A DNA stretch of 38,974 nucleotides from Herbiconiux sp. (GTDB lineage Bacteria > Actinomycetota > Actinomycetes > Actinomycetales > Microbacteriaceae), in assembly GCF_023264895.1 (NCBI RefSeq), contig NZ_JAHFUY010000041.1:1-38974 (forward strand), in the 5' to 3' direction. A model generated the notes under the pieces. It did no database searches. It saw nothing but the letters and a program-made list of their open reading frames with translations, and was not told the DNA's origin. Numbering within the stretch: position 1 is the first letter of the stretch; each line of letters opens with the position of its first letter. The translations under genes were made by a program, and so were the position numbers. This document shows positions 1 to 38,974 of this stretch, in pieces.

Positions 1-299
1 GACGCGCTCGAGGTGGGGGCACTCGCGGCGGGGACGCCGACGGCGGACGCACTCGCGGCGGGGGCACTCGCGGCGGTGGCGCCGACGGTCGAGGCGACGT
101 CGGCGGCTGCAGCCGCGGGCTGGCCGGCAGCTGCAGCATCTGCGGCGGCCGGGCGGATGATCGCCGTGGGCGCGGTGTCGGCGGTCGCCCACTCGGGCTG
201 GCCCGCATCCGCGCTCTGGTTCGCCTCGGTACCGCGTGCTTCCGCTTCACGGAGCTCACGTCGTGTGCGAGGGGTCTCGTCGTCCGACATCGAAGCCAT
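1..299 (-). CDS. Partial Ala-rich protein, N-terminal part only
   Basis: This reading frame is open from an ATG at 299 to the left edge, so only about 99 N-terminal residues are present. The start reads MASMSDDETPRTRRELREAE, a charged head with a TRRELREAE motif of the kind seen at the cytoplasmic N-terminus of many actinobacterial membrane or envelope proteins. It is followed by a low-complexity Ala/Pro/Ser stretch built from repeats of the codons for AASAP. No catalytic motif is visible, and the function cannot be given because the body of the protein lies outside the window. No clear Shine-Dalgarno sequence precedes either ATG (299 or 290). It lies downstream of the oxidoreductase gene on the same strand. 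Confidence 0.6.
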   Translation of the reverse strand, partial: MASMSDDETPRTRRELREAEARGTEANQSADAGQPEWATADTAPTAIIRPAAADAAAAGQPAAAAADVASTVGATAASAPAASASAVGVPAASAPTSSA

Positions 300-362
300 G
301 GTACGCGACGCCGCTCGACACGCCGCGCCGCGGCCGGCGATGCGACGCTGATGGACACGGCT

Positions 363-388
363 GAGGGGATGCTCTCGCGAGCCCCCTC
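363..388 (-). terminator. Possible hairpin terminator after the oxidoreductase gene
   Basis: GAGGGG (363-368) pairs with CCCCTC (383-388), and an inner GCTC (371-374) pairs with GAGC (379-382) across a two-base bulge. It directly follows the oxidoreductase stop codon on the minus strand. No T-run follows, so it may be a weak terminator or only an mRNA-end structure. Confidence 0.35.
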
Positions 389-393
389 GGGCG

Positions 394-1377
394 CTACTCG
401 CCCGGGTAGCGGAGGCCGATCCGGGAGCGGATCTCGTCGAGCGTGCGCATGATCGCGAGCGTCTCGGCGTGCGGGAGCACGGGGCTCTCGCGCTCGCCGG
501 CCCGGATCATCCGCTCGAGCTCGAAGGCCTCGTAGCGCATGCCCTGCTCACCGCTCTCGGGCGCGAACCTCTCGAGCACGCGGCCGTCGGGGTCGATCAC
601 GCGGAAGGTCGTGGGGGCGTACCAGGTGCGGTCGATCTCGATCCGGGCGAGGGTGCCCACGATCGCCGCCCGCACGGGCCCCGCGGTGTCGAGCGCGCTG
701 TGCGAGACCGACTGGCGGCCGCCCTCGTGCTCGAGGATGATCGCGGTCTGGCGGTCGACCCCTGTGGCGGTCATGCTCGCGTGGGCCAGCAGACCGGTGG
801 GGAGGCCGAGCAGGTCCACACCGAGCGACACCGGGTAGATGGCCAGGTCGAGCAGTGCTCCCCCGCCCAGCTCGGGCGACTGCAGGCGATGCGACGGGTC
901 GGAGGGGAGCAGCTGCTGGTGGTCGGCGAGCACGGTGCGCACGTCGCCGAGGGTGCCCGCGGCGATGATCTCCCGGATGCGCACCATCTGAGGCAGGAAC
1001 CGCGACCACATCGCCTCGAGCAGGGCGACGCCCGCCTCGTCGGCGGCGATGAGCACGCGCTCGGCCTCGGCGGCGTTCAGCGTGAACGGCTTCTCGACGA
1101 GCACATGCTTGCCGTGCGAGATGGCGAGCAGCGCGTTCTCGGCGTGGAAGGGATGCGGAGTCGCGACGTAGATCACGTCGACCTCAGGATCGGCCACGAG
1201 CGCCTCGTAGCTCGCGTGTGCACGGGCGATGCCGAAGCGGCCGGCGAACTCCTCGGCGCTGGCCGCGCGGCGGGATCCGACCGCCGACACCGTGAGGCCC
1301 GCGGCCTGGATGTCGGTCACGAACGTGGCGGCGATGCCGCCGGTGCCGAGGATCCCCCAGCGGATTGGTTCAGTCAT
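394..1377 (-). CDS. Gfo/Idh/MocA family NAD(P)-dependent oxidoreductase
   Basis: A 327-aa soluble oxidoreductase, full length for the family. The N-terminal Rossmann fold shows the dinucleotide motif GILGTGGIA (residues 8-16). The family signature EKPFTLN lies at about residues 95-101, and LEAMWSRFLP at about 119-128 resembles the dihydrodiol/D-xylose dehydrogenase branch. It probably oxidises or reduces a sugar or cyclic polyol with NAD(P); the substrate cannot be read from sequence. The start is fixed by the usual short lead-in before the Rossmann strand. That ATG shares its A with the last base of the upstream tRNA-Thr CCA end, leaving no room for a ribosome binding site, so translation is probably leaderless after tRNA 3' processing. 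Confidence 0.88.
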   Translation of the reverse strand: MTEPIRWGILGTGGIAATFVTDIQAAGLTVSAVGSRRAASAEEFAGRFGIARAHASYEALVADPEVDVIYVATPHPFHAENALLAISHGKHVLVEKPFTLNAAEAERVLIAADEAGVALLEAMWSRFLPQMVRIREIIAAGTLGDVRTVLADHQQLLPSDPSHRLQSPELGGGALLDLAIYPVSLGVDLLGLPTGLLAHASMTATGVDRQTAIILEHEGGRQSVSHSALDTAGPVRAAIVGTLARIEIDRTWYAPTTFRVIDPDGRVLERFAPESGEQGMRYEAFELERMIRAGERESPVLPHAETLAIMRTLDEIRSRIGLRYPGE

Positions 1378-1452
1378 GGGGCCGCCTCCGGGAATCGAAC
1401 CCGGGACCTATTCATTACGAGTGAATCGCTCTGCCGACTGAGCTAAGGCGGC
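1377..1452 (-). tRNA. tRNA-Thr (anticodon CGT)
   Basis: A full cloverleaf reads on the minus strand. The 7-bp acceptor stem pairs 1446-1452 with 1381-1387. The anticodon stem ATTCA/TGAAT encloses loop CTCGTAA with anticodon CGT, reading ACG. The T arm is CCGGG-TTCGATT-CCCGG. The 3' end appears to encode CCA (1379-1377) after a discriminator C at 1380, which is unusual for a threonine tRNA. The terminal A is also the first base of the downstream oxidoreductase ATG. Confidence 0.95.
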
Positions 1453-1455
1453 CTG

Positions 1456-1476
1456 GCCGTTCGCTTCGCGAGCGGC
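1456..1476 (-). other. Strong 9-bp hairpin just upstream of tRNA-Thr
   Basis: The 21-nt segment folds into a 9-bp stem (one G-U pair) with a three-base loop. It sits between the end of the tetR gene and the tRNA 5' end on the minus strand. It could end the tetR transcript or lie in the tRNA precursor leader. No T-run is present. Confidence 0.4.
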
Positions 1477-1486
1477 ACAGCAACAA

Positions 1487-1492
1487 AGCATA
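1487..1492 (-). promoter_or_regulatory. Possible -10 box of the tRNA-Thr promoter
   Basis: The minus strand reads TATGCT (4 of 6 matches to TATAAT) 34 nt upstream of the tRNA 5' end. No convincing -35 was found, so confidence is limited. Confidence 0.35.
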
Positions 1493-1521
1493 GCCGATCC
1501 GGAGAGCACCGGCGCACACCC

Positions 1522-2247
1522 TCAGCCGCGAGAGGCTGCGCCCGCCACCTCGTGCAGTCGCGCGTGCGAGCGCAGCAGCAGCTCCCGCAGCGACGCCGAC
1601 TCCGGATGCTCGAGCCACGAGGTCCAGGCCGCGCGCGCGACGGTCAGCACCAGCAGGCTGATCAGGCGCGCCCGCTCGGCGATCTCGGGGTCGACCGGGG
1701 CGTTCGGGTCGCCCGCTGGGACTCCGGCACCGGCGGATCCGGTGCTCACGTCTCCGGTGAGGCCCGATCCGGTGCCGCCCGATCCGGTGCCGCCCGCCGC
1801 CAGGCGTTTCGCGACCGAGGCGCTGACGGCGGCCTCGAACTCCCGCACCCTGTGCATCTTGAGCGCCACGATCTGCGGGTACTCGGCCACGAGTCGGCGC
1901 CGCAGCTGGTGCAGCTCCGGATCGACGGCGCCGTCGGCTTCGGCGTCGGCCTGCTCGGCCATGATCTCGATGAGGTCGCCGAGCGGATCGCCGTCCGGCC
2001 CGAGAGCCTCGAACCGGCGCGCGGTCTCCTCGTCGAAGGTCATCGGGAGGTCGCCCGCGAGCGAATCCTCCTTCGTGGGGAAGTAGTTGAAGAACGTGCG
2101 CGGCGAGACTCCGGCGTCGCGGCTGATGTCGTCGATCGTGACCTGGTCGAGGCCGTGCTCCGCCGTGAGTCGCAGCACCGACAGCTGGATGCTGCGGCGC
2201 GTGGCCCGGCGCTTGCGCTCGCGCAGGCCCGGCTCCTGGATGCTCAT
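1522..2247 (-). CDS. TetR/AcrR family transcriptional regulator
   Basis: A 241-aa repressor-type protein. The N-terminal helix-turn-helix at about residues 10-57 carries the hallmark TIDDISRDAGVSPRTFFNYF and then PTKEDSL. The ligand-binding half is helical and interrupted at about residues 165-200 by a Gly/Ser/Thr-rich linker, encoded by short direct repeats, that is probably disordered. The ATG at 2247 starts MSIQEPGLRERKRRATRRSI, which fits family starts; an in-frame GTG further upstream overlaps the peptidase stop and is a weaker choice. The gene starts 11 bp after the stop of the secreted peptidase gene, so the two are co-transcribed. Its target and ligand are unknown. Confidence 0.88.
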   Translation of the reverse strand: MSIQEPGLRERKRRATRRSIQLSVLRLTAEHGLDQVTIDDISRDAGVSPRTFFNYFPTKEDSLAGDLPMTFDEETARRFEALGPDGDPLGDLIEIMAEQADAEADGAVDPELHQLRRRLVAEYPQIVALKMHRVREFEAAVSASVAKRLAAGGTGSGGTGSGLTGDVSTGSAGAGVPAGDPNAPVDPEIAERARLISLLVLTVARAAWTSWLEHPESASLRELLLRSHARLHEVAGAASRG

Positions 2248-2258
2248 CGTGCTGCCGC

Positions 2259-3848
2259 TCAGCTCGTGCACTGGGGATCCGCCGAGGGCACCGTGCCCTC
2301 GAGGAAGTAGGCGTCCACGGTGTCCGACACACAGCTCGAGGAGTTGTAGGCGGTGTGCCCCTCGCCCTTGAACGTCACGAGCTGGCCGTTCTCGAGCTGG
2401 CCGGCCAGCGCCTCGGCCCACTTGTAGGGGGTGGCGGGATCGCCGGTCGTGCCCACCACGAGGATCGGGGCGGAGCCCGCCGCCGTGACCGTGTCGGGCA
2501 CGCGCGTGGAGGGGAAGGGCCACTGTGCGCAGGCGATGTCGCCGTAGGTCCAGTACGGGCCGACCGTGGGAGAGGCCGCGATCAGCCGCTCGTTCTGCTC
2601 GGCGATGACGGCCGGATCGGAGGTGGCCGGGTAGTCGGAGCACGAGATGGCGTTGAACGACTCGATCAGGTTGTCGGCGTAGGTGCCGTCTTCGTTGCGG
2701 CTGTTGTAGGCATCCGCCAGCTGCAGCGCGAAGTCGGCCTGGCCCTGGTCGACGGCGAGGAACATGGTGTCGAGGTAGCCCCAGTTCGCCTCGTTGTAGA
2801 GCGGGTAGAAGATGGCGGTGAGCAGGCTCGACGAGCCGAGCTCGCGGCCGTCGCTGCCCTTGAGAGGGCTCTGGTCGACCTCGGCCAGGAGATCCTGGAT
2901 CTTCTCGAGCGCCTGCTCGGTGGTGCCGTCGAACCAGCACGCGGAGCCGCTCGTGCACGCGTCGAGGTAGCTCGTGAGGGCGCGCTCGAAGCCCTCCGCC
3001 TGCGAGATGGTGATATCGAAGCCGCTCGAGGCCGGGTCTTCGGCGCCGTCGAGCACCATGCGGCCGACCTTCTCGGGGAACTCCTCCGCGTACTCGGCCC
3101 CGAGCAGGGTGCCGTAGGAGTAGCCGAGGTAGTTCAGGGCCGGGTCGCCCACGAGGGCGCGCAGCATGTCGAGGTCGCGGATGGTGCTCTCGGTGCCGAT
3201 GAACTCGAGCAGGTCGCCCGTGTTCTGGGCGCACTTGTCGGCGAAGCCCTTCGCGGTGGCGGTGTAGGCAGCGATCCACTCCTCCGAGCCGCGCTCCCCC
3301 GGCACGATGTCGTAGAGCCAGGCGTCCTTCTCCTCGTCGGTGAGGCACGTCACCGCATCCGAGTGACCGGTGCCGCGGGGGTCGTAGCCGATGAGGTCGT
3401 AGCGGGTCTGCAGGCTGGGGTGGGCTGCGTAGTCGGCGGACTGCTCCACGAAGTCGTAGGCCGAACCGCCCGGGCCGCCCGGGTTCACGAAGAGGGAGCC
3501 GAGGCGATCGCCGCCGGAGGCCGCCTTCTTGATGAGCGCGAGGTCGACCGTGCGGCCGTCCTGCGGGTTGGCCCAGTCGAGCGGGGCGACCGCGGTGGTG
3601 CACTGGAAGGGACCGCCGCACGACTTCCAGGAGAGGGTCTGGGTGTAGAACGGCTCGAGCTCGGGGGCGACGTCTTCGTCGAGGGGAGCGGTCGTGGTCG
3701 GGGCCGCCGGCGTGACCGCCGACTGCGGCGGGGAGTAGCTGCCCGTGAACCAGGTGACGCAGCCCGTGAGCAGCAGAGCGGAGGCCGCCACGACGGCGAG
3801 CGCGCCGGCGAGGCGTCGCGCGCGGCGGGGGGTGCGGTTCGAGGTCAC
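2259..3848 (-). CDS. Secreted lipoprotein alpha/beta hydrolase, TAP-like tripeptidyl aminopeptidase family
   Basis: A 529-aa exported hydrolase. A basic N-terminus (NRTPRRARR) and hydrophobic segment end in a lipobox, LLLTGC, so the mature protein is probably a lipid-anchored surface enzyme. The alpha/beta-hydrolase fold includes the oxyanion-side NPGGPGGSA motif and the nucleophile elbow GYSYG. The C-terminal TAP-like region carries the acid residue in GTTGDPATP and the catalytic His in GEGHTAY. Relatives (SlpD/SlpE, tripeptidyl aminopeptidases) remove short peptides from the N-terminus of proteins; substrate is unproven here. It starts at a GTG preceded by AAAGG seven bases upstream. A tetR gene follows directly. 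Confidence 0.9.
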   Translation of the reverse strand: MTSNRTPRRARRLAGALAVVAASALLLTGCVTWFTGSYSPPQSAVTPAAPTTTAPLDEDVAPELEPFYTQTLSWKSCGGPFQCTTAVAPLDWANPQDGRTVDLALIKKAASGGDRLGSLFVNPGGPGGSAYDFVEQSADYAAHPSLQTRYDLIGYDPRGTGHSDAVTCLTDEEKDAWLYDIVPGERGSEEWIAAYTATAKGFADKCAQNTGDLLEFIGTESTIRDLDMLRALVGDPALNYLGYSYGTLLGAEYAEEFPEKVGRMVLDGAEDPASSGFDITISQAEGFERALTSYLDACTSGSACWFDGTTEQALEKIQDLLAEVDQSPLKGSDGRELGSSSLLTAIFYPLYNEANWGYLDTMFLAVDQGQADFALQLADAYNSRNEDGTYADNLIESFNAISCSDYPATSDPAVIAEQNERLIAASPTVGPYWTYGDIACAQWPFPSTRVPDTVTAAGSAPILVVGTTGDPATPYKWAEALAGQLENGQLVTFKGEGHTAYNSSSCVSDTVDAYFLEGTVPSADPQCTS

Positions 3849-3962
3849 GGAGGGCCTTTCGTGGGTCGTGCGGTGCCGGTGGAGCTGTGTGCGGGTGGAG
3901 CGGGTGGGGGTGCGGGTGCGGGTGGAGCGGGTGCGGGCCGAGCCGCTGCGGGTGGAGTGGCG
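3849..3962. repeat. Short intergenic stretch of degenerate GGTGCGGGTGGAGCGGGTG repeats
   Basis: The 114-bp gap between holB and the peptidase gene is almost wholly made of G-rich units based on GCGGGTGGAGCGGGTG on the plus strand. No gene or clear promoter is visible beyond the peptidase ribosome binding site at its left end. Confidence 0.5.
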
Positions 3963-5213
3963 CTAGCCGGTGCGGTGGGCGTGGCGGGACGACTCGGCCA
4001 GCGTGACGAGCATCGCCTCGAGCGAGAGCGCCGGAGCCACGTTCGCCGCAATCCTCCGCCGGGCCGCCGCGATCGCGTCCATCGCCGCGAGGGTCGATGA
4101 CGAATCGTTACCGGCGGCCGCCTCGAGGACGCGGGGGCGGATGGCCTCGTTCACGAGCTCGAGGTCGACGACCGGCGCGCCTGCACCGGCCTGCGCGGCA
4201 TCGGCCCCGCCGTCGCTCACGGCGCCGAGCTGAACGAGCAGGATGTCGCGGAAGAGCGACAGCAGGTCGGTGAGGATGCGGTCGAGGCCGTCGCGGAGGC
4301 TCCGGGTGGCGCGACGCTTCTGGTCGTCTTCGAGAGCCTTGATCTGGCCGCGGAGGGCCTGCGGCACCGCCTGCCCGGGCTCGACGCCGAGCGAGCGGAG
4401 CGCGGCGGCGCGCTCCTCGGCGTCGCGCTCCTCAGTGATGGCCTGGGCGTCGGCCCCCGCGATCTCGAGCAGCCGGGCGGCTCCGCGCACGGCGTCGCCC
4501 ACGCTCCGCACGTCGAGCGCGAGATCGAGGGTCTCGGCCCGTCGGGCTCTGGCCTCGTCGTTGGTGGCGAGGCGGTGGGCCATGCCGATGTGGCTCTGCG
4601 ACTCACGCGCGGCGCGCTCGGCGAGCTGGGGCTCGACGCCATCGCGCTTCACGAGCAGGGCTGCGACGTCCTCCGTGCTCGGCACGCGGAGACGCACGGA
4701 CCGGACGCGCGAGCGGATGGTGGGCAGCAGATCAGCCTCGCTGGGGGCGCACAGGATCCAGACCGTGCGCTCGGGCGGCTCCTCGAGGGCCTTCAGCAGC
4801 ACGTTCGACGTGCGCTCCTGCATGCGGTCGGCGTCTTCGATGACCACCACGCGGTAGCGCGCGACCGACGGCGAGAACTGCGAGGCCGACACGAGCCGGC
4901 GCACCTCCTCGATGGAGATGATGACGCGCTCGGTGGCGAGCACGGCCAGGTCGGGGTGGGACCTGGCCGCGACCTGACGGCAGTCGGAGCACACGCCGCA
5001 GCCGCCGTTCCGGCAGAGCAGAGCGGATGCGAAGGCGTACGCGAGGTTGGAACGGCCGGACCCCGGAGGGCCGGTGACGAGCCACGAGTGCGTCATGGAG
5101 TCGGGGGTGTCGTGCACGACTCCCCCGCCAGTGGTGCGCGTGGAGCTCTCGGCGGCCGCGCGGAAGACCTCGATGGCGGCCGCCTGGCCGGTGAGGTCAT
5201 CCCATACGCTCAT
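3963..5213 (-). CDS. holB: DNA polymerase III delta' subunit
   Basis: A 416-aa clamp-loader subunit. The AAA+ core has a Walker A-type GPPGSGRSN at about residues 48-56, a zinc-binding cluster with CRNGGCGVCSDC at about 67-78, Walker B-type VVVIEDADRM, and the sensor segment SNVLLKALEEPPERTVWIL. The Walker A Lys is replaced by Arg (GSGRSN), consistent with delta' being a non-hydrolysing wrench that opens the sliding clamp. The C-terminal region is longer than in E. coli HolB. The ATG at 5213 is preceded on the minus strand by TAGATT six bases upstream, suggesting a leaderless transcript separate from tmk. tmk and topA lie upstream. Confidence 0.95.
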   Translation of the reverse strand: MSVWDDLTGQAAAIEVFRAAAESSTRTTGGGVVHDTPDSMTHSWLVTGPPGSGRSNLAYAFASALLCRNGGCGVCSDCRQVAARSHPDLAVLATERVIISIEEVRRLVSASQFSPSVARYRVVVIEDADRMQERTSNVLLKALEEPPERTVWILCAPSEADLLPTIRSRVRSVRLRVPSTEDVAALLVKRDGVEPQLAERAARESQSHIGMAHRLATNDEARARRAETLDLALDVRSVGDAVRGAARLLEIAGADAQAITEERDAEERAAALRSLGVEPGQAVPQALRGQIKALEDDQKRRATRSLRDGLDRILTDLLSLFRDILLVQLGAVSDGGADAAQAGAGAPVVDLELVNEAIRPRVLEAAAGNDSSSTLAAMDAIAAARRRIAANVAPALSLEAMLVTLAESSRHAHRTG

Positions 5214-5219
5214 GCCCCC

Positions 5220-5225
5220 AATCTA
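5220..5225 (-). promoter_or_regulatory. -10 box TAGATT, leaderless start of holB
   Basis: The minus strand reads TAGATT, then six bases, then the holB ATG. This TANNNT box directly before the start codon is the typical arrangement of leaderless actinobacterial mRNAs. Confidence 0.5.
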
Positions 5226-5265
5226 TCGGCAGCCCCTGACAGTCCGGTCCGGCCCCCTCCGCCCC

Positions 5266-5297
5266 GGAACTCCGGTGCCGGGGAACTCCGGTGCCGG
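5266..5297. repeat. Two perfect 16-bp tandem repeats
   Basis: The unit GGAACTCCGGTGCCGG occurs at 5266-5281 and again at 5282-5297, in the tmk-holB gap just before the large inverted repeat. Confidence 0.8.
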
Positions 5298-5322
5298 GAC
5301 ACGCGCGACCCCGAGACCGGGC

Positions 5323-5411
5323 GCGACTTGACAGAAAGTGCGCCTAAGACCGCCGACTTGACACAAGATGTGCCAAGTCGGCGCTCTTACGCACAACTAC
5401 TGTCAAGTCGC
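5323..5411. repeat. 89-bp inverted repeat with two 42-bp arms (35 of 42 positions pair)
   Basis: Arms 5323-5364 and 5370-5411 are reverse complements at 35 of 42 positions without gaps, around the five-base centre 5365-5369. Each arm itself holds CGACTTG twice, 30 bp apart (left arm at 5324 and 5354), so the element has four such half-sites. It fills the gap between tmk (ends 5453) and holB (starts 5213). As RNA on either strand it would form a long stem. It could be a palindromic dispersed element (REP or MITE-like), a multi-site operator, or an mRNA stabiliser; no ORF or target-site duplication was identified. Confidence 0.85.
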
Positions 5412-5452
5412 GGCGCGCCCCGGTCCCCGGCGGCGCTCCGGCGAGGGGCGGC

Positions 5453-6073
5453 TCAGGCGAGGAGGGGGGCGACGCGGGCGCGGATGCGGGCGGCGAGCTC
5501 CTCGGGGGGCAGCGCGGCGTCGAGCACGAGGAAGCGCTCGGGCTCGTCGGCGGCGAGGCCGAGGAACGCGGAGCGCACCCGGGCGTGGAACTCGCTCTTC
5601 TCGGCCTCGAGCCGATCGAACCGCTTGTTGGCGCCGTCGAGTCGGGCGCGGGCCGCGGTCTCGTCGAGATCGAGGAGGATCGTGAGGTCGGGGAGCAGCC
5701 CCTCGGCGGCCCACAGGCTGAGCGAGCGGATCTCCGCCGCGTCGAGCACGCGGCCGGCACCCTGGTAGGCGACGGACGAGTCGAGGTAGCGATCCTGCAC
5801 CACGACCTCGCCGCGCTCGAGGGCCGGGCGCACCTTCGTGGCGATGTGGTGCGCACGGTCCGCCGCGTAGAGCAGCGCCTCGGCGCGCGGGGCGATGTGG
5901 CCGCGACTGTGCAGCACGATCTCGCGCACCTCGGTGCCGAAGTCCGTGCCCCCGGGCTCGCGAGTGCGCACGACGGTCTGCCCCGCCTCGACGAGCCAGG
6001 ACTCGAGCAGACCCGCCTGCGTGCTCTTGCCGGAGCCGTCACCACCCTCGAGCGTGATGAAGACCCCGCTCAC
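5453..6073 (-). CDS. tmk: Thymidylate kinase (dTMP kinase)
   Basis: A 206-aa enzyme that phosphorylates dTMP to dTDP for DNA synthesis. The P-loop is EGGDGSGKST at about residues 9-18, the TREPGG motif at about 37-42 contacts dTMP, the DRYLDSS motif follows at about 94-100, and the LID region lies before ARARLDGANKRFDRLE. Length is normal. The GTG start at 6073 overlaps the topA stop codon (GTGA), so translation is coupled to topA, the common actinobacterial topA-tmk-holB order. Confidence 0.96.
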   Translation of the reverse strand: MSGVFITLEGGDGSGKSTQAGLLESWLVEAGQTVVRTREPGGTDFGTEVREIVLHSRGHIAPRAEALLYAADRAHHIATKVRPALERGEVVVQDRYLDSSVAYQGAGRVLDAAEIRSLSLWAAEGLLPDLTILLDLDETAARARLDGANKRFDRLEAEKSEFHARVRSAFLGLAADEPERFLVLDAALPPEELAARIRARVAPLLA

Positions 6074-9024
6074 GACTTCGGCGCCGCCTTGCGAGCGGGC
6101 GCCTTGGCCGCGGCCGTCTTGGTCACCGTCGCCTTGGCGGCCGTCGACTTCGCTGCCGTCGTCTTTGCGGCCGTCGTCTTGGCGGCAGTCGACTTGGCCG
6201 CAGTCGTCTTCGCGGCCGTCGACTTCGCTGCGGGCTTCCGCGCCGCGGGCTTCTTGGCCGCAGCCTTCGCCTTCGGCGTGGCCGGGCCCTTCGCCCGCTT
6301 GTCGGCGAGCAGCTGCACGGCCCGCTCGAAGTCGACCTCCTCGACGGTCTCGCCGCGCGGGATCGTGGCGTTCGTGACCCCATCGGTCACGTACGGTCCG
6401 AACCGGCCGTCCTTGACCTTGATCGGCTTGCCGCTCTCGGGATCGGCGTCGAACTCCTTGAGAGCCGACGAGGCCCGGCGCGCACCGTACTTCGGCTGCG
6501 CGAACAGCTCGAGTGCTCCGGGGAGGTCGATCTCGAAGATCAGGTCCTCGCTCGTGAGCGAACGGGTGTCGGCGCCCTTCTTGAGGTACGGGCCGAACTT
6601 GCCGCCCTGGGCGGTGATGGGCTCGCCCGACTCCGGGTCCTCCCCCACCACGCGAGGCAGGTTGAGCAGTCGCAGGGCGGTGTCGAGGTCGATGGTCGCA
6701 AGATCCATCGACTTGAACAGCGATGCCGTGCGCGGCTTGACCGCGGCGGCAGCCTTCTTCGCAGCGGGCTTCTTGGCCGGAGCCTTCTTCGCACCCGCCT
6801 CGGCGGTCGACCCGGCCGACGAAGCCGCAGCCGTGCCGGCCGCATCCGCTGCTGCCGGAGCCTCGGGCACGACGGGCTCGAGCTCGGTGACGTAGGGGCC
6901 GAACCGGCCGTCCTTCGCCACGATCTCCTTGCCGTTCTCGGGGTTGACGCCGATCACGCGATCGGTCACCACGGGGGCGTCGATGAGCTCGCGCGCCTTC
7001 TCGGGCGTGAGCTCGTCGGGAGCGAGGTCCTGAGGCAGGTTCACCCGTCGAGGGGTCGCCTCGAGGTCGCCGGAGGGGTCGACCACTTCGAGGTAGGGGC
7101 CGTACTTGCCGATCCGGAGGGTGATGTCGTCGGCGATCGCGACCGAGTTGACGGCGCGCGCGTCGATCTCGCCCATGTTGTCGATGACGTTGCGGAGGCC
7201 GGGGTGGCCCTCGCTGCCGAAGTAGAAGCCGTTGAGCCAGTCGACGCGGTCCTCTTCGCCGTCGGCGATCTTGTCGAGGTCGGCCTCGAGGGTGGCCGTG
7301 AAGTCGTAGTCGACCAGCTCGGTGAAGAAGTCCTCGAGCAGTCGCACGACCGAGAACGCGGTCCAGCTGGGCACGAGTGCCTGGCCCCGCGGGGTGACGT
7401 AGCCGCGGTCGATGATGGTCGAGATGATCGACGCATACGTGGAGGGCCGGCCGATGCCGAGCTCGTCGAGCGCCTTCACGAGGCTCGCCTCGGTGTAGCG
7501 CGGCGGTGGCGTGGTGTCGTGGCCCGCCGCCTCGATGGCCGTGGCGGCGAGCGCCTGCCCCTCCTTGAGCGGGGGGAGCTTCGCCTCGGTGGGCTCGGCG
7601 GCGGCGTTGCGCTCCTCGTCGCGCCCCTCCTCGTAGGCGTGGAGGAAGCCGCGGAACGTGATGACGGTTCCGGATGCCGAGAACTCGGCCGTGGTGGATC
7701 CGCCCAGCTCCTCGACCGTGACGGGGCCGGCCGTGATGGCGACGGAAGCCGTGGAGCCCTTCGCGTCAGCCATCTGCGAGGCGACGGTGCGCTTCCAGAT
7801 GAGGTCGTAGAGCTTGAAGTCGTTGCCGCGGAGGGCCGACGACACCTCCGACGGGGTCTTGAACACCTCGCCGGCGGGACGGATGGCCTCGTGGGCCTCC
7901 TGGGCGTTCTTGCCCTTGCCGCTGTAGAGGCGCGGCTTGTCGGGCAGGGTGTCGGCACCGTAGAGCTTGGCGGCCTGGTTGCGCGCTGCGGTGATCGCCT
8001 GCTGCGACAGCGAAGGCGAGTCGGTGCGCATGTAGGTGATGTAGCCGTTCTCGTAGAGCGACTGCGCCACACTCATCGTCTGGCGGGCCGAGAAGCGGAG
8101 CTTGCGGGCCGCCTCCTGCTGCAGCGTGGAGGTGGTGAACGGTGCCGCCGGACGACGCGTGTACGGCTTCGACTCGACACTCGAGACGGTGATGGGCACC
8201 CCGTCGGCCTCGAGGGCCGTGCGGAGCGCGGTGGCCGCGGTCTCGCCGAGAGCGATCGCCTTGCCCTTGAGCTTGCCCTGCTCGTCGTAGTCGCGGCCGC
8301 TGGCGACGCGCTCACCGTTCAGGCGCACGAGACGTGCGGAGAAGGCGTCCTTCTCCGGAGCGGTCGCGGCGGTGTCGGCCGGGGCGAGCGTGGCCGAGAG
8401 GTCCCAGTAGTTGGCGCTCGTGAAGGCGAGGCGCTCGCGCTCGCGGTCGACGACGAGGCGCGTGGCAGCGCTCTGCACGCGGCCGGCGGAGAGACCGGGG
8501 CCGACCTTGCGCCAGAGCACGGGGCTGACCTCGTAGCCGTAGAGACGGTCGAGGATGCGGCGGGTCTCCTGGGCGTCGACGAGGGCGTCGTCGATCTGCC
8601 GGGTGTTGTCGCGTGCCGCCTCGATGGCCTCGCGGGTGATCTCGTGGAAGACCATGCGCTTGACCGGCACCTTGGGCTTCAGCACCTGGAGCAGGTGCCA
8701 CGCGATGGCCTCGCCCTCGCGGTCTTCATCAGTGGCGAGGTAGAGCTCGTCGGCCGAGGCCAGCGCCTTCTTCAGATCGGCGACGGTCTTCTTCTTCGCG
8801 TCGGAGACGACGTAGTACGGCTCGAAGCGGTTCTCGACGTCGACGGAGAACTTGCCGAGCGAGCCCTTCTTGAGTTCGGCGGGCAGGTTCTTGGGCTCCA
8901 CCAGGTCGCGGATGTGGCCGACAGAAGCCATCACGTCGAAGCCTTCGCCGAGGTACTGGGCGATCGACTTCACCTTCGTCGGCGACTCGACGATGACGAG
9001 CTTTCTCGGGCTGGCCAACTTCAC
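6070..9024 (-). CDS. topA: DNA topoisomerase I (type IA)
   Basis: A 984-aa enzyme that relaxes negative supercoils. The TOPRIM domain begins VIVESPTKVKSI, with the metal-binding ATDEDREGEAIAWHL further on. The active-site Tyr is residue 331, in GYITYMRTDS. Instead of zinc-finger cysteines, the C-terminus has repeated actinobacterial-type domains with DGRFGPYV and GGKFGPYLKK motifs and a Lys/Ala-rich tail of about 55 residues (AAKTTAAKSTAAK repeats) that probably binds DNA. Start choice is open: GTG at 9024 directly follows a promoter (leaderless), whereas TTG at 9018 has AAGGAG five bases upstream. tmk overlaps its end. Confidence 0.96.
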   Translation of the reverse strand: MKLASPRKLVIVESPTKVKSIAQYLGEGFDVMASVGHIRDLVEPKNLPAELKKGSLGKFSVDVENRFEPYYVVSDAKKKTVADLKKALASADELYLATDEDREGEAIAWHLLQVLKPKVPVKRMVFHEITREAIEAARDNTRQIDDALVDAQETRRILDRLYGYEVSPVLWRKVGPGLSAGRVQSAATRLVVDRERERLAFTSANYWDLSATLAPADTAATAPEKDAFSARLVRLNGERVASGRDYDEQGKLKGKAIALGETAATALRTALEADGVPITVSSVESKPYTRRPAAPFTTSTLQQEAARKLRFSARQTMSVAQSLYENGYITYMRTDSPSLSQQAITAARNQAAKLYGADTLPDKPRLYSGKGKNAQEAHEAIRPAGEVFKTPSEVSSALRGNDFKLYDLIWKRTVASQMADAKGSTASVAITAGPVTVEELGGSTTAEFSASGTVITFRGFLHAYEEGRDEERNAAAEPTEAKLPPLKEGQALAATAIEAAGHDTTPPPRYTEASLVKALDELGIGRPSTYASIISTIIDRGYVTPRGQALVPSWTAFSVVRLLEDFFTELVDYDFTATLEADLDKIADGEEDRVDWLNGFYFGSEGHPGLRNVIDNMGEIDARAVNSVAIADDITLRIGKYGPYLEVVDPSGDLEATPRRVNLPQDLAPDELTPEKARELIDAPVVTDRVIGVNPENGKEIVAKDGRFGPYVTELEPVVPEAPAAADAAGTAAASSAGSTAEAGAKKAPAKKPAAKKAAAAVKPRTASLFKSMDLATIDLDTALRLLNLPRVVGEDPESGEPITAQGGKFGPYLKKGADTRSLTSEDLIFEIDLPGALELFAQPKYGARRASSALKEFDADPESGKPIKVKDGRFGPYVTDGVTNATIPRGETVEEVDFERAVQLLADKRAKGPATPKAKAAAKKPAARKPAAKSTAAKTTAAKSTAAKTTAAKTTAAKSTAAKATVTKTAAAKAPARKAAPKS

Positions 9025-9028
9025 TCCT

Positions 9029-9057
9029 TATATAGGGGGAACTACCTGTTCCGTCAG
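9029..9057 (-). promoter_or_regulatory. topA promoter: CTGACG, 17 bp, TATATA
   Basis: On the minus strand CTGACG (9057-9052) and TATATA (9034-9029) are separated by exactly 17 bp. The predicted transcription start falls at or beside the GTG at 9024, which also overlaps the 3' end of an AAGGAG sequence. Confidence 0.6.
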
Positions 9058-9189
9058 GCACACCATACACATACGTTCCAGGGTGGAGCCTAATTCCCGC
9101 CTCGGCGACCCATTGCGGTCTCGGGCGTCGGGTGGACAATGGTGGTGACCATCACCGGTTCACATCTCAATGAAGAGGAGCTGATCCCT

Positions 9190-9423
9190 ATGGCAGCTGT
9201 CACCCATGGTTCGTACACCGCGAAGTTCACCGACGGCCCCCTCGAGGGCAAGACCATCCGCACGGATTTCACGGAGGCGGGTGAGCCCCAGGCGCGGCTC
9301 TCCATCCCGGCGTCGTCGAACGCCAAGCACTACCTCTACCGGCGCTCGACGGGCCTGGAGTTCGGAGACTCGGATCAGCCCAGCGCGGTCGACTACCGCT
9401 ACGTGCAGTCGATCGTCGACTGA
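9190..9423 (+). CDS. Small conserved-looking hypothetical protein (77 aa)
   Basis: A 77-aa soluble, mostly beta-type protein starting MAAVTHGSYTAKFTDGPLEG and ending DYRYVQSIVD. I do not recognise a characterised family. The ATG at 9190 is chosen over an in-frame GTG-type start at 9139 because GAGGAG (9175-9180) lies nine bases upstream. It has no signal peptide or membrane segment. It stands alone between the divergent topA gene and the convergent tad operon, so it probably has its own promoter (possible TTGCGG at 9113-9118 and GACAAT at 9135-9140). Confidence 0.75.
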   Translation: MAAVTHGSYTAKFTDGPLEGKTIRTDFTEAGEPQARLSIPASSNAKHYLYRRSTGLEFGDSDQPSAVDYRYVQSIVD

Positions 9424-9456
9424 CAGGGCCTTCTCGGTCTGGTCCGGCCGGCAGGA

Positions 9457-9810
9457 TCACCGAACCGGCGGACCGGCTCGAGCGACTGCCCCCACGGGGA
9501 TGCCCAGGATCGTGGTCGTGACGGCGACGTCGGCGACGCCCTGATCCGAGACGGTGCACGAGACCATCTCGACTCCGAGCCGGTGCACGATCGCGACGGC
9601 CTGATCGCAGGCCACGCCCGGGACCCTCCCGGACGCGGTGTCCGCGGCGGCGAGGGCACTCGCATCCGCAGCCCCGCGCAGGGTCTCGACCTCGGCGAGC
9701 GCCGCCCCGAGCGGCACGACCGCGCAGAGCACGGCCGCCACGAACACGACCGCGGCTGCGCCCGCGATGCTCCCGCTCCCGTCGTCGTCCTCGATCCAGC
9801 ACGTTCTCAC
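9457..9810 (-). CDS. TadG-like / TadE-neighbourhood pilus assembly protein
   Basis: A 117-aa protein with one N-terminal membrane segment (SIAGAAAVVFVAAVLCAVVP, about residues 13-32) and a small extracellular domain containing two cysteines (CDQAVAIVHRLGVEMVSC), which could form a disulphide. The segment ASALAAADTASG is typical of actinobacterial helicase/secretion-neighbourhood TadE-like proteins, presumed minor pilins. The GTG start at 9810 overlaps the stop of the TadE gene by four bases (GTGA), so the two are translationally coupled. It is the last gene of the tad operon. Confidence 0.8.
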   Translation of the reverse strand: MRTCWIEDDDGSGSIAGAAAVVFVAAVLCAVVPLGAALAEVETLRGAADASALAAADTASGRVPGVACDQAVAIVHRLGVEMVSCTVSDQGVADVAVTTTILGIPVGAVARAGPPVR

Positions 9811-10184
9811 TCCGTTCGCCCGGCGGGCGGAAGGCCGCCTTGATCGTCGAGGGCGCACCCGGTTGCGGTGAGCTCGAGGGTGAACGTCGAGGCGACGCCA
9901 CCGGCGGGAACGGCGGATGCGGTGACGCACACGAGCACCCCGTCCCGCTGGACCGACATCCGGGCGCCTCCCTGAGCGGCCTGCACCCGCGCTGCCGCAC
10001 TCCCGGCACTGTCGCCCCGCCCGATCATCCGGGCGGCATCCGCGGCCGCGTCGGCCAGCTGCACCTGGACGACGCCGCACTGGGCGGCCGACACCCCCAG
10101 TGCGATGATCAACGCCAGCGCCGGCAGGATCATCGCGAACTCGGCCGACACCGAGCCCCTCTCGTCGGTGATTGCCGGATGCAC
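9807..10184 (-). CDS. TadE family pilus assembly protein
   Basis: A 125-aa protein beginning with a charged head and ERGSVSAEFAMILPALALIIALGV, the hallmark TadE motif with Glu five residues after Gly and then a membrane helix. The rest, about residues 38-125, is predicted to be outside the cell, with cysteines at VCVTAS and TGCALD. TadE proteins are pseudopilins needed for Flp/Tad pilus assembly. It starts at a GTG three bases after the DUF4244 pilin stop without a strong ribosome binding site, so it depends on coupling. Confidence 0.86.
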   Translation of the reverse strand: MHPAITDERGSVSAEFAMILPALALIIALGVSAAQCGVVQVQLADAAADAARMIGRGDSAGSAAARVQAAQGGARMSVQRDGVLVCVTASAVPAGGVASTFTLELTATGCALDDQGGLPPAGRTE

Positions 10185-10187
10185 GGC

Positions 10188-10463
10188 TCACGCTGCCGTG
10201 AGGGCACGGCTGATGAGCTCGGTGAGCATGGAACGCACCTCGCCGCTCTTCAGGATCACGGCGAGGAGCCCGCCGAGGCCCACCGCCGCGAGCACCACCA
10301 TGGCGTACTCCGCTGTGGCGGCTCCCGCGTCGTCGCGGAGGGCGGCGACGAACCGGAGACCGCGCGATCGCCCCCGGTCAGCGGGGTGGAGCCGCGCCTC
10401 TCGGCGCCGTGGCTGGTTCAGGGGCGAGAGGGCCGGGGTGTTCATGTCGCTTCGGGTGTTCAT
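10188..10463 (-). CDS. DUF4244 Flp-type pilin
   Basis: A 91-aa small pilin-like protein. After a basic N-terminal region comes DDAGAATAEYAMVVLAAVGL, which fits a type IV prepilin cleavage context: Gly, then a short segment with the conserved Glu-Tyr, then a hydrophobic helix. The C-terminal part is SGEVRSMLTELISRAL. It is most likely the major Tad pilus subunit. The ATG at 10463 has GGAAAGGAA upstream; a second ATG at 10445 is possible. The pro-region of about 48 residues is long for a Flp pilin. Confidence 0.85.
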   Translation of the reverse strand: MNTRSDMNTPALSPLNQPRRREARLHPADRGRSRGLRFVAALRDDAGAATAEYAMVVLAAVGLGGLLAVILKSGEVRSMLTELISRALTAA

Positions 10464-10515
10464 CGGGTTTCCTTTCCTGGAGGGTCGTGGAAGATCGTGG
10501 ACGGTCGTGTTCGGA

Positions 10516-10561
10516 TCAGCTCGGCGGGTCAGCTCGGCGGGTCACGCGTCAGCTCGGCGGG
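10516..10561. repeat. Three copies of TCAGCTCGGCGGG, the last covering a stop codon
   Basis: Copies lie at 10516-10528, 10529-10541 and 10549-10561. The third contains the stop codon and last codons (PPS*) of the T2SSF gene on the minus strand, so the end of the gene appears duplicated downstream of itself. Confidence 0.85.
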
Positions 10562-11553
10562 ACGGCGAGGACCCCGAGAAGGACAGGGGCGACCGCCAGC
10601 AGGATGAAGGCGGGGAGGATGCACAGGCCGAGCGGCAGCATCAACCAGACCCCGAGTGCGGCAGCCCGTTGCTGGGCGGCGCCGACGGCGTCACGACGGA
10701 TGCGTGTTGCCTCACTGCGCAGCAGCAGAGCGGGCGGCGCACCGGAGCGGGTCGCGAGGAGCAGGACCGCCGTGACCGCCCGCTCGGCGGGGTCACTCCG
10801 ACCGCTCGGCTGATGCCGCGGCTGCGTGGGCCCGTACCGGCCGAGGGCGTCTCCGACGAGGGATCGAGCCGCGGGCAGTGAGCCGCCGCCGCCGACCGCT
10901 ACGGCCACGAGCTCCAGCGCGAGGCCCGGTGTGGGGTCGATCCGGCGCGCACGGCGGAGCAGCTGCGCGCTCCACCACCGTCCCGCACCGGAGAGCAGGA
11001 GGCCGATGAGGAGGCAGGTCAGCCCGGCAGGAGTGCCGAGCAGGGTTCCGAGCGAGTCGAGGCCGATCAGGCTTCCTCCGAGGACGGCGACCAGCGGCAG
11101 GACCATGACAAGCCGGGCCGTGGCCGCCGGACCGGCGAGGGCGGCGGCGATGTCGCGCTCGACGCCTCCGAGCTGGCGCAGGGATTCGGCGATATCGGCG
11201 AGGCAGAGTCGCATGGGCGCACCGGACTCGGCGGCGACGAACCACGCCGCTGCCACGGCCCGCCACGCATCGACGGCACTCGCGGATCGGAGGCCGAGCC
11301 GGACGCGCCCCGACGCCGTCCGCGTCGGAGACGGGCGCGGCAGAGCCTGGAGGATGGCATCCGCCACGGCGACTCCACGGCAGGCCTCGTCGGCGACCTC
11401 GGAGATGAACTCGTCGTCGGCCACCTCGGCGAGATGACCCCACGCCTGCACGGGCGCCACCCCGGCGCTGACGAGCACCCCCAGCCGCTCCACCACGGTG
11501 GCGACCTGCTCGCCCACGGGTGTCCTGCCGTGACCGACCGGCGCCGGCTTCAT
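10549..11553 (-). CDS. Tad secretion inner-membrane platform protein, TadB/TadC fusion-like (T2SSF)
   Basis: A 334-aa polytopic protein. A first T2SSF-like half covers about residues 95-200 (FVAAESGAPMRLCLADIAESL followed by two membrane helices). A second half covers about 240-334 (AVLLLATRSGAPPALLLRSEATRIRRD followed by two C-terminal helices). Most tad loci encode these halves as separate TadB and TadC, so this single gene looks like a compact fusion. It forms the membrane base driven by the TadA ATPase. Its ATG overlaps the TadA stop by four bases (ATGA). The end lies within the short repeat at 10549-10561. Confidence 0.85.
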   Translation of the reverse strand: MKPAPVGHGRTPVGEQVATVVERLGVLVSAGVAPVQAWGHLAEVADDEFISEVADEACRGVAVADAILQALPRPSPTRTASGRVRLGLRSASAVDAWRAVAAAWFVAAESGAPMRLCLADIAESLRQLGGVERDIAAALAGPAATARLVMVLPLVAVLGGSLIGLDSLGTLLGTPAGLTCLLIGLLLSGAGRWWSAQLLRRARRIDPTPGLALELVAVAVGGGGSLPAARSLVGDALGRYGPTQPRHQPSGRSDPAERAVTAVLLLATRSGAPPALLLRSEATRIRRDAVGAAQQRAAALGVWLMLPLGLCILPAFILLAVAPVLLGVLAVPPS

Positions 11554-12542
11554 GCCTCGGCCTTCCCGGGTGGCCCCGCGAGCTCGTGCACGACGAGCCG
11601 ATCGCGCGAGTCGAGGGCGAGCGTTCCGTAGCCCTCCACCACGCGGACGGCCGCCGAGGTGCGCCGCAGATGGCAGATGAGCCCGATGGCGCTGACCGCC
11701 TGCCTGGCCACCGCCACCGCGTCGAGGCCGGCGAGCGCGCCGAGCGCCTCGAGCCGCGCGGGCACGTCGGCGAGGGCGTTGGCGTGGAGGGTGCCTGCGC
11801 CGCCGTCGTGTCCGGTGTTGAGCGCCGCCAGGAGCTCCCGGATCTCAGCCCCCCGGCACTCCCCCACGACCAACCGGTCCGGCCGCATGCGGAGCGCCTG
11901 GCGCACGAGCTCGGCGGCCGCGACACCACCGGCCCCCTCGAGGTTAGGTTGCCGTGACTCGAGAGTGACCACGTGCGGATGGGAGATGCGCAGCTCGGCG
12001 ACGTCTTCGATGACGACGATGCGCTCCCGTGGGTCTGCGGCGGCGAGGACGGCCGCCAGCAGCGTCGTCTTGCCGCTGCCCCCGGCGCCGGTGACGAGCA
12101 GGTTGGTGCGTGCCCGCACGGCGCCCTCGAGCACCGATCGCTGCTCGGTGCCGCGTGCGCCGGCGCCGAAGAGTCCCGCGCGATCGAGCTCGTCGAGGGT
12201 GGGCCGCACAGACCTCGCCACCCTGACCGAGATGCAGGTGCCACCCACCGCCACCGGCGGCAGGACCACGTGCACCCTGGTGCCTTCGAGCTCGACGTCG
12301 ACGCAGGGTGCCGCCTCGTCGATGTGCCGGCCCCCGCGGGCGACCAGCCGGACGGCGAAGTCGCGGAGGTGCTGCTCGCTCGGGCAGCTCCAGTCGTCGG
12401 CCGGTTCGAGCCCACCCCCGTGATCGAGCCACAGCTCGGAGTGGCCGTTGACGAAGAGGTCGGTGACACGGGGGTCGTCGAGATAGCGGGCGAGAGGACC
12501 GAAGGCCTCGGCGCGGCGCGCGATGTCGGGGAGGGAGAGCAT
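11550..12542 (-). CDS. tadA: TadA/CpaF family pilus assembly ATPase
   Basis: A 330-aa secretion ATPase powering Tad pilus assembly. The N-terminal domain contains VTDLFVNGHSELWLD. Walker A is GAGGSGKTT at about residues 152-160, the Asp box/Walker B region is RIVVIEDVAELRI, followed by MRPDRLVVGECRGAE and the His box GHDGGAGTLHANA. Length is short but complete for actinobacterial TadA. It is the first gene of the operon tadA, tadBC, DUF4244 pilin, tadE, tadG-like. No CpaE/Ssd-type localisation protein or prepilin peptidase lies next to it, unlike mycobacterial loci. Confidence 0.93.
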   Translation of the reverse strand: MLSLPDIARRAEAFGPLARYLDDPRVTDLFVNGHSELWLDHGGGLEPADDWSCPSEQHLRDFAVRLVARGGRHIDEAAPCVDVELEGTRVHVVLPPVAVGGTCISVRVARSVRPTLDELDRAGLFGAGARGTEQRSVLEGAVRARTNLLVTGAGGSGKTTLLAAVLAAADPRERIVVIEDVAELRISHPHVVTLESRQPNLEGAGGVAAAELVRQALRMRPDRLVVGECRGAEIRELLAALNTGHDGGAGTLHANALADVPARLEALGALAGLDAVAVARQAVSAIGLICHLRRTSAAVRVVEGYGTLALDSRDRLVVHELAGPPGKAEA

Positions 12543-12663
12543 GCGGGCACGCTATTCCGGAGCGGCTTCCGAGCACGTGCCTCAAGCTCGATCTGTGAAG
12601 ACGACGGGAGGGAAGGCGCCCTGTGCAGGACACGACCACATCGTCGATCCCTGCCGAGCCACC

Positions 12664-12769
12664 GCTTAAAAGAGAAGGGGCGGCACCCAATGGGGGGAAG
12701 GGTGCCGCCGCAGCAACGCTGGATTGGGGGGAATCACTGTTGCGCTGCATCCGGACACGAGGTCCGGTA
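12664..12769 (-). ncRNA. 6C small RNA (actinobacterial two-hairpin RNA with C-rich loops)
   Basis: On the minus strand two successive stem-loops each carry exactly six cytosines in the loop (complement of 12726-12731 and of 12692-12697), the defining feature of the actinobacterial 6C RNA. Hairpin 1 covers 12710-12748. Hairpin 2 has a perfect 10-bp stem (12700-12709 with 12679-12688) and is followed by CCTTCTCTTTT, so it also serves as terminator. A small 5' hairpin (CCGGAC/GTCCGG, 12767-12751) precedes them. A good promoter lies directly upstream. Relatives in mycobacteria also lie near the ssd/tad locus. The ends are estimates. Confidence 0.9.
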
Positions 12770-12775
12770 GCCACG

Positions 12776-12803
12776 AGTTTACCCGCTCGAAACATCCGGT
12801 CAA
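12776..12803 (-). promoter_or_regulatory. 6C RNA promoter: TTGACC, 16 bp, TAAACT
   Basis: The minus strand carries TTGACC (12803-12798) and TAAACT (12781-12776) separated by 16 bp, placing transcription start near 12769, just before the first hairpin. This is one of the best sigma-A-like promoters in the window. Confidence 0.75.
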
Positions 12804-12959
12804 ACCAGCCCAGCGAATTCTCAGCCCCCGGATGGGGGTCGCCGCGGTCCGCGTGAGATCCGCGCAACGGGATGCAACGGGACCGGCGTGGGGGCGGATG
12901 ATCGGTGCGGTATCGTCGAGGAATTCCGAGGATGTGTCTCGCAAGGGAGCGATAGCAAC

Positions 12960-14936
<1,977 letters not shown>

Positions 14937-14984
14937 CCGGCCGGCGGGCGGCGGGCCTCACCGGCTCCGCCCGCCACCGGCCGG
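14937..14984. terminator. GC-rich hairpin between convergent acs and RidA genes
   Basis: CCGGCCGG at 14937-14944 pairs with CCGGCCGG at 14977-14984, with a further seven-pair inner stem. It begins right after the acs stop codon and probably ends transcription from both sides, although no T-run follows. The remaining gap to 15038 holds short CGCAGCC direct repeats. Confidence 0.5.
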
Positions 14985-15038
14985 ATGCAGGCCGCAGCCC
15001 GCAGCCCGCAGCCCGCAACCCGCGGCCCGGAGCAGCGC

Positions 15039-15518
15039 CTAGTCGAACTCGACGATCAGCTCCACCTCGACGGGCGAGTCGAGCGGCAGCACCGCCACGC
15101 CCACGGCCGAGCGCGCGTGGATCCCCCGGTCGCCGAACACGTCGCCGAGAAACTCCGAGGCGCCGTTGATGACGCCGGGCTGGCCGGTGAACGACGGATC
15201 CGAGGCCACGAACCCCACGACCTTCACGATCCGGGTGACACGGTCGAGCGAACCCAGCACGCTCTCCACCGCGGCGAGCGCATTGATGGCCGAGAGCCGC
15301 GCGTAGCCCTTCGCGTCGGCGGGCGAGACCAGGCCGGCGCCTTCGCCGACCTTGCCCGTGGCCGGCAGGGCGGCGTCGACGAACGGCAGCTGGCCGGCCG
15401 TGAACACGAGCCGGCCGGAGATGACGGCCGGGATGTAGGCACCGGCAGGAGCCGAGACAGCGGGGATGGTGACGCCGAGCTCGGAGAGCCGGTCGGCGAT
15501 CTGCGACACGGGGCTCAC
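15039..15518 (-). CDS. RidA (YjgF/YER057c/UK114) family protein
   Basis: A 159-aa protein of the family that hydrolyses reactive enamine/imine intermediates. It contains the family features GRLVFTAGQLPFVDA at about residues 34-48, VKVVGFVASDPSF, and the C-terminal RSAVGVAVLPLDSPVEVELIVEF. The usual catalytic Arg of enzymatically active RidA (in the R-V-A-R-P type motif) is not obvious; the corresponding site reads HARSAVGVAVL, so activity is uncertain and it may belong to a non-RidA subgroup. The GTG start overlaps the stop of the DUF4177 gene by four bases. Confidence 0.88.
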   Translation of the reverse strand: MSPVSQIADRLSELGVTIPAVSAPAGAYIPAVISGRLVFTAGQLPFVDAALPATGKVGEGAGLVSPADAKGYARLSAINALAAVESVLGSLDRVTRIVKVVGFVASDPSFTGQPGVINGASEFLGDVFGDRGIHARSAVGVAVLPLDSPVEVELIVEFD

Positions 15519-15733
15519 ACTCCCGAAGCAGGAGCGGAAGCAGAGGCGGAAGCCGAAGCGGCGGGCGCCACCGGCCGCTTCAGATACGCCACCAGGCCGC
15601 CCTCAGGCCCCGTCACGATCTGCACGAGTTCCCACCCGTCCGACCCCCAGGAGTTCAGGATGCCCGTGGTGTTGTGGATCATCAGCGGCGTCGTCACGTA
15701 TTCCCAGGCAGGCGCAGAATTCGGCACAGACAT
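15515..15733 (-). CDS. DUF4177-type small protein
   Basis: A small protein of up to 72 aa containing WEYVTTPLMIHNTTGILNSW and then GSDGWELVQIVTGPEGGLVAYLKRP, the two-strand pattern of DUF4177 proteins, whose role is unknown. The C-terminal tail is a run of Ala/Ser. The ATG at 15733 lies immediately against GAAGGG, whereas the GTG at 15727 has that sequence six bases upstream, so the shorter 70-aa form is the likelier product. It shares a 43-bp divergent region with the penicillin-binding protein gene and overlaps the downstream RidA gene. Confidence 0.8.
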   Translation of the reverse strand: MSVPNSAPAWEYVTTPLMIHNTTGILNSWGSDGWELVQIVTGPEGGLVAYLKRPVAPAASASASASAPASGV

Positions 15734-15763
15734 CCCTTCTCAGCAATTCATAGCTTTGTCACT

Positions 15764-15769
15764 TACCCT
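15764..15769 (+). promoter_or_regulatory. -10 box TACCCT, leaderless start of the PBP gene
   Basis: TACCCT is followed by seven bases and the ATG at 15777, and no Shine-Dalgarno sequence is present. This fits a leaderless mRNA. Confidence 0.5.
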
Positions 15770-15776
15770 TGATCCT

Positions 15777-18287
15777 ATGTCTGCCCCGAAAGCCTCAGCT
15801 AGCGGTGTGGTCGGAGCCATTCTGGGGATCGTGGGTATGAGCGCAATCGCGGGCATCCTCGTCACAGCCATGGTCACGCCCGCACTCGCCGTGACCGGCA
15901 TTGCCGCGAACAACTCGATCGGCATGTTCGAGAACCTCCCGAGCTACATCAAGCCGGACGCCCTCGCCGAGAAGACCAACATCTACGCCACGAACAGCGA
16001 CGGCAGCCCCCGCCTTCTCGCCTCGGTGTTCGAGCAGGACCGCGAAGAGGTCGGGTGGGACCAGATCTCCCCCTTCGTCAAAGACGCGGTGATCGCCACC
16101 GAAGACCCCCGCTTCTACACGCACGGTGGTGTCGACATCGCCTCGACCCTGCGTGCGGCCGCCGGCAACGCTCTCGAGACCTCGGGCAGTGGTGCGTCGA
16201 CGATCTCGATGCAGTACGTGCGCAACATCCAGGTGCAGAAGGCCGAGTCCATCCAGGACGAGGCGGAGCGCGACGCCGCCTACGAAGAGGCGACGAAGAC
16301 CACGATCGACCGCAAGCTCAAGGAGATCAAGCTCGCGATCGGCCTCGAGAAGGAGTTCTCGAAGGACGACATCCTCCTCGGCTACCTCAACATCGCACCG
16401 TTCGGCGGCCGGGTCTACGGCATCCAGTCGGCCGCGAAGTACTACTTCGGCGTGAACGCCACCGACCTGACCGTGGCCCAGGCCGCGAGCCTCATCGCCA
16501 TCGTCAACGCACCGAACGACCTGCGGATCGACTGGCCCGAGAACATCCCGGACAACCAGGCCCGACGCGACCTCGACGTGCTGCCCGCGATGCTCAAGGA
16601 GCACAAGATCAGCCAGGCGCAGTACGACGAGGCCATCGCCACCCCGGTGACCCCGAACATCGTGCCGCCCTCCACGGGCTGCCAGACGGCCAACGACATC
16701 GCCGCCGGCTTCTTCTGCGACTACGTGACCGCGATCGTGAAGAACGACCCCGCCTTCGGCGAGGACGAGAACACGCGCTGGACCAACTTCAAGACCGGCG
16801 GTTACCAGATCTACACGACGCTCGACGTCGACCTGCAGATCGCGGCGATGGACGCGATGAACGCCAACGTGCCGAAGTCCTACGACTTCGACATCGGCTC
16901 ATCGCTCGTGACGGTGCGTCCGGGCACCGGCGAGGTGCTCGCGATGGTGCAGAACAAGGACTACTCGGCCGACCCCGAGGTGACGGCCACCAACCCGGGT
17001 GCCAGCGCCGTGAACTACAGCACCGACTTCCTCTACGGCGGATCGACAGGCTTCCAGGTGGGATCGACCTACAAGATCTTCACCCTCGCCGACTGGCTGA
17101 AGACGGGCCGCTCGCTCGGCGACATCATCAACGGCAATGCGGGAACACTCAACCTCGCGCAGTTCCGCAACAGCTGCACCGGCGGCAACGGCGGCTCCTA
17201 CGCGGTGAAGAACGACGGCGGGTCGAACCCCGGCAACGTCACGGTGCGCCAGGCGACCGCCGCGTCGGTCAACCTCGCCTACCTGCGCATGGCCCAGAAG
17301 CTCGACCAGTGCGAGATCAAGCAGACCGCCGAGGCCTTCGGCGTGCACCGCGCCGACGGCAACCCGCTGGGCGACAACCCGGCCGACGTGCTCGGCACCA
17401 ACGAGATCGCCCCGCTCACCATGGCCGGCGCGTTCGCCGCGGTCGCCAACGAGGGCGTGTACTGCTCGCCCATCGCCATCAAGCGGATCCTGGACAGCCA
17501 GGGCAACGAGCTCCCGGTGCCCCCCTCGACCTGCACTCCCGCGGTCGAGCCCAACGTGGCCGCAGCCATGGTCGACGCGCTCAAGGGCGTCGTCACCGGT
17601 GGCGGCACCGGTGGCGCCTCGAACCCGGGTGACGGCATCCCGCTCTTCGGCAAGACGGGCACCACCGACTCGGAGAAGGACACCTGGTTCGTCGGCTCGA
17701 CGACCGAGCTCGCCACCGCGGTCTGGGTCGGCAACGTCGTGGGCACCGTCTCGCTCCGCAACACCTCGGTCAACGGCCAGAACGGCGGCTCGCTCCGGCA
17801 CGAGATCTGGAGCACCTACATGGGCAACGCCAACACGAAGTACGGCGGCAACCAGTTCCCGAGCGCCACGAGCGACCTCATCAACGGCGTGCAGGTGAAC
17901 ATCCCGAACCTCGCCGGCATGTCGATCGACGCCGCCCGTGGTGCCCTGACGGCCGCCGGCTTCGACTTCCAGGACGGCGGAGTGATCGACTCCACCCAGC
18001 CCGCCGGCCTCGTCGACGGCAGCTCCCCCGCCGGTTCGGCCACGAAGGGGTCGACGGTCACCGTCTACACCTCCAACGGCCAGCTGCGCACAGTGCCGAA
18101 CGTGGCGGGCATGTCGCCGAGCCAGGCCGTCGCGGCCATCACCGCGGCCGGCATCCAGCAGAACCAGATCGTGTTCGACGGCCCGTCCGGCGGCAACGGC
18201 GTCAAGGTCACGGCCACGTCGCCCGGTGCCGGCGAGCCGATCCGAGCCGGGAGCGACAAGCTCAGGGTCACCACGAAGGCAGGCTGA
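15777..18287 (+). CDS. Bifunctional class A penicillin-binding protein with two PASTA domains
   Basis: An 836-aa peptidoglycan glycosyltransferase/transpeptidase. A membrane anchor covers about residues 10-42. The GT51 domain carries catalytic Glu109 in ATEDPRFYTHGG. The transpeptidase domain has the STYK motif with Ser430 and Lys433, SVN at 497-499 and KTG at 626-628. Two PASTA repeats follow (about 705-770 and 771-836; NIPNLAGMSIDAARGALTAAG and TVPNVAGMSPSQAVAAITAAG). It polymerises and cross-links the cell wall. The ATG at 15777 is chosen because the membrane anchor follows directly and a TANNNT box lies seven bases upstream; the longer frame reaching 14985 runs through antisense genes. 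A phosphoesterase gene starts two bases after its stop. Confidence 0.95.
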   Translation: MSAPKASASGVVGAILGIVGMSAIAGILVTAMVTPALAVTGIAANNSIGMFENLPSYIKPDALAEKTNIYATNSDGSPRLLASVFEQDREEVGWDQISPFVKDAVIATEDPRFYTHGGVDIASTLRAAAGNALETSGSGASTISMQYVRNIQVQKAESIQDEAERDAAYEEATKTTIDRKLKEIKLAIGLEKEFSKDDILLGYLNIAPFGGRVYGIQSAAKYYFGVNATDLTVAQAASLIAIVNAPNDLRIDWPENIPDNQARRDLDVLPAMLKEHKISQAQYDEAIATPVTPNIVPPSTGCQTANDIAAGFFCDYVTAIVKNDPAFGEDENTRWTNFKTGGYQIYTTLDVDLQIAAMDAMNANVPKSYDFDIGSSLVTVRPGTGEVLAMVQNKDYSADPEVTATNPGASAVNYSTDFLYGGSTGFQVGSTYKIFTLADWLKTGRSLGDIINGNAGTLNLAQFRNSCTGGNGGSYAVKNDGGSNPGNVTVRQATAASVNLAYLRMAQKLDQCEIKQTAEAFGVHRADGNPLGDNPADVLGTNEIAPLTMAGAFAAVANEGVYCSPIAIKRILDSQGNELPVPPSTCTPAVEPNVAAAMVDALKGVVTGGGTGGASNPGDGIPLFGKTGTTDSEKDTWFVGSTTELATAVWVGNVVGTVSLRNTSVNGQNGGSLRHEIWSTYMGNANTKYGGNQFPSATSDLINGVQVNIPNLAGMSIDAARGALTAAGFDFQDGGVIDSTQPAGLVDGSSPAGSATKGSTVTVYTSNGQLRTVPNVAGMSPSQAVAAITAAGIQQNQIVFDGPSGGNGVKVTATSPGAGEPIRAGSDKLRVTTKAG

Positions 18288-18289
18288 GC

Positions 18290-19216
18290 GTGAGTGCTCG
18301 TGCCGCCGCGACAGCCCTCGGGCTCGTCGCGGCGGCCGGTGCCGGCGCGGTCGCCTACGGCACCTTCGTCGAGCGCAAGCAGTACACCCTGCGCACGGCC
18401 ACCGTGCCGGTCCTGCCCCCTGGCTCCGCTCCGCTCCGGGTGCTGCACCTCAGCGACCTGCACATGGCGCCCTGGCAGACCGACAAGCAGCAGTGGGTGC
18501 GCGATCTCGCGCGCCTCGATCCGCAGCTCATCGTCGACACCGGGGACAACCTCGGCCACCGCGACGGACTCCGAGGGATCAAGGCGGCGTTCGACGTCTT
18601 CGCCGGCATCCCGGGGGTCTACGTGCACGGCTCCAACGACTACTTCGGCCCGTCGTTCAAGAACCCGCTGCGCTACTTCCTCGGCCCGTCGAAGCACGCC
18701 CACAAGGTCGAGCGGCTCGACACGGATGCGCTGACCTCCTACTTCGACTCCCTCGGCTGGAAGAACCTCAACAACGCAGCCGTCACCACCGAGGTGCAGG
18801 GCACCATCATCGACTTCTTCGGGGTGGACGACCCGCACCGGCACTTCGACCGGCTCGACCGCATCCCCGGCGCCCTCGACGCGCTCCTCGAAGACGACGA
18901 CCGGGGCCCGCGGCTCCGGATCGGAGTGGCCCACGCGCCGTACCAGTACGTGCTCAACTCCTTCGTGACCCACGGCGCCGAGGTCGTGTTCGCCGGGCAC
19001 ACCCACGGCGGTCAGGTCTGCGTGCCCGGCTACGGTGCCCTCGTGACCAACTGCGACATCCCTCGCACGCAGGTCAAGGGCCTGAGCCTCTGGCGCCACG
19101 GATTCCACTCGGCCTATCTCAACGTCTCGGCGGGCCTCGGAACCTCGATCTACGCGCCGTTCCGGTTCGCCTGCCGGCCCGAGGTGACACTGCTCACCCT
19201 CACGGCCCGCCCCTGA
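18290..19216 (+). CDS. Metallophosphoesterase, membrane-anchored
   Basis: A 308-aa calcineurin-like phosphoesterase. A short N-terminal hydrophobic segment (about residues 5-25) anchors it. Metal-ligand motifs appear in order: LHLSDLHM at about 52-59, DTGDN at about 82-86, GSND at about 117-120 (replacing the usual GNHE/GNHD), HAPYQY and GHTHGGQV near the C-terminus. It resembles YkuE-like enzymes acting outside or at the membrane; substrate unknown. The GTG at 18290 lies two bases after the PBP stop with AAGGCAGG upstream, so it is translated from the PBP mRNA, a common actinobacterial pairing. Confidence 0.92.
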   Translation: MSARAAATALGLVAAAGAGAVAYGTFVERKQYTLRTATVPVLPPGSAPLRVLHLSDLHMAPWQTDKQQWVRDLARLDPQLIVDTGDNLGHRDGLRGIKAAFDVFAGIPGVYVHGSNDYFGPSFKNPLRYFLGPSKHAHKVERLDTDALTSYFDSLGWKNLNNAAVTTEVQGTIIDFFGVDDPHRHFDRLDRIPGALDALLEDDDRGPRLRIGVAHAPYQYVLNSFVTHGAEVVFAGHTHGGQVCVPGYGALVTNCDIPRTQVKGLSLWRHGFHSAYLNVSAGLGTSIYAPFRFACRPEVTLLTLTARP

Positions 19217-19227
19217 CCCGGCGGCGG

Positions 19228-19256
19228 TCGAAGGCTCCGGATTTATCGGCTATCCT
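19228..19256 (+). promoter_or_regulatory. Possible tRNA-Pro promoter
   Basis: TATCCT at 19251-19256 is preceded at 17 bp by TCGAAG (19228-19233). The tRNA begins 38 bp further on, and a 6-bp hairpin (GCCACG/CGTGGC, 19270-19285) lies in the leader. Confidence 0.45.
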
Positions 19257-19294
19257 TAACGAGGCCTTGGCCACGGAGACGTGGCGATCCACTT

Positions 19295-19368
19295 CGGGGT
19301 GTGGCGCAGCTTGGTAGCGCGCCTCGTTCGGGACGAGGAGGTCGTGGGTTCGAATCCCGCTACCCCGA
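19295..19368 (+). tRNA. tRNA-Pro (anticodon CGG)
   Basis: A complete 74-nt cloverleaf: acceptor CGGGGTG pairs with TACCCCG (one G-U pair), anticodon stem CCTCG/CGAGG encloses TTCGGGA with anticodon CGG, and the T loop is TTCGAAT. The discriminator is A; CCA is not encoded. Confidence 0.96.
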
Positions 19369-19372
19369 CAGA

Positions 19373-19407
19373 GAGAAGCCGGTCAGATCTGATCTGACCG
19401 GCTTCTC
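19373..19407 (+). terminator. Perfect 16-bp hairpin terminator after tRNA-Pro
   Basis: Positions 19373-19388 and 19392-19407 are perfect reverse complements around a CTG loop. It begins five bases after the tRNA. No long T-run follows (GCGTTAAAC), but the stem is long enough to act as an intrinsic terminator, perhaps also for the gene on the other strand ending at 19441. Confidence 0.85.
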
Positions 19408-19440
19408 GCGTTAAACCTCACGGGCGTGCGGGATGCCCGC

Positions 19441-19776
19441 TCACGCCGGGTTGTCGATGTCGAACCGGTCGTACTCGCTCGGCGAGACCGCGGCGGCGCG
19501 TGGCAGCTCGAGGAGCCTCGTGCGCTGGTCGAGCCGCTCCACGACCCCGTCGCTCTCCGGATCGGCGTAGGGGGACTCCACGTGACGGGAGATGAACTGG
19601 CTGGCCGGCCCGATCACGAGCTGCACGACGTTCTGCACCCCGCCCTCCTCCACGATGGGGATCTCGACCGTCTCGGCCTTCTCCTTCACCCCCAGGGCTG
19701 TCGCGAGCCGCAGAAGGGCGTCGGCTACCTCATCGGCTGTCTCGAAGCTGAGACCGGCATAGGAGACACTCTTCAT
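19441..19776 (-). CDS. Hypothetical protein (111 aa)
   Basis: A 111-aa protein starting MKSVSYAGLSFETADEVADA and continuing with a two-part domain: a short helix, then the strand-rich segment ETVEIPIVEEGGVQNVVQLVIGPASQF. It ends in an acidic tail SEYDRFDIDNPA. No family is recognised; it looks soluble and cytoplasmic. The start is uncertain: ATG 19776 has GGAAGG only one base upstream, so GTG 19785 or TTG 19812 are alternatives. It lies 66 bp downstream of another unknown gene on the same strand. Confidence 0.7.
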   Translation of the reverse strand: MKSVSYAGLSFETADEVADALLRLATALGVKEKAETVEIPIVEEGGVQNVVQLVIGPASQFISRHVESPYADPESDGVVERLDQRTRLLELPRAAAVSPSEYDRFDIDNPA

Positions 19777-19842
19777 GCCTTCCACCCTGGTCCCGGCCAC
19801 CGGGCTCGGCAACCCCGTTGCGCTCGCGTGCTCGTGGTGCCG

Positions 19843-20136
19843 CTACCTCGCCGGCGGCACGACGGAGAGGCTGAAGGCGAGCACATCGTCGGCGCCTCCA
19901 CCCCGCAGCCTCACCTCGGTCACACCCACCGACAGCGGCTCGACGCCCGGGTTGAACGTCGCGCTGCCGTCGTCGCGACCGGGCACGAACGACGCCACGG
20001 CGGGGTCGGCGATCTCGGCCGACCAGCCGGTGACCGCCGCATCCCGCGCCGTTGCGAGCACGAGCATCGTGCCGAGGGGCACCTCGACCGTGGTGCCGTC
20101 GACCTGGGCGATGTCGACGATGATCGGAGGAAGCAT
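19843..20136 (-). CDS. Hypothetical beta-sandwich-like protein (97 aa)
   Basis: A 97-aa protein without membrane segments. The pattern VEVPLGTMLVLATARDAAVT, then GWSAEIADPAVASFVP, then a Gly-Ala strand ending TEVRLRGG resembles an Ig-like beta sandwich of the chagasin/I42 inhibitor type. The NPTTGY-type loop of true chagasins is not clear, so the family is only a guess. The ATG at 20136 has AAAGGA seven bases upstream. It follows thymidine kinase by 27 bp on the same strand and is probably co-transcribed with it. Confidence 0.65.
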   Translation of the reverse strand: MLPPIIVDIAQVDGTTVEVPLGTMLVLATARDAAVTGWSAEIADPAVASFVPGRDDGSATFNPGVEPLSVGVTEVRLRGGGADDVLAFSLSVVPPAR

Positions 20137-20163
20137 GCGGGTGTCCTTTCGGTGGAGGATGCC

Positions 20164-20775
20164 TCAGTGGCGGCCGAGCACGCCGTGCGACTCCTCGAGG
20201 TAGCACGCGCCGCAGAGCGACTCGTAGGTCACGTCTTCTCCGTCGATGGCCACCTGGGCGCCGTCGAAGACGTAGCGGTCGCCGACCCGGCGCGCGTTGA
20301 AGATGGCTTTGCGGCCGCACCGGCAGATGGTCTTGAGCTCCTCGAGCGAGTGCGCCACCTCGAGCAGCCGGATGCTGCCCGGGAAGCCCGCCGTCTGGAA
20401 ATCACTCCGGATGCCGTAGGCGAGCACCGGGACACCGTCGAGGATGGCGATCCGCAGCAGGTCGTCGACCTGCGAGGGGGTGAGGAACTGCGCCTCGTCG
20501 ATCAGGAGGCAGCTCACCTCCGATCCGGTCTGCAGCACGACCTCGTCGCGTCGCGCCGCGAACTCCACCCGCACGTCGGTGTCGGGCGCGATGAGGAAGT
20601 CGGCATCCCGGGTGACCCCGAGTCGGGAGACGATCTGCAGGTCGCCCTTCGTGTCGATCGAGGGCTTCGCGATGAGCACCTGCTGCCCGCGCTCCTCGTA
20701 GTTGAACGCGGCCTGGAGCATCGCCGTGCTCTTGCCGCTGTTCATCGCCCCGAATCGGAAGTACAGTTTCGCCAC
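20164..20775 (-). CDS. tdk: Thymidine kinase
   Basis: A 203-aa salvage enzyme phosphorylating thymidine. The P-loop is FGAMNSGKST at about residues 8-17. LLIDEAQFL at about 90-98 is the Walker B region, and GIRSDFQ at about 120-126 matches the family DFRGEPF-type loop in modified form. The zinc-binding cysteines are CRCG at about 151-154 and CGAC at about 188-191. Starts at GTG 20775. TAGGGT lies six bases before the GTG, so the mRNA may be leaderless. Confidence 0.94.
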   Translation of the reverse strand: MAKLYFRFGAMNSGKSTAMLQAAFNYEERGQQVLIAKPSIDTKGDLQIVSRLGVTRDADFLIAPDTDVRVEFAARRDEVVLQTGSEVSCLLIDEAQFLTPSQVDDLLRIAILDGVPVLAYGIRSDFQTAGFPGSIRLLEVAHSLEELKTICRCGRKAIFNARRVGDRYVFDGAQVAIDGEDVTYESLCGACYLEESHGVLGRH

Positions 20776-20781
20776 CCGTCA

Positions 20782-20787
20782 ACCCTA
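20782..20787 (-). promoter_or_regulatory. -10 box TAGGGT, possible leaderless start of tdk
   Basis: The minus strand reads TAGGGT, six bases, then the tdk GTG, with only weak Shine-Dalgarno complementarity. Confidence 0.4.
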
Positions 20788-20954
20788 AGCCCGCCGTCGG
20801 TCACCGCCGGAGCAGACGGCTCGTCCGATTCAGCCCACCGATGCGGGGAATTGCCAGGTTGAATGCAGTCAATTCGGCAGTTCGCGGCGCACCATGTTCA
20901 CATCGGTTCATTCGAACCCCTGATCGGTCGCTGATTCCCCATCCTCGATCGGTT

Positions 20955-20999
20955 GAGCGACCGGCCGCCTGGGCTCCCCATCCCCGCGGCCGGTCGCTC
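20955..20999. terminator. Perfect 14-bp inverted repeat between the radical SAM gene and tdk
   Basis: GAGCGACCGGCCGC (20955-20968) is the exact reverse complement of 20986-20999, with a 17-base loop. It lies downstream of the radical SAM gene (minus) and upstream of tdk, so it most likely ends the radical SAM transcript. No gene is visible elsewhere in the 20776-21056 gap. Confidence 0.6.
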
Positions 21000-21004
21000 C
21001 CTTC

Positions 21005-21072
21005 TTCAGAACAGCACCGGCTTCAGAACAGCACCGTCTTCAGAACAGCACCGTCGTCAGAACAGCACAGGC
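21005..21072. repeat. Four tandem 17-bp repeats covering the end of the radical SAM gene
   Basis: Units based on TTCAGAACAGCACCGTC lie at 21005-21021, 21022-21038, 21039-21055 and 21056-21072 (the last diverged). The fourth contains the stop codon and last codons (PVLF*) of the minus-strand gene. The unit length is not a multiple of three, so it does not extend the protein. Confidence 0.9.
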
Positions 21073-22124
21073 TGCGTGTCTTCAGCTGGTCCGAACCCCA
21101 CCTGTCCATGCTCCCGGTACTGCCGCGCCGCCGCCCGGAACGCCGGCCCGCCCGTGCCCACCGCAGGTCGCGACCGATCGAGCCCGTGCTTCTGCAGAAG
21201 CGGGCGCATCCGCTCCCCCAGCCACCGCCGATACTCCTCCGGCACATACGGGCCCTTGGCATAGATGCGGGCATACGGCGCCACCAGCTCCGGATGCTCC
21301 CGCGCCAGCCACGCGAGGAACCACTGCTTGACGCCGGGCTTCAGGTGCAGGGCGGAGTAGACGACGCTCGAGGCACCCGAGGCCGCCACCGCGGCGAGCG
21401 CGTGGTCGAGGTGCTCACGCGTATCCGTGAGCAGCGGCAGCACGGGCATGAGGAACACCTGGCACTCGAGGCCCTTCTCGCGGACCGCGCTCACCGTGGC
21501 CAGCCGCGCCTTCGTGCTCGGCGTGCCCGGCTCGATCGACTGCTGGAGCTCGTCGTCGTAGATCGCGATCGACATGGCGATCGACACCGGGACCGTCTCG
21601 GCGGCCGTGGCGATCAGGTCGAGGTCGCGCCGGAGCAGCGACCCCTTCGTGAGCACCGAGAACGGCGTGCCCGACCCGGCGAGCGCGCCCACGATGCCGG
21701 GCATGAGCGCGTAGCGCCCCTCGGCCCGTTGATAGGGATCGGTGTTGGTGCCGAGCGCCACCGCCGGTCGCTGCCAGCTCTTCTTCGCCACCTCGCGGGC
21801 CAGCACCTCGGCGACGTTGACCTTGACGATGATCTGCTGGTCGAAGTCTGCCCCCTCGTCGAGCTCGAGGTAGCGGTGGGTGGGCCGGGCGAAGCAGTAG
21901 ACGCAGGCGTGCGAGCAGCCGCGGTAGGGATTGACGGTCCAGGCGAACGGCATGGCGGTGCTCGTGCCCGGTACGTGATTGAGGGCGCTCTTCGCGAGCA
22001 CCTCGTGGAAGGTGATGCCGGCGAACTCCGGAGTCTGCACGCTCCGCACGAGGTTGCTCAGCCTCGCGAGGCCGGGCAGAGCCGCGGGTGAATCCTGGTC
22101 GAGGGTCTGCTGGTTCCAGCGCAT
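21057..22124 (-). CDS. Rv2578c-type radical SAM protein
   Basis: A 355-aa radical SAM enzyme. The cluster motif CSHACVYC sits in NPYRGCSHACVYCFARPTHRYLE, as in Rv2578c and SplB-related proteins. Downstream are ALGTNTDPYQ and VLTKGSLLRRDLDL, typical of the group. Function is undetermined; relatives have been linked to DNA damage responses. The ATG at 22124 (MRWNQQ) matches the family start better than the ATG at 22139, which lies inside a near-perfect SOS box. That box suggests LexA control. The gene end is covered by a 17-bp tandem repeat. Confidence 0.92.
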   Translation of the reverse strand: MRWNQQTLDQDSPAALPGLARLSNLVRSVQTPEFAGITFHEVLAKSALNHVPGTSTAMPFAWTVNPYRGCSHACVYCFARPTHRYLELDEGADFDQQIIVKVNVAEVLAREVAKKSWQRPAVALGTNTDPYQRAEGRYALMPGIVGALAGSGTPFSVLTKGSLLRRDLDLIATAAETVPVSIAMSIAIYDDELQQSIEPGTPSTKARLATVSAVREKGLECQVFLMPVLPLLTDTREHLDHALAAVAASGASSVVYSALHLKPGVKQWFLAWLAREHPELVAPYARIYAKGPYVPEEYRRWLGERMRPLLQKHGLDRSRPAVGTGGPAFRAAARQYREHGQVGFGPAEDTQPVLF

Positions 22125-22128
22125 ACTC

Positions 22129-22150
22129 CATTCGAACATAGTTTCGAATG
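22129..22150. promoter_or_regulatory. LexA/SOS box upstream of the radical SAM gene
   Basis: CATTCGAA (22129-22136) and TTCGAATG (22143-22150) form a perfect 8-bp inverted repeat. The core at 22132-22147, TCGAACATAGTTTCGA, differs from the mycobacterial SOS consensus TCGAAC-N4-GTTCGA at one position. It lies four bases upstream of the ATG at 22124. Confidence 0.75.
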
Positions 22151-22163
22151 TCGCACAAGCCGA

Positions 22164-22550
22164 TCACGCCTGGTAGAGCTCCAGCGGAAGGTCGTCGGGG
22201 TCGAAGAAGAACATCATCTGCTTGCCCGTGTGCGGATCGGTGCGCACCTCTTCGCAGCGCACCCCTGCAGCCTGCAGCTCCCGTCGGGCCTCGGCCACCG
22301 AGTCGACCGCGAAGGCGAGGTGCCTGAGTCCGGTGGCCTCGGGCCAGGATGCGCGCGCGGGCGGGGACGGGAACGAGAAGAGCTCGATCAGATAGGTGCC
22401 GTTCAGCGCCAGGTCGCCCATCCACGAATCGCGATCCGCCCGGTGCACCTCGCGGAGGAGCGTGCAGCCGAGCACGCCGCAGTAGAACGCCTTCGAGCGC
22501 TCGTAGTCGGTGGCGATGATGGCGATGTGGTGCACGCCACGGAGCTCCAC
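22164..22550 (-). CDS. VOC family protein, YaeR/GloA2-like
   Basis: A 128-aa vicinal-oxygen-chelate protein. The motif order VHHIAIIATDYERSKAFYCG, SWMGDLALNG, YLIELFSFPSPPARAS, GLRHLAFAVD and DPDDLPLELYQ matches the YaeR/GloA2 group. Candidate metal ligands are the His of VHHIAI, Glu of IELFSF, His of RHLAF and Glu of LPLELY. YaeR-type proteins are lyase/dioxygenase-like with poorly defined substrates. It lies 39 bp upstream of the radical SAM gene on the same strand, with the SOS box between them. Confidence 0.9.
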   Translation of the reverse strand: MELRGVHHIAIIATDYERSKAFYCGVLGCTLLREVHRADRDSWMGDLALNGTYLIELFSFPSPPARASWPEATGLRHLAFAVDSVAEARRELQAAGVRCEEVRTDPHTGKQMMFFFDPDDLPLELYQA

Positions 22551-22597
22551 GCGTTCCTCCTCCTCTCCGAAGGCTCAGCGGGCGCTTAAAAGGTTTA

Positions 22598-22630
22598 GCG
22601 GGATGAGAGGACCCGATACTCTCATCCCGC
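22598..22630 (-). terminator. Perfect 12-bp hairpin upstream of the VOC gene
   Basis: GCGGGATGAGAG (22598-22609) and CTCTCATCCCGC (22619-22630) are perfect reverse complements. On the minus strand the stem is followed by TAAACCTTTT. No annotated minus-strand gene ends here, so it may end an unrecognised RNA from the 22631-22843 stretch or insulate the VOC gene. Confidence 0.55.
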
Positions 22631-22732
22631 AGGGAGACGTCGACCCCTCAGCCATGATGTGCCGTTACCCTTACGGCCATGGAGCAGAGGCGTCGCTGAC
22701 GTCGCCGTCGGCCTCACATTACACCGTTGCAG

Positions 22733-22750
22733 ACCCCTCGGATGAGGGGT
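22733..22750. other. Small perfect hairpin in the gene-free stretch 22551-22843
   Basis: ACCCCTC (22733-22739) and GAGGGGT (22744-22750) flank GGAT. The surrounding 293 bp holds no convincing ORF on either strand and only this hairpin and the one at 22598-22630. Confidence 0.6.
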
Positions 22751-22830
22751 TGACGAAGCATGTCGCGAACCGGCGTGGCAGTCGCTCCGATTCTTATTCT
22801 CCTCGTAACATGCCGTGCTCCTCGGCTCGG

Positions 22831-22836
22831 TATGGT
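22831..22836 (+). promoter_or_regulatory. -10 box TATGGT, leaderless start of the 80-aa gene
   Basis: TATGGT is followed by seven bases and the GTG at 22844, without a Shine-Dalgarno sequence. Confidence 0.45.
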
Positions 22837-22843
22837 CGGTCTC

Positions 22844-23086
22844 GTGAACGAGATTGTGATCCATCTCAAGAACGACGCCCTCGCGATCCTCTGCCACGCC
22901 GGGGACGACCCCGAGACGAGCACGCCTCTCGCCACCGTCTACCTCATGAAGGACGGCTGGTACATGAAGCTCACCCACCGGCACGACCGGTTCGCCTGGT
23001 CGGGACCGTTCGCGACGCCGGACGACGCGATCGAGCGCTACACCCCCGCCGACGTCACCGGACCGATCCCCCGCATCGCCGTCTGA
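22844..23086 (+). CDS. Hypothetical protein (80 aa)
   Basis: An 80-aa soluble protein beginning VNEIVIHLKNDALAILCHAG and containing MKDGWYMKLTHRHDRFAWSG and FATPDDAIERYTP. The two-strand-plus-helix layout suggests a small alpha/beta domain; no family is recognised. GTG 22844 is preferred to upstream ATGs because TATGGT lies seven bases before it. It stands alone, followed by the ABC-F leader region. Confidence 0.65.
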   Translation: MNEIVIHLKNDALAILCHAGDDPETSTPLATVYLMKDGWYMKLTHRHDRFAWSGPFATPDDAIERYTPADVTGPIPRIAV

Positions 23087-23128
23087 CCCCACACTCCTCG
23101 AGGGCGAGCATCGCCCCGGCGGACACCG

Positions 23129-23158
23129 TTGCGGTGCAGTGCGGCTGCGTCGTACCAT
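23129..23158 (+). promoter_or_regulatory. Promoter of the ABC-F leader: TTGCGG, 18 bp, TACCAT
   Basis: TTGCGG (23129-23134) and TACCAT (23153-23158) are 18 bp apart. TACCAT ends six bases before the GTG of the leader peptide, so the transcript should start at or next to that GTG. Confidence 0.5.
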
Positions 23159-23164
23159 CGTCGC

Positions 23165-23185
23165 GTGCGTTTATTCTTCCTCTGA
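23165..23185 (+). CDS. Leader peptide MRLFFL upstream of the ABC-F gene
   Basis: A six-codon ORF, GTG CGT TTA TTC TTC CTC TGA, encodes M(V)RLFFL and is followed directly by a second TGA. It begins just after a TACCAT box, so it can be the very first codon of the mRNA. It contains a TTA codon, rare in such GC-rich DNA. It lies 144 bp before the ABC-F start. Short leader ORFs in front of antibiotic-resistance ABC-F genes often sense stalled ribosomes; that role is inferred here. Confidence 0.6.
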   Translation: MRLFFL

Positions 23186-23206
23186 TGACTGAGTGAGGCC
23201 CACCGC

Positions 23207-23264
23207 GCTCGTGGAGAACTCCGAGCCTGCGGCGGCCGCTCGTTCTCGACCCCCTCGCGGGTCG
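23207..23264 (+). promoter_or_regulatory. Candidate attenuator with alternative hairpins
   Basis: CGAGC at 23222-23226 can pair either with GCTCG at 23207-23211 or with GCTCG at 23238-23242, giving mutually exclusive hairpins. A further stem CGACCC/GGGTCG follows (23247-23264). Placed 22 bp after the leader-peptide stop, this suits ribosome-controlled attenuation of the ABC-F gene, although no T-run marks a classical terminator. Confidence 0.45.
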
Positions 23265-23329
23265 CCGTCATCCGCGCACCCTGCCCTGCCTCTCGCGGGC
23301 TCGTCGGCGCGTCGTCTCGAAGGACTCGA

Positions 23330-25027
23330 ATGCTCACCCCGACCCACCGTCTACCGGCGCGCCAGCGCGCGCAGCTCATCGCCTCCGACGTCTCCGTGAT
23401 GCGCGGGGCCACCCCCGTGCTGAACCACGTCGACCTCACCGTCACGCCCTCCTCACGGGTGGCGATCGTCGGGGAGAACGGACGCGGGAAGTCCACCCTC
23501 CTCCAGGTGCTCGACGGCACGCTGACTCCCGATTCCGGCACCGTGCAGCTCACCGGCACACTCGGTGTCGCACAGCAGGAGATGTCTGCGCACGACGCCC
23601 GCACCGTGGGCCAGGCCGTGGCCGAGGCCATAGCCGACGCGCTCGCGGCCCTGACGTGGCTCGACGATGCCGCTCAAGCGCTCTCAGTCGGCTCGGCCGA
23701 AGGAGCCGACTCAGCCGCAGGAGCCGGCTCAGCCGGCTCAGCCGACCCAGCCGAGCGCTATGCCGCCGCGCTGGAGCACGCCGAACTGCTCGATGCCTGG
23801 GATGCCGAACGGCGGGTGCAGATCGCGCTCGAGGCGCTCGATGCCGAGACCGATCCGGCCCGGCGGCTCGCCGAGCTCTCGGTGGGGCAGCGGTATCGGG
23901 TGCGCCTGGCGTGCCTGCTCGGCGCGGACGACGACTTCCTGCTGCTCGACGAACCGACGAACCACCTCGACCGATCCGGCCTCGAGTTCCTGACCTCGAA
24001 GCTCCGGGCCCGCTCGGGCGGCGTGGTCATCGTGACGCACGACCGGGCGCTCCTCTCGGATGTGGCCGACACCATCGTCGACCTCGATCCGACGCCCGAC
24101 GACCGGGTGCGGGTGTACGGCAACGGCTACACCGGGTATCGCGACGGCCGGCGGGCCGAACGGGAGAGGTGGGAGCTGGAGTACGACCGACAGCAGGCCG
24201 AGCACGCCCGGCTGCAGGACAGCCTCAGCTCGGCACAGAATCGCCTCGTCTCCGGATGGCGGCCGGAGAAGGGCTCCGACAAGCACGGCCGCGCGACTCG
24301 TGCGGGTGGACTCGTGCAGAGCGTCCATCGCCGACAGGAACAGCTCGAGGCCCACGCCGTGACCGTGCCGGAGCCGCCGCTGCTCTTCCGATTCCCCGAG
24401 CTGCCCACGAGGCCAGGGGCGCTGCTGAGTGCGGAGCGGATCAGCGTGGCCGGCCGGCTGACGACGCCGGTGTCGTTCTCGCTCCCGCACCGCGGCCGAC
24501 TCGTCGTGACCGGCCCGAACGGGGCCGGCAAGTCGACGCTCCTCGGGGTGCTCGCGGGCGAGCTGCCCCTCGACACGGGCTCGGCGCGGTTGCCGCACGG
24601 CATCCGCCTCGGGTTCCTGCGCCAGGAGACCGACCTGCCGCTGCAACGGCGGGCCAGCGAGGTCTACGCAGCCCAGGTCGACGCACTCGGGGCGGAGGGG
24701 AGACTGGCGTCCTCCGACGCCGTCGGGCTCTCGCAGCTCGGGCTGCTGCGCGCTCGGGAGTCGAGCAGACCCATCGGAGAGCTCTCGATGGGCCAGCAGC
24801 GCCGGCTCGACCTGGCACTGGTGCTCGCGACGAGGCCGCACGTGCTGCTGCTGGATGAGCCCACCAACCACCTGTCGATCGCGCTCGTCGATGAACTCAC
24901 CGAGGCCCTCGGCGCGACGCACGCCGCGGTGGTGCTCTCCACCCACGACCGTCAGCTCCTCCGCGACGTCGACGACTGGCCCCGACTGCACCTCGACCCG
25001 CCCATCCGCAAGGAGCTGCAGACGTGA
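23330..25027 (+). CDS. ABC-F family ATPase (ribosome protection type)
   Basis: A 565-aa protein with two ABC cassettes and no membrane segments. Cassette 1 has Walker A GENGRGKST, signature LSVGQ and Walker B LLLDEPTNHLD. A long charged linker (about residues 275-340) follows. Cassette 2 has GPNGAGKST, LSMGQQ and LLLDEPTNHLS. Such proteins bind the ribosome exit site and displace antibiotics or release stalled ribosomes; drug class cannot be told. An Ala/Gly/Ser-rich insert (about residues 122-143) is encoded by short repeats at 23690-23752. ATG 23330 has GAAGGA five bases upstream. Its stop abuts the stop of the opposing membrane protein gene. Confidence 0.92.
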   Translation: MLTPTHRLPARQRAQLIASDVSVMRGATPVLNHVDLTVTPSSRVAIVGENGRGKSTLLQVLDGTLTPDSGTVQLTGTLGVAQQEMSAHDARTVGQAVAEAIADALAALTWLDDAAQALSVGSAEGADSAAGAGSAGSADPAERYAAALEHAELLDAWDAERRVQIALEALDAETDPARRLAELSVGQRYRVRLACLLGADDDFLLLDEPTNHLDRSGLEFLTSKLRARSGGVVIVTHDRALLSDVADTIVDLDPTPDDRVRVYGNGYTGYRDGRRAERERWELEYDRQQAEHARLQDSLSSAQNRLVSGWRPEKGSDKHGRATRAGGLVQSVHRRQEQLEAHAVTVPEPPLLFRFPELPTRPGALLSAERISVAGRLTTPVSFSLPHRGRLVVTGPNGAGKSTLLGVLAGELPLDTGSARLPHGIRLGFLRQETDLPLQRRASEVYAAQVDALGAEGRLASSDAVGLSQLGLLRARESSRPIGELSMGQQRRLDLALVLATRPHVLLLDEPTNHLSIALVDELTEALGATHAAVVLSTHDRQLLRDVDDWPRLHLDPPIRKELQT

Positions 25028-26227
25028 TCACGGCCGCAGGTAGAGGCTCCCACGCCGGAGGGCGCAGGCCAGCAGCGTCCAGAACAGCAGCGCCGCACAC
25101 GTCCACGTGAGCTGCACCTGACCGTCGACGGCCAGCACCTGCGCGAGCTCGCGAGCGATCGTCGTCGTGACGACGACATCCACCCCCGAGGGTCCGGCCC
25201 CCGGCGCCGTCAGCTCCAGCGGACGCGAGAGCACGCTCATGACGATGTGCGAGCCGAAGTAGACGAGCAGGCTGTTTCGCCCGAGCGCGATGAGGGGATA
25301 CGACGCGCCCCGGATCACCCCGCTCACCACCCCTCGCCGCTCCCCATCGAGCAGCAGGTGACCGAGCAGCAGCGCGACGGCGACCGGTGCGGCCAGCCTG
25401 AGCGCGAACGGTGGCGTCCACAGCCTCTTCATGACGAGCACGTCGGCACCCGCCACCTGCTCGGGCACCCAGATGCACGCCTGAGCCACGAGCAGCGCTC
25501 CCACCGCGCAGGCCAGCAGCGGGAGGATCGCACGCGCCGGCGAGGCGCCAGCCCCGCGCGAGCCACCATGGCGTCGCACCGCGAGGATCACGTGGCCCAT
25601 GGTCGCCCCGGCCGATGCGCTCACGAGCGCACCCCACCCGGCCATGAGCCCCACTGGATCGTGTCCGAATCTCCCCTGGTGGTACACATGCTCCGCGCCG
25701 AACACCGCGGGGTCGACGATACCCGAGGGATTGCAGGTGCGGGTGAGCCCGCCGTCGCCGCATCCGAGCCCCCACACCGCCAGCACGACCGTGTAGCCGC
25801 AAGCAAGGACGATCGTGATGATCACCCATCCCCACCACGACCGTGTCACGAGGTGGAGGAGCCCGACCACCGCGACGACGAATGCGTAGAGCTGCAGCAC
25901 CCCCGTCACCGTCCAGGTGGCCAGGTCCCACGAGTCGAGCGTGATCGCGCCGTAGAGCTGCCCGACGGCGAACAGCACGACCACCCGGCGCACGAGCGGC
26001 CACGGCTTCACGCGGCGATGCAGCGCGAACGCGAGTCCGCATCCCGACAGCGTGACGAAGACCGGGAAGATCGCATCCAGCAGATGCACGCCGTCCCAGA
26101 CCGTGTGGTTGAACCAGGGCGGCGTCTCGAGCAGCGAGTTCGCCGCCACGCTCGCGAGGAGCATCAACCCGCGCACCCAATCCAGGCTGGCGATTCGGGT
26201 CGACCCCACACGGACACTCGTCGCCAC
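25028..26227 (-). CDS. HGSNAT/DUF1624-like multipass membrane acyltransferase
   Basis: A 399-aa membrane protein with about ten helices. The N-terminus RIASLDWVRGLMLLASVAANSLL matches the catalytic-domain start of heparan-alpha-glucosaminide N-acetyltransferase (NagX-like) proteins. The segment FPVFVTLSGCGLAFALHRR and the later ALGRNSLLVYFGSHI fit the same family. It may transfer acetyl groups across the membrane to a cell-wall sugar, but substrate is unknown. The GTG at 26227 lies six bases after a promoter -10, so the mRNA may be leaderless; GTG 26209 is an alternative. The stop codon abuts that of the ABC-F gene (TGATCA). Confidence 0.8.
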   Translation of the reverse strand: MATSVRVGSTRIASLDWVRGLMLLASVAANSLLETPPWFNHTVWDGVHLLDAIFPVFVTLSGCGLAFALHRRVKPWPLVRRVVVLFAVGQLYGAITLDSWDLATWTVTGVLQLYAFVVAVVGLLHLVTRSWWGWVIITIVLACGYTVVLAVWGLGCGDGGLTRTCNPSGIVDPAVFGAEHVYHQGRFGHDPVGLMAGWGALVSASAGATMGHVILAVRRHGGSRGAGASPARAILPLLACAVGALLVAQACIWVPEQVAGADVLVMKRLWTPPFALRLAAPVAVALLLGHLLLDGERRGVVSGVIRGASYPLIALGRNSLLVYFGSHIVMSVLSRPLELTAPGAGPSGVDVVVTTTIARELAQVLAVDGQVQLTWTCAALLFWTLLACALRRGSLYLRP

Positions 26228-26233
26228 CCCACG

Positions 26234-26262
26234 AGTATTCCTCAGTTATGAGATGACTGCAA
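26234..26262 (-). promoter_or_regulatory. Promoter of the HGSNAT-like gene: TTGCAG, 17 bp, AATACT
   Basis: On the minus strand TTGCAG (26262-26257) and AATACT (26239-26234) are separated by exactly 17 bp, six bases before the GTG. It lies in the 38-bp gap after the ThiF gene, so this gene need not depend on the ThiF operon. Confidence 0.65.
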
Positions 26263-26265
26263 CCC

Positions 26266-27219
26266 TCAGGGGGCGGGCGGGGTGCGGCGGGCGATGTCGG
26301 CGTGGGTGTAGGCGGCCTGGGGGTTGCGGTGGGTGCGGTCGCGGAGGGCCGCGGTGAGCACGTGGCGCCAGTGGGTGGCGCGGGAGGCGCGGACGACGCG
26401 GGCGCGGAGGGTGTAGGCGTCGAGGTAGGCAAGGCGCGGCGCCCAGATCGGCCGGCGGCGGCGGTTGGCGACGCCCGCGGCGGCCGTGAGGTGGAGGAAG
26501 GCCTGCGTGGTGCCGAGCGCGCTCGCGAGGTCGACGCCGGGCGCGATCGAGGGCAGGGACGGCCGCGTGCCGTCGGGGCCCTCCGTGGTCATGGCCACGA
26601 GCCCCCGCAGATCGCTGTACGGCGGCACATACGGGAGAAAGCGCGAGAAGTCGACCGTCGACGCCGCGATCTCGTCGAGCGAGCCGCCCTCGGGCAGGCC
26701 CATGAAGCGCTCGAAGGTGAACCGGCTCCGCGGATGGAACGCCGTCACCGTGGCCGCGAAGCCCACGTTCACCACGAGCAGGTTCGGGATGCCGAGTGCG
26801 CGCGCGCCCCTCGCGATCGTGGTGCCGATCTCGGGATGGGTCGTCTCCGACTCGTCGAAGACCAGGGTGGCGCCGGCGAGGAACTCGTCCGCGTTCTCGA
26901 CCGTCACGCCGTCGCGGTAGACGTGCACCGTCGCATCCGGATTGATGGCCTTGACCTCCTCGCGGAAGACCTCGGCCTTCGAGCGGCCGTAGGTGCGACT
27001 GCTCGCACCGGGCACACGGTTGGCGTTCTGGGGCTCGAACTCCTCCGGGTCGGCGATCGAGAAGTTGGAGACCCCCATGCGGGCGAGCTTCGAGCCCACC
27101 TGGAAGCCGACACCTCCGACCCCCGCTATGGCCACGCGCGCCGAGAGCAGGGCCTCCTGCTCCGCCTCGCTCCAGAACCCGAAGTTGCGGGAGAACTCGA
27201 GCGCGCCGACGGTCTTCAT
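26266..27219 (-). CDS. ThiF/E1-like adenylyltransferase without cysteines
   Basis: A 317-aa enzyme of the ThiF/MoeB/E1 superfamily, which activates a carboxylate as an acyl-adenylate. The nucleotide loop is GVGGVG (residues 33-38), followed by IADPEEFEPQNANRV with Asp57 and Asn67-Arg68, Lys81, and the FDESE segment with Asp122. It contains no cysteine at all, so it has neither the E1 catalytic Cys nor the CxxC zinc pairs of MoeB/ThiF; the microcin C enzyme MccB also works without a catalytic Cys. The C-terminal 70 residues are basic. ATG 27219 overlaps the stop of the LuxI-like gene (ATGA), so the two are translated together. Substrate is unknown. Confidence 0.88.
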   Translation of the reverse strand: MKTVGALEFSRNFGFWSEAEQEALLSARVAIAGVGGVGFQVGSKLARMGVSNFSIADPEEFEPQNANRVPGASSRTYGRSKAEVFREEVKAINPDATVHVYRDGVTVENADEFLAGATLVFDESETTHPEIGTTIARGARALGIPNLLVVNVGFAATVTAFHPRSRFTFERFMGLPEGGSLDEIAASTVDFSRFLPYVPPYSDLRGLVAMTTEGPDGTRPSLPSIAPGVDLASALGTTQAFLHLTAAAGVANRRRRPIWAPRLAYLDAYTLRARVVRASRATHWRHVLTAALRDRTHRNPQAAYTHADIARRTPPAP

Positions 27220-28058
27220 GCCGAGGCCGGAGCCTCCACCGCTGCGCTCTCGGCGGCCGAGGCCGCTGCTTCCTGCGCCGCAAGGGTGGCCTCCCGCTGC
27301 GCCCGCGAGATGCGCCCGAAGTACTCCAGCGACCCGTCGGCCGCCGCGAGCTGCCCCAGGATGGTGGCGTTGCGCTCGGTGATCCGCTCCTCGGCACCGG
27401 GCAGGTCGAACTCGACCGGCAGGTTGTAGTCGAGGTAGTGCTCGATGTAGCGGGGCTCGCCGATGCGCGAGATCGAGAGCATGCCCGCGAGGTGGCGCTC
27501 GAGCCACGGCTCGATCACCGCGAACGTGCGACCCACCTCGTGCGAGGAGAAGTAGGCCGACATGAGCGCGAACAGGTGCCACTGCACCAGCTCCTGCATG
27601 GCGACCCGCTCGTGCCGGGCGATCACGCGCGAGACCTCGACGCTGCCGAGTGCCAGCGGATGCTCGGCGAACAGCTCGGGGCAGAACTCCTCCACCGGGA
27701 GGGGGCGGTCGACCCCGTCGGCCCCCTTGATGATGGTGCGGGCGACCCCGACGATGCGCACTCCCTCGGGTGCGTTCTCGAGCACCGCGAAGGTGACGGA
27801 TCGCGCGTCGTCGTCGTCACGGTCGGTGCCGTCGTCGGAGAGGTCGGCGGGGTCGAGCTGACCGGTCTGGTCGACGTAGACGCGCCGGCGCAGCTCGAAG
27901 TGCTGGCGGTAGGCGTCTTCGAAGCCGGGGCGCGGGACGCCGTCGACGGCGATGATGCCGGTGGCGAGGCGGGCCTCGGGGTCCGAGACGAAGGCGGGCG
28001 ACCCAGCGACGACCGGGATCACCGCGGCGTTGCTGACCGAACGATCAATCCGCGACAC
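27216..28058 (-). CDS. LuxI/FeeM-like autoinducer-synthase-type acyltransferase
   Basis: A 280-aa GNAT-fold protein that matches the conserved residues of acyl-homoserine-lactone synthases in order: Arg57 in LRRRVYVDQTG, Asp81-84 (the D-x-x-D site), Arg107 in GVARTI, Phe125 in EEFCPELF, and Glu141 and Arg144 in SVEVSRV. These motifs are shared with N-acyl amino acid synthases (FeeM). It should move an acyl chain from a carrier onto an amine, but product is unknown. A C-terminal Ala-rich tail follows residue 255. GTG 28058 has GGGGGAAG eight bases upstream. It is followed by the ThiF-like gene and preceded by a small ORF overlapping its start. Confidence 0.82.
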   Translation of the reverse strand: MSRIDRSVSNAAVIPVVAGSPAFVSDPEARLATGIIAVDGVPRPGFEDAYRQHFELRRRVYVDQTGQLDPADLSDDGTDRDDDDARSVTFAVLENAPEGVRIVGVARTIIKGADGVDRPLPVEEFCPELFAEHPLALGSVEVSRVIARHERVAMQELVQWHLFALMSAYFSSHEVGRTFAVIEPWLERHLAGMLSISRIGEPRYIEHYLDYNLPVEFDLPGAEERITERNATILGQLAAADGSLEYFGRISRAQREATLAAQEAAASAAESAAVEAPASA

Positions 28059-28107
28059 CGGAGAGCTTCCCCCTCGCGGGCCGTGAGGCAGTCGTCATCC
28101 GGAGCAC
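28045..28107 (-). CDS. Small ORF (20 aa) overlapping the LuxI-like gene start
   Basis: GTG at 28107 is preceded by a perfect GGAGG (28119-28115) seven bases upstream and opens a 20-codon frame, V(M)LRMTTASRPARGKLSGVAD, ending 14 bases inside the LuxI-like gene in another frame. The strong ribosome binding site argues it is translated. It may couple translation onto the acyltransferase, or be a precursor peptide or leader. The peptide is basic, without hydrophobic stretch. Confidence 0.5.
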   Translation of the reverse strand: MLRMTTASRPARGKLSGVAD

Positions 28108-28179
28108 TTCGAATCCTCCGTTTTCAGGGGGTGGTGGGCGGTCCGGCGTGGTCGCTGAGGGCACGCTGCCGATGGCATG

Positions 28180-28208
28180 AGCATAGAAGCGCCCGAACCC
28201 GTTTGCAA
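28180..28208 (-). promoter_or_regulatory. Promoter of the LuxI-like/ThiF operon: TTGCAA, 17 bp, TATGCT
   Basis: On the minus strand TTGCAA (28208-28203) and TATGCT (28185-28180) are separated by exactly 17 bp, giving a leader of about 115 nt before the LuxI-like start and about 66 nt before the small ORF. The operator palindrome lies immediately upstream. Confidence 0.7.
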
Positions 28209-28229
28209 CTTGGGACGACATGTCCCAAG
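28209..28229. promoter_or_regulatory. Perfect 8-5-8 palindromic operator between the divergent genes
   Basis: CTTGGGAC (28209-28216) and GTCCCAAG (28222-28229) are exact reverse complements separated by GACAT. It abuts the -35 of the acyltransferase operon and overlaps a possible TetR-gene promoter (TTGGGA at 28210-28215, TATTCG at 28233-28238). A dimeric TetR protein could repress both. Confidence 0.8.
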
Positions 28230-28250
28230 ATGTATTCGAGAGGGGCAACA

Positions 28251-29120
28251 ATGTCGGAGAACAGCTGGACGAAGTCCGGAGCGGGACGCACGCGCGTGCC
28301 GAAAGACGAAGTGCGCACGAAGCTGCTCGACACGGCCCTCGATCTGGTGCAGGCCAACGGCCTCACGGTCGGCTTCGAGCACATGCTGATGGACGACCTC
28401 ATCAAGGAGGCCGGCGTTCCGAGGAGCTCCGTCTACCGCATCTGGGAGTCCAAGGAGGCGTTCTTCGAGGAGCTCCTGAGCGAGGTCGCCAACCAGGTCT
28501 CGCCCGGTCGTGCCGACGAGGAGTCCCTCGTGGCCACGTGGGAGTACCTCGGCTTCCGGGCCGACGAGCTGCGCACCCCCGAGGGCCGTCGCCGCATCCT
28601 GGTCGACGTCACCGGCCTCGCCGCCGAGCAGAACTTCGAGTCGGTCACCTCCTCCGTGCAGTGGCGCACCTACGTGGCGCTCTCCAGCACCGCCCTCTCC
28701 TATCCCGACCCGCGCGTGCGGGAGCGCATCATCGAGGCGCTCCGCAACTCCGAGCTGGCCTTCCTCGACCAGATGGAGGTGTTCTACCGCAACATCGTGC
28801 CCGCGGTCGGCTACCGCCTCCGCCCCGATCTGCACGATGACTGGCGCCCCCTCGTGGTGGCCGCCGCCGCGATCATCGAGGGTCTCGGCATCGCCCGCAC
28901 GACCATCCCCGACCTGGTGGAGGCCCGCTACGAGGTCGACAACGAGGGCCGGCCCGCCGAGGTCTCGCTCGCCGCGATCTCGTACCACGCCATCATCAAC
29001 GCCTTCCTCGTGCCCGACCCGGCCTACGACGCCGAGGCCGCCATCGCGAGGCTCTCGAGCGGCATCGACGAGATCCCCCTCGTGCAGCCCCGCAGCCGCG
29101 CCCTCGGAGCCGACGACTAG
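28251..29120 (+). CDS. TetR family regulator, divergent to the LuxI-like/ThiF operon
   Basis: A 289-aa protein, longer than usual for TetR. The helix-turn-helix at about residues 22-70 reads LLDTALDLVQANGLTVGFEH, then MDDLIKEAGVPRSSVYRIWESKEAFFEEL. The all-helical remainder, about 220 residues, should bind a ligand. ATG 28251 has GAGAGGGG five bases upstream. The divergent arrangement and the perfect palindrome at 28209-28229 point to autoregulation and control of the acyltransferase operon, with the operon product a natural candidate ligand. It ends 18 bp from the convergent membrane protein gene. Confidence 0.88.
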   Translation: MSENSWTKSGAGRTRVPKDEVRTKLLDTALDLVQANGLTVGFEHMLMDDLIKEAGVPRSSVYRIWESKEAFFEELLSEVANQVSPGRADEESLVATWEYLGFRADELRTPEGRRRILVDVTGLAAEQNFESVTSSVQWRTYVALSSTALSYPDPRVRERIIEALRNSELAFLDQMEVFYRNIVPAVGYRLRPDLHDDWRPLVVAAAAIIEGLGIARTTIPDLVEARYEVDNEGRPAEVSLAAISYHAIINAFLVPDPAYDAEAAIARLSSGIDEIPLVQPRSRALGADD

Positions 29121-29138
29121 ACCGCACCGAGCGAGCAC

Positions 29139-30362
29139 TCAGCCCAGGGAGCTCGCGACCCCGACCGCGGTCTCCGGGGCATCGAAGGCGTACAGCATCC
29201 GGAGCTCACCGGCGCTGTAGGTGACGCTCGAGCGCAGGAACACCGCGTTCATGACGGTGATGAACGTGCCGAAGCGATGGCGGAGCCTGGCCTCCCCCTC
29301 GGCCGATACGACGCGCACGAGCACGCTGTGGTGCCGGCCGGCCCGCGTGACGCGCACGTGGACAGCGCCGCCGGCCCCCGCATCCTGGGCCGCGGAGCCG
29401 TCGCGCTCGGCCGCCGACACCAGCGCCGTCAGGAGCGCCCTGAGCGCCACCTTCTGCTCCTGCGGAAGACCCTCGGAGAGCCGCTCGGGGTCGTGCACGA
29501 CGAGCACCGACGGATGCGTGCGCTGCAGCCGGTCGAGCCAGGGCAGCGCCATGTCGGTGATGAGCACGGAGCGCAGCACCGCCGAGATGCGCCGCGCCTC
29601 GCGCACGTCGGCCTCGGTCACCTCACCGCGCTCCTGCACGCCCTCGAGGAAGGGCACGAGCTCGACCGAGAGCGCGTCTCGGCCGAGATCGCGGATGAGC
29701 TCGCGGAGGCGCACCCGCACCCGGCGCGAGAGCCGGCCCTGCTCGCGGGCGACCGCCTCGATGGAGCGGGACAGCGACAGGCTCATGCGGTAGGAGAACA
29801 CCGACGAGGCGATGCCGAACAGCAGCACGGGCGTGGCGGAGATGATCGCCGAGGTCAGCGGCGACGCGAGCAGCGGCATGGCGCCCGTCTCGAGCGCGCT
29901 CGTGGCGCCCACCACCACGGCGGCGCCCACCGTCGCGACGGCGAGGTCGCGCCCCGGACGGAACTCCGAGCAGCAGAGCAGGATGAGACCCACCGCGAGC
30001 GGGCCCCAGTCGTCCCAGATGACGTTCGTGGCACCCCAGCTGCTGAGGCTCGACGAGACGGAGGCCAGCACGATGGCCGCCACCGCCACCACGAAGCCGC
30101 GGAAGCCGATGGGGCTCCGCACCGGATCGGTGCCGATGAGCACGACGAGGGCGGAGACCGAGACGAACAGGAGCGCGGCGGCGGCGAAGAGCGGATCGTG
30201 GATCAGGTCGCTCGCGCCGACCGTGCGGATGATCGCGTAGACGAGCAGTCCCGCGAGCGCGGCCCCGATGAGCGGGTAGAGGCTGCCGGCGGTGATCGGA
30301 TCGAAGCGCTGGGCCGTGCCGCGCCAGTGCAGGAACCCCCGCATCGCCAGGAGCGCCCTCAT
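29139..30362 (-). CDS. Membrane protein with degenerate kinase-like cytoplasmic half
   Basis: A 407-aa protein with about six to seven membrane helices in the first 200 residues and a cytoplasmic half from about 210. That half begins with a basic coil (REQGRLSRRVRVRLRELIRDLG) placed like a dimerisation helix, and continues with strands such as GGAVHVRVTRAGRHHSVLVRVV that resemble an eroded HATPase domain, but no N-box or DxGxG motif is visible. It overlaps the sensor kinase gene by four bases (ATGA) and mirrors its layout, suggesting a non-catalytic partner. Family not recognised. Confidence 0.75.
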   Translation of the reverse strand: MRALLAMRGFLHWRGTAQRFDPITAGSLYPLIGAALAGLLVYAIIRTVGASDLIHDPLFAAAALLFVSVSALVVLIGTDPVRSPIGFRGFVVAVAAIVLASVSSSLSSWGATNVIWDDWGPLAVGLILLCCSEFRPGRDLAVATVGAAVVVGATSALETGAMPLLASPLTSAIISATPVLLFGIASSVFSYRMSLSLSRSIEAVAREQGRLSRRVRVRLRELIRDLGRDALSVELVPFLEGVQERGEVTEADVREARRISAVLRSVLITDMALPWLDRLQRTHPSVLVVHDPERLSEGLPQEQKVALRALLTALVSAAERDGSAAQDAGAGGAVHVRVTRAGRHHSVLVRVVSAEGEARLRHRFGTFITVMNAVFLRSSVTYSAGELRMLYAFDAPETAVGVASSLG

Positions 30363-31621
30363 CGCGCGCCTCCGGCGGCGGTGGAGGCGGACGGGGACGA
30401 GGACGGCGACGAGGCCGACGCCGAAGCAGCCGGCGACGCGACGGGGAGGGTGAGGATGTACGCGGTGCCGTCTCCCGGCGCCGTGAACAGCTGGGCCTCG
30501 CCTCCGGCGTCGCGGATGCGGCCGAGGATCGACTGGGAGACGCCCAGCCGGTCACCGGGCACGCTCGCCGCGTCGAACCCCACTCCGGGGTCGGCGAGCA
30601 TGACGACCACGGCCTCCGCGGCGCTGTCGACGACGATCTCGGCGCGACTCGCCCCGGAGTGCCGCTGCACGTTGACGAGCCCCTGGCCGAGGGCGAGGGC
30701 GAGGGCGGTCGTCGTGGCGGCGCTCAGGCGCTGCAGCGAGCCGAGGTCGCCCCGCACCTCCACCTCGACGCCCTCGGCGCGGGCGGAGCGCACGGTCTCG
30801 GCGACGGCGGCCGGCAGCTGCCCGTCGGCGCTCGCGGCCCCTCCCGATCCTGCCCGGTCGCCCGGCCACCAGGTGCCCTCGACGATCATGGTGAGATCGC
30901 GCTCGATCGACGCCCGCTGCGAGGGCTCGAGCGGGCCGGGCGGGCGGGCGGCGAGCACGGTCAGCTCGCTCAGCACGGTGTCGTGGAACAGCGCCACGAC
31001 CTGGGACTCGAGCTCGCGCTGGTAGGCGATCGCCTCCGCCTCCCGCCGTGCACGCTCGACGGCACGCCGGTCGCGGAGGGCACGCCGGCGGAGCACGAGG
31101 TTCGACACGGCCACCACGAGGATGACGAGCGAGGCCGCCGCCGTCTGGAAGTCGAACGCCGGGAAACGCCCCACCGTGAGCGCCGCCAGCAGCACCGCCA
31201 CCTGCCCGAACACGTAGGCGAGGGCGATGTGGACGATCGACCGCACCCCCAGCACGTTCGGCGCCACGGTGTAGACGAACGCCATCTGCGGCAGGGCCAG
31301 GATGAACGGGGACTCGACGATCTGCGCGGGGGCGTTCTCGAGGATGACGAGCGAGTACAGCCCGATGCAGGCGGGGCCCACGAGAAGGTGCAGGAGCATG
31401 ATCCACGGGCGGCGCCAGTGGTGGCTCACGACCATGAGGGCGCCGAGCGGCACGAGCAGGAGCAGCGCCGGCCACGCGGTGTGGGCGGGCGAGTTGACGG
31501 TGCGGAGCACCACGAGCACCGCGGCGATCAGGAGGGCCGTGCTGCCGAAGGCGAGCGTCGTGCTCGAAAGAGCCAGGGCGGCACTCGTCCTCGTGTCCGC
31601 CTGCACCGTCGTCCCCGCCAT
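30359..31621 (-). CDS. Membrane sensor histidine kinase (HisKA_3/DesK-like)
   Basis: A 420-aa kinase with about six N-terminal membrane helices (residues 15-185) and a short coiled linker. The likely phospho-acceptor is in VVALFHDTVLSELTVLA, matching the HD-x-V-L pattern of DesK/NarL-type kinases. The ATPase domain has the N-box-like GQGLVNVQRHSGASRAEI and the ATP-lid ADPGVGFD. A Ser/Ala/Pro tail of about 35 residues ends the protein. No response regulator gene is adjacent. ATG 31621 gives a normal start; the longer frame to 31687 has no better support. The partner membrane protein follows, overlapping by four bases. Confidence 0.82.
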   Translation of the reverse strand: MAGTTVQADTRTSAALALSSTTLAFGSTALLIAAVLVVLRTVNSPAHTAWPALLLLVPLGALMVVSHHWRRPWIMLLHLLVGPACIGLYSLVILENAPAQIVESPFILALPQMAFVYTVAPNVLGVRSIVHIALAYVFGQVAVLLAALTVGRFPAFDFQTAAASLVILVVAVSNLVLRRRALRDRRAVERARREAEAIAYQRELESQVVALFHDTVLSELTVLAARPPGPLEPSQRASIERDLTMIVEGTWWPGDRAGSGGAASADGQLPAAVAETVRSARAEGVEVEVRGDLGSLQRLSAATTTALALALGQGLVNVQRHSGASRAEIVVDSAAEAVVVMLADPGVGFDAASVPGDRLGVSQSILGRIRDAGGEAQLFTAPGDGTAYILTLPVASPAASASASSPSSSPSASTAAGGAR

Positions 31622-31703
31622 CGCACCCCCACGATCCTCGTTCGATGATGTCACAGCCCAGGTGACGCGACCGCGTCGTGAGCGCACCCCGGCGCGATCC
31701 GTC

Positions 31704-31709
31704 TAGCGT
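31704..31709 (+). promoter_or_regulatory. -10 box TAGCGT, leaderless start of the dehydrogenase gene
   Basis: TAGCGT is followed by seven bases and the ATG at 31717. No Shine-Dalgarno sequence is present. Confidence 0.45.
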
Positions 31710-31716
31710 GGTGCCC

Positions 31717-32697
31717 ATGAGGATCGGTGTTCTGGGGCTCGGCCGGATGGGGCTGCCCGTGGCGAGGGTGCTGGCGGGGCGCGCGACCGTCGCCGCCTTC
31801 GATCCCCGCGAGGAGCGCTGCCGCGCACTGGTGCGCGCCGTGGAGGAGGCCGGTGGCCCGGCGGGACTCGGGATCGCGGACGGAGTTCCGGGGGCCTGCG
31901 CGGGTGCCGACGTGCTCGTGACGGTGCTGCCGGGCCCGGGCGAGTTCGAGGCGAGCATCGACGCGATCATCGGAGCCCTGCCCGCCGGCGCGCTGTGGAT
32001 CGACCTCACGAGCAACGACCCCCGGGTGCTCGAGGCCACCGAGGGGCGGTCGCGGTCGGCGGGAGTCGCCCTGGTGTCGGCCCCGATGACGGGCGGACCC
32101 GCCGCCGCCGAGGCGGCGGCCCTCGCGTTCACCGTCTCCGGCGACGCCGACGCCATCGAACGAGCGCGCCCGCTGCTCGAGGCGCTCGGGGCGGGTGACG
32201 GGGGCGCCGAGACCGATGCCACGACCGGTGTCGGTCGGATCACGGTGGCCGGCGCGCGCATCGGGGACGCCTGCACGGTGAAGCTGCTCGCCAACTTGCT
32301 GTGGTTCGGGCAGGTGGCCGCCGTGACCGAGGCGATGCTGCTCGGCACCTCGCTCGGTCTCGAACCCGCGCGACTGCACCGGATGCTGGCCGACGGCCCC
32401 GGCGCGAGCACCATGCTCAGCCGCGACTACCCGGCGGTGCTGCGGGGCGACTGGATGCCTGCGTTCGGGCTTGACCGGGTGGTCGAGGAGCTCGAGACGC
32501 TCACGTCGCTCGCCGCACACACCGGGGTGCCGTTCGAGCTGTCCGAGCAGGTCGCCCGGCTGCACAGGCAGGCCCTCGAGCGGTTCGGGCCGGCCGACGG
32601 TGAGCTGCTCGCGGCGCGCCTGCTCGAGGAGCGCGCAGGCACCCCTCTTCGCGACCCTAGAATCGAGGTCAACCCGGCCGAGACGGAGACGACCTGA
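31717..32697 (+). CDS. 3-hydroxyisobutyrate dehydrogenase-like NAD(P)-dependent oxidoreductase
   Basis: A 326-aa beta-hydroxyacid dehydrogenase family protein. It starts with the Rossmann motif IGVLGLGRMGLPVARVL (residues 3-19). The segment APMTGGPAAAEAAAL contains the substrate-binding Gly-Gly motif, and KLLANLLWFGQVAAVTEA contains the catalytic Lys (K of VKLLANLL). The C-terminal helical domain is complete. Substrate is uncertain (3-hydroxyacid, glyoxylate/succinic semialdehyde or imine types). ATG 31717 follows a TAGCGT box. It is transcribed away from the kinase pair and runs into vanZ. Confidence 0.9.
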   Translation: MRIGVLGLGRMGLPVARVLAGRATVAAFDPREERCRALVRAVEEAGGPAGLGIADGVPGACAGADVLVTVLPGPGEFEASIDAIIGALPAGALWIDLTSNDPRVLEATEGRSRSAGVALVSAPMTGGPAAAEAAALAFTVSGDADAIERARPLLEALGAGDGGAETDATTGVGRITVAGARIGDACTVKLLANLLWFGQVAAVTEAMLLGTSLGLEPARLHRMLADGPGASTMLSRDYPAVLRGDWMPAFGLDRVVEELETLTSLAAHTGVPFELSEQVARLHRQALERFGPADGELLAARLLEERAGTPLRDPRIEVNPAETETT

Positions 32698-32702
32698 ACG
32701 CA

Positions 32703-33143
32703 TTGCCGAGCACAGCATCCGCGACCGACACGCGGTGGCGCGTGGCCGCCGCCGTTCTGCTGGCGGTCTACTCGGTGGCGGTGCTCGTGATCGTCGCGTG
32801 GCCGACTCCCGTGGATCGCGGGGCGAACCGGGCGATCGTCCGCGTGCTCGAGGCGCTTCACGACCGCAACGTGCTGATGTTCCTCGGCTACCGGCAGGTC
32901 GAGTTCCTGGCGAACGTCGGCATGTTCCTGCCGCTCGGGCTGCTGATCGGCGTCGTGCTCGGCCGACGGCTGTGGGGGCTGGCCATCCTGATCGGGTTCG
33001 GGCTGTCAGCCGGCATCGAGGTGTTCCAGCTCGTGTTCCTGCCCGACCGTTTCGCCACCGTCGACGACGTCATCGCCAACACCCTCGGGGCGCTGTTCGG
33101 GGCCCTCGCCGCCGGCGTCTTCTTCTTGCGCCGAACGCGCTAG
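32703..33143 (+). CDS. VanZ family membrane protein
   Basis: A 146-aa protein with about four membrane helices. The family core VEFLANVGMFLPLGLLIGVV and LSAGIEVFQLVFLPDRFATVDDVIANTLGALFG is complete. VanZ proteins are linked to glycopeptide (teicoplanin) tolerance in enterococci, but most family members have no proven role. The start is TTG 32703, five bases after the dehydrogenase stop, without a good ribosome binding site; a downstream GTG in the first helix is the alternative. Its stop codon overlaps that of the convergent unknown gene (CTAG). Confidence 0.87.
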   Translation: MPSTASATDTRWRVAAAVLLAVYSVAVLVIVAWPTPVDRGANRAIVRVLEALHDRNVLMFLGYRQVEFLANVGMFLPLGLLIGVVLGRRLWGLAILIGFGLSAGIEVFQLVFLPDRFATVDDVIANTLGALFGALAAGVFFLRRTR

Positions 33144-33490
33144 ACGGCGCTCTCGAGCGCCCGCAGGTGGGCGATCGACTTGTCCTCGAGGAAGACGCAG
33201 AGGCGCGCGGCGACCGACAGCTCGTCCGAGAGGAGCTTGACGCCCTCGGCCCCGAGCGCGAAGTCGCTCGGCCGCGGTCCGAAGTGCACCTCCCAGGCGG
33301 TGTCGCCCGGGCCGACCGGCTGGAGGTAGACGTCGGTGGCGGCGTACTGGAGGCGCACGATCACGAGACCGGTGTCCTCCCCGGCGTCGCCGTCGTGCCG
33401 CAGCACGTCGAGGCGGCAGCCCGCTTCGGGGTCGGCGGCGACGAACTCGTCCATCCAGAGCTGCAGCAGCTCCATCGTGCGATACGGCAT
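33140..33490 (-). CDS. Hypothetical protein (116 aa)
   Basis: A 116-aa soluble alpha/beta protein starting MPYRTMELLQLWMDEFVAAD, with strands RLDVLRHDG, LVIVRLQYAATDVYLQPVG and WEVHFGPRP, and a C-terminal helix SIAHLRALESAV. No known family. ATG 33490 has GGGAAGGG five bases upstream, so the longer frame to 33553 is rejected. It converges on vanZ with overlapping stop codons and lies back to back with the metal importer operon. Confidence 0.72.
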   Translation of the reverse strand: MPYRTMELLQLWMDEFVAADPEAGCRLDVLRHDGDAGEDTGLVIVRLQYAATDVYLQPVGPGDTAWEVHFGPRPSDFALGAEGVKLLSDELSVAARLCVFLEDKSIAHLRALESAV

Positions 33491-33561
33491 GATCACCCTT
33501 CCCCTTGGCTCGATCATAGGTGCGGCCGGTGGATCTCCTGTCAGCCTTGACACAGCAACTC

Positions 33562-33577
33562 TTTAGGATTACCGAAA
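33562..33577. promoter_or_regulatory. Second, imperfect metal-regulator operator
   Basis: TTTAGGATTACCGAAA shares the TTTAGG-N4-CC-N-AAA frame with the perfect palindrome 28 bp downstream and overlaps the -35 region of the importer promoter. Confidence 0.5.
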
Positions 33578-33584
33578 GCTCTGC

Positions 33585-33590
33585 TAATTT
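33585..33590 (+). promoter_or_regulatory. -10 box TAATTT of the metal importer operon
   Basis: TAATTT ends six bases before the ATG at 33597. With TTTAGG at 33562-33567 as a weak -35 the spacer is 17 bp. The transcript would be leaderless. Confidence 0.5.
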
Positions 33591-33606
33591 TTAGGCATGC
33601 CTAAAA
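33589..33606. promoter_or_regulatory. Perfect 18-bp DtxR/MntR-like operator over the start codon
   Basis: TTTTAGGCATGCCTAAAA is a perfect palindrome whose centre is the ATG of the metal-binding lipoprotein gene. The TTAGG-N-CCTAA pattern is typical of DtxR-family (MntR/IdeR-type) repressor sites, so the operon is probably shut off when manganese or iron is plentiful. Confidence 0.75.
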
Positions 33607-34544
33607 GTGCATCACGTCTCGCCGTCGCCGTCGCCGCCACGACCTCCCTCCTCCTCTCCGCCTGCTCCGCTCCGGCAGAACCGGACGACGATCGCCCGGT
33701 CGTGCTCACCACGTTCACGGTGCTCGCCGACATCGCCGGAAACGTCGCGGGCGATCGCCTCCGCGTGGAGTCGATCACGAAGCCCGGTGCCGAGATCCAC
33801 GGCTACGAACCCACGCCCGGCGACATCCGCACCGCCTCTCAGGCCGACCTCATCCTCGACAACGGCCTGAACCTCGAGGCGTGGTTCGGCCAGTTCGTCG
33901 AATCGGTCGACGTGCCGCACGTCGTGGTCTCCGCGGGGGTCGACGAGATCCCGATCGCCGAGGACGCCTACGAGGGGATGCCGAATCCGCATGCCTGGAT
34001 GTCCCCCCTCAATGTCCAGGGGTACGTGGACGAGATGGTCGACGCCTTCTCCGAGCTCTCCCCCGCCGATGCATCGGCCTTCGAGGCATCGGGCGAGGCA
34101 TACAAGGCGGAGCTGCAGGAGGTGCACGACGACCTCGTGCAGTCTCTCGGATCGCTGCCGCCCGAGCACCGGGCGCTCGTGACCTGCGAGGGCGCCTTCT
34201 CCTACCTCGCCCGCGACGCCGGCCTGACCGAGCGCTACCTCTGGGCCGTCAACGCCGAACAGCAGGCCACACCGCGGCAGATCGCAGGCGCGATCGAGTT
34301 CGTCGAGCAGAACGAGGTGCCGGCCGTGTTCTGCGAGTCAACCGTCTCCGACAGTGCCATGCAGCAGGTGGTCGAGGCCACCGGAGCGCGCTTCGGCGGC
34401 ACGCTCTACGTCGACTCGCTCTCGGAGGCCGACGGCCCTGTGCCCACCTACCTCGACCTCATCCGCCACGACGCCGAGACGATCGTGGCGGGGCTGACCG
34501 GAGCCGGGCCGCCGGGAGCCGAGCTGACCGGAGCCTCCCGATGA
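33597..34544 (+). CDS. Metal ABC transporter substrate-binding lipoprotein
   Basis: A 315-aa cluster A-I (ZnuA/PsaA/MntC) solute-binding protein. The signal peptide ends in a lipobox, LLLSACS, at about residue 23. Metal-ligand candidates are His of EIHGYEPTPGDI, His of MPNPHAWMSP, Glu of FCESTVSD (corresponding to the third ligand) and Asp of LYVDSLS. The short loop lacks a His-rich insert, favouring manganese or iron over zinc. The ATG lies inside a repressor palindrome. Its stop overlaps the ATPase start by four bases (ATGA), and the third gene is the permease. Confidence 0.93.
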   Translation: MPKSASRLAVAVAATTSLLLSACSAPAEPDDDRPVVLTTFTVLADIAGNVAGDRLRVESITKPGAEIHGYEPTPGDIRTASQADLILDNGLNLEAWFGQFVESVDVPHVVVSAGVDEIPIAEDAYEGMPNPHAWMSPLNVQGYVDEMVDAFSELSPADASAFEASGEAYKAELQEVHDDLVQSLGSLPPEHRALVTCEGAFSYLARDAGLTERYLWAVNAEQQATPRQIAGAIEFVEQNEVPAVFCESTVSDSAMQQVVEATGARFGGTLYVDSLSEADGPVPTYLDLIRHDAETIVAGLTGAGPPGAELTGASR

Positions 34545-35290
34545 ATGCCGAGGTGACCGCAGAGCCCGCCATCGACGCCTCGGGACTCACCGTGCGCTAC
34601 GGCGAGGTGCTCGCCCTCGACGACGTCTCACTCCGCGTGCCGGCAGGCGGTGTCTTCGGCCTGATCGGCATGAACGGATCGGGCAAGTCGACCCTCTTCA
34701 AGACCCTCATGGGCCTCGTGCGCCCGGCGGCCGGCGAGGTGCGCATCCTCGGCGGCGGCATCCGGGACGCCCGGCGGCGCGGCGACCTCGCCTACGTGCC
34801 GCAGAGCGAGGACGTGGACTGGGCGTTCCCGCTCAGCGTGCGGGACGTTGTGATGATGGGCCGCTACGGCAGGCTCGGGTTCACCAGACGGCCGCGGCGC
34901 GCCGACCACTCCGCCGTCGCCGAGGCCCTCGACCGGGTCGAGCTCACCGGGCTCGCCGACCGGCAGATCGGCCGCCTCTCGGGAGGGCAGCGCAAACGCG
35001 CCTTCGTGGCACGCGGCCTCGCCCAGGGCGCCAGGGTGCTGCTGCTCGACGAGCCCTTCGCGGGAGTCGACAAGCCCTCCGAAGCCATGATCGTGCGCCT
35101 GCTCGCCGAGCGGGCGCAGAGCGGATGCACCGTGCTGGTCTCCACGCACGACCTGCAGGCGCTCCCCGGCCTCGCCCCCGAATCCGTGCTGCTGCGCCGA
35201 CGGGTGCTGCTGCACGCCCCCACCGCTGAGGTGCTGCGCCCCGAGAACCTGGCCAGGGCGTTCGGGCTCGGCGAGGGGGCGGCGGCGTGA
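34541..35290 (+). CDS. Metal ABC transporter ATP-binding protein
   Basis: A 249-aa ATPase for the metal importer. Walker A is GMNGSGKST at about residues 43-51, the Q-loop is YVPQSEDVDW, the signature is LSGGQRKRAF, Walker B is VLLLDEPFAGVD and the switch His is in STHDLQ. The VPQ-DWxFP pattern is typical of manganese/zinc importers. ATG 34541 overlaps the lipoprotein stop; its own stop overlaps the permease GTG (GTGA). Confidence 0.94.
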   Translation: MNAEVTAEPAIDASGLTVRYGEVLALDDVSLRVPAGGVFGLIGMNGSGKSTLFKTLMGLVRPAAGEVRILGGGIRDARRRGDLAYVPQSEDVDWAFPLSVRDVVMMGRYGRLGFTRRPRRADHSAVAEALDRVELTGLADRQIGRLSGGQRKRAFVARGLAQGARVLLLDEPFAGVDKPSEAMIVRLLAERAQSGCTVLVSTHDLQALPGLAPESVLLRRRVLLHAPTAEVLRPENLARAFGLGEGAAA

Positions 35291-36213
35291 ACATCCTCGA
35301 CCTGCTGCTCGAACCGCTCGGCTACGAGTTCATGCTGCGCGCGCTCGCCACCACCGTGCTCGCCGCCGTGGTGTGCGCCGTGCTGTCGTGCTGGCTGGTG
35401 CTCGTGGGCTGGTCGCTCATGGGCGACGCCGTGGCGCACGCCGTGCTGCCGGGCGTCGTGCTCGCCTACGTGGTGGGCGCCCCGTTCGCGGTCGGTGCGC
35501 TCGTGTTCGGGTTCCTCGCCGTGGGGCTCATCGGCGTGGTGCGCGACACGAGCCGCATCAAGGAGGACGCCGCCATCGGCATCGTCTTCACCACTCTGTT
35601 CGCCCTCGGGCTCGTGCTCATCTCCGTCACCCCCAGCCAGACCGACCTCAACCACATCGTCTTCGGCAACGTGCTGGGGGTCTCGGCGACCGACCTGCTG
35701 CAGATCGTCGTGCTCGGTGCGATCGCGCTGACCGTGCTCGTCCTGAAGCGGCGCGATCTCACCCTCTACGCCTTCGACCCCACGCACGCCCACGCCATCG
35801 GCCTCTCACCGCGCCTGCTCGGCGCCCTGCTGCTCGGCGTGCTCGCGCTCACCGCGGTGGTGGCGCTGCAGGTGGTGGGAGTCATCCTCGTGGTGGCGAT
35901 GCTCGTCATCCCGGGCGCCACCGCCTACCTCCTCACCGATCGCATCGGGCGGATGCTCGTGATCGCTCCCGTCGTGGCCGCCGTGTGCTCGGTGGTGGGC
36001 ATCTACGCGAGCTACTACCTCGACACCGCCTCCGGCGGCATGGTGGTGCTCGCGCAGGCGGCGGCGTTCGCGGTGGCGTACGCCGTGCAGCTCGTCAGTC
36101 GACGAGGACGGGGGCGCGGTCGCGCGCGCCGCGGGCCGTGGAGGCGAGCACGGGGCCCGCTCGACCCTGGTCAGGCATCCGCTCGACCAGCCGCGCCGCC
36201 CGCTCACGGATGA
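35287..36213 (+). CDS. Metal ABC transporter permease
   Basis: A 308-aa ABC-3 family permease with about eight helices. Conserved features are LVLVGWSLMGDAVAHAVLPGVV, the ATPase-contacting loop with SRIKEDAAIGIVFTTLFALG, and TSLNHIVFGN-type ITPSQTDLNHIVFGNVLG. It forms the channel for manganese, iron or zinc. The last 35 residues are Arg/Pro/Ala-rich and lie entirely over the convergent HTTM gene (36095-36213), so the real end of the functional protein is near residue 270. Starts at GTG 35287, overlapping the ATPase stop. Confidence 0.92.
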   Translation: MNILDLLLEPLGYEFMLRALATTVLAAVVCAVLSCWLVLVGWSLMGDAVAHAVLPGVVLAYVVGAPFAVGALVFGFLAVGLIGVVRDTSRIKEDAAIGIVFTTLFALGLVLISVTPSQTDLNHIVFGNVLGVSATDLLQIVVLGAIALTVLVLKRRDLTLYAFDPTHAHAIGLSPRLLGALLLGVLALTAVVALQVVGVILVVAMLVIPGATAYLLTDRIGRMLVIAPVVAAVCSVVGIYASYYLDTASGGMVVLAQAAAFAVAYAVQLVSRRGRGRGRARRGPWRRARGPLDPGQASARPAAPPAHG

Positions 36214-37183
36214 AGGCGCTGAGCCGCAGCCACGACCCGTCGCGGATGAGCAGCAGGTCGACCGCGATCATCGCAAGCGAGAACGGCCAGAGGCCGAGCA
36301 GCACGGCGATGCCGAGGTGCGTGAACGTGATGAGGGCGACGAAGAGGTAGCGGCTCGGCTTCCAGGGCAGGGCGAGCGGGAAGAGCAGCTGCACGGTCAG
36401 CGCCGTCCAGGTGCCGATGTTGACCAACCAGGCCCACTGGTAGGTGAACTCGCTGAGGGTCGGCAGCACCTGGAACTCGTTGAGCACGAGGGCGTAGTAG
36501 AGGGCGGTGCCGTCGATCCACTCCTCGCCCTGGAGCTTCAGGATGGAGGAGACGAGGTAGACGAGCAGGATCTGGTAGCAGCACAGGATGAGGGCCGTGT
36601 TGTGGAGCCACGTGCCGAACCACTCCGGGATGAAGCGGGGGCGGAGCGAACGTGGGAGACGGCCGCGGGCCTGGGCGCGCTTCCGCAGCAGGGAGTCGAC
36701 GGAGAGGTGCTCGCTGAGGCTCGCGAAGATCGCGAAGAAGAGCACGATGCGCATGAGGGTGTCGCCGCCGTTGGTGAGCAGCGTGCTGTTGGTGGAGAGG
36801 CCGACCCAGAAGAGCAGGAGGAACGGGGTGACCCAGCGGGTCTTCAGGCCCACGATGAACAGCACCACGAGCAGCAGCAGGGCGAGGTAGGCGACGTCGA
36901 AGAGCACCGGATCCTGCTTCGAGAAGACGCCCCGCAGGATCTCGGACCAGCCGCGGCGACGGGCCTCGGGCTCGATCCACCACGATCCGGCTCCCCAGAG
37001 GTAGTGGCGGTCGGCGAAGCTCGGGATGAGCACGATGAGCATCGCGATGCCGAAGATGATGCGCAGGAACGAGAAGCCGATCGTGGCGTGCTTGCGGCTC
37101 GAGAGCCAGCCCGTGAGGCCGCCCCAGGCCTTCGCGGGGAGCTGGGTGGGCGGGGTGCTGCGGAGGGCTTTCAGTGCGTTCAT
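36095..37183 (-). CDS. HTTM domain membrane protein (vitamin-K carboxylase-related)
   Basis: A 362-aa multipass protein. The segments IGFSFLRIIFGIAMLIVLIP, WGAGSWWIEPEARRRGW, TNSTLLTNGGDTLMRIVLFF and YQILLVYLVSSILKLQGEEW are characteristic of the HTTM family, the membrane core related to gamma-glutamyl carboxylases. Bacterial function is unknown. It overlaps the DUF5819 gene by four bases (ATGA), a pairing seen repeatedly in actinobacteria, and its 3' end overlaps the permease gene by 119 bp on the other strand. Confidence 0.88.
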   Translation of the reverse strand: MNALKALRSTPPTQLPAKAWGGLTGWLSSRKHATIGFSFLRIIFGIAMLIVLIPSFADRHYLWGAGSWWIEPEARRRGWSEILRGVFSKQDPVLFDVAYLALLLLVVLFIVGLKTRWVTPFLLLFWVGLSTNSTLLTNGGDTLMRIVLFFAIFASLSEHLSVDSLLRKRAQARGRLPRSLRPRFIPEWFGTWLHNTALILCCYQILLVYLVSSILKLQGEEWIDGTALYYALVLNEFQVLPTLSEFTYQWAWLVNIGTWTALTVQLLFPLALPWKPSRYLFVALITFTHLGIAVLLGLWPFSLAMIAVDLLLIRDGSWLRLSAFIRERAARLVERMPDQGRAGPVLASTARGARDRAPVLVD

Positions 37184-38256
37184 CGGTCGTACCTCTCGAT
37201 CACGTCGTCGAAGATCGCCACGGCTTCGTCGCTCGGCTGTGAGGCCGGCTGGCGCCAGCCGAACTCGAGCTCGTTGAGCGGGGACTGACGCTCGGTGTCA
37301 TTGCGGTGCTCGAAGTCGTTCGGCCGGTCGAACTGCACGCGCCAGCGCACGCGCTCGACCTCGCGGCCGAAGTAGGCCTCGCCGTAGGCGGTGGCGAAGC
37401 GGATGAGCATGTAGTCGTAGCGGAGGAGGGGGACGGGGCTGGGCGCCGTGTCGGAGCCTTCGGTGTCGTCTTCACCCAGGGCCTCGAGCTCTGCGATGAG
37501 GTCGGCGTCGGGGATGGGCTGGAAGTCGCCGTCGTCGGTGCGCTCGATGAAGGTGTCCTGCACGCGGCTCTTCTGGGCATCCGTGAGCTCGTCGAAGCGG
37601 GTGATGTAGGCCACGGCGGCGTTCGCCGAGCTCTTCGAGATGCGGGAGGGCATGGGGTTGCCGTCGACCGCCTCGAGCTCGGCGCCGGTGACGTCGACCC
37701 AGTCGCTGTGCACGAGTTCATCGTCTTCGCGCCACTGCACCTGGATCTGCAGGGCGCTGTTGACCTTCAGCATGTTCGGGGCGAAGACGTCCCAGCGCTG
37801 GGAGAAGTAGGGGGCGAAGGCGTCGTCGACGGCCTCGGAGGCGGCGTTCGCGGAGGCCGGGGGGAAGGTGAAGGTGGTGCTCACGAAGACGTAGCCGGCG
37901 GCGATGGCGAGGGTGAGAGCTGTGGCGGCGGCGAGCAGGGGCTTCTTGGGGGCTCTGCGGGGGGTGGGGGCGGTGCGGGCCTCCGCCGCCGGGAGCGTGG
38001 GCCCCGTGGCGGCGGGTGCGGGGGCGGGGGCGCTTGCGGCCGAGGCATCGGCTGCCGCTCCGTTCGGGACTGCGGGACGATTCACGTTGCGGGGTGCTTC
38101 AGCCGGGGGGACAGCAGGGGCCGTGGCGGCGGGCGTTGCGGCGATGGTCGCAGCTTCGCGGGCGGTCGCGGCTTTGCGGGCGGCGGCGGCCTTGCTCGCG
38201 GCGGCGTTGGCCTTGGCTCTGCGAGAGGCCTTGCTCTTCGGCGTGTGGCGCGTCAT
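37180..38256 (-). CDS. DUF5819 family membrane-anchored protein
   Basis: A 358-aa protein. The first 115 residues are a Lys/Arg/Ala/Pro-rich cytoplasmic region (MTRHTPKSKASRRAKANAAA onward), followed by one membrane helix (LLAAATALTLAIAAGYVFVS) and a 210-residue extracellular domain. That domain starts FSQRWDVFAPNMLKVNSALQ, the recognisable DUF5819 feature. Function unknown; it is presumably a partner of the HTTM protein. ATG 38256 has GAGGAG eight bases upstream, so the longer frame to 38367, which crosses terminator hairpins, is rejected. Confidence 0.85.
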   Translation of the reverse strand: MTRHTPKSKASRRAKANAAASKAAAARKAATAREAATIAATPAATAPAVPPAEAPRNVNRPAVPNGAAADASAASAPAPAPAATGPTLPAAEARTAPTPRRAPKKPLLAAATALTLAIAAGYVFVSTTFTFPPASANAASEAVDDAFAPYFSQRWDVFAPNMLKVNSALQIQVQWREDDELVHSDWVDVTGAELEAVDGNPMPSRISKSSANAAVAYITRFDELTDAQKSRVQDTFIERTDDGDFQPIPDADLIAELEALGEDDTEGSDTAPSPVPLLRYDYMLIRFATAYGEAYFGREVERVRWRVQFDRPNDFEHRNDTERQSPLNELEFGWRQPASQPSDEAVAIFDDVIERYDR

Positions 38257-38299
38257 GCGGATGTCTCCTCGGCCGGGTGGCGTCAGGCGGGATTCGAGG

Positions 38300-38328
38300 G
38301 GGTGGGGGTGCGTGGGGCACCCCCACCC
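38300..38328 (-). terminator. Hairpin, second of two, after the surface protein gene
   Basis: GGGTGGGGGTGC (38300-38311) pairs perfectly with 38317-38328 around a five-base loop. Confidence 0.6.
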
Positions 38329-38336
38329 GGTAGGTC

Positions 38337-38362
38337 GTGGGGGTGCTGGGTGGCGCCCCCAC
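38337..38362 (-). terminator. Hairpin, first of two, after the surface protein gene
   Basis: GTGGGGGTGC (38337-38346) pairs with GCGCCCCCAC (38353-38362) with one G-U pair. It lies ten bases after the surface protein stop codon. Together the two stems probably end or strongly reduce read-through into the DUF5819/HTTM pair. Confidence 0.65.
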
Positions 38363-38371
38363 GTCATGGGG

Positions 38372-38974
38372 CTAGCTGGTCGAGCGTCGTCGCAGGGTCG
38401 TGCGTGCGATCACGCCGAGTCCGAGCAGCAGCAGGGCGAGGGCGCCGAAGCCGACGGCTCCTCCGGCCTCGACACCGGTCGAGGCGAGCACGCCGGAGTC
38501 GTACGAGCTCGATCCGGACACCGCGACGTCGGACTCCTGCGAGTCAGACGAATCGGTGGAGTCCGAGGCGTCGGACGCGTCGGTGGAGTCCGTCGCGTCG
38601 GAGGCGTCCACGTTGGAGGTGTCCTTCGCGTCGGTGGCGTCGGTCGAGTCCTTGGAGTCGGTCGAGTCGGTGGAATCGGTCGAGTCCTTCGAGTCGGTCG
38701 AGTCCTTGGAATCGACGGAATCTACGGAGTCAGTCGAGTCCTTGGAATCAGTCGAGTCCTTGGAATCGGTCGAGTCCTTCGAGTCGGACGAGTCCTTCGA
38801 GTCGGTCGAGTCCTTCGAATCGACGGAATCTACCGAATCGGTCGAGTCCTTGGAGTCGGTGGAGTCCTTGGAGTCGGTGGAGTCCTTGGAATCAGTCGAG
38901 TCCTTGGAATCAGTCGAGTCCTTGGAATCAGTCGAGTCCTTGGAATCAGTCGAGTCCTTGGAATCAGTCGAGTC
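38372..38974 (-). CDS. Ser/Asp-repeat cell-wall surface protein, C-terminal part only
   Basis: The frame is open from the right edge to a TAG at 38372, so only the last 200 residues are present. Most are a stalk of hexapeptide repeats DSTDSK with DSVDSK and DSTDAS variants. The end reads VLASTGVEAGGAVGFGALAL and then a hydrophobic helix and RTTLRRRSTS. LASTG fits the LAXTG signal of class E sortases, so the protein is probably linked to the cell wall and shows a long acidic stalk like staphylococcal Sdr proteins. The start of the gene, and hence its functional domain, lies outside the window. Confidence 0.85.
   Translation of the reverse strand, partial: DSTDSKDSTDSKDSTDSKDSTDSKDSTDSKDSTDSKDSTDSKDSTDSVDSVDSKDSTDSKDSSDSKDSTDSKDSTDSKDSTDSVDSVDSKDSTDSKDSTDSTDSTDSKDSTDATDAKDTSNVDASDATDSTDASDASDSTDSSDSQESDVAVSGSSSYDSGVLASTGVEAGGAVGFGALALLLLGLGVIARTTLRRRSTS
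38640..38974. repeat. Tandem 18-bp repeats coding the DSTDSK stalk
   Basis: The unit GGAATCAGTCGAGTCCTT is exact for about 4.8 copies from 38888 to the edge and degenerate back to about 38640. It continues beyond the window. Confidence 0.9.

Follow-up and report, generated by a model that had tools for sequence, protein, structure and literature searches.

A Herbiconiux gene set encoding a LuxI/FeeM-fold acyltransferase, a ThiF enzyme, and a divergent TetR regulator is probably a desaturase-free relative of acyl-oxazolone pathways

The closest described systems to the locus reported here are the N-acyl oxazolone pathways OxzAB, TyzACB, and TrzAS. The described relatives take aromatic amino acids as substrates (PMC10404671; PMC12856293), the trzAS genes of Mtb have c-di-GMP genes next door (PMC12856293), and what N-acyl oxazolones do in bacterial physiology is described as a major unresolved question (PMC12856293). 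A Herbiconiux locus shares with this class an acyltransferase next to a ThiF enzyme, a resemblance of fold and adjacency, but it differs in having no desaturase gene at the loci searched and a Glu in place of the usual catalytic Asp of ThiF enzymes. The original prediction for this DNA drew on LuxI/FeeM and MccB-type enzymes; we find that N-acyl oxazolone biosynthesis is nearer than MccB or AHL synthesis, judged by the acyltransferase fold, the ThiF subfamily, and the existence of a FeeM–ThiF–nitroreductase fusion protein. The gene set probably serves to synthesize an N-acyl amino acid and then activate it, which would make it a desaturase-free cousin of the mycobacterial acyl-oxazolone pathways.

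We analyzed 38,974 nucleotides of Herbiconiux sp. contig NZ_JAHFUY010000041.1 (the window), whose relevant features are collected in Table 1. The gene coordinates and strands bear out the overlap of the acyltransferase and ThiF genes and the divergent TetR gene that had been described.

Table 1. Features of the acyltransferase–ThiF–TetR locus in the window
Feature	Coordinates	Strand	Remarks
ThiF/E1-like adenylating enzyme, predicted carboxyl-activating cyclase	26266..27219	-	317 aa, no Cys, Glu125 at usual Asp position
LuxI/FeeM-fold N-acyltransferase, predicted N-acyl amino acid synthase	27216..28058	-	280 aa, GTG start
ATGA overlap of acyltransferase and ThiF genes	27216-27219	-	4 bases
Predicted 20-codon leader ORF (VLR...GVAD)	28045..28107	-	GGAGG ribosome site; stop just within acyltransferase start
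Predicted promoter of acyltransferase–ThiF pair, TTGCAA-17-TATGCT	28180..28208	-	kept in related loci
Candidate TetR operator CTTGGGACGACATGTCCCAAG	28209..28229	.	8-5-8 inverted repeat
TetR-family regulator, predicted product sensor	28251..29120	+	289 aa, divergent from pair
HK2, protein of unknown family, convergent with TetR gene	29139..30362	-	no Pfam match at E≤1
HK1, sensor-kinase-like protein	30359..31687	-	HATPase_c 0.00041, below cut-off

The acyltransferase matched Pfam below the cut-off (Acetyltransf_5, 0.0016) and NCBIfam far under the curated cut-off. It had no match at E≤1 to PF00765 (Autoind_synth) or to PF21926 (FeeM), and its profile did not align with that of TrzA (hhalign probability 0.3). 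A fold search placed the AHL synthase BjaI first (E 1.7e-7), making it the nearest solved structure, and FeeM sixth (1.5e-4); structure models were of middling confidence (pLDDT 66 and 65). The ordered LuxI/FeeM-type residues that had been predicted are real: Arg57, Asp81, Asp84, Arg107, Glu141, and Arg144 are all present, and with them the LuxI core (Arg, Asp-x-x-Asp, Arg, Glu-x-x-Arg). The motif has not been lost in most homologues, since Asp81, Arg107, Glu141, and Arg144 occur in 32 of 32, and Asp84 and Arg57 each occur in 31 of the 32 distinct homologues (the exceptions being a Glu and a truncated row, respectively).

LuxI enzymes have a Trp that stacks against SAM, and the aligned stretch contains no Trp in any aligned member of the acyltransferase family. 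We rejected an AHL synthase proper because the window protein lacks a PF00765 match at E≤1; a relative from g159 scored 0.025 against PF00765, below the cut-off. A SAM-independent route to an N-acyl lactone, in which homoserine would be acylated and the resulting N-acyl homoserine cyclized by the ThiF enzyme, a true AHL system with TetR as its receptor, would fit the BjaI match and the retained core residues, but the missing PF00765 match, the missing Trp, and the use of aromatic amino acids by the described relatives (PMC10404671; PMC12856293) make it highly improbable.

The ThiF protein matched Pfam ThiF (9.8e-28), and its best NCBIfam groups were PRK08223 (1.1e-44), PRK14851 (3.5e-32), and PRK14852 (2.3e-25), with ThiF (5.8e-17) and TcdA (3.6e-12) lower; all of these best groups fall below their curated cut-offs, the top one far below. 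In a profile comparison, the protein aligned to the ThiF portion of 30 TrzS-like proteins (probability 98.6), and a 989-aa PRK14852 protein of Nitratidesulfovibrio vulgaris carries FeeM (5e-44), ThiF (3e-49), and nitroreductase parts in one chain. Residues Arg11, Asp57, Asn65, Arg68, and Lys81, which we take to be ATP-site residues, are kept in all 31 distinct ThiF members. The same 31 members have Glu at position 125, where alignment with MoeB- and TrzS-type proteins places the usual E1-fold catalytic Asp, and six of six outgroup rows have Asp there. The description of the enzyme as cysteine-free holds for the window protein but for only 17 of the 31 distinct members across the family; Cys reaches at most 9 of the 31 in any alignment column, and as judged from the alignment the general statement is that the family has no conserved catalytic Cys.

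We rejected MccB-like peptide adenylation because MccB gave a weaker match by PDB sequence (8.1e-5) than TcdA (3.2e-12) and its first chain ranked 27th by fold. AclA was the top fold match, and PaaA also shares the fold. PaaA and MccB perform carboxyl-activation reactions other than the oxazolone route, and it is conceivable that the adenylate formed by the ThiF enzyme is passed uncyclized to a second amine, an alcohol, or a carrier, yielding an acyl dipeptide, amide, or ester, with TetR acting solely as a feedback regulator. The Glu found in all 31 members hints at altered chemistry, and the fold shared with AclA, PaaA, and MccB also favors this reading. We nevertheless regard this outcome as rather unlikely, because the ThiF subfamily and the fusion protein indicate the oxazolone route.

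A search with the FDO profile, which represents the flavin-dependent desaturase, was negative for the 31 trio and pair loci examined (30 of them distinct), for the window, for L034 and L037, and for the surroundings of the distant pairs of G607 and a Rhodococcus plasmid described below. The pathway might be complete if its desaturase were encoded elsewhere, in which case the product would be an ordinary unsaturated N-acyl oxazolone. The genome is a draft that is 92% complete, and it contains three nitroreductase-like genes, one of which weakly resembles the FDO profile (overall 1.7e-6, with a best stretch of 39 residues). However, searching the genome with PRK14851 revealed no desaturase portion at E≤0.1, and with the negative FDO results we judge a separately encoded desaturase to be quite improbable.

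From its fold and active-site residues, we infer that the acyltransferase acylates the amino group of an amino acid, with acyl-CoA the likely donor, as it is for TyzA, TrzA, and BjaI. The subfamily and fusion evidence suggests that the ThiF enzyme would then adenylate the carboxylate of the N-acyl amino acid, and that the amide oxygen may close the ring to give a 2-alkyl oxazol-5(4H)-one (azlactone), unless another nucleophile traps the adenylate. As no flavin desaturase is encoded alongside, the product should be the saturated and more reactive ring, which TrzS forms solely as an intermediate. Saturated azlactones hydrolyze easily, which would be awkward for a long-range signal.

The three genes travel together. 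The TetR profile gave 24 matches at E≤1.9e-133 in 398 genomes of the family (next best, E 3.8e-72), and 23 of these 24 orthologous TetRs adjoin this acyltransferase–ThiF pair (23 of 23 on rechecking); as anticipated, TetR accompanies the pair, and the pair is conserved across genera rather than limited to close relatives. The adjacent regulator is TetR-type, not LuxR-type, at all 24 orthologous loci. In the 24th, from G607, a distantly related acyltransferase–ThiF pair occupies the same place, and its acyltransferase passes the FeeM (PF21926) cut-off. Three of the four g159 genomes have the pair without an adjacent TetR gene. In one g159 locus (L071), a LuxR-type response regulator is encoded three genes away from ThiF. 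Over 27 loci, the three proteins have pairwise distances that correlate at 0.89–0.95, as expected of linked genes.

Beyond the family, a class-level search with one protein against 296 genomes and an order-level profile search of 193 genomes each matched only the genome of origin. Plasmid spread of the acyltransferase was rejected, as a search of 72,556 plasmid records at E 1e-5 gave no match; one of these records, from Rhodococcus, carries a distant acyltransferase–ThiF pair. At the loci of five other actinomycete ThiF relatives (L141–L145; E 1e-23 to 1e-27), the A1, TrzA, and FDO profiles matched nothing, a weak negative since A1 also misses the Rhodococcus GNAT. The ThiF gene of L144 is adjoined by a GNAT gene (Acetyltransf_1). 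We found no account of this system in literature on AclA or on LuxI with Herbiconiux or Leucobacter.

The regulator matches TetR_N (4.8e-9). Outside Herbiconiux and g140 (15 rows, 14 distinct), the ligand part of TetR is 48–59% identical to that of the window protein, versus 26–43% for the DNA-binding part, a pattern that is reversed in an unlinked paralogue (37% versus 64%). In Herbiconiux and g140, conservation is about the same for both parts (ligand 80–100%, DNA-binding 83–100%), with L012 as an exception (57% and 93%). TetR_N was below the cut-off or absent in the four diverged TetRs scanned, which may therefore bind DNA differently or not at all.

The intergenic region was said to contain a perfect palindrome. 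The 8-base arms of the repeat at 28209-28229, CTTGGGAC-GACAT-GTCCCAAG, are indeed exact, but a 5-base center interrupts them. By itself the repeat is only modestly unusual, an equally good one turning up 11 times when the bases of the 192-base intergenic gap were shuffled 300 times. A match to TTGRGAC-N5-GTCYCAA lies just upstream of the pair promoter TTGCAA/TATGCT (spacer 17 or 18) at all 13 loci compared (12 Herbiconiux-type plus g140). Only 4 of the 13 rows have a best repeat whose 8-base arms are exact; in the remaining 9, 124–298 of 300 shuffles give a repeat of equal quality, so the case for the repeat rests on its fixed position in related genomes. Conservation of the palindrome is confined to Herbiconiux and g140; at this place the other genera carry different sequences. 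The candidate operator also overlaps a possible −35 box of the TetR gene (TTGGGA 28210-28215, with TATTCG 28233-28238; read by eye). A wider TetR regulon was rejected: among the sites listed for the genome, 28209-28229 is the sole one without a mismatch, and one other (C40:25573) has a single mismatch. The remaining sites listed belong to a different, abundant repeat.

An MccB-type system would have a gene for a short precursor peptide; the only short ORF noticed near the pair is the leader ORF, which is present at 12 of 12 Herbiconiux-type loci and was not found at the g140 locus. Its sequence varies between its ends, and its offset to the acyltransferase start is 46, 49, or 64 bases, always 1 mod 3. 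Translational coupling of the two is predicted. TetR would bind the 21-bp repeat, which overlies both predicted divergent promoters, and would be released by the product or a derivative, forming a local, self-regulating, and possibly cell-to-cell circuit. As a whole explanation, a two-enzyme operon for the synthesis and activation of an N-acyl amino acid, controlled by the divergent TetR, has, in our estimation, an even chance of being correct.

At all 15 rows (14 distinct loci) outside Herbiconiux and g140, a GGDEF gene adjoins the TetR gene (one gene away in g191). The neighbor is GGDEF plus EAL by Pfam in the eight of eight scanned, and likewise in G607; a GGDEF-type gene also adjoins 26 of 30 trzS-like genes. 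The Herbiconiux loci lack a GGDEF-EAL gene. An HK2 homologue adjoins TetR at 8 of the 11 other Herbiconiux-type loci, and HK1 is present at the same 8; the link of HK1 and HK2 to the module is uncertain. Thymidine kinase and radical SAM genes are common to the Herbiconiux, g140, and g191 neighborhoods, which indicates that the region has ordinary synteny, and no conserved transporter was recognized in the shared-cluster list (three proteins scanned: two radical SAM, one thymidine kinase).

The neighborhood could be read as that of a metabolic or stress lipid pathway under ordinary TetR feedback, with no signaling role and with c-di-GMP and kinase neighbors that reflect inherited synteny. This account, which we consider doubtful, is consistent with the single mismatch-free operator among the sites listed, which gives no sign of a wider regulon, with the lack of a GGDEF-EAL gene in Herbiconiux, and with the shared thymidine kinase and radical SAM genes. 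It does not readily explain why GGDEF-type genes recur at the different, trzS-like cluster and beside the exchanged pair of G607. Signaling is favored by two features of the loci outside Herbiconiux and g140: stronger conservation of the ligand domain than of the DNA-binding domain of TetR, and the recurring GGDEF neighbor. The output may feed c-di-GMP signaling, as the GGDEF-EAL neighbor in related genera suggests. We tentatively propose, as a possibility, that these loci represent a new class of autoinducer circuit in actinobacteria. The LuxI/FeeM-fold synthase and the ThiF cyclase, which has Glu for Asp and no desaturase, would make a saturated N-acyl azlactone or a closely related derivative; a dedicated TetR receptor (ligand domain conserved, operator drifting) would sense it, and the circuit would be wired to c-di-GMP turnover. 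The module, if confirmed, would define a desaturase-free branch of the oxazolone pathway. It is an oxazolone-type pair with its own candidate receptor and, in Herbiconiux, a single clear candidate operator, and the recurring c-di-GMP neighbor in related genera adds to a testable signaling hypothesis.

TcdA, the tRNA t6A cyclase, uses a ThiF fold to close a ring on an N-acylated amino acid, and it is the best PDB sequence match of the window ThiF protein; it acts on tRNA, however, and its NCBIfam group scores lower. The γ-butyrolactone receptors ArpA and ScbR are actinobacterial TetR proteins that sense a small molecule from a neighboring synthase, but both synthase and ligand differ. The acyltransferase resembles the FeeM N-acyl amino acid synthase (PF21926) in fold. 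The PRK14852 fusion, encoded on an N. vulgaris plasmid and the third-best NCBIfam match, has both activities of the window pair, but it includes a desaturase and sits among PEP-CTERM/XrtA genes. OxzAB likewise has an acyltransferase and a ThiF domain, the latter fused to a desaturase (PMC10404671; PMC12856293). In TrzAS, too, the acyltransferase lies upstream of the ThiF domain, but that domain is fused to a desaturase (PMC12856293), and TrzA has no detectable profile relation to the window acyltransferase. Like our locus, TyzACB combines a LuxI/FeeM-fold amino acid N-acyltransferase with a separate ThiF cyclase (318 aa; PMC10404671). It also has the desaturase TyzC, which has no counterpart adjacent to our pair, and the consulted sections of that account mention no TetR (PMC10404671), whereas the Herbiconiux locus has a TetR gene, a leader ORF, and Glu in place of the usual Asp.

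A single-protein scan of genome contigs matched 13 loci, in Herbiconiux, Leucobacter and two further records (L014 and L015), and at 12 of them the TetR, acyltransferase and ThiF genes stood in the same order; the thirteenth (L015) ends at a contig edge before TetR. A profile search, in which up to six candidates per genome were scored and misses are possible, placed the acyltransferase in at least 27 of 398 family genomes and in 6 of 85 genera, including 10 of 11 sampled Herbiconiux genomes. The complete trio was present in 23 of these 27 genomes (23 of 23 on recheck). The remaining four, from genus g159, are divergent: three have an acyltransferase–ThiF pair with no TetR gene adjoining, and the fourth gave no ThiF match and carries an acyltransferase relative plus a weakly similar TetR relative (30% identity). 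Some loci are identical records in two collections (e.g., L017 and L059). Only the window's own genome matched in a set of 193 order-level genomes, where 13 of the 21 listed belonged to this family; the single protein likewise hit that genome alone in a set of 296 at class level. Judged by homology, that genome is a Herbiconiux, and its acyltransferase is 95% identical to that of H. oxytropis. A literature search, including the accessible portions of PMC5539150 and PMC12856293, found neither a description of the trio in Microbacteriaceae nor a TetR linked with an oxazolone pair.

Features of the locus in the window
Feature	Coordinates	Strand
ThiF gene	26266-27219	-
Acyltransferase gene	27216-28058	-
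Leader ORF, 20 codons, GGAGG ribosome site, overlaps acyltransferase start	28045-28107	-
Inverted repeat 8-5-8, candidate TetR operator	28209-28229	
TetR gene	28251-29120	+

The inverted repeat abuts the −35 box of a promoter-like TTGCAA-17-TATGCT directed at the pair. The leader ORF was found at 12 of 12 Herbiconiux-type loci, at an offset of 46, 49 or 64 from the acyltransferase start that shifts only in multiples of three, and may couple translation with the acyltransferase; a search of the g140 locus did not find it.

A TetR profile gave 24 matches in the 398 family genomes at E ≤ 1.9e-133, the next best being 3.8e-72. Twenty-three are the TetRs of trios; the other belongs to G607, a genome with no acyltransferase match in the family profile search. 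At this locus (L176, 4830-9765), a different acyltransferase–ThiF pair occupies the same place beside TetR. Its 278 aa acyltransferase scores 29.8 bits with FeeM (PF21926; cut-off 27) and also matches Acetyltransf_5, the two genes overlap, and its ThiF is 55.5% identical to a Rhodococcus plasmid ThiF versus 35% to that of the window. As the pair is distant and the TetR gene and the GGDEF-EAL gene beside it are kept, the pair was apparently swapped in place as one unit while TetR and its neighbor stayed. No other single result speaks as strongly for a functional unit as this exchange. On that small Rhodococcus plasmid, pN9T4-3 of R. qingshengii (L138, 3846-6729), a GNAT N-acyltransferase gene is followed by an IS256 transposase gene and then a ThiF gene.

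The original note proposed testing whether TetR and the palindrome travel with the pair: TetR does, and the palindrome is conserved in Herbiconiux and g140 only. In 15 TetR rows from outside these two (one a duplicate), residues 20-80 are 26-43% identical to those of the window's TetR, compared with 48-59% for residues 81-230. The corresponding values were 57% and 93% for H. moechotypicola (L012), and the two parts were alike (80-100% and 83-100%) in the other Herbiconiux and g140 rows. The better conservation of the predicted ligand domain outside Herbiconiux and g140 is consistent with an operator that drifts while the ligand stays fixed. Counting against this reading, none of the four diverged TetRs scanned (L016, L064, L066 and L176) gave a TetR_N match above cut-off, so DNA binding by these proteins is uncertain.

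An unlinked TetR paralogue in the window's genome (locus L075 7707-16081, on contig C126) is 64% identical to the window's TetR over residues 20-80 and 37% over residues 81-230. It has HK1/HK2-like neighbors and a GGDEF match about 6 kb off, with no acyltransferase–ThiF pair, and may be a second sensor. Eight g159 genomes (G408, G461, G509, G549, G585, G614, G640 and G665) carry close-set, often divergent pairs of genes related to the trio TetR; five of them had no acyltransferase match. Separately, CTTGACACAAGATGTGCCAAG at window positions 5357-5377 makes up, by eye, the core of an extended, imperfectly paired hairpin in an intergenic stretch; an Rfam search there gave no match. An operator-like pattern with two mismatches allowed found 83 sites in the genome, where the reversed control found 1; almost all of the sites listed are this repeat, some of them close together. 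The repeat may be a regulator site or a dispersed REP/MITE-like element.

In 15 of 15 rows (14 distinct) from g128 (including Leucobacter), g161 and g191, a GGDEF gene is found close to the TetR gene and convergent with it. The distance is 10-47 bases in g128 and g161 and 639-656 bases in g191, where a response regulator gene intervenes (one locus scanned). All eight proteins scanned from these rows contained both GGDEF and EAL. Because the 12 genomes counted had 3-8 GGDEF matches each, chance adjacency is unlikely, although shared descent is to be allowed for. Independently of the trio loci, a GGDEF-type gene adjoins trzS (encoding a ThiF cyclase fused to a desaturase) at 26 of 30 TrzS-like loci, and a remark on rv1354c and rv1357c in the accessible portion of PMC12856293 fits this arrangement. 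In the window and 8 of 11 other Herbiconiux-type loci, the place by TetR is occupied by the genes for HK2 (of no recognised family) and HK1 (sensor-kinase-like). Neither adjoins TetR at L010, L012, L076 or the g140 locus; weak relatives (24-34% identity) lie several kb away in g191. In g159 there are short HK1 matches, and L071 has kinase-like and response-regulator genes downstream of ThiF.

The LuxI/FeeM-type residues originally noticed in the acyltransferase are real and retained: Asp81, Arg107, Glu141 and Arg144, together with Ser143, are invariant in 32 of 32 distinct homologues, and Asp84 and Arg57 are each present in 31 (one row is truncated at Arg57). The more distant Rhodococcus acyltransferase has Gly at the Arg144 position, and, of the charged positions, the FeeM domain of Nitratidesulfovibrio vulgaris aligns at Glu141 alone. 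A fold search (model pLDDT 66) retrieved BjaI (1.7e-7), FeeM (1.5e-4) and LasI (8.8e-4); the sequence profile reached BjaI only at E 0.041. LuxI enzymes bear a SAM-stacking Trp, and no aligned member of the acyltransferase family has a Trp in that stretch.

In ThiF, Arg11, Asp57, Asn65, Arg68 and Lys81 are invariant in 31 of 31 distinct proteins, and no single alignment column has Cys in more than nine. All 31 have Glu where six outgroup rows (the genome's own MoeB-like protein, Rhodococcus, Bdellovibrio, N. vulgaris and two TrzS) have Asp. This column probably corresponds to D217 of TrzS, whose D217A variant gave no product beyond acyl-tryptophan (PMC12856293, accessible portion). The best NCBIfam groups were PRK08223, then PRK14851 and PRK14852, all under their own cut-offs, and a fold search placed AclA first (4.8e-9), followed by PaaA, TcdA, MoeB and ThiF.

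In the accessible portions of the sources on N-acyl oxazolone pathways, TyzA N-acylates amino acids (Tyr and Phe best), TyzB cyclises with ATP and TyzC desaturates (PMC10404671); TrzA and the fused TrzS perform equivalent chemistry on Trp, cyclisation first (PMC12856293); and N-acyl dehydrotyrosine producers carry the same kinds of genes (PMC12479983). According to PMC12856293, most ThiF nodes in its network neighbor a desaturase, an acyltransferase or both, so desaturase-free pairs may already lie unremarked within it. The N. vulgaris PRK14852 protein joins FeeM, ThiF and nitroreductase; this 989 aa fusion (pDVUL01, L139, 5065-8034) lies near PEP-CTERM/XrtA genes, which suggests oxazolone-type chemistry near exosortase loci. 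In an actinomycete (L144, 5813-7497), a GNAT gene sits beside another ThiF gene, with a gene adjoining that by eye is aminotransferase-like, a different ThiF context.

A profile of the desaturase portion, built from 30 TrzS-like proteins, matched the N. vulgaris protein (5.8e-37) and nothing at 33 loci (31 trio or pair loci, 30 distinct; L074, with an acyltransferase relative only; and L075), with flanks from almost none at contig ends to ~10 kb; the window, L034 and L037 gave no match either. The window's genome has three nitroreductase genes, one weakly similar to this profile, and a PRK14851 search found no desaturase part there. On homology, the pair would have the first two Oxz/Tyz/Trz activities without the third. 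Because no desaturase was found at the loci, we do not class it as a Tyz, Trz or Oxz pathway. The pair is predicted to work like the first two steps of such a pathway.
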